DNA of 40,880 bases, taken from the NCBI GenBank assembly GCA_029246085.1, contig JAQWOB010000024.1, positions 1 to 40,880 on the forward strand, in the 5' to 3' direction. This stretch comes from Gammaproteobacteria bacterium. GTDB taxonomy: Bacteria > Pseudomonadota > Gammaproteobacteria > GCA-002705445 > GCA-002716945. A program made the translations under genes and the position numbers. The stretch's first letter is position 1; every line of letters begins with the position of its first letter. Below are positions 1-40,880 of this stretch, piece after piece. The notes under the pieces were generated by a model, which was not told the DNA's origin, did no database searches, and saw only the letters and a program-made list of their open reading frames with translations.

Positions 1-63
1 AATTAATTAGTTTAAATTAAAAGCAAAGATCTGTAATAAGCTAGTTATCTGACATATATATAG

Positions 64-2553
<2,490 letters not shown>

Positions 2554-2557
2554 GGTT

Positions 2558-3064
2558 ATGGATTTTAAAAATATATTCATAGTTGGCTCAATGGGTTCTG
2601 GGAAAACTTCCATAGGAAAAATGCTGGCAAAAAATAACAATTTGTCTTTTCTTGATACCGATCATGAAATAATAAGAGATTGTGGATATAGTATTCCTGA
2701 TATTTTTAAAGAATTTGGCGAGGAACACTTTAGAGGCTTAGAGACTGAGCAGTTAAGAAAAATGAATTCCATAGAGAATCATGTTATTTCCACAGGTGGG
2801 GGAATAATATTAAGAGATGATAATAAAAAACTAATGAAAGATCTTGGTATTATAATTTTTTTAGATATTAATATTAATTCTCAAATAGATAGGGTTAAAA
2901 ATAGAAAAAATAGACCATTATTAAATAATAATAATTTAAAAGATAATTTATTATCTTTAAAAAAAACTAGGGATCCTATATATAAAAGTATTTCTAACTA
3001 TATAATAGATGTATCTGGAAAAGAAAGAGACCAAGTTATTAATGAAATACAAAAAATAATATGA
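2558..3064 (+). CDS. aroK: Shikimate kinase
   Basis: The enzyme phosphorylates shikimate at the 3-hydroxyl using ATP in the chorismate pathway. The Walker A loop GSMGSGKT is at 10-17. Asp33 and Asp35 in FLDTD fit the shikimate and Mg-binding acids. FGEEHFRGLE, STGGGIILRD and the lid arginine segment NRPLL follow in the usual order. At 168 aa the size is standard. An AAGG lies just before the ATG. The gene ends inside the aroB start (ATGA overlap of 4 bases), the classic aroK-aroB pair. Confidence 0.95.
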   Translation: MDFKNIFIVGSMGSGKTSIGKMLAKNNNLSFLDTDHEIIRDCGYSIPDIFKEFGEEHFRGLETEQLRKMNSIENHVISTGGGIILRDDNKKLMKDLGIIIFLDININSQIDRVKNRKNRPLLNNNNLKDNLLSLKKTRDPIYKSISNYIIDVSGKERDQVINEIQKII

Positions 3065-4137
3065 AAAAGATTTTATTTAAAATTGAAGGTAAAAACATAC
3101 CAATAATTATAGGTGATCGGATATGCAGTAAAGCTTCTATCTCAAAATATATTGATTACAAAGATGTTGTTATCATCACTAATACTAAAATAGCTAAACT
3201 TCATCTAAAAAATCTTGATAAATCTTTGAAAGGTTTTAATGTCAAAGCTCTTATCCTTCCTGATGGGGAAAAATATAAAAATATCTCTTCATTGAATAAA
3301 GTTCATGATTTTTTAATTAAAAATAAATTCAATAGAAACTTGACTATAATTGCTTTGGGTGGAGGAGTTATAGGTGACCTTGCAGGCTTTGCTTCAGATA
3401 CTTTCCTTAGAGGAGTAAACTTAATTCATATACCCACAACATTATTAGCTCAAGTAGATTCTTCTATTGGTGGAAAGACAGGAGTAAACCATAAATATGG
3501 TAAAAATTTAATAGGTAGTTTTAAGCACCCCGTGGCAATCTTTATTGATACAAGCTATTTAAAAACACTACCGCAAAAAGAATATATCTCCGGATTATCT
3601 GAGGTTGTTAAATATGGAGCAATTGGAAATAAAGTATTTTTAACATGGTTAAATAAAAATTCTAAATTAATTTTAGCAAGAGATTCTGATAGCATAATTA
3701 AACTAATTATAAATTCAGTTAAAGCAAAAATTTCTGTTGTTCAAAAAGATGAAAAAGAGTCAAATATAAGAGCTCATCTTAATTTTGGACATACTCTAGG
3801 GCATGCTATAGAGTCATCACTAAAGTACAAAGGTATCAGCCATGGAGAGGCAGTAAGCATAGGAATGCTATTTGCTTCAGCAATATCTGTAGAAAAAAGT
3901 GATTTAAAAATTGATGAATTTAACCTTATAGAAAACACATTGGCTAATTTCTCTTTACCAGTAAGAATACCTCCTTCTATTACATGCGCTAAAATTTTAC
4001 AAAATATGATATATGATAAAAAAAATAAGCAGGGCAAAATAAATTTTGTCCTACTTACGTCGATTGGTTCATGCGGCCTGAATGACCATATTAGTGATAG
4101 GTATATATTAGGATTGCTTAAAACTTTTCAATCATAA
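3061..4137 (+). CDS. aroB: 3-dehydroquinate synthase
   Basis: The enzyme converts DAHP to 3-dehydroquinate using NAD and a divalent metal, the second step of the shikimate pathway. The protein has LPDGEKYKN near 67, the NAD loop GGGVIGDLAG at 100-109, and the substrate-binding stretch HIPTTLLAQVDSSIGGKTG at 123-141. The likely metal ligands are Glu181, His244 (NFGHTLGHAIE) and His261 (HGEAVS). Length is 358 aa, as expected. It overlaps aroK by 4 bases and is followed 32 bases later by gltB. Confidence 0.96.
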   Translation: MKKILFKIEGKNIPIIIGDRICSKASISKYIDYKDVVIITNTKIAKLHLKNLDKSLKGFNVKALILPDGEKYKNISSLNKVHDFLIKNKFNRNLTIIALGGGVIGDLAGFASDTFLRGVNLIHIPTTLLAQVDSSIGGKTGVNHKYGKNLIGSFKHPVAIFIDTSYLKTLPQKEYISGLSEVVKYGAIGNKVFLTWLNKNSKLILARDSDSIIKLIINSVKAKISVVQKDEKESNIRAHLNFGHTLGHAIESSLKYKGISHGEAVSIGMLFASAISVEKSDLKIDEFNLIENTLANFSLPVRIPPSITCAKILQNMIYDKKNKQGKINFVLLTSIGSCGLNDHISDRYILGLLKTFQS

Positions 4138-4169
4138 ATGCATAAATAATATGCTAGTATCTAACTGAT

Positions 4170-7100
4170 ATGAAAAATAAATTTACACATAGCCAGAATG
4201 GTCTTTATAACCCTTTATTCGAGAGGGATAATTGTGGTTTTGGCCTAATAACTCAAATGGATGATATTCCATCCCATTGGGTTATAGATACCAGCATAAA
4301 AGCTCTGCAGAGACTGACTCATAGAGGAGCAATTTCTGATGATGGCAAGACCAGTGATGGCTGCGGCTTATTAATAAAAAAACCTGATTCATTTTTTAGA
4401 TCTGCAGCTAATGATATGGGTATTGAGCTAGGTTTAAATTATGCATTTGGTCCAGTTTTTCTAGATAAAAGTAATCAAAAAAAATGCATGGAAACTCTCC
4501 ATTTCCAATTGAGAAAACTAGGTTTAAATGTTGAGGGCTGGAGAAATGTTCCTACTAATAAAGATGCATGCGGAAAGGATGCTTTATCGAGTCTACCAAT
4601 AATAAAACAGGTTATTGTTACAGCTCCAGATGAAATGCTAGAGTCTGAGTTTGAAAAAAAATTATATATTGCGAGAGTACAGGCAGAAAAAATTTTAGCT
4701 GATGATGATATTTTCTACATACCAAGTCTCTCTGCAAAAGTTATTTCGTATAAAGGATTGATAATCTCAAATTATATCAAAGATTTCTATCCTGATTTAA
4801 CTAATAAGAAAATGAAAACATCTTTATGTGTTTTCCATCAAAGATTCTCAACTAATACATTGCCTCAATGGAAGTTAGCTCAACCATTTAGATATCTTGC
4901 ACATAATGGAGAAATTAATACTATCCAGGGGAATAGAAACTGGTATCTAGCTAGGCGGACTAAACTTAGTATTGAATCTCTTCCAGAATTAAATAAGCTT
5001 CATCCTTTAATCTCTAGAACTGATTCTGATTCATACACTCTAGACAATATGCTTGAACTTTTATTGGCTGGTGATATGGGAATATTTAGAGCGATGAGAA
5101 CATTAATGCCTCCAGCATGGCAAAATAATAAAAATATCGATGAAAAATTAAAGGCATGTTATGAATATCATTCTATGCATATGGAGCCATGGGATGGTCC
5201 GGCAGGAATAGTTCTTACAGATGGAAGATATGCGGCATGTGCACTAGATAGAAACGGATTAAGACCTGCGAGATATGTCATAACCAAGGACCGTCATATA
5301 ACATTAGCTTCAGAAATTGGAGTTTATGATTATAATAGTGAAGATGTAGTAGAAAAAGGCAGACTGGCCCCAGGTGAGATGTTGGCTGTAGATACTGAAA
5401 AAGGTGAAATTTTATCAACAGACCAAATAGATCATATTCTAAAAGATAGACACCCTTACTTGTCATGGTTGAAGAAACACTCTACAAAAGTTCCAGATTA
5501 TGAAGCTAAGAAAGAAGAGTCACTAAATTTTACAGACAACGAATTACTCTTATTTAAAAAATCTTTTACTGTTTCTTTTGAGGAAGAAAAAGAAATAATA
5601 GCTCCTCTTGCGGAAATTGGGCAAGAAGCAACTGGCTCCATGGGTGACGATACTCCCATGCCAGTTCTATCAAAACATAATAGATCAATATATGATTATT
5701 TTAGACAACAGTTTGCTCAGGTAACAAACCCTCCTATAGACCCATTGAGAGAGGCTAGCGTTATGTCGCTAGAAGTATGTTTTGGAAAAGAGAGAAACTT
5801 ATTCGAAGAATCTGCCAAACATGCAGATCGATTAATCCTTGGTTCACCAGTGTTAGATAGACAAACATACTTGTCAATATTAGCTTCAAAACAAAAGAAA
5901 TATCCTCATGATATTATTGATTTAAATTATGATGCATCACTAGATTTAGAAGAAGCTATTAATACAATATGTGACCGTGCAACCAGAAGTGTTAAAAAAG
6001 GTAATATAACAATAGTATTATCTGATAAAAAAATAAGTAAACATCAATTGATTATTCCAGCTCCCATGGCTGTAGGAGCGGTTCACCATAAGCTAATAGA
6101 TGCAGGATTAAGGTGTGATACAAATTTAATTATTGAAACCGGTTCTGCTAGAAATCCACATCACTATGCCGTGCTATTAGGGTATGGGGCTACAGCTATC
6201 TATCCATATTTAGCATATGAAATATTGAATGAGATGGTTGGTAAAAATAAAATTTCTGTAAAAAAATATGGTGAGTCTGTAGGTAATTATATAAAAGGGA
6301 TAAATAAAGGTATATTAAAAATAATGTCAAAAATGGGGATATCATGTGTCTCCAGTTACAGAGGTGCCCAGTTATTTGAGATCGTAGGTTTACATGAAAA
6401 AATAGTTGACCTATGTTTTAAAGATACCATTAGTCGTATATCTGGTTCAGATTTTTTAGATATACAAAAAGATTTAGAAGAAAACAGAGTTACTGCATGG
6501 GATGTATCTAAAGAAATAAAAACAGGTGGCCTTTTAAAATATGTTCATAATGAAGAACATCATGATTATAATCCAGATATTGTTAAATCTTTGCAGGAAT
6601 GCGTAAGCACTGGATATTACGAAGACTATAGAAAATATGCTGATCTTGTTAATGGAAGAAATCCAAGTTTTATGAGAGATTTATTATCTTTAAAATCAAC
6701 CTCAAAGAAAATTTCTATAACAAAAGTTGAGTCAATTAAAAAAATATTTCATAGATTTGATACAGCGGGAATGTCCTTAGGAGCCTTGTCACCGGAAGCA
6801 CATGAAGCTCTAGCAATTGCAATGAATACTTTAGGTGGACGCTCTAATTCAGGGGAAGGTGGAGAAGATAAAAAGAGGTTTAACACTAGTAAAAATTCTA
6901 AGATAAAACAAGTAGCTTCAGGAAGATTTGGTGTTACACCTCATTACCTTGTGAATGCAGAAGTAATTCAAATCAAAATTGCGCAAGGCGCAAAACCAGG
7001 AGAAGGAGGTCAGCTCCCAGGAGATAAAGTGAATGAGATGATTGCGGAGCTCAGATTTTCAGTACCCGGTGTAACTTTAATCTCACCTCCTCCACATCAT

Positions 7101-8624
7101 GATATATATTCAATTGAAGATTTAGCTCAACTTATTTTTGATCTCAAACAAGTAAATAGTAAAGCTTTGATATCTGTTAAATTAGTCTCACAAGCAGGAG
7201 TTGGTACTATTGCAGCTGGAGTAGCCAAAGCATATGCAGATTTAATTACAATCTCTGGATATGATGGAGGAACTGGCGCTAGCCCACTAACTTCGGTTAA
7301 ATATGCAGGGAGTCCATGGGAGTTAGGAATAAGTGAGGCCCATCAAACTTTAATGATGAATAATTTGAGGCATAAAGTTAGACTACAAACAGATGGTGGT
7401 TTGAAAACAGGATTGGATATTGTAAAAGGTGCAATGCTTGGAGCAGAAAGTTTTGGTTTTGGAACATCGGTAATGGTTGCACTAGGCTGTAAATATTTAA
7501 GAATATGCCATTTGAATAATTGTGCAACTGGTGTTGCTACTCAAAATAAAATTCTCCGCCTAAATCACTTCAGTGGTAGTCCGGATAGGGTTGCAAATTA
7601 TTTTAAATTTGTTGCGCAAGATGTGAGGGAAATACTTGCAGAATTAGGCTTCTCTTCATTAAGTGAAATTATCGGTAGAACAGATTTATTAAAACAAGTT
7701 AAAGGTAATACAGATAAACATAAAAAACTAAATCTAAAAAAATTATTAATATCAGTTAAAAATGGTAGCTCGAAGTACTGTACTACAAAATCTAATAAAC
7801 CATTTGATCAAGCTATTTTAGCCAAAAAGATTCTAAAAGACGTGCTTCCACTTATAAAGAAAAAAGAAAAGGCGATATTGTCTTATAAAATAAAAAACTT
7901 TAATAGAAGTATTGGTGCAAATATATCAGGAGCAATTGCTCGCTTATATGGTAATTATGGCTTAAAGAGTAAACCAATCACACTAAATCTTGAAGGGACA
8001 GCTGGACAAAGCCTAGGCGTATGGAATGCGAGTGGCTTAAACATCACTTTAACTGGTGATGCAAATGACTATGTTGGCAAAGGAATGGCTGGTGGAAAAA
8101 TTATTATTAAAGTACCAAAAATATTAAAAGAACTAGCAAGGAAGATGATTATTATTGGTAATACTTGTATATATGGGGCTACGGGTGGAAAACTTTTCGC
8201 AGAAGGTATTGCAGGAGAAAGATTTGGTGTTCGAAATTCAGGATGCACCGCAATAATAGAAGGTAGTGGAGATCATACATGCGAATATATGACTGGAGGA
8301 TCTATTATAGTCTTGGGTAAAACTGGTAATAACTTTGGCGCTGGTATGACCGGAGGTCTATCTTTTGTTTATGACGAAGATAATACTTTTGCTAAAAAAA
8401 TAAATACTGAATCTGTGGAAATAGCAAAACTATCAGAGGCAATGTTCATAGAACATCAAAAATATTTATTGAAGTCATTGAAAGAATATTATAAAGATAC
8501 TGGAAGCTATATTGCAAAATCAATTATTTTAAATTTCAAAGAAGAAATTAATAAATTTGTAATCATAAAACCAAGAGCTTCTGATTTTAAAAGTTTACTG
8601 GTGATACTAACCAAGGCTGCGTAA
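4170..8624 (+). CDS. gltB: Glutamate synthase (NADPH) large subunit
   Basis: This large subunit hydrolyses glutamine in its N-terminal amidotransferase domain and channels ammonia to an FMN site, where 2-oxoglutarate becomes glutamate. Cys22 (NCGFG) is the expected nucleophile, exposed after removal of a 21-residue propeptide. The central and FMN-binding domains follow, with GMSLGALSPEAHEALA and SGYDGGTGASP recognisable. Cys1107, Cys1113 and Cys1118 (CKYLRICHLNNC) bind the 3Fe-4S cluster. The C-terminus is the glycine-rich repeat helix domain. At 1484 aa the length is normal. The 32-base gap after aroB is the largest in this block, but I see no clear promoter in it. Its partner gltD is the first gene of the block. 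Confidence 0.97.
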   Translation: MKNKFTHSQNGLYNPLFERDNCGFGLITQMDDIPSHWVIDTSIKALQRLTHRGAISDDGKTSDGCGLLIKKPDSFFRSAANDMGIELGLNYAFGPVFLDKSNQKKCMETLHFQLRKLGLNVEGWRNVPTNKDACGKDALSSLPIIKQVIVTAPDEMLESEFEKKLYIARVQAEKILADDDIFYIPSLSAKVISYKGLIISNYIKDFYPDLTNKKMKTSLCVFHQRFSTNTLPQWKLAQPFRYLAHNGEINTIQGNRNWYLARRTKLSIESLPELNKLHPLISRTDSDSYTLDNMLELLLAGDMGIFRAMRTLMPPAWQNNKNIDEKLKACYEYHSMHMEPWDGPAGIVLTDGRYAACALDRNGLRPARYVITKDRHITLASEIGVYDYNSEDVVEKGRLAPGEMLAVDTEKGEILSTDQIDHILKDRHPYLSWLKKHSTKVPDYEAKKEESLNFTDNELLLFKKSFTVSFEEEKEIIAPLAEIGQEATGSMGDDTPMPVLSKHNRSIYDYFRQQFAQVTNPPIDPLREASVMSLEVCFGKERNLFEESAKHADRLILGSPVLDRQTYLSILASKQKKYPHDIIDLNYDASLDLEEAINTICDRATRSVKKGNITIVLSDKKISKHQLIIPAPMAVGAVHHKLIDAGLRCDTNLIIETGSARNPHHYAVLLGYGATAIYPYLAYEILNEMVGKNKISVKKYGESVGNYIKGINKGILKIMSKMGISCVSSYRGAQLFEIVGLHEKIVDLCFKDTISRISGSDFLDIQKDLEENRVTAWDVSKEIKTGGLLKYVHNEEHHDYNPDIVKSLQECVSTGYYEDYRKYADLVNGRNPSFMRDLLSLKSTSKKISITKVESIKKIFHRFDTAGMSLGALSPEAHEALAIAMNTLGGRSNSGEGGEDKKRFNTSKNSKIKQVASGRFGVTPHYLVNAEVIQIKIAQGAKPGEGGQLPGDKVNEMIAELRFSVPGVTLISPPPHHDIYSIEDLAQLIFDLKQVNSKALISVKLVSQAGVGTIAAGVAKAYADLITISGYDGGTGASPLTSVKYAGSPWELGISEAHQTLMMNNLRHKVRLQTDGGLKTGLDIVKGAMLGAESFGFGTSVMVALGCKYLRICHLNNCATGVATQNKILRLNHFSGSPDRVANYFKFVAQDVREILAELGFSSLSEIIGRTDLLKQVKGNTDKHKKLNLKKLLISVKNGSSKYCTTKSNKPFDQAILAKKILKDVLPLIKKKEKAILSYKIKNFNRSIGANISGAIARLYGNYGLKSKPITLNLEGTAGQSLGVWNASGLNITLTGDANDYVGKGMAGGKIIIKVPKILKELARKMIIIGNTCIYGATGGKLFAEGIAGERFGVRNSGCTAIIEGSGDHTCEYMTGGSIIVLGKTGNNFGAGMTGGLSFVYDEDNTFAKKINTESVEIAKLSEAMFIEHQKYLLKSLKEYYKDTGSYIAKSIILNFKEEINKFVIIKPRASDFKSLLVILTKAA

Positions 8625-8625
8625 G

Positions 8626-10326
8626 ATGAGTAGTCTTGATAGAGCATTCATTGATGATTTGCTTTCAAGAATTGATATTATTGAAGTAATAGGAAATGTA
8701 ATTCAATTAAAAAAACATGGTAGTGGCTACAAAGGTCTGTGCCCATTTCACTCTGAAAATACTCCCTCATTTAATGTGTCCAATACAAAACAGTTTTATC
8801 ATTGTTTTGGATGCGGTGCATCGGGAGATGTAATTAAATTTTTAAGGGATCATGACGGTTTAACATTTATCGAAGCAATTGAAAAGTTAGCTTATATGGC
8901 AAATGTAGAAATGCCCAAAGGAAATGATAATAAAAATGATGATAGCAAGACTTTATTAGATACGAATAAATTAGTTAATGAACAGTATGTAAAAAATCTA
9001 GAGAATGATATAAATGCAAAAACATATCTATTAAAAAGAAATATTAATGAAGATATGGCTCAAAATTTCAATCTTGGTTTATCAAAAGATAGTTGGGATA
9101 ATATTACTAATTTATTGGTTAAAAAAAACAAGATTAAGGAAGGAGTAGACCTTGGATTATTAGTTAAAAATAAAGATAAAACATATGATCGTTTTAGAAA
9201 CAGGATAATGTTTCCTATTAGAAATACATCAGGAAATATTATTGCATTTGGAGGACGAGCTTTAGATAAAAATGATAATGCTAAATATATTAATTCACCT
9301 GAATCAAAATTATTTTATAAAAGTAATGAGGTTTATGGGTTATTTGAATCGAAACAGCATATAAACAAAGTAGATCAAATAATAGTTGTAGAAGGATATA
9401 CTGATGTTATCGCCCTACACCAAAATGGTGTTAAAAATGCAGTTGCAGCGCTTGGTACTGCATTTACAAAATTTCATATTAATAAACTTTTAAGATATAG
9501 TAAAAATATAGTTTTTTGTTTTGACGGTGATATAGCAGGACAGAAAGCAGCATGGAAAGCTCTTGAAAACTGTCTCCCAGAAATTAGAGATGGAGTTAAT
9601 ATTGGGTTCAGTTTTATAGCAGATGGAAAAGATCCAGATGATCTGTGTAATGAGGATACCGAAGCATTTAAAACCATCATTGCTGACAGCATGGCTTTGT
9701 CTGAATTCATGTTTAATAGTATGAGAAAAAATCTTGATTTAAAAAAAGTTGAAGATAAAACAACTTTTACAAAAAATATAATTCCATTAATTGAAAAAAT
9801 TCCAAATGGATTATATAAAAAATTATTAAAAGAACAATTACTTGGTATAACAAAACTTTCGGAAGCTGATTTATTTTTAAAAGAAAAATCCTCGAAGGGC
9901 CAAAATACTATAAAAAATAATATAGCTTCGAATAACCTGGAATTAACAGATTCTTTAATTTTGTCGATTTTTTTAGAACATCCAATATTATTAGAGAAAT
10001 TTGGTAACCAAATTATTGATATAGTAAAAGATCCTGATGTTAAAGAAATGCTTGTTTCAATACAAGATATGAAAGTAAATAATACTTTTCAGTTAAATAA
10101 ATTTCTAGAAATTGAAGGAACCAAAAAGGATTTATTTTTAAAATATTCTTCAGAAAAAATGATGTATGCAGACGTTGACTCTGCTAAACAAACTATCAAC
10201 TCTATAATTAGCAATATAAAGGAGAAAACTTATGAATCTGAATATTTCAGTATACTTAGAAAATTTTCGGACGGTGTAGACTTAACTGATGATGAGAAAG
10301 CAGTCCTCAAAAATTTTAAAAAGTAG
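8626..10326 (+). CDS. dnaG: DNA primase
   Basis: DnaG makes RNA primers at the replication fork and works with the DnaB helicase. The zinc-binding domain has Cys39, His42, Cys60 and Cys63 (CPFH and HCFGCG). The TOPRIM catalytic core is visible as VVEGYTDVIALHQNG followed by FCFDGDIAGQKA and DGKDPDD. The C-terminal part, about 430-566, is poorly conserved, as is usual for the helicase-binding domain. The start is one base after the gltB stop, with AAGG within the end of gltB as a likely ribosome site. The expected neighbours rpsU and rpoD are absent: gltB precedes it and metK follows. Confidence 0.96.
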   Translation: MSSLDRAFIDDLLSRIDIIEVIGNVIQLKKHGSGYKGLCPFHSENTPSFNVSNTKQFYHCFGCGASGDVIKFLRDHDGLTFIEAIEKLAYMANVEMPKGNDNKNDDSKTLLDTNKLVNEQYVKNLENDINAKTYLLKRNINEDMAQNFNLGLSKDSWDNITNLLVKKNKIKEGVDLGLLVKNKDKTYDRFRNRIMFPIRNTSGNIIAFGGRALDKNDNAKYINSPESKLFYKSNEVYGLFESKQHINKVDQIIVVEGYTDVIALHQNGVKNAVAALGTAFTKFHINKLLRYSKNIVFCFDGDIAGQKAAWKALENCLPEIRDGVNIGFSFIADGKDPDDLCNEDTEAFKTIIADSMALSEFMFNSMRKNLDLKKVEDKTTFTKNIIPLIEKIPNGLYKKLLKEQLLGITKLSEADLFLKEKSSKGQNTIKNNIASNNLELTDSLILSIFLEHPILLEKFGNQIIDIVKDPDVKEMLVSIQDMKVNNTFQLNKFLEIEGTKKDLFLKYSSEKMMYADVDSAKQTINSIISNIKEKTYESEYFSILRKFSDGVDLTDDEKAVLKNFKK

Positions 10327-10358
10327 TGATTCTCTTAGATAATAGTCTAATTTAATGA

Positions 10359-10364
10359 TATATT
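10359..10364 (+). promoter_or_regulatory. Possible -10 element upstream of metK
   Basis: The 57-base gap between dnaG and metK contains TATATT here, with TTAGAT at 10335-10340 as a poor -35 match at 18-base spacing. A start about 13 bases before the metK ATG would follow. The gap is too short for a known SAM riboswitch and shows no strong hairpin. The evidence is weak. Confidence 0.2.
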
Positions 10365-10383
10365 AGTTTGAAATTAAAATATC

Positions 10384-11553
10384 ATGAAAGACAATTACTT
10401 ATTTACATCTGAAAGCGTATCACCTGGTCATCCAGATAAGTTAAGCGACCAGCTATCTGATGCTGTTTTAGACTATGTCTTTGAGTCAGATAAAGATGCT
10501 CGTGTTGCATGCGAAGTATTAACCAAAGGAAAGAAAGACACTCCAGGCACAATAGTTATTGCTGGTGAAATTACATCCTCTCATCCTCTAGAATTTGACG
10601 AGAAGCTTAGAAAAGTAATATGTGATATTGGTTATAACTCAAATGATTTAGGTTTTAATGGAAATAGCTGTGAAATTATTAGGTTTATAAATCAACAGTC
10701 AGCTGATATTAAAATGGGTGTTGACAGAGAAGACAAAAAGAAGCAAGGTGCTGGAGATCAAGGGCTAATGTTTGGTTATGCTTCTAATGAAACAGATGTT
10801 TTGATGCCTGCTCCAATATACTTCTCTCATAGATTAGTTGAAAAACAAGCTGAACTCCTAAAATCAAAGAAAGTTGACTGGTTAAGGCCTGATGCCAAAA
10901 GCCAAGTAACTTTTGTATATGAAGATAACAAACCCAAAGAAATTGATACTGTTGTCTTGTCAACTCAACATGATAGTACTGTAAATCTTAAAGAAATTAG
11001 AGAATTTGTGATTGAAGAAATAATCAAGAAAACAATACCAGAGAGATTTCAGACTAAAAATACAAAAATTTTTGTAAATCCAACAGGAAATTTTATTGAT
11101 GGTGGCCCAATGGGTGATTGTGGTTTAACGGGAAGAAAAATAATAGTTGATACATATGGTGGAATGGCTAGGCATGGTGGCGGAGCATTTTCTGGGAAAG
11201 ACCCATCTAAAGTAGATAGATCAGCAGCATATATATCTAGATATGTTGCAAAAAATATCGTTGCTGCTGGATTAGCAGATAAATGTGAAATACAGTTATC
11301 TTATGCAATTGGGATAGCTAAACCAACATCAATTTCAATAGATACATTTGGTACTGGAAAGATTAGTGATAAAGATATTTCTAGAATCGTTAATGAAGTT
11401 TTTGATTTAACTCCATATGGAATAACTGAGACACTTGATTTATTAAATAGGAAATATCAGCCTACTGCTGCTTTTGGTCATTTTGGGCGAGAAGGAGAAA
11501 ATTTTACTTGGGAACAGACCAATAAGGTTGATATACTAAAAAACGCATTGTAA
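10384..11553 (+). CDS. metK: S-adenosylmethionine synthetase
   Basis: MetK makes SAM from methionine and ATP. His16 and Asp18 in [11 protein letters not shown] bind ATP and Mg. The family signature [12 protein letters not shown] starts near residue 122. The C-terminal half holds [20 protein letters not shown] and the nearby GGGAFSGKD, the second signature. At 389 aa the length is typical. The gene is followed 26 bases later by ahcY, a common betaproteobacterial pairing that couples SAM supply to removal of its product SAH. Confidence 0.97.
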
Positions 11554-11579
11554 ATAAGAATATACTAGGAAAAAACATT

Positions 11580-12893
11580 ATGAAAACTGATGAAATTAAA
11601 AAAATTGGGACAGACTATAAAGTTGCAGATATCTCTCTTGCGGAGTTTGGGCACAAAGAAATCAGAATAGCTGAAACTGAAATGCCAGGCTTAATGTCTC
11701 TCAGAGAAGAGTATAAAGGAAAAAATCCTCTCAAAGGGGCCAGAATTATTGGCTGTCTTCATATGACTATCCAGACCGCAGTATTAATTGAAACCTTAGT
11801 AGATTTGGGTGCTGATGTACGCTGGTCATCTTGCAATATATTTTCAACACAAGATCATGCGGCAGCGGCAATTGCTAGCCAAGATATTCCAGTATTTGCA
11901 TGGAAAGGAGAGACTGAAGAAGAATATAGATGGTGTATTGATCAATCTATCAATGGGCTTGATGGATGGAAACCTAATATGCTGCTAGATGATGGTGGTG
12001 ATTTAACCGGAATTATTCATCAAGATCATGAAACTCTTTTAGAAGATATTTTAGGAGTATCCGAGGAAACAACAACCGGTGTTCATCGTCTCTATGAAAT
12101 GGAAAAAAATGGTGAGCTTAAAATGCCAGCAATGAATGTTAATGATTCTGTTACTAAGTCTAAATTTGATAACCTTTATGGTTGTAGAGAATCATTGGTA
12201 GATGGAATCAAAAGAGCCACAGATACTATGATAGCTGGTAAAATAGCTATTGTATGTGGTTATGGTGATGTAGGGAAAGGTTCTGCTGGATCTCTTAGAG
12301 GTTTAGGAGCAAATGTATTAATCACTGAAGTTGATCCTATATGCGCACTACAAGCATCAATGGAAGGTTACAAGGTTGTAGATATTAATGATTATATTGA
12401 AGAAATTGATATATTTGTCACAGCTACTGGTAATTTTAATGTAATTGATCATGACCAAATGGTTAAAATGAAAAACGGGGCAATAGTTTGTAATATTGGT
12501 CACTTTGATAATGAAATAGATGTTGAAGGATTAAAAAAATATGAATGGGAAAACATTAAACCACAGGTTGATCATATAATTTTTCCAGATGGTAAAAGAA
12601 TAATTCTTCTAGCGGAAGGAAGATTAATTAATCTTGGATGTGCTACTGGTCATCCCAGTTTTGTAATGTCATGTTCGTTCACCAACCAAGTTATGGCTCA
12701 AATAGAGCTATGGGAAAATCATAAAAATTATGAAAATAAAGTTTATGTGTTACCAAAAGATTTAGATGAGAAGGTAGCTAGGCTCCATTTAGACAAGCTA
12801 GGTGTGAAGTTAACTAAGTTAACTAAAGAGCAAGCAGACTACATAAGTGTTGATGAGCATGGTCCGTATAAAAAAGATACTTATAGATATTAG
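11580..12893 (+). CDS. ahcY: S-adenosylhomocysteine hydrolase
   Basis: The enzyme splits SAH into adenosine and homocysteine, relieving inhibition of methyltransferases. It shows [13 protein letters not shown] at the N-terminus, the catalytic segment [14 protein letters not shown], the NAD motif [13 protein letters not shown] near 226-238, and the C-terminus KKDTYRY, whose lysine and tyrosine reach the neighbouring subunit's NAD site. At 437 aa it lacks the roughly 40-residue insertion that many proteobacterial forms carry before [10 protein letters not shown]; here only a short linker ([11 protein letters not shown]) is present. No SAH riboswitch fits in the 26-base leader. No metF follows, unlike in many betaproteobacteria. 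Confidence 0.97.
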
Positions 12894-12923
12894 ATCTTAA
12901 ATATTTTTACGTACTATTACTGA

Positions 12924-14288
12924 ATGTCTAAAAAAGAAAGTAAATCTACTCGTGATCTTATAAAAAGAGACTTAAAGGTTGTATGGCACCCATGCACCCA
13001 AATGAAAGACCATGAAAAGATACCGTTAATACCTATTAAGAAAGGCAAAGGTATATGGCTGGAAGATTATGATGGTAACCAATACATAGATGCAATTAGT
13101 TCTTGGTGGGTAAATCTATTTGGGCATTCTAATCCTTATATAAATAAACAAATAACAAAACAGTTAGGCAATCTTGAACATGTGCTATTAGCAGGATTTA
13201 CACATGAACCCGCTATAAATCTTGCTGAGAGATTGATTAAATTATCTCCTCCAAAAATTAAAAAATGCTTCTTTACAGATAATGGCTCTTCCGCAGTAGA
13301 TGCTGCAATGAAAATGAGTTATCACTATTGGAAAAATAAAGGGTATAAGAAAAAATCAAAATTTATATCCTTATCCAATAGTTATCATGGTGAAACACTA
13401 GGTTCTTTATCTGTATCAAATATAGACTTATATAAAAAGACATACGAAGAGTTAATGATAGATAGCATAGTAGTAGAATCTCCAGACTGTTATCTGAAAG
13501 ATGAAAATCATACAGATAAGCAACATACTGAAATAATGTTTGACAAGATGCTCAAGGTTATAGAAAAAAAACATAAAGAGGTATCGGCTGTAATTATTGA
13601 GCCACTCGTCCAGTGTGCAGGATATATGAGAATGTATCATCCCATCTACTTAAAACTATTAAGAGAGGCTTGTGATAAATATAATATACACTTGATTGCA
13701 GATGAAATTGCTGTGGGCTTTGGTAGAACCGGAACTATGTTTGCCTATGAGCAAAGTAAAATTACACCAGATATTATTTGCTTATCGAAAGGCATAACAG
13801 GTGGGTACATGACCCTATCAACTATTCTTACAACTAATAGCATGTATGATGCGTTTTATGATGAATATACAAAGTTAAATGCCTTTCTCCATTCTCATAG
13901 TTATACTGCTAATCCGATTGCTTGCTCTGCAGCAAATGCTTCATTAGATATATTTGAGAAAGGAAAAACTATATCAAAAAATAAAATATTATCGGATTAT
14001 ATATCTAAATCTTTAGGTAAAATTTCTCAGCATCAACATGTTGGTGATGTTAGACAGCATGGGATGATTGCTGCGATAGAAATGGTTAAAAATAAGTCAA
14101 CCAAAACTCCCTATGACTGGAAAGAAAGAAGAGGTGTGCGAGCATATGAATATGGGCTAAAAAATAATGTTTTAATTAGACCTTTAGGTAATGTAATATA
14201 TTTTATGCCGCCATATATAATAAATAAAAATGAAATTGATAAAGTAATAAACGTAATTGAAGGCGCTATAAATATTGCAACAAAATAA
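12924..14288 (+). CDS. bioA: Adenosylmethionine-8-amino-7-oxononanoate aminotransferase
   Basis: BioA is a PLP-dependent class III aminotransferase that converts 8-amino-7-oxononanoate to 7,8-diaminononanoate in biotin synthesis, with SAM as the unusual amino donor. The BioA-specific start is visible (VWHPCTQMKDHE), followed by ISSWWVNLFGHS, NGSSAVDAAMKM, NSYHGETLGS and ADEIAVGFGRTG. Lys289 in LSKGITGGYM is the PLP lysine. Length is 454 aa. No other biotin gene is present in the window. The last 14 bases overlap the TTG start of rsmE. Confidence 0.94.
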   Translation: MSKKESKSTRDLIKRDLKVVWHPCTQMKDHEKIPLIPIKKGKGIWLEDYDGNQYIDAISSWWVNLFGHSNPYINKQITKQLGNLEHVLLAGFTHEPAINLAERLIKLSPPKIKKCFFTDNGSSAVDAAMKMSYHYWKNKGYKKKSKFISLSNSYHGETLGSLSVSNIDLYKKTYEELMIDSIVVESPDCYLKDENHTDKQHTEIMFDKMLKVIEKKHKEVSAVIIEPLVQCAGYMRMYHPIYLKLLREACDKYNIHLIADEIAVGFGRTGTMFAYEQSKITPDIICLSKGITGGYMTLSTILTTNSMYDAFYDEYTKLNAFLHSHSYTANPIACSAANASLDIFEKGKTISKNKILSDYISKSLGKISQHQHVGDVRQHGMIAAIEMVKNKSTKTPYDWKERRGVRAYEYGLKNNVLIRPLGNVIYFMPPYIINKNEIDKVINVIEGAINIATK

Positions 14289-14985
14289 ATTTCATAGAAT
14301 ATATGTTAATAATCATATATCAGTAAATAATAAATTAAAAGTTGACTCTAATATTGTCAATCATATTAAAAATGTCTTAAGAATTAGACATGATGAAAAA
14401 ATTATAGTTTTCAATGGTGATGGGAAAGAATATATAGCAGAAGTTCACCATGAAGAAGAATTAATAATTTTAATAAAAAGTGAAAATCCATTAAGAGAAA
14501 TAGATGCTCATAAAATAATTTTAGCTCAATGCATTCCTAGTGCCAAACACATGGATTTAGCAATTCAAAAATCTGTAGAGATAGGGATCAATGAGATAAC
14601 CCCTATTATTTCTGAAAGAAGTCATCCAGGGGATCATAAGAAAAAGAAAATTCATTGGGAAAATATTATTGTAGGTGCTACAGAACAATCTAATGGTCTA
14701 TTTTTAGCAAAATTAAATAATACTACTACCTTAAAAGAATTTCTCGATGAAGTGGACAAGGATGATGCTCAAAAAATATGCTTTCATATGTCTGGAAGAA
14801 AAATTAACCAATTAGATAAAAATTTTCAATCACATATAATTCTAATTGGCCCAGAAGGTGGCTTTTCTAAAGAAGAAATTGATTTAGTTGGAAGATATAA
14901 CTGGAATATTATTAGTCTTGGAGATAGGATATTGAGAACAGAAACTGCGTCAATGGTTGCGCAAACAATACTAAGAGATTTTTGA
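14275..14985 (+). CDS. rsmE: 16S rRNA (uracil1498-N3)-methyltransferase
   Basis: RsmE methylates N3 of U1498 in 16S rRNA using SAM. The SPOUT-fold signatures are clear: LAQCIPSAKHMDLAIQKSVE, ILIGPEGGFSKEE and SLGDRILRTETASM near the C-terminus, which form the trefoil-knot SAM site. The start is a TTG inside the end of bioA. No ATG or GTG lies in frame between it and the conserved RIYV strand, so this non-standard start is well supported. Length 236 aa is normal. gshA begins one base after the stop. Confidence 0.93.
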   Translation: MQQNKFHRIYVNNHISVNNKLKVDSNIVNHIKNVLRIRHDEKIIVFNGDGKEYIAEVHHEEELIILIKSENPLREIDAHKIILAQCIPSAKHMDLAIQKSVEIGINEITPIISERSHPGDHKKKKIHWENIIVGATEQSNGLFLAKLNNTTTLKEFLDEVDKDDAQKICFHMSGRKINQLDKNFQSHIILIGPEGGFSKEEIDLVGRYNWNIISLGDRILRTETASMVAQTILRDF

Positions 14986-14986
14986 A

Positions 14987-16237
14987 ATGAAAAATATAAA
15001 ATCAATTGCTGAATATACAAAATCATTCGCTAATGAGAATCTGCATTCTGTTATTATAAAAAATCATATGAATATAGAAGCATGGTTTAGAAAACAATGG
15101 ATTAAATATCCTGCTCCATTTTATGCTTCTATAGATTTAAGAAATTCTGGTTATAAAATAGCACCTGTTGATACAAATTTATTTCCTGCAGGATTTAATA
15201 ATCTTGATAGTGATTTAGATTTCTTATATATAGCTGCTGTTCAGCATGCATTGGAAAGAATATCTCCAACATTAACTAAAGTCTTGATTATATCTGAAAA
15301 TCATACAAGAAATAAATTCTATCTCTCAAGCATTGATTCACTATCTAATATTATTAGAAAAGCTGGATATGAGGTTAAAGTATCTTCCATGCTAGATAGT
15401 GATGGAAATATTAACGAACTATTAGCAAATAAAAATAACATGCTCACATATGATGGGTTTATTCCTGATGCTATATTATTAAATAATGATTTATCAGATG
15501 GGATTCCAGATATTCTAGATAATATTGTACAGCCTATTCTTCCAGATAAAAATTTAGGTTGGACAAAAAGATCTAAAACAATACACTTTGAATATTATAC
15601 TGATGTTATTAGTAATTTTTCTCGTCTTCTAGATATTGACTCTTGGCTTCTTGAACCATTATTTAGAAACTGTGGAGAAATAGATTTTAAAACAAAACAA
15701 GGAGAAGATTGCTTGGTACACCATGCATCAAGACTATTAACTCTTATACAAGAAAAATATAAGGAATATGATATTCAAGAAGATCCATATATCATGATTA
15801 AGGCTGACTCAGGCACATATGGAATGGGAATTATGAAAGTTAAAAGTATAGATGAACTTTTAAACCTTAATAGAAAGCAAAGAACTAAAATGCTAAAAAC
15901 CAAAGGTGGTAATAAAGTTGATAAAGTAATACTGCAGGAAGGAATCTATTCAAACGAAAAACTTAAACCCTCTAATCATGTTGCAGAACCTGTTATTTAC
16001 TCCTTTGGTAGTAATTTAGTAGGTGGGTTTTACAGGCTTCATGATAGCAAAAGTAATTCAGAAAACTTAAACTCGCCTGGCATGACATTTTTACCAATAC
16101 CATTTAAAGATGCATGTATAAATCCCAGTGATAGTGAGACAATATATTCAGATACGAACAAATTTTATATTTATGGTGTTATTGCTAGATTAGCTATATT
16201 AGCAGCTTCAAAAGAACTATATAATATTGAGCCTTAA
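14987..16237 (+). CDS. gshA: Glutamate-cysteine ligase, proteobacterial (Acidithiobacillus-type) family
   Basis: This catalyses the first step of glutathione synthesis, joining glutamate and cysteine with ATP. The 416-aa protein belongs to the family first noted in Acidithiobacillus and common in betaproteobacteria, not the E. coli GshA family. Recognisable segments are WFRKQWIKYPAPFYASIDLR near 29-48, APVDTNLFPAGFNNL, and MIKADSGTYGMGIMKVKS, which looks like the ATP-grasp lysine loop. gshB follows after two bases, so the two steps of the pathway are co-transcribed. The family type is one of the better taxonomic hints in the window. Confidence 0.9.
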   Translation: MKNIKSIAEYTKSFANENLHSVIIKNHMNIEAWFRKQWIKYPAPFYASIDLRNSGYKIAPVDTNLFPAGFNNLDSDLDFLYIAAVQHALERISPTLTKVLIISENHTRNKFYLSSIDSLSNIIRKAGYEVKVSSMLDSDGNINELLANKNNMLTYDGFIPDAILLNNDLSDGIPDILDNIVQPILPDKNLGWTKRSKTIHFEYYTDVISNFSRLLDIDSWLLEPLFRNCGEIDFKTKQGEDCLVHHASRLLTLIQEKYKEYDIQEDPYIMIKADSGTYGMGIMKVKSIDELLNLNRKQRTKMLKTKGGNKVDKVILQEGIYSNEKLKPSNHVAEPVIYSFGSNLVGGFYRLHDSKSNSENLNSPGMTFLPIPFKDACINPSDSETIYSDTNKFYIYGVIARLAILAASKELYNIEP

Positions 16238-16239
16238 GC

Positions 16240-17196
16240 ATGTATTCATTTGGCATCATAATGGATCCTATAGAGGATATCAATCCTAAAGAAGATTCTA
16301 CATTTGCAATAATAACAGCCCTGCAAAAAACTCATAATATTGAATATATTATTCCAGATACTATACATTTAATTAATCAAGATGTTTTTGCAAAAACTAA
16401 AAAATTAAAAACTTTTAAAGGAAAAAGGGATTTTTATAAATTGTCACGAAGCACGTTAATGAATTTATCCAAATTAGACTGTATCTTATTTCGTAAAGAT
16501 CCTCCTGTAGATGAAAAATATATACAAATAACACATATGCTAGATTACTTGGAAAAAAATGGAGTGCTCATAATTAATTCTCCACAATCTTTAAGGGATT
16601 ATAATGAAAAGCTATTGGGAAATAACTTAACTAAGCTTAATTTACCTACCCTTGTTTCCTCTAACCAAGAAACAATAGTTAATTTTGTTGAAAAGTATAA
16701 AAAAGTTGTAATAAAGCCACTAAATCTTATGGGTGGAAAAGAGATCTCGCTGCTATCTCTTAAAGATAAAGATCTATTAACATCAATAAAAACTATGACT
16801 AATAACTCTCAAAAATTTGTTGTGATTCAAAAATACCTAAAACAAATCAAAGATGGGGATACAAGAATACTTATGACTAATGGTATTGTTCATGAAAATG
16901 TATTAGTCAGATATCCTCCAAAAAATGATTTTAGAGCAAATCTTTCATATGGTGGTAAATTTAAAGTTCAAAAAATAAACCATAAACACCTTAGTCATTT
17001 GAAAGATATAGCAATTTATCTAAAAAATAATAGGATATACTTCGCCGGCGTAGATATGATTGGGGATTATATAACAGAAATCAATATAACATCACCTACT
17101 GGAATTCAACAGATAGAATTAAAAGATAAAAATCTAAGTTCTTCAATTGCCAATCAGTTTATAAAAATCGTTGAGCAATACTATGATGATAAGTAA
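16240..17196 (+). CDS. gshB: Glutathione synthetase
   Basis: GshB adds glycine to gamma-glutamylcysteine with ATP. The N-terminal domain has FGIIMDPIEDINPKEDSTFA and the family stretch ILFRKDPPVDEKYI near 88-101, followed by NSPQSLRDYNEKL. The ATP-grasp core has VVIKPLNLMGGKEI and the later GVDMIGDYITEINITSPTG, with the Mg-binding asparagine. At 318 aa the length is normal. It lies 2 bases after gshA, and its end overlaps the next gene by about 14 bases. Confidence 0.95.
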   Translation: MYSFGIIMDPIEDINPKEDSTFAIITALQKTHNIEYIIPDTIHLINQDVFAKTKKLKTFKGKRDFYKLSRSTLMNLSKLDCILFRKDPPVDEKYIQITHMLDYLEKNGVLIINSPQSLRDYNEKLLGNNLTKLNLPTLVSSNQETIVNFVEKYKKVVIKPLNLMGGKEISLLSLKDKDLLTSIKTMTNNSQKFVVIQKYLKQIKDGDTRILMTNGIVHENVLVRYPPKNDFRANLSYGGKFKVQKINHKHLSHLKDIAIYLKNNRIYFAGVDMIGDYITEINITSPTGIQQIELKDKNLSSSIANQFIKIVEQYYDDK

Positions 17197-17623
17197 AGAT
17201 TATACGTATATGTCTATAGATTATGGTATCAATAAAATTGGGTTTGCCATCGGCCAATTAATAACAAAAAAAGCTACTCCATTAAAGATTATTTATAATG
17301 GAAAAAATGGAACTAATTGGATAGATATAGAAAAATTAATATCTGAATGGAAGCCTAATGTTATAATTATTGGATATCCATATAGTAAAACTAAAAGTAA
17401 TTTTACAAAGAAACTAGATTTATTTATTACCATGATTACTGAAAAATATATAGGTTCTATTCAAATTGATAAATTTTCAGAGGTTTTATCTACTGAAGAA
17501 AGTAAAGTAATATATAGCGATATGAGGAAAAGCCAATATAATATAAAAAAGAAAGATGATTTAGATGATTTATCAGCATCCATAATTTTGGAAAGCTGGT
17601 TCAACGAAAATATGATACGATAA
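17183..17623 (+). CDS. Divergent YqgF/RuvX family pre-16S rRNA nuclease
   Basis: The 146-aa protein has the RNase H-like fold pattern of YqgF: SIDYGINKIGFAIGQ at the N-terminus, VIIIGYPYSKTKSN in the middle, then VLSTEESKVIYSD and DDLDDLSASIILESW at the C-terminus. The family normally reads DERLT where this one has SEVLS, and the glycine-rich turn after the GLP strand is changed, so it is divergent. Position between gshB and pyrB supports the family call, since yqgF often precedes pyrB. The ATG at 17183 (or 17186) is preferred over a TTG at 17171. It overlaps gshB by about 14 bases. The usual neighbours yqgE and pyrR are missing. Confidence 0.75.
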   Translation: MMISKDYTYMSIDYGINKIGFAIGQLITKKATPLKIIYNGKNGTNWIDIEKLISEWKPNVIIIGYPYSKTKSNFTKKLDLFITMITEKYIGSIQIDKFSEVLSTEESKVIYSDMRKSQYNIKKKDDLDDLSASIILESWFNENMIR

Positions 17624-17627
17624 GGTT

Positions 17628-18575
17628 ATGAAAATAGACTACAATCTTCAATTCAATAAAAATAATAAATTACAGCATTTCTTGAATATAGAGAATTTAT
17701 CAAAAGAGCATATAAATGAAATTATTGATTTAGCTGACAAGTACATTAAAAATGAAAGTAATAAATTTAAAGATTTAGAAGGTAAGACAATAGCAAGCTT
17801 ATTTTTTGAGCCTAGCACAAGAACGAAGACTACATTTGAACTAGCTTCAAAAAGGTTATCAGCAGATTTCATTAATATTGATATAGCTAATTCTTCAGCA
17901 CTTAAAGGTGAATCAATTCTTGATATGATTAAAACATTGGAAGCGATGGAGTGTGACATGTTTATCGTAAGACACTCCTCATCAGGAACTCCACATTATA
18001 TTGCCAAAGAAGTCGGAAAGAAAATATCTGTAATTAATGCTGGTGATGGTATACACGCTCACCCAACACAAGCAATGCTAGATATGTATACTATTAAAAA
18101 GCACAAAGGTAGTTTTGAAAACTTAAATGTATCAATTGTTGGTGATATTTTACACTCTAGAGTAGCAAAATCCTTAATAGCGAGTCTTAAAATATTATCA
18201 GTAAAAAATATAAATATAATTGGACCAAAAAATTTAATGCCAGAGAATATAAATGAATTAGGAGTTGATTATTTTTCTAACTTAGAAAAAGGTATAGATA
18301 ATGTTGATGTTATAATTATGCTTAGACTTCAACAAGAGCGTATGAAAGAAGCTTTTATATCTACAGAGGATTATTATAATAATTATGGTCTAACCAAACA
18401 AAAAATTATGTCAGCTAAAAAAGATGTAATTGTAATGCATCCTGGACCAATTAATCGAGGTATAGAAATTGATTCCGAAGTAGCAGATGGTCCTAATTCT
18501 GTGATTTTAGATCAAGTTACTGTAGGCATATCAATCAGAATGGCTATCATGTCTCTTATTTTTAAAAATAAATAA
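17628..18575 (+). CDS. pyrB: Aspartate carbamoyltransferase catalytic subunit
   Basis: PyrB condenses carbamoyl phosphate with aspartate, the committed step of pyrimidine synthesis. The carbamoyl phosphate site FFEPSTRTKTTFE holds Ser63, Thr64, Arg65 and Thr66. HPTQAMLDMYTI, VGDILHSRVAKS and MHPGPINRGIEID follow in the standard order. Length is 315 aa. Neither pyrI nor a pyrC-like partner is next to it. It starts 4 bases after the upstream stop and has AAGG before its ATG. Confidence 0.96.
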   Translation: MKIDYNLQFNKNNKLQHFLNIENLSKEHINEIIDLADKYIKNESNKFKDLEGKTIASLFFEPSTRTKTTFELASKRLSADFINIDIANSSALKGESILDMIKTLEAMECDMFIVRHSSSGTPHYIAKEVGKKISVINAGDGIHAHPTQAMLDMYTIKKHKGSFENLNVSIVGDILHSRVAKSLIASLKILSVKNINIIGPKNLMPENINELGVDYFSNLEKGIDNVDVIIMLRLQQERMKEAFISTEDYYNNYGLTKQKIMSAKKDVIVMHPGPINRGIEIDSEVADGPNSVILDQVTVGISIRMAIMSLIFKNK

Positions 18576-18581
18576 TAAGGC

Positions 18582-19253
18582 ATGAAAGAAGACTATCAAA
18601 ATATTTTATCAAAAATCGATTCTGATATAGACAAAATATCAATTGATAAAACCACAAGGCTAATTATTGTGAGTAAATCACAACCAACATCAAGTATTAG
18701 AGAATTAATAAAATCTGGTTATCATATATATGGGGAAAACTATCTAGATGAAGCTATAAAAAAGATTGAAGAAATTGATAACAATAATTTAGAATGGCAT
18801 TTCATTGGAAGAATTCAGTCAAATAAAATTAAAAAGATAGTAAAATATTTTAACTGGGTCCAAACAATTTCATCTGAAAAACATGCAAGATTACTAAATG
18901 AGGAATGTCAAAAATTAGAAAAGAAACTGAATATTTGTGTTCAAATCAATATAGACAATGAAAAATCAAAGGCTGGCATTATGATTAATGAAACTGATGA
19001 ATTCTTAAATAATATTTCTAGGTATGAATATTTATCATTAAGAGGAATTATGGCAATTCCTTCTAAACTGAATGCTTTGAAAGAAAATGTAAATTCATAT
19101 AATATACTTAAGCTGAAATATGATAAATTAAGTAATAAATATAAAAATATAGATACTTTGTCACTAGGTATGAGTAATGACTATAAACTAGCTTTAAGCA
19201 AAGGTTCGAATATGATACGTATTGGAAGTTTGATATTTGGCGAAAGAAAATGA
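18582..19253 (+). CDS. yggS: YggS/PROSC family pyridoxal phosphate homeostasis protein
   Basis: Proteins of this family bind PLP and buffer vitamin B6 pools without a known reaction of their own. Lys32 in IIVSKSQ is the PLP lysine. YGENYLDEAIKKI, WHFIGRIQSNKIKKIV, and the C-terminal LGMSNDYKLALSKGSNMIR with GSLIFGER follow, all typical of the alanine-racemase-like barrel. It is 223 aa. The stop overlaps the proC start by 4 bases, a very common yggS-proC-yggT arrangement. Confidence 0.93.
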   Translation: MKEDYQNILSKIDSDIDKISIDKTTRLIIVSKSQPTSSIRELIKSGYHIYGENYLDEAIKKIEEIDNNNLEWHFIGRIQSNKIKKIVKYFNWVQTISSEKHARLLNEECQKLEKKLNICVQINIDNEKSKAGIMINETDEFLNNISRYEYLSLRGIMAIPSKLNALKENVNSYNILKLKYDKLSNKYKNIDTLSLGMSNDYKLALSKGSNMIRIGSLIFGERK

Positions 19254-20059
19254 TAATAAAAGATATTGCAATTATAGGCGTTGGAAACTTAGCTCAGTCT
19301 TTGCTCTATAGACTAGAGTCATCTAAAGCTAAGGTAAAGATAAGACTATATGATAAAAATACTCAAAAAAAGTCTTTAGCTAAAAAGTTAACAATCACAT
19401 ATAGTAATGCAATAGATCATCACTTAATTAAAAGCGAAGTAATAATTATTGCTGTAAAACCAAATCAATATAAAGGTATTTGTAGAGATATAAAGAGATT
19501 TTATTCAAAGTCATCGGTAATTATAAGCTTGATGGCTGGTGTGAGAACAACTAATTTAATAAAAGAACTTAATCCTAAAACACCAATTGCTAGAGTAATG
19601 ACGAATATTAACTCAAAATATGGAAATGCTTCTACATTTATCTTTTCAAACAAATTTTGTAAAGATAATAAGACTGCATCAATAAAAAGATTTTTTAATA
19701 TTTTTGGAACATCTCATATTGTGGAAAATGAAAATAAAATTGATAAAGTTACAGCGCTCACTGGAAGTGGGCCCGCATATTTTATTCATTTCTTAGAAGC
19801 AATCATTCAAACGTTTAAAAAGCTTGGTTTTTCAGAAAATGAAGCAGAAAATTATGCTGAAGAATTATTTTATGGGACTGCAATAACATGCATGAATGAA
19901 AAGAAAAGTTTCAAAAAAATAAAAGATTCAGTTATCTCAAAAGGCGGCACAACAGATGCGGCACTAAAGACCTTAGATGCTCTTAAGTTTAAAAGTATTT
20001 TAACAAAATCAATTAAAGAGGCTTATAATAAAGCTCAGCAATTAGGAAAAAATAAATAA
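19250..20059 (+). CDS. proC: Pyrroline-5-carboxylate reductase
   Basis: ProC reduces pyrroline-5-carboxylate to proline with NAD(P)H. The N-terminal Rossmann motif is IGVGNLAQSLL at about 9-19. The family signature region is present as ALTGSGPAYFIHFLEA and later SKGGTTDAALKTLD. Length is 269 aa, normal. It overlaps yggS by 4 bases and yggT by 1 base. The proA and proB genes for the earlier steps are not in the window. Confidence 0.94.
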   Translation: MIIKDIAIIGVGNLAQSLLYRLESSKAKVKIRLYDKNTQKKSLAKKLTITYSNAIDHHLIKSEVIIIAVKPNQYKGICRDIKRFYSKSSVIISLMAGVRTTNLIKELNPKTPIARVMTNINSKYGNASTFIFSNKFCKDNKTASIKRFFNIFGTSHIVENENKIDKVTALTGSGPAYFIHFLEAIIQTFKKLGFSENEAENYAEELFYGTAITCMNEKKSFKKIKDSVISKGGTTDAALKTLDALKFKSILTKSIKEAYNKAQQLGKNK

Positions 20060-20628
20060 TGGAAGCTTATGCGTCAAAACCAATAATATTTTTATTAATA
20101 ACTATTATAGGTTTTATACAATTCTTATTTATTCTTAGATTTTTATTTGAAGTAACTAGAGTATCTTATAATAATCCTGTTTCACAGTTGGTTGTAAAAG
20201 CTACAAATCCAGCCTTACTTTTATTTAGAGTAATTCCCCTTTATATAGGTAAATTTGACTTAATCATTATAATTTTGATTACTGCTTTAACGACACTAAA
20301 ACTTTACATTAATCCTAATTTTAGTGGATTTGAATATAGTATCAGCGCTCTATTTATTGCAGGATTTGGTTTTGCGATAAAAGAAATTTTAGATATTTTA
20401 TGGTATGCGGTAATCATAGGTGTAATAGGCAGCTGGTTTATTGCATATAGCAATCATCCGCTATTTAGTCTTGTAGATGAAATTTGTGATCCTTTATATA
20501 AACCAATAAGGAATATATTGCCTAATATGTCAGGCATAGATTTATCACCTATTGTTTTACTAGTAGTTTTAAATTTACTACAAATGATTATTTTGCCACC
20601 CATTTTTAACCTAACTAGGTATTTCTAA
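20059..20628 (+). CDS. yggT: YggT family integral membrane protein
   Basis: The 189-aa protein is strongly hydrophobic, with about four to five likely membrane spans in two similar halves, each of the pattern (hydrophobic span)-LRFLFE or WFIAY-(short loop)-NP or [12 protein letters not shown]. The segment [21 protein letters not shown] is typical of YggT. The function is not firmly known; homologues have been linked to osmotic tolerance and shape maintenance. Its place directly after proC is the usual one. It shares one base with both neighbours. Confidence 0.88.
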
Positions 20629-21755
20629 TGGATGAAAACTCAATTGGATATGTAAAACCAACTATTGTCACTATCAAAAATCCTTTGAAGCTTTTATCTG
20701 GACGGGTTTTGAGTCAATATAATCTCATATATGAAACATATGGTTCTCTAAATAAAGATCGGAGCAATGCTGTTCTAATATGTCATGCTTTATCTGGTAA
20801 CCATCATGTAGCAGGTTATTATGAAGGAGAAGAGAAGCCTGGATGGTGGAATAATATGATTGGTCCCAGTAAACCAATTGATACAAATAAATTATTTGTT
20901 GTATGTTTAAATAATTTAGGTGGTTGCCATGGTTCTACTGGACCTATAAGTGTAAATCCAGAAACTAATAAAATTTATGGCTCTGATTTCCCAATAATCA
21001 CTGTAAGTGACTGGGTAACATCACAAAAAGAGTTAATGAATTATCTAGATATTCCTTTTTGGAAATTTGTTATTGGTGGAAGTCTTGGTGGGATGCAGGC
21101 ATTACAGTGGTCATTTCAATATCCAGAATTAATAAATAATTGTATTGCTATCGCAGCTGCACCAAAGCTAACTGCTCAAAATATAGCATTTAATGAAATT
21201 GCTAGACAAGCAATAATGAAAGATCCAAGTTGGCATGATGGAAATTACTTAGATAAAGGGGTTTCTCCTAATCAGGGTTTGGCACTAGCTAGAATGCTTG
21301 GTCATATAACATATCTCTCAGATGAATCTATGAGGGAAAAATTTGGTAGAGATTTAAAAACACCAAAACTAAATTTTAATTATGATGTCGAATTCCAGAT
21401 TGAAAGCTATCTAAAGTATCAAGGAGAGAAATTTGTCACAGGATTTGATGCTAATACATATATGTTAATGACAAAATCTTTAGACTATTTTGATCCTGTT
21501 AAAGATATGTCTCAGTCATTAATAAATAATCTTCAAAAGAGTAAATCTAAATTTTTAATTATATCATTTACATCAGACTGGAGATTTCCTCCAAAAAGAT
21601 CAAAAGAAATTGTGAAATTATTATTAGACAATAAAAGAAATGTAAGTTACTCAGAAATTTCTGCAGATGGAGGTCATGATGCATTTCTTATGGGAAATCA
21701 TGATTATTTTGATATCATGAGATCTTTTATTTTGGAGTCGAATAATGGCATTTAG
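20628..21755 (+). CDS. metX: Homoserine O-acyltransferase (MetX)
   Basis: MetX activates the hydroxyl of homoserine with an acyl-CoA in methionine synthesis. It is an alpha/beta hydrolase: Ser152 in GGSLGGMQ is the nucleophile, Asp317 (TSDWRF) and His350 (GGHDAF) complete the triad. [14 protein letters not shown] and [10 protein letters not shown] form the oxyanion and acyl region. At 375 aa the length is normal. Family members use either acetyl-CoA or succinyl-CoA. The DWRF segment resembles what I recall of betaproteobacterial succinyl-type enzymes, so the acyl donor is left open. It overlaps metW by 11 bases. Confidence 0.94.
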
Positions 21756-22338
21756 AAAAGATCTTTTATTAATAAGTTCATGGATCAAGCCTAATACAAA
21801 AGTATTAGATTTAGGTTGTGGGAATGGAGAACTTCTCAAAATTTTAAAACAAGATAAAAATATCAGTGGTTATGGTATAGATAATGATATTAAAAATATA
21901 AAACTATCTCTTAAAAATAACGTTAATGTTTTACAAATGGATTTAGATAAAGGCTTGAATGGCTTTGAGCTAGAATCATTTGATTATGTTGTATTAGCTC
22001 AATCTCTTCAGGTGATTAAAAATCCAAAAGAGCTGCTTAATCAAATGTTAAGAATAGGAAAAGAAGTTATTATTTCATTTCCAAACATGGGTCATTGGTC
22101 ATCCAGAATTCAGTTACTAACATGTGGCGTAATGCCCGTCACAGGCAACCTTCCCTATGCATGGCATGATACTCCTAATATTCATTTATGCACAATTAAA
22201 GATTTTCTAAAATTTTGTAAAGATAATAATTTTGAAATTCTTGAACACTCTATTACTGATAATAATCAAAAAACAAATTCATTAACAAAAATGATGCCTA
22301 ATCTATTTGGGCAAATAGCTACCTTTAGAATTAAATAA
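21745..22338 (+). CDS. metW: Methionine biosynthesis protein MetW
   Basis: MetW is a small methyltransferase-fold protein that accompanies MetX; work in other proteobacteria shows it can be needed for full MetX activity. The SAM-binding-like motif [15 protein letters not shown] is near 20-34, followed by [30 protein letters not shown] and [15 protein letters not shown], all characteristic. It is 197 aa. The gene starts inside the end of metX and closes the 22-kb plus-strand block. Its stop is directly adjacent to the stop of the opposing gene. Confidence 0.95.
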
Positions 22339-22791
22339 CTATCTAAGTTTTGCTTTTATAAAATCACTGTGTTTAATATATAATAAATCTGATATTTTTC
22401 TAATAGTATAATCTTCGTATTTATCTATTCTTCCATCAGAATATGCTATATCCCATAGCATTTTAATTACATTTTTTTTCTCAGAATATGTATATTCTTT
22501 ATTAAGGGTTGCTGTTAATTCATGAAGAGAGACAATTTCATTATTTTTTTTATCAGCCATCTGCATTAACATATCAATTTGATCATGATTCAAGGAAAAT
22601 TGTTTTTCAAGGAGATCTACTATTTTTTCTTTTTCTGAGTCATCATAGTCATCATCAGATTTTGAAACTTCAATCAATAAAACACATATACATAAAACCA
22701 TTTCATCCTTAAAGGACTCAAGACTATTTGGTTCAATATTTGTTTTTTTATTTGAAGTAATATCTTTAAAAAAATCTGAAATGGATTTCAT
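22339..22791 (-). CDS. TerB-like / tellurite-resistance-type small helical protein
   Basis: The 150-aa protein is acidic and helical and fits the TerB-like fold: an N-terminal LCICVLLIEVSKSDDDYDD segment, and a second copy-like segment, MLWDIAYSDGRIDKYEDY, where a hydrophobic helix is followed by an acidic, potentially metal-binding loop. Such proteins are common single genes in proteobacteria and their role is unknown. Tellurite resistance should not be inferred from the family name. It lies 6 bases after hspQ and converges with metW without any spacer. Confidence 0.7.
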   Translation of the reverse strand: MKSISDFFKDITSNKKTNIEPNSLESFKDEMVLCICVLLIEVSKSDDDYDDSEKEKIVDLLEKQFSLNHDQIDMLMQMADKKNNEIVSLHELTATLNKEYTYSEKKNVIKMLWDIAYSDGRIDKYEDYTIRKISDLLYIKHSDFIKAKLR

Positions 22792-22797
22792 AAAATA

Positions 22798-23127
22798 TTA
22801 GTTGAAATTCTGTTTAAGAGAATATGAGCCGCTATTATCATATTCATTAAAAAAGACTTCTACAAATGGATGATCTATTGGGTCAGTATTTTCATCACTT
22901 AAAAGATTACCCTCAGCAACATATGTCTCATTTCCTTGACCATGCACCAGAACATGATACCAGGGTTTATTTTTAGCAGGTTTTGATTTTGCTACATTTT
23001 CATACCATTCATCTGTGCCTTGGAAGTACGGGTCAGCATCAACAATAACCCCTCTATATCTAAATTTTGAGTGAGAAACTATTTGACCTAATCTAAATTC
23101 TGCTTTTTGCTTTAACGGAGTATCCAT
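22798..23127 (-). CDS. hspQ: HspQ family protein (hemimethylated-DNA-binding-like domain)
   Basis: The 109-aa protein matches HspQ/YccV: FRLGQIVSHSKFRYRGVIVD, DPYFQGTDEWY, KPWYHVLVHG and TYVAEGNL are all in order. In E. coli HspQ is a heat-shock protein that acts as a specificity factor for the Lon protease; an earlier study linked it to hemimethylated oriC DNA and DnaA levels. It is the next-to-last gene of a minus-strand group, with 53 bases to the TPR gene upstream and 6 to the TerB-like gene downstream. Confidence 0.9.
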   Translation of the reverse strand: MDTPLKQKAEFRLGQIVSHSKFRYRGVIVDADPYFQGTDEWYENVAKSKPAKNKPWYHVLVHGQGNETYVAEGNLLSDENTDPIDHPFVEVFFNEYDNSGSYSLKQNFN

Positions 23128-23180
23128 AACTATATTATATGTCCGATAGAGTTATATTTAAAGTATTCAATGTAAATATA

Positions 23181-24740
23181 TTAATCATATAAAAAAGTGA
23201 TATTAATACGCCTATTTTCATAGGATTTTTTAAAGCTAAAATCATCAGTCGCATGAAATAATTGTGAATTAAATATTACAGCTCTATTTTCTTTATAAGG
23301 AATAACCCTGCTAGTGATATTGTTATCATTGAGCATCTTTAGAATTTTTGGAGAATTGTCTAGATTATTATAGGAATCAAAGCTTGATTCTTTTGGAGGC
23401 AATTTATTCCATATTTTTAACCCACCCTTACTCTTATCCATATTTGCTGCTTCCGGTGTAATCCAAAAATTAACATTTACTGAAGCTTGGTCAGCATGAA
23501 TATTAGTTCCTTCTTTTTTGCTATCATATTTAAATATCCAGGCCTGTGTAAGCCTTAACTCTTTAAAAATATTTTTATAAGTTAAACGGAGATCTTCACT
23601 TAGCTTAAGTATAAATTGGTTTGAAAGTCCTTTTGATAAAAATGCTGCAACATAACCGCTCTGATATGGATACTTAAAGATATTGGCATTTCTACAAAAA
23701 TTCTGAATCTCTTTTAAAGCATTATCACTTAAAAAATTATCAATCACCAATATTTCAGGCTTACCATTTAGATATATTGATTCTAATGAAGGTATATTAT
23801 TTTTTTCATTTAAAAGATTATCCGAATAATGCTTAGGTGCTTTATTATATAATACTTTAAAAATATCTTGTTTTGTTTTACTCGTGATATCTTTTAGTTC
23901 CAAAGAACCTTCTTGTACTTTTTTATATAATTTTTCTAATGAATCATAATATTCTTTTGTAAATTTAGGATTTCTAATTCCATCTGTATCATTATCAATA
24001 TATGTTAATTGCTCAAACTCATGTTGTATAAGAGTGGATAATGACTTTATATCAGATAGATATTTATTAGTATTATTATATAAATAAGTATCATTAGTAT
24101 AATTTAACTTGAATACCTTTTTAAATAATTTATCGGCTTCGTTAATATCACCTAACCATAAATAACTCATGCCTAACATTAAATATGACTCGACATAATT
24201 TGAATCTTTCTCTATAGCTTGCAGAAACCAATGTTTGGATTTCTCTAAATGTTCAATATTTCTATCATTTTGAAACATATACTGATATACCTCTCCTATT
24301 CTTTGTGGAGCTTCAGCAAATGAAGCATTAACATTAGAGGCAATTTCAAGGTATTCTAAGGCATCTGAATATCTTAAACTATCTATATACAAATTAGCGC
24401 AATTAAAAAATGCCTTATAATTCTTATTATCTATAGATATGGCTTTATTAAAATATTTTTCTGATTCAGTATTATTTTTTAAGTTCTTATAAGCTATTGC
24501 TAGGTTATTATTTACTTCATAATTATTAGGATTTACGTTAATTGCTTTTAAAAAATAAGGGATTGCCTGATCATGTTTAAGTTCTTGAGAAAGAATACAA
24601 CCATGAAGATGATTAGCTTGAAAATTATTATCATCATTTTCTATTACCATTAAATAAATGGCATCAGCTTCTTTAAACTTTCTTTGGTGATGAAGAGCCA
24701 GGGCTCTATTCAGTAGTTCATGTGTAGTTATTTGATTCAT
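23181..24740 (-). CDS. TPR protein with C-terminal 2-oxoglutarate/Fe(II) oxygenase domain
   Basis: The N-terminal part (about 1-230) is a run of tetratricopeptide repeats, seen in segments such as LLNRALALHHQRKFKEADAI and YFNKAISIDNKNYKAFFNCA. A linker follows, then a cupin-type dioxygenase domain from about 340 to 519. The iron ligands are likely His415 and Asp417 (NIHADQ) and His496 (LFHATDD), with Arg510 or Arg511 for 2-oxoglutarate. The substrate is unknown; a protein or sugar hydroxylation role is only a guess. An open frame runs further upstream, but that part reads through tRNA-Phe, so the ATG at 24740 is chosen; TPR similarity begins right after it. The ATG is 8 bases after the tRNA end, leaving no room for a separate promoter or normal ribosome site. 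Confidence 0.85.
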   Translation of the reverse strand: MNQITTHELLNRALALHHQRKFKEADAIYLMVIENDDNNFQANHLHGCILSQELKHDQAIPYFLKAINVNPNNYEVNNNLAIAYKNLKNNTESEKYFNKAISIDNKNYKAFFNCANLYIDSLRYSDALEYLEIASNVNASFAEAPQRIGEVYQYMFQNDRNIEHLEKSKHWFLQAIEKDSNYVESYLMLGMSYLWLGDINEADKLFKKVFKLNYTNDTYLYNNTNKYLSDIKSLSTLIQHEFEQLTYIDNDTDGIRNPKFTKEYYDSLEKLYKKVQEGSLELKDITSKTKQDIFKVLYNKAPKHYSDNLLNEKNNIPSLESIYLNGKPEILVIDNFLSDNALKEIQNFCRNANIFKYPYQSGYVAAFLSKGLSNQFILKLSEDLRLTYKNIFKELRLTQAWIFKYDSKKEGTNIHADQASVNVNFWITPEAANMDKSKGGLKIWNKLPPKESSFDSYNNLDNSPKILKMLNDNNITSRVIPYKENRAVIFNSQLFHATDDFSFKKSYENRRINITFLYD

Positions 24741-24748
24741 ATATTTTA

Positions 24749-24821
<73 letters not shown>

Positions 24822-24828
24822 TTCAATA

Positions 24829-25098
24829 TTATTTTTTTTCTGGGACAAACCCCTCAGGTGCATCAGAACCATCACCAAAGAGAAACTTTTCCATCTCTTC
24901 CTCAAGAAATTTTCTAGACTTTGGGTCTACTGGTGTTAATCTCATTTCATTAATTAACATTGTTTGGTGAGCCATCCACATCTGCCAAGCTTCAGCGCAG
25001 ATATTTTCCATTATTTTAATACCAATATCACCTGGATATGGCTGATAATCTAATGCCTCAGACTCTTTCTTTAATTTCAAACAACTAATTATAGCCAT
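24829..25098 (-). CDS. yggX: YggX family Fe(2+)-trafficking / oxidative damage protection protein
   Basis: YggX is a small protein linked to iron handling and protection of Fe-S clusters. The 89-aa sequence begins MAIISCLKLKKESEALDYQP, matching the family start with its conserved Cys6, and contains PYPGDIGIKIMENICAEAW and the helical HQTMLINEMRL segment. A longer in-frame reading exists upstream but overlaps mutY more and lacks family similarity, so the ATG at 25098 is chosen. It overlaps the end of mutY by 14 bases; mutY encodes an Fe-S protein, and the mutY-yggX pairing is common. Confidence 0.93.
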   Translation of the reverse strand: MAIISCLKLKKESEALDYQPYPGDIGIKIMENICAEAWQMWMAHQTMLINEMRLTPVDPKSRKFLEEEMEKFLFGDGSDAPEGFVPEKK

Positions 25099-26155
25099 AT
25101 ATACTCTTATATTGGTTAAATATTTTATCTTGATATTTGGGTATCCCAAAATCAATGTCTGATAGATTATACCAATTATCATCAGATAGGCTAACCTTTT
25201 TATGGTATTTGATATTACATAATATTGTATTGAAAGTAAATTTGATATGAGACAGCTTGTGTGTAAACTTCCAAATGTTAGATTCTACACACTCTTCTAT
25301 CTTATGAGATTCAGTCCAGCTCATTAAATCTGACTTATTATGGAAAACTGGAGAGGAATATAACCCTCTCCATAAATTATCATAAGATATTTTCTCCAGA
25401 TAAAACTGTCCCTCATTATTTACTATTACTAGTGACCATATATTTTTCTCTATAACTTTAATCTTCTTAGTCTTTTTAGGGATATTCAGAGGTGTATATG
25501 GATATGAATTACATTGTTGATTAACGGGACACTCATCACATAATGGTTTAGATTTCTTACATATTAACGAACCAATATCCATGTATGCCTGAATAAAATC
25601 TGAAGGCCTAGTGTCTGATAATAAATACTGAGATAGTTCCCACAAATTATTTAGCTGAGAATGATGCATTTCTACAGATAAAAATCTTGATAAAAATCGT
25701 TTTACATTCCCATCTAAAATTGAGTAACGACCATTGCCGCTAAAAGTAATAATAGCAGATGCAGTTGTCCTGCCAATTCCAGGCAAGCTTAATACATCGT
25801 TATAATTTTTTGGAAATTCTTGATTAAATTCTTGTTGAATTCTGATCGATGCTTTATATATATTTTCTGCCCTTCTATAAAATCCTAAACCACTCCATAT
25901 TTTCATAATATCATCAAGGCTTGCTTTAAATAAGGACTCAATATTTGGATATTTATCCATAAACATTTTATAATAAGGAATTACTGACTGCACTTGTGTT
26001 TGCTGAAGCATAACCTCAGATATCCAAATCTTATATATATCTTTTCCTTTCCAGGGGAGACTATCTCTTCCCTTGACATCATACCAATCTAAAATATTTT
26101 TTCTAATTAAAGCTCTTTTTCTAGAAGGGTAGCTTAATTTTATCTCTAAGCTCAT
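25085..26155 (-). CDS. mutY: A/G-specific adenine DNA glycosylase
   Basis: MutY removes adenine mispaired with 8-oxoguanine. Glu47 in ISEVMLQQTQV is the catalytic acid and Asp148 in ILDGNVKR the second catalytic aspartate. The helix-hairpin-helix is SLPGIGRTTASAI at 123-135. The 4Fe-4S ligands are Cys199, Cys206, Cys209 and Cys215, with the expected C-x6-C-x2-C-x5-C spacing. The C-terminal part resembles the 8-oxoguanine recognition domain. At 356 aa the length is normal. Its start overlaps the upstream AsmA-like gene by 35 bases; no later start would keep the conserved N-terminal helix. Confidence 0.95.
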   Translation of the reverse strand: MSLEIKLSYPSRKRALIRKNILDWYDVKGRDSLPWKGKDIYKIWISEVMLQQTQVQSVIPYYKMFMDKYPNIESLFKASLDDIMKIWSGLGFYRRAENIYKASIRIQQEFNQEFPKNYNDVLSLPGIGRTTASAIITFSGNGRYSILDGNVKRFLSRFLSVEMHHSQLNNLWELSQYLLSDTRPSDFIQAYMDIGSLICKKSKPLCDECPVNQQCNSYPYTPLNIPKKTKKIKVIEKNIWSLVIVNNEGQFYLEKISYDNLWRGLYSSPVFHNKSDLMSWTESHKIEECVESNIWKFTHKLSHIKFTFNTILCNIKYHKKVSLSDDNWYNLSDIDFGIPKYQDKIFNQYKSIYGYN

Positions 26156-26933
26156 TTATTACTTTATCTTGTATTTCATCTATTATTTTTTCTCTGATTG
26201 GCTCAACTTTTTTTATAATTATATGATTTAAATTAACAGATACCGAAAGGTTATCTAATTCTCCAGAAATTATTATGGGCAACTCTTCGTCAATTAATTC
26301 TATAGGATAATTATTTTGATACAAACTCATTACATCTTTATATGCTTTCATTTTTCCAATAAAACTAAATTCAGATTCCTTGGTGATTAAGTCTATCGAC
26401 CCATTTCCTCTAGCTTCCATCATTTCAGTTTCCATATAAATGTCGCTTATCTTCATCTTGTTATTAATCATAGTAAATTTCGCAGATATATTTTTAACAT
26501 TAGTTATATTTTTATTAGAGCCAGAAAATAATGAAAATTTCAATAATGAATATGTTTTTATCAAAACATCGTCGGCGTTAACTCCATGATACTTAAATTC
26601 ATATGCTTTTATATCACCCCTATCAATGACCTTGTTCATCAGCTGTTCTAGGGATAAAGAAAGATTGATTGATGAAACTTCTATCATCATATCTTTTGAA
26701 TCTGATGACATTTTAAAAATTTTTATGCCTGGCATCAACACCTGAAAGTCAGGGTAATATGATATTTCTATATCACCATCATATGTAAAATTATATTTTG
26801 TTTTCGATGAAATATAGTTAGTAATTTGGCTCTTATAATCATTAGGGTTAAATATAAAAAAAACATATATAATTACTAATGACAGCAATGTAACTGATAT
26901 ATATGATAAATTAAGCAATACTTTTTTCATCAT
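26121..26933 (-). CDS. Short AsmA-family membrane-anchored protein
   Basis: The protein starts with two methionines, lysine and one hydrophobic helix (about 8-28), then NPNDYKSQITNYISSKTKY and the stretch DGDIEISYYPDFQVLMPGI, the standard opening of AsmA-type proteins that sit in the inner membrane and face the periplasm. Family members take part in envelope lipid or protein assembly. At 270 aa it is much shorter than the usual 600 or more, and it lacks most of the C-terminal region. It ends in a charged helix (EPIREKIIDEIQDKVINELR). No frameshift is visible. It overlaps moaC by 4 bases and mutY by 35. Confidence 0.72.
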   Translation of the reverse strand: MMKKVLLNLSYISVTLLSLVIIYVFFIFNPNDYKSQITNYISSKTKYNFTYDGDIEISYYPDFQVLMPGIKIFKMSSDSKDMMIEVSSINLSLSLEQLMNKVIDRGDIKAYEFKYHGVNADDVLIKTYSLLKFSLFSGSNKNITNVKNISAKFTMINNKMKISDIYMETEMMEARGNGSIDLITKESEFSFIGKMKAYKDVMSLYQNNYPIELIDEELPIIISGELDNLSVSVNLNHIIIKKVEPIREKIIDEIQDKVINELRDKIKLPF

Positions 26934-27397
26934 ATAACCTTATATGACCCTGATTTTCCACCTTCTTTCAAAACTAATTTAACCTCGGATATTATCATTG
27001 ATTTATCTATGTACTTGCACATATCATAAATAGTTAGCAGGGATATTTGTGTGGCGCACAATGCTTCTATTTCTACGCCTGTTTTACCATCGCAGGTAAT
27101 CTCAGAAATGCACTCAACCCTATCCTCTTTAATTATAAAGCTTATATTTATACTTATAATGTTTAATTGATGAGTCAAAGGTATCAACATAGAAGTGTTT
27201 TTAGCAGCCTGTATACCAGCAATCTGAGCTACTGTTAATACATCTCCTTTTTTATTTACACCCTTGATCGACTCTAAAGCTGCTTCACTTAAACTAATAT
27301 AGCCTGATGCTATCGCCTTGCGATGAGTAATAGTTTTATCACTAATATCTACCATCTGAACATTACCATCACTGTCTATATGATTACTTTTCTTCAT
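26930..27397 (-). CDS. moaC: Cyclic pyranopterin monophosphate synthase
   Basis: MoaC completes the conversion of GTP to cyclic pyranopterin monophosphate in molybdenum cofactor synthesis. At 155 aa it has the usual length. Conserved residues are Arg26, Lys50 (KKGDV), Lys66, His76, Glu109 and Glu111 (GVEIEAL), Asp125 and Lys128 (YDMCKYIDK), and the C-terminal EGGKSGSYKV. The normally invariant IPLCHPL reads IPLTHQL, so two neighbours of the active-site histidine are changed. No other molybdenum cofactor gene is nearby. It appears to be the first gene of the minus-strand group. Confidence 0.93.
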   Translation of the reverse strand: MKKSNHIDSDGNVQMVDISDKTITHRKAIASGYISLSEAALESIKGVNKKGDVLTVAQIAGIQAAKNTSMLIPLTHQLNIISINISFIIKEDRVECISEITCDGKTGVEIEALCATQISLLTIYDMCKYIDKSMIISEVKLVLKEGGKSGSYKVI

Positions 27398-27420
27398 AGC
27401 TTTATTATTTAATTTTTTAT

Positions 27421-27441
27421 TATAATTTTACAGTATATAAT
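27421..27441. promoter_or_regulatory. Divergent moaC-rdgB promoter region (candidate)
   Basis: The 69-base gap between divergent moaC and rdgB must hold both promoters. On the plus strand it has TATAAT at 27421-27426 and again at 27436-27441. The first is part of ATTATAAT, which reads the same on both strands and could also serve moaC. No convincing -35 hexamer is seen for either direction. Confidence 0.35.
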
Positions 27442-27466
27442 GGAATGATAAACTTATAAAATCCAT

Positions 27467-28054
27467 ATGAAAATTATCCTAGCTTCAAAAAATCAAGATA
27501 AAATTAAAGAAATAAAGAAAATGCTAGATGGGACAGGCATTCTACTTAAGACCTGTAATGATATTGAAATACCAGAGGTAGAAGAAATTGGCTCTACTTT
27601 TGTTGAAAATGCAATACTGAAAGCTAGAAGCGCCTCTATAATTACAGGTTTAGCGTCAATTGCAGATGATTCAGGTATTGAGATTGAATACTTAAACGGT
27701 AGGCCAGGAATAAAATCTGCTAGGTATTCAGGTGAAAATGCCACAAATGAAATGAATAACATAAAACTTCTGAGTGAATTAAAAAATGTTCCTTATGAAA
27801 AAAGGAAAGCATGTTATAGATGCGTTATGGTTTATATGAGATTCCCAGATGATCCATTTCCGATTATTACGTCTGGATCATGGAGTGGATATATAGCAGA
27901 AAAGCCTATAGGAGAAAATGGTTTTGGGTATGACCCCTTATTTTTCTTACCTAAATATAATAAGACTTCTGCTCAAATTACCTCAAAAGAAAAAAATAAA
28001 ATTAGTCACAGAGCAATAGCATTAAATGAATTACAAAGATATTTTGTTAAATAA
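27467..28054 (+). CDS. rdgB: XTP/dITP diphosphatase (RdgB/HAM1)
   Basis: The enzyme hydrolyses non-canonical purine triphosphates such as dITP and XTP, keeping them out of nucleic acids. The N-terminal ILASKNQDKIKEIKKML, the central IADDSGIEIEYLNGRPG with the catalytic and Mg-binding aspartates, and GENGFGYDPLFFLP with SHRAIAL near the end are all family hallmarks. Length is 195 aa, as expected. It heads the plus-strand group that follows the moaC divergence. Confidence 0.95.
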   Translation: MKIILASKNQDKIKEIKKMLDGTGILLKTCNDIEIPEVEEIGSTFVENAILKARSASIITGLASIADDSGIEIEYLNGRPGIKSARYSGENATNEMNNIKLLSELKNVPYEKRKACYRCVMVYMRFPDDPFPIITSGSWSGYIAEKPIGENGFGYDPLFFLPKYNKTSAQITSKEKNKISHRAIALNELQRYFVK

Positions 28055-28076
28055 GATAATTAGAGTGAATATATTG

Positions 28077-29549
28077 ATGAAATATTCTTCGTTAATAATA
28101 TTACTTATAATTAGTAGTTGTGCAACTAATCCTGTTTCAGGGATTCCAGATTTTGTTACTATAACTGAGCAACAAGAAATCTCTATTGGCGCTTCATACC
28201 ATAAGCAGATTTTAAAAGAAAATAATATAATCAAAAATAAAGAACTAAATGATTATTTTCAAAAGCTAGGAGAATCAATTGCAAAAAAAAGTCATCGACC
28301 TGATTTAAAATGGAAGTTTACTCTCATTGATGATCCAACCTTTAATGCATTTGCTACTCCAGGTGGTTATGTATATATGTATAGAGGCATGTTGAATTAC
28401 TTTAATTCAGAAGCCGAATTTGCTGGAGTGGTTGGTCATGAAATTGGTCATATAACAGCACGGCATGGGGTTAGAGGAATGAGCACAGCGCAAATTACAA
28501 GCCTATTATTGTCGATAATTCAGGCTAATGTGCCAGGTGGTCAACTAACAGGTAATGCATTTAATTTATTAAACGTAGCTATAAATCGCGGATATGGAAG
28601 AAAATATGAACTTGAAGCTGACCAACTGGGTGAAGATTACTTAGAGAAATCAGATTATGATCCAGTAGCAATGACAGCTTTTTTAAAAACACTAAAAAAT
28701 TCAGATGAGCTTGAAAAGAAAATTGCTAAGGAAGAGGGTCGGGAGCCTAATATTGGATACCATGGTGTTTTTTCCACGCATCCAGACCATGATAAAAGAA
28801 TAAATGCTTTAGGTAAATTAAAAACTCAGGAATCAAAAAATAAAAATAATAAAGAAAAATTTTTAAAGCTCTTGGATGGTTCAGTATATGGCTCTAGTCC
28901 CGAAGAGGGTTATGTTAAAAACTCTATTTTTTATCATCCAGTATTAGCTATTAAATTTAATATTAATGATGATTGGATTTTTAAAAATGAACCTGATCAA
29001 TTAATCCTTACAAAAGATAAAGATACTATGACACTTAATATGGATGAATTACTCCTTGATGATCTAGAAAATGGTCTTACTCCAGAACAATATTTGAAAG
29101 AAGGCATAAAAAAGACATCATTTTTGACTACAAACAAATTATTGAACTCTGAAGACTTCTCCTTTAATAATCTTGTTGGCCATACAAACTTATATTATTC
29201 TGAAAGTATAGCTGGCTCTTCTTATTCAAGATTTACGGCTATATTTGATACCAATGATAGTAAAAATAAACCAAAAGTATGGATTATAAGAAGCAATCTA
29301 TCTGATTTAACCAATGATAATGCATCGCAAGATATGATCAAAACATTTTCTAAAATGACTGAGAGCGAAATAGAAAATTCTAAAGGATTAAGAGTCAAAG
29401 TAATTAGAGTAAGAGAAGGCACAACATATAAAGAGTTAGCAAAGTCATCACCACTCGGAAAATACTCAATAGATAAACTCAGACTATTGAATGGTCATTA
29501 CCCAGACGGTAATCTCAAAGTCGGAGATTTAATTAAAATTGTTCAATAA
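28077..29549 (+). CDS. M48 family metalloprotease lipoprotein with LysM-like C-terminus
   Basis: The protein opens with Met-Lys, a hydrophobic stretch and the lipobox IISSC, so it is probably lipid-anchored at the envelope. An in-frame ATG at 28026 inside rdgB would bury this signal, so 28077 is preferred. The zinc motif HEIGH is at 121-125, with the third ligand Glu in YELEADQLG near 180. FATPGGYVYMYRGML precedes it, as in BepA/YfgC-like and Loi-type proteases. The C-terminal 50 residues (VREGTTYKELAKSSPL onward to GDLIKIV) resemble a LysM-type module. It likely takes part in outer-membrane quality control; that role is inferred from relatives. Length 490 aa. Confidence 0.88.
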   Translation: MKYSSLIILLIISSCATNPVSGIPDFVTITEQQEISIGASYHKQILKENNIIKNKELNDYFQKLGESIAKKSHRPDLKWKFTLIDDPTFNAFATPGGYVYMYRGMLNYFNSEAEFAGVVGHEIGHITARHGVRGMSTAQITSLLLSIIQANVPGGQLTGNAFNLLNVAINRGYGRKYELEADQLGEDYLEKSDYDPVAMTAFLKTLKNSDELEKKIAKEEGREPNIGYHGVFSTHPDHDKRINALGKLKTQESKNKNNKEKFLKLLDGSVYGSSPEEGYVKNSIFYHPVLAIKFNINDDWIFKNEPDQLILTKDKDTMTLNMDELLLDDLENGLTPEQYLKEGIKKTSFLTTNKLLNSEDFSFNNLVGHTNLYYSESIAGSSYSRFTAIFDTNDSKNKPKVWIIRSNLSDLTNDNASQDMIKTFSKMTESEIENSKGLRVKVIRVREGTTYKELAKSSPLGKYSIDKLRLLNGHYPDGNLKVGDLIKIVQ

Positions 29550-30450
29550 AAAATTTCTTAATGATGTATTTTTAATAGACTCTACAGGGTTTGTTCTCAA
29601 GTACTGGTTTGTCGTCCCTCCAGTTAAAACGGAAAATTATGAATCAATAGCAGCATTCCTTGGATTTACAGGATTTGTTATTCGATTACTATATGAATAT
29701 CAGCCTAAATATATTTCTTTTGCATTTGATGAAAGCCTCGGTTCATGTTTTAGAAATAAAATGTACCCTGATTATAAGAAAACAAGAGAAAAAGCTCCAG
29801 ATGAATTAAAAATGCAGTTTAAATTATGTCGAGAATTTTTAACTTTAATGGGTTTAGATAATAATGCGAGCAAAACTCATGAGGCAGATGATATTCTTTA
29901 TACAATTGCAAAAAATACAAAAAGGTTAAAACTTAATAATATAGTTTTAACTAATGATAAAGATTTATATCAATTAATATACAAAAACGATGTTTGGTGG
30001 AATTATGGTGACAAAAGGTTCACATATGAAGAACTAGTAGAAAAATTAAATTTTAGCCCTCAAGATCTATCAGACTATCTTGGGCTTATGGGTGATTCTG
30101 CAGATAATATTCCTGGCGCACCTGGTTTAGGGGAAAAGACTGCATCAGCTTTAATGGGAGAATACAAAACTTTAGATAATATTATTAATAATTTACAAAC
30201 GATCCCCGTAAGGATAGGGAAAAAATATAATAGGTTCATTAAAATTATTGAAGAAAATAAAAAAATTATTTATCTTTCTAAAAAGTTAGCTACACTTGAC
30301 TATATAGATGATGTAAAGAAGGATTTCAAAGATTTAGAGAGAAGCATGATAGATGTAAAAAAAATTGATAGCTTTTTTAAAGAAACAGGTATGAGGGAAA
30401 ATCAAAGAAATTCATGGATAAAAGATATTCAAAAATTGGTGGTGACTTAA
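29539..30450 (+). CDS. Stand-alone 5'-3' exonuclease (PolA N-terminal/FEN-like)
   Basis: The 303-aa protein equals the 5' nuclease domain of DNA polymerase I without a polymerase. Metal-binding acids appear in FLIDSTG, FAFDESLG, THEADDILY, TNDKDLYQL and MGDSADNIPG. The helix-three-turn-helix DNA-binding motif is NIPGAPGLGEKTASALM. YPDYKKTRE matches the arch region. It probably removes RNA primers or flaps. The start is a TTG overlapping the end of the protease gene by 11 bases; no ATG lies in frame before the first conserved aspartate. Confidence 0.88.
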   Translation: MFNKKFLNDVFLIDSTGFVLKYWFVVPPVKTENYESIAAFLGFTGFVIRLLYEYQPKYISFAFDESLGSCFRNKMYPDYKKTREKAPDELKMQFKLCREFLTLMGLDNNASKTHEADDILYTIAKNTKRLKLNNIVLTNDKDLYQLIYKNDVWWNYGDKRFTYEELVEKLNFSPQDLSDYLGLMGDSADNIPGAPGLGEKTASALMGEYKTLDNIINNLQTIPVRIGKKYNRFIKIIEENKKIIYLSKKLATLDYIDDVKKDFKDLERSMIDVKKIDSFFKETGMRENQRNSWIKDIQKLVVT

Positions 30451-30452
30451 AA

Positions 30453-31706
30453 ATGAAAAAAAATATTTTTTATGCTCAATCTGGAGGAGTTACACCAGTA
30501 ATTAATGCTACGGCAGCTGGTTTAATAGATGCTTTATCAAAAAATAAATCCTTTTTTGGAAAATTATTGGTTGGCAAAAATGGAATTGCTGGAGCACTGA
30601 ATGAAGAACTGATAGATATAAGTAAAGAAAATAAGAGTGAATTAAAAAAATTAATACATACTCCAGGAGGGGCTTTTGGATCCTGCAGAATAAAACTAAA
30701 AGACCCAGTAAAAAATAAAAAAGAATTCCAGCGAATTCTTGATGTCTTTAAGGCTCATAATATAGGTTACTTTTTTTATAATGGAGGTGGTGATTCACAA
30801 GATACTACACTAAAGATATCAAATTACTGTAAGGCAAATGGTTACAATGTAAACTGTATTGGTCTACCGAAGACAATAGACAATGATTTGCCCATAACAG
30901 ATAACTGTCCAGGGTTTGGCTCTGTTGCTAAATATATTGCTGTCTCAACATATGAAGCTTCGCTAGATGTGGCATCCATGGCTAACTCCTCAACAAAGGT
31001 ATTTATACTAGAAGTGATGGGTAGGCATGCAGGGTGGTTGGCTGCATCAGCTGGTGTAATAAAAAATGGAATAAATACTCCTCCACATATAATACTATTC
31101 CCAGAAGTAGTATTTGACCAAAAAAAATTTTTAGCAAGAGTTAAAGATACTGTTAGAAAATGTGGTTACTGTGTGATAGTTGCTTCTGAAGGGATTAAAG
31201 ATAATAAGAATAATTTTATAGCTGCAAGCGATAGCAAAGATAGTTTTGGTCATGCACATCTTGGTGGTGTTGCCCCCAAGCTAGCTGACATGATTACTAA
31301 TAAATTAAAACATAAAGTGCATTGGGCAGTTTCAGATTATTTACAAAGAGCCGCAAGACATGTTGCTTCGGATGTTGATGTTAAACAAGCTTATGCTATT
31401 GGTTATAAAGCCCTAAGTTTTGCTAAATCTCAAATAAATGGTGTCATGCTCACAATTAATAAGAAAAATACGTCAACATATCAATGGGACGTTGGTACTG
31501 CAAAACTATCAGATGTAGCTAATATTGAAAAAATACTACCAAAATCATTTATTACTAGGGATGAATTTGGTATTACTCCAAAATGTAAAAAATATATTGA
31601 AAATTTAATTAAAGGAGAAAATTACCCTCCATATAAAAATGGTTTACCTGAATATGCTAAATTAAAACATCTACTCGTAAAGAAAAATCTTAAAAAATTT
31701 AACTAA
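30453..31706 (+). CDS. pfp: Pyrophosphate-dependent phosphofructokinase
   Basis: The enzyme interconverts fructose 6-phosphate and fructose 1,6-bisphosphate with pyrophosphate. The N-terminal AQSGGVTPVINATAAG, GGGDSQDT and PKTIDNDLP are present. The aspartate in GGGDS and the lysine in PKTID are the accepted marks of PPi over ATP use. The catalytic MGRHAGWLAAS segment follows. The ATG at 30453 has GGTGG about 10 bases upstream and fits the family start better than one at 30414 inside the exonuclease gene. Length is 417 aa. In methylotrophs this reversible enzyme serves the ribulose monophosphate cycle, which fits the proposed host. Confidence 0.93.
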   Translation: MKKNIFYAQSGGVTPVINATAAGLIDALSKNKSFFGKLLVGKNGIAGALNEELIDISKENKSELKKLIHTPGGAFGSCRIKLKDPVKNKKEFQRILDVFKAHNIGYFFYNGGGDSQDTTLKISNYCKANGYNVNCIGLPKTIDNDLPITDNCPGFGSVAKYIAVSTYEASLDVASMANSSTKVFILEVMGRHAGWLAASAGVIKNGINTPPHIILFPEVVFDQKKFLARVKDTVRKCGYCVIVASEGIKDNKNNFIAASDSKDSFGHAHLGGVAPKLADMITNKLKHKVHWAVSDYLQRAARHVASDVDVKQAYAIGYKALSFAKSQINGVMLTINKKNTSTYQWDVGTAKLSDVANIEKILPKSFITRDEFGITPKCKKYIENLIKGENYPPYKNGLPEYAKLKHLLVKKNLKKFN

Positions 31707-31726
31707 AAATTTATAATAAATTTTTA
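31704..31726. terminator. A/T-only inverted repeat between convergent pfp and hemH
   Basis: TAAAAATTTA and TAAATTTTTA form a perfect 10-bp inverted repeat separated by three bases. The pfp stop codon (31704-31706) and the hemH stop codon (31711-31713, minus strand) both lie in its left arm. It may end transcription in both directions, though with only A-T pairs the hairpin is weak. Confidence 0.45.
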
Positions 31727-32736
31727 TATTTTATTGAATATTCTTTATGATTTACAATTAGTTCCTTTAACGTATCCAATAACCCTTCATCTCCGTTAAG
31801 ACATGGGATGAAATTATATTTCAAACCACCTGAATCCATAAATAATTCCCTGGACTCCTGACCAATTTCTTCTATTGTTTCCAAGCAATCAGATACAAAC
31901 CCAGGGCAGAATACCTGGATATCCTTTATACCTTCAGGAGGATATTGCTCAAGTGTTTGTGCAAGATAAGGCTGAATCCACTCAGATTTACCAAACCTCG
32001 ATTGAAAAACAGTCTTATACATCTCATTACTCAAGCCAAGTTCTTTTGCAATTAAATCAGCAGTAATGAAACATTGACTTTGATATGGCTCATCATCACC
32101 AACATAAGATTTAGGTATGCCATGAAATGACAATAATAATTTTTGAGGTACACCATGTTTTTCTTGAAACTTACGAATATGATTAGCAGCTGCTTTTATA
32201 TAGATCTCATGATCATGAAAATCTTTTATAAATGAGATTTCTAAATTTTTACGAAGATCTATATTCTTTTTCAAAATCAACTCTAACTTACTAGCAATGG
32301 ATTTTGCTGTAGTAGTTGAGTATTGCGGGAACATTGGCAGGATTAATATTTTTTTATATCCTTTAGAATTATATTCGACTAATTTACTTTCTATAGATGG
32401 CTTGCCATATCTCATGGCTACATCGATTATGAAATTAGGTTCCTTATTTTTTGCAAATATTTTTCTAAGTTTACCAGCTTGAAGGAAAGAGTTGTATAAA
32501 AGTGGCGAACCCCACTCTGTCCAGACTTTCCTATATAAAGCTGCACTCTTCTTAGGTCTCACCCTTAAAATAATTAGATGCAACAAAGGTAACCAAAAAA
32601 TTCTAGGTAATCTAATAACATCCTTATCAGATAAGAATTCTCTGAGGTAAGTTCTAACCTCTCTTGTTTTTGGCTGATTAGGAGTGCCAAGATTGACTAG
32701 GAGAACAACTATTTGGCCATCAGTATCTAATTTCAT
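31711..32736 (-). CDS. hemH: Ferrochelatase
   Basis: Ferrochelatase inserts ferrous iron into protoporphyrin IX, the last step of haem synthesis. VVLLVNLGTPNQPK opens the protein, MRYGKPSIES and ILPMFPQYSTTTAKS follow, and His205 in LSFHGIPKSY is the catalytic histidine. FCPGFVSDCLETIEEIGQES carries the conserved acids. At 341 aa the length is normal for the proteobacterial form. It lies 20 bases downstream of the HNH gene on the same strand, so the two are probably co-transcribed. It converges with pfp across a 4-base gap. Confidence 0.95.
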   Translation of the reverse strand: MKLDTDGQIVVLLVNLGTPNQPKTREVRTYLREFLSDKDVIRLPRIFWLPLLHLIILRVRPKKSAALYRKVWTEWGSPLLYNSFLQAGKLRKIFAKNKEPNFIIDVAMRYGKPSIESKLVEYNSKGYKKILILPMFPQYSTTTAKSIASKLELILKKNIDLRKNLEISFIKDFHDHEIYIKAAANHIRKFQEKHGVPQKLLLSFHGIPKSYVGDDEPYQSQCFITADLIAKELGLSNEMYKTVFQSRFGKSEWIQPYLAQTLEQYPPEGIKDIQVFCPGFVSDCLETIEEIGQESRELFMDSGGLKYNFIPCLNGDEGLLDTLKELIVNHKEYSIKYKNLL

Positions 32737-32756
32737 TTAACTATTGTAGAACAATG

Positions 32757-33347
32757 TTAAGGTTTTGTGTATCTTTGAAAAATTGGGCTAGATTTGGGGA
32801 TATATGAAATTAAAAACTCCATCTGGTCAGCCATTATAGTCCTGCCTCTCAGAATAATATACTCAACTCTTGATGGTCTAAAAGGGATTGCCAGTAATAG
32901 CATATTCGCGGCTTCAGGCGTTTTTGCACCCTTATGGTTATTGCATCTTTTGCATGCTGTTACCACATTCGTCCATATATCTTTACCACCATAGGCTAGC
33001 GGAATGACATGGTCTCTAGATAATTCATTATGTCGGAAAATATTTCCACAGTATAAGCACTTATAAGCATCTCTTTTAAATAAAGTTGTATTTACCAATG
33101 ATGGCGTAAAAGCGGAATAATCGACTTTATTAATATTCTTAGTGGATATTATGGAATTAAGATTTAGAAAGCTTCTTTGCCTTGTTAAGCGGTTATATCC
33201 GCCCCTTAGCTTCAATGTAGACGAGCCACACTCATACATAACATGATTTAGATGATATAGACGCGCAGCAGTCTCGTAATTAATCCAACCTATTGGGTGA
33301 CCCGCAGAGTTTAGTCTAAGTATTTGCTGATTATTTATCACTACCAC
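32757..33347 (-). CDS. HNH endonuclease family protein
   Basis: The 196-aa protein has a unique N-terminal region (about 1-95) and a C-terminal HNH domain. The domain shows CLYCG, then SRDHVIPLAYGG, a conserved Asn in DIWTNVV, and CKRCNNHKG, which is the CxxC-DH-N-CxxC pattern of the zinc-containing HNH group. Such single-copy chromosomal genes are common in proteobacteria and are not part of a visible restriction system here. The biological target is unknown. The start is a GTG; a second GTG lies two codons later. Its upstream side is the candidate replication origin. Confidence 0.88.
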   Translation of the reverse strand: MVVINNQQILRLNSAGHPIGWINYETAARLYHLNHVMYECGSSTLKLRGGYNRLTRQRSFLNLNSIISTKNINKVDYSAFTPSLVNTTLFKRDAYKCLYCGNIFRHNELSRDHVIPLAYGGKDIWTNVVTACKRCNNHKGAKTPEAANMLLLAIPFRPSRVEYIILRGRTIMADQMEFLISYIPKSSPIFQRYTKP

Positions 33348-33540
33348 TCAATTATAACCTACTTTATATTTTGCTATGATTAAATTATCTCTCTCCTATA
33401 TTAGAATTTCATAATCTATGTCTTGATGTTATGGACTAATATAGGACACAAAAATAGAAATAAAAATATAACCTAATGTTCTTGCGGTTATAGGCATAAA
33501 TATATTTATAAATAGATGTTTTTCTATAACATATATATGT

Positions 33541-33549
33541 TTATTCACA
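33541..33549 (+). promoter_or_regulatory. DnaA box, left cluster
   Basis: TTATTCACA matches the DnaA consensus TTWTNCACA exactly. It directly follows a 12-base palindrome. Confidence 0.65.
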
Positions 33550-33550
33550 A

Positions 33551-33559
33551 TGTGGAAAA
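33551..33559 (-). promoter_or_regulatory. DnaA box, left cluster, opposite strand
   Basis: TGTGGAAAA reads TTTTCCACA on the minus strand and fits TTWTNCACA. It is one base from the preceding box and points toward it. Confidence 0.55.
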
Positions 33560-33595
33560 AATTCAATAAACATAATCTTAAAAAGATTCCATAAT

Positions 33596-33608
33596 AATCA
33601 AAGATTTA
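33596..33608 (+). promoter_or_regulatory. IHF-like binding site
   Basis: AATCAAAGATTTA is a full match to the IHF consensus WATCAANNNNTTR. It lies between the two DnaA-box clusters in the AT-rich core. The consensus is short and AT-rich, so a chance match is possible. Confidence 0.45.
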
Positions 33609-33714
33609 TTATCTATGTATAGTATTGATTTATATGAATATATTAAATCGATTATAAAGTGTACGATTTGAAGAAAATGAAATGACAAAGTACTATGTGA
33701 GATATTTTCTTAAT

Positions 33715-33723
33715 TTATCCACA
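33715..33723 (+). promoter_or_regulatory. DnaA box, right cluster (perfect strong box)
   Basis: TTATCCACA is identical to the strongest known DnaA-binding 9-mer. Confidence 0.75.
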
Positions 33724-33726
33724 GAG

Positions 33727-33735
33727 TTATTCACA
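33727..33735 (+). promoter_or_regulatory. DnaA box, right cluster
   Basis: TTATTCACA fits the consensus, in the same orientation as the box three bases upstream, and repeats the 33541-33549 sequence exactly. Confidence 0.7.
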
Positions 33736-33740
33736 AAATC

Positions 33741-33749
33741 TGTGGATAA
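33741..33749 (-). promoter_or_regulatory. DnaA box, right cluster, opposite strand (perfect strong box)
   Basis: TGTGGATAA is TTATCCACA on the minus strand, a perfect strong box facing the two forward boxes. Confidence 0.75.
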
Positions 33750-33753
33750 ACAA

Positions 33754-33784
33754 TTGAAGAGAAGTAAACCCTTGAATGTATAAT
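33754..33784 (+). promoter_or_regulatory. Candidate priA promoter
   Basis: TTGAAG at 33754-33759 and TATAAT at 33779-33784 could be -35 and -10 elements, with a rather long 19-base spacer. The -10 lies only 5 bases before the priA ATG, so a transcript from it would be nearly leaderless. The last DnaA box ends 4 bases before the -35, so DnaA could affect priA expression. Confidence 0.35.
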
Positions 33785-33789
33785 AGGAT

Positions 33790-35952
33790 ATGAAAAAAAC
33801 GATTGAAGTTGCTTTAAATTTACCACTATATAAAACATTTAATTACCTCATACCTGAAAATGTAAGTAATATTAGAGCTGGCACAAGAGTAGAGGTTCCA
33901 TTTGGTAGAAAAAAGCTTATAGGAATATGTTTGGAGACAAAAAAACAAGATTCTGCTGAAAATTTTAAATATAAATTAAAGTATTTCAATAAAATCATTG
34001 ATGAAAAGCCTCTAATCACGAATGAAATTCTTAGACTCGGAAAATGGGCTGCAAAATACTACCAGCATCCAATTGGACAGGTCTTATTTAGTTGCATTCC
34101 CTCAAAGATCAAATTAGGAGATAAAATTAAACCTCACGATGATAGGGAGTGTAAATATATAGTCACTGATAAAAGTATTGGCAATTATTTTAAAAACAAA
34201 TATGCTCAAAAAAAATTATATGAAGAAATAAAATTAGAAAATGGCATACAATCCAGTAAAACTAAGAAAACATTACTAATTAAATATTTAATAGAAAATG
34301 GCTTTGTTGATAAAGACTATACAGCTCAGTCTAATAAAATAATTAAAGATATTAAGTTAAATAATGAGCAAGAAATTGCTTATAAAAAAATTATTAAAAA
34401 TATTTCATCGTTTACACCAACTTTAATAGAAGGAGTAACTGGTAGTGGGAAAACAGAATTATATATTAGAGTTGCAAAAGAAATACTAGAGGGTAAAGGA
34501 CAAATTCTAATTATTGTACCTGAAATAAATTTAACACCTCAAACAGTATCTAGGTTTAAAGATTATTTAGACTGCGATATTTCCACATACCATTCTGCTT
34601 TAACTGAAACTATGAGATTAAGGACTTGGGATAATTGTCGTAATAGCAATATTGATGTTTTAATAGGTACAAGATCAGCAGTATTTCTTCCATTTGCAAA
34701 CCTAAAACTTATTGTGATAGATGAAGAGCATGATGCCTCATTGAAACAATCTGAAAAATTTAGATACCATGCTAGAGATATTGCTCTGGTAAGAGCCAAA
34801 AATGCAAATATTCCAATATTGATGGGTAGCGCAACGCCTTCTTTTGAGAGTTTCCATAATTCTCAAATAAAGAAATATAATCATATCGTTTTAAAGAATA
34901 GGTTTCGTAATACTAAATTACCTAGCGTGACTGTAGTTGATATAAAGAAAGACACTACAAAAGATGGATTTTCATCAACTCTTATCCGAGCAATTAAGAA
35001 GGAATTAAATGATGGAAAACAAATATTACTATTTGTTGGGAGAAGAGGTTTTAGCCATACTTTGTTATGCAATATATGCGGATGGACGTCAAAATGCAGC
35101 AAGTGTGATACTCATATGACCTTTCATGAATATGAAAAAAAATTATGGTGCCACCATTGTGGTGCACAGGAAAAAGTAGATTTAAAAAATGTATGCGAAT
35201 GCAAAACAGAAAGCGAAATTGTCCCTCTAGGAGTAGGTACAGAAAGGGTTGAGCAAAAAGCTAATGAATTATTCCCTAAATCTAAAATAATGAGGATTGA
35301 CAGTGATACAATTAATGATATTTCCAAATTAAATAGTTTTTTAGAAAAAGCTAAAAATGGTGATATTGATGTCTTAATAGGAACGCAAATGTTGGTTAAA
35401 GGACATGATTTTCCTAATCTAACCCTGGTAGGTATTATTGATATAGATTCTGGCCTATATAGCCTAGACTTCAGAGGCATAGAAAAAATTGCTCAAATGA
35501 TAATTCAAGTTGCAGGAAGGTCAGGAAGGCATTCGACCCAAGGAAAAGTAATTATTCAGACCCGTAAACCAAACCATCCAATAATGACTAAATTATTAGA
35601 AAATGGATATAATGACTTTGCAAACACAGCATTAAAAGAAAGAGATGAATCATCTCTGCCTCCACACTCATACCTCTCATTATTTAGAGTTTCTTCTATA
35701 AATAAAGGAGAAGGCTTGTTATTCCTTAATAAAATTAAAAATTACTTTAATAATGCTAATGTAAATATATTAGGACCTGCGCCGGCACCTATATTAAAGA
35801 AAAATAATAGATATTATTATCAATTGCTGATTAACTCACATAATAGAAATTTTTTACTACAAAAATCATCAGAAATAAGAGAATATATACTAGAGCAGAA
35901 AAAAAGTAACCTTAGATGGTCGATAGACATTGATCCTATTGACTTATACTAA
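33790..35952 (+). CDS. priA: Primosomal protein N' (PriA helicase)
   Basis: PriA recognises stalled forks and reloads the DnaB helicase. The N-terminal DNA-binding region has FNYLIPENV and RVEVPFGRKKLIGIC. The Walker A motif is GVTGSGKTELY at about 215-225 and the Walker B is VIDEEHDASLKQ near 309-320. GSATPSFES and IGTQMLVKGHDFPNL are helicase motifs. The zinc-binding cysteines are 427, 430, 436, 439, 454, 457, 469 and 471. The last pair is C-x-C instead of the usual C-x-x-C. Length is 720 aa. argS follows after 18 bases. Confidence 0.96.
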   Translation: MKKTIEVALNLPLYKTFNYLIPENVSNIRAGTRVEVPFGRKKLIGICLETKKQDSAENFKYKLKYFNKIIDEKPLITNEILRLGKWAAKYYQHPIGQVLFSCIPSKIKLGDKIKPHDDRECKYIVTDKSIGNYFKNKYAQKKLYEEIKLENGIQSSKTKKTLLIKYLIENGFVDKDYTAQSNKIIKDIKLNNEQEIAYKKIIKNISSFTPTLIEGVTGSGKTELYIRVAKEILEGKGQILIIVPEINLTPQTVSRFKDYLDCDISTYHSALTETMRLRTWDNCRNSNIDVLIGTRSAVFLPFANLKLIVIDEEHDASLKQSEKFRYHARDIALVRAKNANIPILMGSATPSFESFHNSQIKKYNHIVLKNRFRNTKLPSVTVVDIKKDTTKDGFSSTLIRAIKKELNDGKQILLFVGRRGFSHTLLCNICGWTSKCSKCDTHMTFHEYEKKLWCHHCGAQEKVDLKNVCECKTESEIVPLGVGTERVEQKANELFPKSKIMRIDSDTINDISKLNSFLEKAKNGDIDVLIGTQMLVKGHDFPNLTLVGIIDIDSGLYSLDFRGIEKIAQMIIQVAGRSGRHSTQGKVIIQTRKPNHPIMTKLLENGYNDFANTALKERDESSLPPHSYLSLFRVSSINKGEGLLFLNKIKNYFNNANVNILGPAPAPILKKNNRYYYQLLINSHNRNFLLQKSSEIREYILEQKKSNLRWSIDIDPIDLY

Positions 35953-35970
35953 CTATTTAACAGGATCCAA

Positions 35971-37671
35971 TTGAATATAGAAATAAAAAACATTATTGAA
36001 GCCTACTTGTTAGAAGCTACTTTTGATGAAGGTATAAACCCTATAGAAATATCAAAAGAAGGTTTTATTGAAGTTCAAAAAACGACTAATGAACTACATG
36101 GAGATTACTACTCAAATATTGCTATGAAATTAAGCAAGGTCTTGAAAAAGAATCCTATGGATATTGGGGAACATATAAAGAAGGATCTCACAGGAAAAAA
36201 ATATCCACAAATAAAAAAAATTGAAATTAAAAAGCCAGGGTTTATAAATTTTTTTATTGAGGACTCAAAAAGAGCATCTATAGTTACAGATATAATTCAA
36301 AGCAAGGATATTTTTAAAAAATTTAAAACTAAAACAAAAAAAAATATACATATAGAATTTGTATCTGCAAATCCAACAGGTCCTTTACATGTAGGTCATG
36401 GCAGAGGACTAATTTTTGGAAAAACCTTATCTAATATTTTACGAATTCAGGGTCATGATGTATTTACAGAATACTATGTAAACAATATAGGTAAGCAAAT
36501 AGATATACTATCGATAAGTGTAATATTGAGTATAGTTGGTCTAAAAAAACCGTTTGATGATGTAGATATTTATAAAGGTAAATATATTTCAATAGTGGCT
36601 GATAAATTAAAATCTCAGTATAGAGACTCACTATTAGTATGTAAAAGTTCTTTATCTAGTAACAATACCTATGAGTCATTTTTGAATATACTTAGAAAAG
36701 ATTTTAAGTCTTATCTGATATTTCGTGACTCAGTTATTGATATTATTATTAATAACTATATCAAAAAAGATCTTGATGATTTAAATGTAGAATTCTCTAA
36801 TTGGTTTCATGAGAGTGAGTTAATAAAAGATGACTTTGTTTATCAAATACTGGAAAACATAAAATCCAAAGACTTGTCTTATGTAAAGGATGGGGCCGTG
36901 TGGTTTAAATCCACTAAATACGGAGATGATAAAGACAGAGTTCTTGTAAGAGCTAATGGAGCCTTAACATATTTTGCTACTGATATAGCATACCATTCTC
37001 TTAAACTAGATAAATATGATTACATAATTAATATATGGGGCTCGGATCATCATGGGTATGTTTCAAGATTAACTAATGCATTAAAAGGTATTGGTTATGA
37101 TACAAATAAAATATCTATTCATTTAATACAATTTGCAAATTTATATAGAGATGGTCAAAAAATGTCCATGTCTACTAGGTCTGGTGAATTTATTACGCTG
37201 AAATCATTAGTTGATGAGATAGGATCAGATGCAATTAACTTTTTTTATATTAATAAAAAAATTGAACAACATTTAGATTTTGATATTAATACAGCATTAT
37301 CTAAAGACAAAGATAATCCTGTTTATTACATTCAATATGCTCATGCTAGAATAGAAAAAATAATCTCAAAAGTAAATTTAAAGGATCTAAATTTTGATGA
37401 TACGAAGTTAATAGACCCCAAGGAACAAGACTTATTAAGATTATTAAACAACTATGAAGAAACTTTTAGTGTAGCAATGAATACTCTTCAGCCTCAAATG
37501 ATTACTAATTATTTATACAAACTATCTCAAAGTTTTCATAGCTATTATGCAAATATAAAAATTATAGATGATGAAATTAACCATAGTAGAGTATCGCTAG
37601 TAATTGCTATACAGAAAGTTTTAAAAAATGGTTTAAATTTATTTGATATAAATGCTCCTGAGGACATGTAA
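35971..37671 (+). CDS. argS: Arginyl-tRNA synthetase
   Basis: ArgS attaches arginine to its tRNA. The class I HIGH motif is LHVGHGRG near 139-146, preceded by EFVSANPTGP, which is typical of ArgS. The region equivalent to KMSKS is KMSMSTRSGEF near 397. The anticodon-binding domain with YYIQYAHARIEKI is at the C-terminus. Length is 566 aa. The start is a TTG with AGGA five bases upstream; the first conserved residues follow closely and no ATG is in frame near by. It shares one base with the next gene. Confidence 0.94.
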   Translation: MNIEIKNIIEAYLLEATFDEGINPIEISKEGFIEVQKTTNELHGDYYSNIAMKLSKVLKKNPMDIGEHIKKDLTGKKYPQIKKIEIKKPGFINFFIEDSKRASIVTDIIQSKDIFKKFKTKTKKNIHIEFVSANPTGPLHVGHGRGLIFGKTLSNILRIQGHDVFTEYYVNNIGKQIDILSISVILSIVGLKKPFDDVDIYKGKYISIVADKLKSQYRDSLLVCKSSLSSNNTYESFLNILRKDFKSYLIFRDSVIDIIINNYIKKDLDDLNVEFSNWFHESELIKDDFVYQILENIKSKDLSYVKDGAVWFKSTKYGDDKDRVLVRANGALTYFATDIAYHSLKLDKYDYIINIWGSDHHGYVSRLTNALKGIGYDTNKISIHLIQFANLYRDGQKMSMSTRSGEFITLKSLVDEIGSDAINFFYINKKIEQHLDFDINTALSKDKDNPVYYIQYAHARIEKIISKVNLKDLNFDDTKLIDPKEQDLLRLLNNYEETFSVAMNTLQPQMITNYLYKLSQSFHSYYANIKIIDDEINHSRVSLVIAIQKVLKNGLNLFDINAPEDM

Positions 37672-38513
37672 TGAAGCAGAATAAAATAGCTATGATTTAT
37701 GATTTTGATGGAACACTTACTCCAAAAACTATGCAAGAATATACCCTGCTTCCAAAGCTAGGTTTAAATCCCAAGAGTTTTTGGGATTCTATTAATGAAG
37801 AATCAAAAAGAACTGGTGGCGAAACAATGATGGTTTTCATGAGACATTTGCTAGATCAAGCAAAAGAGAAAAACATAAAAATATCTAAAAATGAATTCTT
37901 TAAAATGGGCAAGGATATTAAATACTACCAAGGAGTAAGTGAATGGTTTGATAATATAAATAAATATGTAAAAAAATTATCTGGGAATGATATACAGATT
38001 TATCATTATATTATATCTGCTGGCCATATGGAGATACTAGATGGAGTCTCTATTAAAAAGTATATAAGAAAAATTTTTGCTTCAGAATATTTTTATAATA
38101 AGAATAAACATGCAGTCTTTCCAAAAATTGTTGTTACTGATACCACAAAAACTCAATACTTATTTAGAATCAATAAAGGCAAAGAAAAGTTATCTGAAAG
38201 TATCAATACTCATATGTCAGAAGATAAAAGGCCAATTCCATTTGATAATATGATTTATGTTGGAGATGGCTTAACTGATGTTCCAAGCATGGCTTTGATA
38301 AAAAAAGAAGGAGGTCATTCCATCGCTGTTTATCAGAAGAAATTGAAAGAGCAGGTAATTATATGCAAAGAACTTTCTCAAGCAAATAGAGTAGATTTTA
38401 TAGCAGAAGCAGACTATAGGAAAAATTCAAATTTATATAAGAAAACATGCTTATTGCTTAATTATGTTGTTGCTAAAATACAATATAATTTAGAACTAAA
38501 AAAATCAAAATAA
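37671..38513 (+). CDS. HAD superfamily hydrolase (phosphoserine-phosphatase-like)
   Basis: The 280-aa protein carries all HAD phosphatase motifs: DFDGTLT with nucleophile Asp11 and acid Asp13, YIISAGH as motif II, a lysine in INKGKEKL as motif III, and VGDGLTDVPSM as motif IV. The alpha-helical cap between motifs I and II is like that of the phosphoserine phosphatase group. The substrate cannot be named. It overlaps argS by one base (TAATG) and converges on speD with a 3-base gap. Confidence 0.82.
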   Translation: MKQNKIAMIYDFDGTLTPKTMQEYTLLPKLGLNPKSFWDSINEESKRTGGETMMVFMRHLLDQAKEKNIKISKNEFFKMGKDIKYYQGVSEWFDNINKYVKKLSGNDIQIYHYIISAGHMEILDGVSIKKYIRKIFASEYFYNKNKHAVFPKIVVTDTTKTQYLFRINKGKEKLSESINTHMSEDKRPIPFDNMIYVGDGLTDVPSMALIKKEGGHSIAVYQKKLKEQVIICKELSQANRVDFIAEADYRKNSNLYKKTCLLLNYVVAKIQYNLELKKSK

Positions 38514-38516
38514 GGA

Positions 38517-38900
38517 TTAATTTTCCTCAATCGTAATAAGGTCAGTTTTTCTATCTAAAAATTTATACTGTAACTTAGTTACATCATAAGAATCTTTTAA
38601 ATGTTTAATGACAATATTAAGGTCAAAAGACTTGCAGCTATAGACGTCTAGTTGAAATAATCCTGGCTTTTGTTCATCCCAGATATGTAACACAATATGG
38701 CTAGTTTCAATTAAAGCCATACATGTAATTCCCCTATTACCTTCTTGATCAACATAAGAAATATTAGGGCCCTGCATGAGTTTCATATCAATCTTAGTAA
38801 TGAGGGATTGCATCCAATCTAATACATATCCAAGGTTATCTCGCATTGGACAATTATCTACCTCAGCCCTAATTAAAAGATGTTTATGATCTACGGCCAT
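38517..38900 (-). CDS. speD: S-adenosylmethionine decarboxylase proenzyme (SpeD/SpeH type)
   Basis: The 127-aa protein resembles the small bacterial pyruvoyl-dependent AdoMet decarboxylases, which cleave themselves to form the pyruvoyl group and supply the aminopropyl donor for spermidine. Ser67 in IETSHIVLHIWDE is the likely cleavage serine, His72 and Cys89 (VYSCKSF) the processing and catalytic residues. The usual ESH-HTWPE pattern is altered: a threonine precedes the serine and the proline is an aspartate. It is divergent from speE, with 91 bases between the starts. A strong ribosome site precedes it. Some SpeD homologues have become ornithine or arginine decarboxylases, so the substrate is not proven. 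Confidence 0.85.
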   Translation of the reverse strand: MAVDHKHLLIRAEVDNCPMRDNLGYVLDWMQSLITKIDMKLMQGPNISYVDQEGNRGITCMALIETSHIVLHIWDEQKPGLFQLDVYSCKSFDLNIVIKHLKDSYDVTKLQYKFLDRKTDLITIEEN

Positions 38901-38908
38901 CGTTACTA

Positions 38909-38914
38909 TCCCTT
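38909..38914 (-). promoter_or_regulatory. Ribosome binding site of speD
   Basis: AAGGGA on the minus strand lies 8 bases before the speD ATG. It is stronger than most leaders in this window and supports that start. Confidence 0.6.
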
Positions 38915-38991
38915 ATATAAATGATATTAATATCAGAGTATAATCACAAATGATAAAACTCTAAAGCAGTGATGATTATATATAAAGAATA

Positions 38992-39714
38992 ATGTTAGTA
39001 AAAGAATATAATAAAGAATCAGGAACACAATTTGGCATAGAATGCGAAAAACTGCTATATAAAGCTAAATCAAAGTTTCAAAACATAAAAGTATATAAAT
39101 CTAAAAAATATGGAAATATTTTAATGCTAGATGATTGTTTCATGTTAACAGAAAAAGGCAATGATCAATATCATAATAAATGTATCTCTTTGATTGGCAA
39201 AAAATCAAGGAGCCTTGATGTTTTAATTATAGGTGGTGGAGACTTTGGTTTAATCAAGGGATTGTTTGAAAAGCTTAATGTAAATAGTATAAATTTAGTA
39301 GAAATTGACAATCAAGTTATTAATATATCTCGAGAATTTTTTCCATCATTTTTTAAATTAAGTAAAAAATCTAAAAATAAAGTTAGTATCCTAATAGAAG
39401 ATGGATATGAGTGGATTAAAAATAATAATACCCTAAAATTTGATGTAATTATCATTGATTGCACAGATCCAAATTTAATAGCAAAAAAACTATACTCTGA
39501 AAAATTTTACAAAAATATTTTTAATAACCTAAAGAATAATGGTCAATTAATTCAGCAAAGTGGATCACCATATCTTGATGAGAAAAAAATAATAATACCC
39601 ACAAAAAAGAAATTAGGTAAAATTGGTTTTAAAGACATATCACTTCATGAGTTTAGTATGCCTATTTATCCATTAGGATTATGGTCATTTATACAATGTA
39701 AAAAGGCGCTATAA
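38992..39714 (+). CDS. speE: Spermidine synthase-like aminopropyltransferase
   Basis: The enzyme class transfers the aminopropyl group of decarboxylated SAM to putrescine. The 240-aa protein has GNILMLDDCFMLTE near 41-54, Tyr60-His61, the decarboxylated-SAM site IIGGGDFG with Asp84, VEID at 103-106, and the catalytic DCTDP with Asp156 and Asp159. It is shorter than the typical 280 aa, and the segment normally ERDE-x-x-YHE reads EKGNDQYHN. speD next door supports a polyamine role. Whether the product is spermidine or another polyamine is open. The stop codon lies inside a strong hairpin. Confidence 0.85.
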   Translation: MLVKEYNKESGTQFGIECEKLLYKAKSKFQNIKVYKSKKYGNILMLDDCFMLTEKGNDQYHNKCISLIGKKSRSLDVLIIGGGDFGLIKGLFEKLNVNSINLVEIDNQVINISREFFPSFFKLSKKSKNKVSILIEDGYEWIKNNNTLKFDVIIIDCTDPNLIAKKLYSEKFYKNIFNNLKNNGQLIQQSGSPYLDEKKIIIPTKKKLGKIGFKDISLHEFSMPIYPLGLWSFIQCKKAL

Positions 39715-39728
39715 ATTATAGCGCCTTT
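39702..39728. terminator. Bidirectional terminator between speE and the ammonium transporter gene
   Basis: AAAGGCGCTATAA pairs with TTATAGCGCCTTT as a 13-bp stem around a single central base; in practice the top opens into a small loop. The stem is GC-rich at its base, very unusual for this AT-rich window. On the minus strand the hairpin is followed by T residues (TTTTT counting the end of the stem), a good terminator for the transporter gene. It includes the last three codons and stop of speE (39712-39714). Confidence 0.85.
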
Positions 39729-39747
39729 CATAATAGTATTTAGTTAA

Positions 39748-40880
39748 CTATTTTGTTGGGTATACAGATGGTCCTCCATCAAATGATTTACTGAACTCTG
39801 GATATGCCTCTAAGCCACATTCAGACAAATCTACACCATCTTCTTCTTCTTCGGCACTAACTCTTAATCCAAACATCATGTTAATAATTGACCAAACAAT
39901 CAAACTAACAATGAATGTCCATAAGAAAATTACAAGAGTTCCATAGATTTGAGCGCCTAATGTGCCACCTGTTAAAGTAACTGCCATTAAGCCCCAAATA
40001 CCGCAGGTTCCATGTGCAGATATTGCCCCCACAGGGTCATCTATTTTCATTTTATCTAACATGACGATAGAGAAAACAACTAAAATTCCTCCTATAAAAC
40101 CAATCATCAAGGCTAGGCCAGGTGTTGGCGCCAAAGGCTCAGCTGTTATTGATACAAGTCCACCAATTGCTCCATTTAGAGCCATTGTAAGATCTGACTT
40201 GCCAAACATTAGTTTCGCTAAAATAAGAGCTCCCATTACACCACCAGCTGCTGCTAAGTTAGTGTTAACAAAAATCATAGCTACTGCATTGGCTTCTGCA
40301 ACATTAGAAATAATTAACTCAGATCCACCGTTGAATCCAAACCATCCTAACCAAAGAATAAAAGTACCTAAAGTTGCCAAGGGTAAATTAGCACCCGGCA
40401 TTGCCTGAGGTTTTCCATCTTTGTATTTACCTCTTCTTGAACCAAGTACCATAACTCCAGCTAATGCTGCTGCTGCGCCACACAAATGAACAACGCCTGA
40501 TCCTGCAAAATCCATAAATCCTGCTTCATCTAAGAATCCACCGCCCCATTTCCAATATCCTTGTACTGGATAAATTATACTAGTCATGAAGACACAGAAT
40601 AATAAAAATGGCCATAGTTTCATTCGCTCAGCTACTGCTCCAGAAATAATAGAACAAGCTGTTGCAACAAATACTACTTGAAAAAAGTGATCTGAGATCC
40701 CTGAATAGTAAATCTCTCCACCACTTTTAATAACATCTGCTGTTGCATTATCACTGCCCAAAAAGAATGCTAAGTCAGGCATGAAACCTGATCCTCCTGC
40801 TGGGTACATTAAGTTATATCCAACTACCATATACATGATGGTAGCTATAGAATATAACGAAATATTTTTAGTAAGTATCT
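39748..40880 (-). CDS. amtB: Ammonium transporter (AmtB family), partial at the window edge
   Basis: This is an inner-membrane ammonium channel with many hydrophobic spans. Recognisable segments are GYNLMYPAGG, SGAVAERMKLWPFL, DFAGSGVVHLCGAAAALAG, ILWLGWFGFNGGSE and ISAHGTCGIWGLMAV, which hold the pore histidines. The reading frame stays open to the right edge (LTKNISLYSIATI precedes the Met at 40836 and fits the family), so that Met is internal and the true start lies outside. The C-terminal tail is acidic (AEEEEDGVDLSECG) and ends near DGGPSVYPTK; this end normally contacts the PII protein. It supplies the ammonia that GltB/GltD assimilate. Confidence 0.94.
   Translation of the reverse strand, partial: ILTKNISLYSIATIMYMVVGYNLMYPAGGSGFMPDLAFFLGSDNATADVIKSGGEIYYSGISDHFFQVVFVATACSIISGAVAERMKLWPFLLFCVFMTSIIYPVQGYWKWGGGFLDEAGFMDFAGSGVVHLCGAAAALAGVMVLGSRRGKYKDGKPQAMPGANLPLATLGTFILWLGWFGFNGGSELIISNVAEANAVAMIFVNTNLAAAGGVMGALILAKLMFGKSDLTMALNGAIGGLVSITAEPLAPTPGLALMIGFIGGILVVFSIVMLDKMKIDDPVGAISAHGTCGIWGLMAVTLTGGTLGAQIYGTLVIFLWTFIVSLIVWSIINMMFGLRVSAEEEEDGVDLSECGLEAYPEFSKSFDGGPSVYPTK

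What the first reader, a model, noticed from the sequence alone, without database searches (positions are those of the whole stretch)
38517..38900. SpeD with a Thr-Ser cleavage site and altered substrate loop
The autocleavage site, normally Glu-Ser-His, is Thr-Ser-His within IETSH, and HTWPE is HIWDE. This may mark a marine or phage-like subgroup of AdoMet decarboxylases, or a homologue with a changed substrate such as ornithine or arginine, as known for some SpeD proteins. Adjacency to speE argues for a polyamine role either way.
Basis: partly seen in the sequence, partly recalled or inferred. Interest (0 to 1): 0.5.

Follow-up and report, generated by a model that had tools for sequence, protein, structure and literature searches.

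The report
Phage-like SpeD, probably an arginine decarboxylase
A small marine bacterium carries, beside its spermidine-synthase gene, an enzyme gene of a type otherwise seen mostly in viruses; it has probably switched from S-adenosylmethionine to arginine and so makes the first building block of the cell's polyamines.

Summary
In detail: window 38517-38900(-) encodes a 127-aa class-1b SpeD with IETSH at the pyruvoyl serine and HIWDE in place of HTWPE. It is a lineage trait: 23 of 23 homologues from its own family of ~1-Mb Gammaproteobacteria and 80 of 80 viral loci examined (64 distinct sequences) carry IETSH. The nearest biochemically characterised relative found is pelagiphage HTVC201P SpeD (41% identity, same motifs), published as an L-arginine decarboxylase without AdoMetDC activity. 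The host genome also encodes a second, class-1a-like SpeD that could supply AdoMetDC activity, one SpeE, an aguA-aguB pair (agmatine to putrescine), and none of the other arginine/ornithine decarboxylase families searched. Five viral contigs hold SpeY-agmatinase-SpeD gene runs. The gap in the pathway is arginine to agmatine, so the finding is most probably a SpeDA-type arginine decarboxylase. Against this: no assay; one relative rated complete lacks aguAB; phage homologues described as similar to HTVC201P decarboxylate ornithine; and the tree only marginally disfavours grouping with AdoMetDCs (AU p 0.055). SpeD-derived arginine decarboxylases are known; this would be a new chromosomal, gammaproteobacterial member related to the phage enzymes.

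The parts
38517..38900 (-). speD-like gene (class 1b size, 127 aa), proposed pyruvoyl arginine decarboxylase (SpeDA type)
   Evidence: ORF; Pfam AdoMet_dc E 2.7e-12; AF2 model mean pLDDT 93.5, best solved match T. maritima AdoMetDC 1tlu Z 14.3, rmsd 2.2, 111 aligned
38697..38711 (-). IETSH: predicted autocleavage/pyruvoyl site; Ser67 = T. maritima Ser63, Thr66 in place of Glu62
   Evidence: Thr at this place in 113 of 113 group rows (near-copies not removed) and in 0 of 5 proven AdoMetDCs
38673..38687 (-). HIWDE (canonical HTWPE): His72 = catalytic His68; Asp75 in place of Pro71; Glu76 = Glu72
38634..38636 (-). Cys89 codon = T. maritima Cys83 (processing/decarboxylation)
   Evidence: roles of Ser63, His68, Cys83 as stated in PMC10407285
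38901..38991 (.). 91-bp intergenic region between the divergently transcribed speD-like gene and speE
   Evidence: promoter-like matches in the surrounding 601 bases not above shuffles (3 found, mean 4.4)
38992..39714 (+). speE-like aminopropyltransferase (240 aa), presumed spermidine synthase
   Evidence: PF01564 E 5.1e-38; PRK00811 210.4 bits, below its 260 cut-off; best PDB match a spermidine synthase, E 3.5e-36

Best explanation
The gene encodes a self-cleaving pyruvoyl enzyme with the AdoMetDC class-1b fold that most probably decarboxylates L-arginine to agmatine (SpeDA type). Inferred pathway: arginine -> agmatine (this protein) -> N-carbamoylputrescine (AguA) -> putrescine (AguB) -> spermidine (SpeE), with decarboxylated AdoMet supplied by the second, class-1a-like SpeD elsewhere in the genome. 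Shown here: predicted fold, intact Ser/His/Cys, motif shared with a published arginine decarboxylase, two SpeDs, one adjacent SpeE, an aguA-aguB-like pair, and no match to the other arginine or ornithine decarboxylase families searched. Inferred: self-cleavage, the activity, and the share of work between the two SpeDs.
For: (1) Nearest named phage records are pelagiphage SpeDs (40-46%). HTVC201P SpeD, 41% identical, is published as an L-arginine decarboxylase (kcat/Km 290 M-1 s-1), inactive on ornithine and lysine, and it did not restore spermidine to an E. coli speD mutant (PMC9992855, part 1 of section 6 read). (2) Thr before the pyruvoyl Ser in 113 of 113 group rows and 0 of 5 proven AdoMetDCs; the finding and HTVC201P also share H5, R11, E65 and Q83, none of them seen in those five, P2559S being gapped at the first two. 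(3) A second SpeD, related to class 1a, in 16 of 16 family genomes searched (TIGR03331 E 2.6e-10 but below its cut-off; Ser/His/Cys kept). (4) Adjacent aguA-aguB-like genes in the host genome; AguA family in 14 of 16, AguB in 19 of 22 family genomes. (5) No other source found: PF01276 and PF01862 in 0 of 24 genomes, 16 of them family; the only PF02784 match in G000 is LysA; PF00491 in 1 of 16 family genomes, not G000. (6) Viral relatives directly downstream of SpeY-like and agmatinase-like genes in 3 of 80 loci and 5 of 16 of a closer set that repeats those 3 contigs; no SpeE hit in any of these 96 stretches.
Against: No assay. G007 (completeness 100, contamination 5) keeps the gene but has no PF04371, AguB or PF00491 match, and aguAB is absent at the syntenic place. 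PMC9992855 says that phage homologues 'similar to' HTVC201P (LBP, UCP01-04) decarboxylate ornithine, UCP01 also arginine; their sequences were not obtained. The AU test does not strictly reject gamma rows held with six AdoMetDC rows, five of them proven (p 0.055), and allows all phage rows to be one clade without gamma (p 0.348), so the lineage could have branched before a substrate shift. The AguA- and AguB-like proteins score far below their curated cut-offs (67.9 vs 381.8 and 175.6 vs 410.25 bits). 77 of 80 and 11 of 16 viral loci show no agmatinase or SpeY neighbour. Thr before the serine also occurs in three more distant, untested rows (ITSH: L096, L097, L099). The gene stands beside speE, and the class-1a-like SpeD is itself very divergent (40.1 vs 255.8 bits).
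Confidence: 0.64

Rival explanations
1. It is a pyruvoyl ornithine decarboxylase (SpeDC type) or a dual ornithine/arginine enzyme that makes putrescine directly.
For: PMC9992855 reports that phage SpeDs similar to HTVC201P (LBP, UCP01-04) are ornithine decarboxylases and that UCP01 uses both substrates; PMC10407285 places HTVC201P inside the SpeDC clade. It would explain G007, which keeps the gene without aguAB or agmatinase matches.
Against: aguA-aguB, present in 14 of 16 and 19 of 22 family genomes, would then have no internal agmatine source that I could find; some viral relatives adjoin agmatinase-like genes. The four SpeDC diagnostic residues could not be checked, because the figure is not held.
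Confidence: 0.22
2. It is still an S-adenosylmethionine decarboxylase serving the adjacent SpeE, merely with divergent motifs; the class-1a-like SpeD does something else or is redundant.
For: speE lies beside it in 21 of 22 gamma loci of the named collection and 22 of 23 loci of the genome search, the exception in each case ending at a contig edge; Glu76 (= Glu72) kept; two proven phage AdoMetDCs, phiYS40 and phiN3, also lack the HTWPE proline; AU p 0.055; the class-1a-like SpeD is divergent and scores low.
Against: 18-26% identity to five proven AdoMetDCs against 39% to the published arginine decarboxylase over aligned columns; IETSH in none of the five; arginine to agmatine would be left without an enzyme while aguAB is present.
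Confidence: 0.12
3. Phage gene remnant or binning artefact without a function in the cell.
For: The relatives found are mostly viral, and two relatives filed under archaeal and Neomarinimicrobiota genomes sit among phage-like genes.
Against: Found in 23 of 25 family genomes, with a HAD-like gene homologue in 23 of 23 and a SpeE homologue in 22 of 23 of these loci, on contigs up to 820 kb, with catalytic residues intact.
Confidence: 0.02

Closest known systems
Pelagiphage HTVC201P SpeD homologue (AXH71538), pyruvoyl L-arginine decarboxylase
   Same: 41% identity over nearly the whole length, same GN[RK]GxTC, IETSH, HxWDE, QLDxY[ST]C blocks; Thr before the pyruvoyl serine
   Different: Phage gene between an exonuclease and hypothetical gene and ribonucleotide reductase genes; the finding is chromosomal, divergent to speE, in a genome with its own aguAB-like pair and a second SpeD; activity of the finding untested
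Bacterial and archaeal SpeDA arginine decarboxylases (PMC10407285)
   Same: SpeD homologue in a genome with a second SpeD and without SpeA/SpeC but with an agmatine-to-putrescine route: signs that the paper itself used to pick candidates
   Different: Named SpeDA proteins (Marinimicrobia/Vampirovibrio, Gimesia/Solirubrobacter, Sulfolobus) could not be fetched or aligned here; Gammaproteobacteria are not among the groups named in the abstract
Class 1b AdoMetDC, e.g. Thermotoga maritima TM0655 (1TLU)
   Same: Fold (Z 14.3, rmsd 2.2 over 111 residues), Ser63/His68/Cys83
   Different: 21% identity; Glu62 to Thr, Pro71 to Asp, Glu11 to Arg, inserted residues around G54-N55 and P79; TIGR03330 35.5 bits against a cut-off of 75.65
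Class 1a AdoMetDC (E. coli type), for the second SpeD of the genome
   Same: ESH...H[TS]Y...C...D[YF]..RG kept when aligned with a canonical-looking class 1a SpeD of a relative; TIGR03331 best family
   Different: Far below the curated cut-off (40.1 vs 255.8 bits); open frames of 216-270 aa, diverged C-terminal part

Membership tests
SpeD-derived arginine decarboxylase (SpeDA) | SpeD fold with pyruvoyl Ser, His and Cys of self-processing retained | tested here: met
   Predicted model and alignment; cleavage itself not tested
SpeD-derived arginine decarboxylase (SpeDA) | Decarboxylates L-arginine and lacks AdoMetDC activity | not testable with these tools
   Needs an assay; nearest published relative HTVC201P at 41% identity (PMC9992855)
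SpeD-derived arginine decarboxylase (SpeDA) | Anomalous SpeD: two SpeDs with one SpeE, no SpeA/SpeC, and an agmatine-to-putrescine route | tested here: met
   For G000, a draft of completeness 90.92. Relative G007 lacks the agmatine route
SpeD-derived arginine decarboxylase (SpeDA) | Lack of the proline (gamma) that PMC10407285 calls fully conserved in AdoMetDCs | tested here: inconclusive
   The figure marking it is not held; the finding has no Pro at residues 46-78, but two proven phage AdoMetDCs also lack the HTWPE Pro
SpeD-derived ornithine decarboxylase (SpeDC) | Four diagnostic residues Gln, Thr, Phe, Tyr | not testable with these tools
   Positions are shown only in a figure that is not held; no proven SpeDC sequence was obtained
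Class 1b AdoMetDC (TIGR03330) | Score over the curated equivalog cut-off | tested here: not met
   35.5 vs 75.65 bits. Not diagnostic: 3 of 5 proven AdoMetDCs (phiYS40 70.3, P2559S 63.3, phiN3 28.9) also fail; T. maritima 155.4 and S-PM2 133.1 pass
Class 1b AdoMetDC (TIGR03330) | Acidic residue (Glu/Asp) before the pyruvoyl serine | tested here: not met
   Thr66; Glu or Asp in 5 of 5 proven AdoMetDCs compared. That this defines the family is my reading, not a curated rule
Class 1b AdoMetDC (TIGR03330) | AdoMet decarboxylase activity | not testable with these tools

The most novel reading that the evidence does not exclude
A lineage of small-genome marine Gammaproteobacteria has replaced PLP-dependent arginine decarboxylase with a pyruvoyl SpeD of the type otherwise carried mainly by viruses, while a class-1a-like SpeD keeps the AdoMetDC role. 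This bacterial gene would be a chromosomal counterpart, possibly donor or recipient, of the viral arginine decarboxylases whose cellular origin is open. In G007, which lacks aguAB, the same enzyme would have to serve a further end (dual ornithine use, or agmatine itself as product or SpeE substrate).
Probability: 0.3. Interest if true: 0.6.

Novelty: new member of a known kind. Interest (0 to 1): 0.46.

Why it matters
PMC10407285 lists the HTVC201P type as a potential fourth origin of arginine decarboxylase from SpeD and thinks it more likely that phages took such genes from bacterial hosts; in the parts I read it names no cellular member of that type. A chromosomal gene of the same motif group, in a genome where the reaction otherwise seems to be missing, makes both the activity and the question of transfer testable. 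It also warns that 'speD beside speE' should not be annotated as AdoMet decarboxylase by default, and that the many viral 'SpeD' genes of this motif may serve the arginine or ornithine step.

Tried and rejected
HTWPE proline loss as a mark of changed substrate: rejected as a lone criterion, since proven AdoMetDCs phiYS40 and phiN3 lack it too. The TIGR03330 cut-off as a discriminator: rejected, since 3 of 5 proven AdoMetDCs fail it. A single-SpeD genome (first impression): wrong; the class-1a-like SpeD appeared as weak PF02675 matches in relatives and was found in G000 by protein search. Direction of exchange with phages: not resolved (open forks). Proven SpeDC and bacterial SpeDA sequences: not obtained; a phage search with L096 listed 20 of 66 records, none of them the proven ornithine phages. 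Phycisphaerae (L091, L092) and Magnetococcales (L095) relatives had no hit to my AguA, AguB, SpeE, SpeY, agmatinase or PLP-decarboxylase queries in the fetched ~10 kb, so their context tells nothing. Literature searches: one search found the two key papers; SAR86 plus spermidine plus AdoMetDC gave 0 papers; SpeD/arginine decarboxylase/pelagiphage 44, 25 listed; two SpeD/agmatine deiminase 33, 15 listed; T. maritima substrate binding 222, 8 listed; SpeDA/SpeDC only PMC10407285; marine Gammaproteobacteria/agmatine/speE 120, 10 listed. In the listings I saw nothing on this lineage; I opened only PMC10407285 (abstract, all of Results, part 1 of 2 of the Discussion, passages) and PMC9992855 (passages and part 1 of 2 of section 6). 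The lineage's formal name was not established: record titles say Gammaproteobacteria, one 'Ectothiorhodospiraceae', one 'bacterium'. The viral fold search added no characterised relative.

Full report
OBSERVATION. The ORF at 38517-38900(-) is a 127-aa SpeD homologue. IETSH (38697-38711) holds the pyruvoyl serine; HIWDE (38673-38687) stands where AdoMetDCs such as that of T. maritima have HTWPE. Ser67, His72 and Cys89 correspond to T. maritima Ser63, His68 and Cys83. AlphaFold2 gives a confident model (mean pLDDT 93.5) whose best solved match is T. maritima AdoMetDC (1tlu, Z 14.3, rmsd 2.2, 111 residues). So the fold and self-processing residues are those of SpeD; residues around them differ.

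LINEAGE. The window belongs to a 0.96-Mb draft genome of completeness 90.92. 23 of 96 genomes searched, all from the own family (23 of 25 family genomes, 0 of 71 others), carry the gene; the two misses are genomes of completeness 75 and 68. Record titles of the same lineage in a named collection mostly say Gammaproteobacteria; 'marine' rests on isolate names and on the phage relatives, not on a field that I checked. The motif is invariant in all 23 copies. In these 23 loci a SpeE homologue is present in 22, the exception (L003) ending at its contig edge, and a homologue of the HAD-like gene in 23. The SpeD-like protein is more conserved than its SpeE neighbour in 21 of 21 comparisons with the window's copies (61-97% against 47-93%).

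RELATIVES. Among 50,697 phage records 24 match, the best being pelagiphages at 40-46% identity. In the viral collection at least 501 stretches encode relatives; of the best 80 (64 distinct sequences), 80 have IETSH and none has a proline in the HTWPE place. The search patterns used GN[RK]G and QLDxYxC, so those columns are conserved partly by selection; IETSH was not in the patterns. Other non-viral-looking relatives are few: two Phycisphaerae (48 and 50%), one Magnetococcales (41%), and distant archaeal or uncultured ones (29-35%). HTVC201P SpeD was shown by others to decarboxylate L-arginine, not ornithine or lysine, and not to replace AdoMetDC (PMC9992855). In a 54-row tree the gamma rows form one clade (99/96), with the two Phycisphaerae rows as sister (87/80), inside a 44-row group with the pelagiphages and other viral rows (94/80); four of the five proven AdoMetDCs lie across a 97/90 branch, with phiN3 on a long branch between. 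The program warned that several long branches, the AdoMetDCs among them, meet. The strict test is weaker: holding the gamma rows with six AdoMetDC rows (five proven and MaAM05_2) gives AU p 0.055, and holding all phage rows together without gamma gives p 0.348. So neither the direction of transfer nor an early branching of the gamma lineage is settled.

GENOME LOGIC. The same genomes hold a second SpeD, about 248 aa in G000, related to the class 1a type and near coq7-like and trpC-like genes (names from my reading of the sequences), in 16 of 16 family genomes searched. It keeps the pyruvoyl Ser, the His and the Cys, though its TIGR03331 score is low (40.1 bits against 255.8). Thus AdoMetDC activity can come from elsewhere. 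The host genome has an adjacent pair, G000:C25 31038-32063 and 32063-32905, whose best families are agmatine deiminase and N-carbamoylputrescine amidase, both far under their cut-offs. AguA-family matches occur in 14 of 16 family genomes, AguB in 19 of 22 (G007, G008 and G021 lack it). No OKR_DC_1 or PvlArgDC protein was found in 24 genomes; the one Orn_Arg_deC match of G000 is LysA, 470.6 bits over a cut-off of 297.9; arginase/agmatinase occurs in 1 of 16 family genomes, G008. Arginine to agmatine is therefore the reaction without an enzyme, and the finding an enzyme without a settled reaction. PMC10407285 used such signs (two SpeDs, or a SpeD without SpeE; no SpeA/SpeC; AguAB or SpeB present) to pick SpeDA candidates, which it then proved.

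VIRAL CONTEXT. In 3 of 80 viral loci, and in 5 of 16 of a closer set that repeats the same three contigs, the SpeD relative follows SpeY-like and agmatinase-like genes (the two agmatinases scanned reach TIGR01230 156.1 and 154.4 bits, under the 174.3 cut-off). The other 77 and 11 loci show neither gene; 13 of the 80 have under 2.5 kb upstream. None of the 96 stretches had a SpeE, AguA or AguB hit. The five-contig arrangement fits arginine -> agmatine -> putrescine -> homospermidine.

AGAINST. G007 is rated complete but has no aguA, aguB or agmatinase match; at the syntenic place the pair is missing. Its SpeD has the same motifs. An ornithine or dual enzyme would explain this, and PMC9992855 describes ornithine decarboxylases among phage SpeDs similar to HTVC201P. 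Their sequences were not obtained, nor could the residues that PMC10407285 calls diagnostic be placed, since figures are not held. G008 lacks aguAB too, but is 70% complete and has an agmatinase on contig C30, which may be foreign (35.5% G+C against 29-31% in two other stretches of G008).

VERDICT. Most likely a SpeDA-type arginine decarboxylase (0.64), then an ornithine or dual enzyme (0.22), then an ordinary AdoMetDC (0.12), with 0.02 for a remnant or artefact. A new chromosomal member of a known kind, of interest as a cellular relative of the pelagiphage type in a genome whose pathway asks for it.

Noticed in passing
L133 (Microcystis phage MaAM05, MW495066) 1971-4333: A phage gene run with two SpeDs (one passes the AdoMetDC cut-off at 143.9 bits, one at 65.3 does not), speE and speB as annotated: it looks like a route from arginine to spermidine in one phage.
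   Followed up: partly
L160, L177, L196, L218, L221 (viral contigs): Contiguous SpeY-like, agmatinase-like and SpeD-like genes, with no hit to my PLP-decarboxylase or SpeE queries in the fetched stretches.
   Followed up: partly
L090 and L094: SpeD relatives filed under a Pacearchaeota and a Neomarinimicrobiota genome sit among what read as phage genes (L094 before a ribonucleotide-reductase-like frame, as in pelagiphages); probably viral contigs in the bins (names from my reading).
   Followed up: partly
G008:C30 (L067): A PLP-decarboxylase-like, SpeY-like and agmatinase cluster on a contig with higher G+C than two other stretches of that genome; foreign contig or recent acquisition.
   Followed up: partly
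window 38992-39714: The SpeE has Met where the best PDB match has the Gln of 'IQLTEK', and in L009 and L011, both of genus g6, the His of the YH pair is Lys (which showed 11 of 23 loci). SpeE is less conserved than the SpeD-like protein in 21 of 21 loci compared.
   Followed up: partly
window 37671-38513: A HAD-like phosphatase gene lies tail to tail with the SpeD-like gene (3-bp gap) and a homologue follows in 23 of 23 family loci; its role is unknown.
   Followed up: partly
L098 and L100: SpeD relatives whose frames hold in-frame stops under table 11 (L098 is labelled Absconditabacterales); perhaps an altered genetic code.
   Followed up: no
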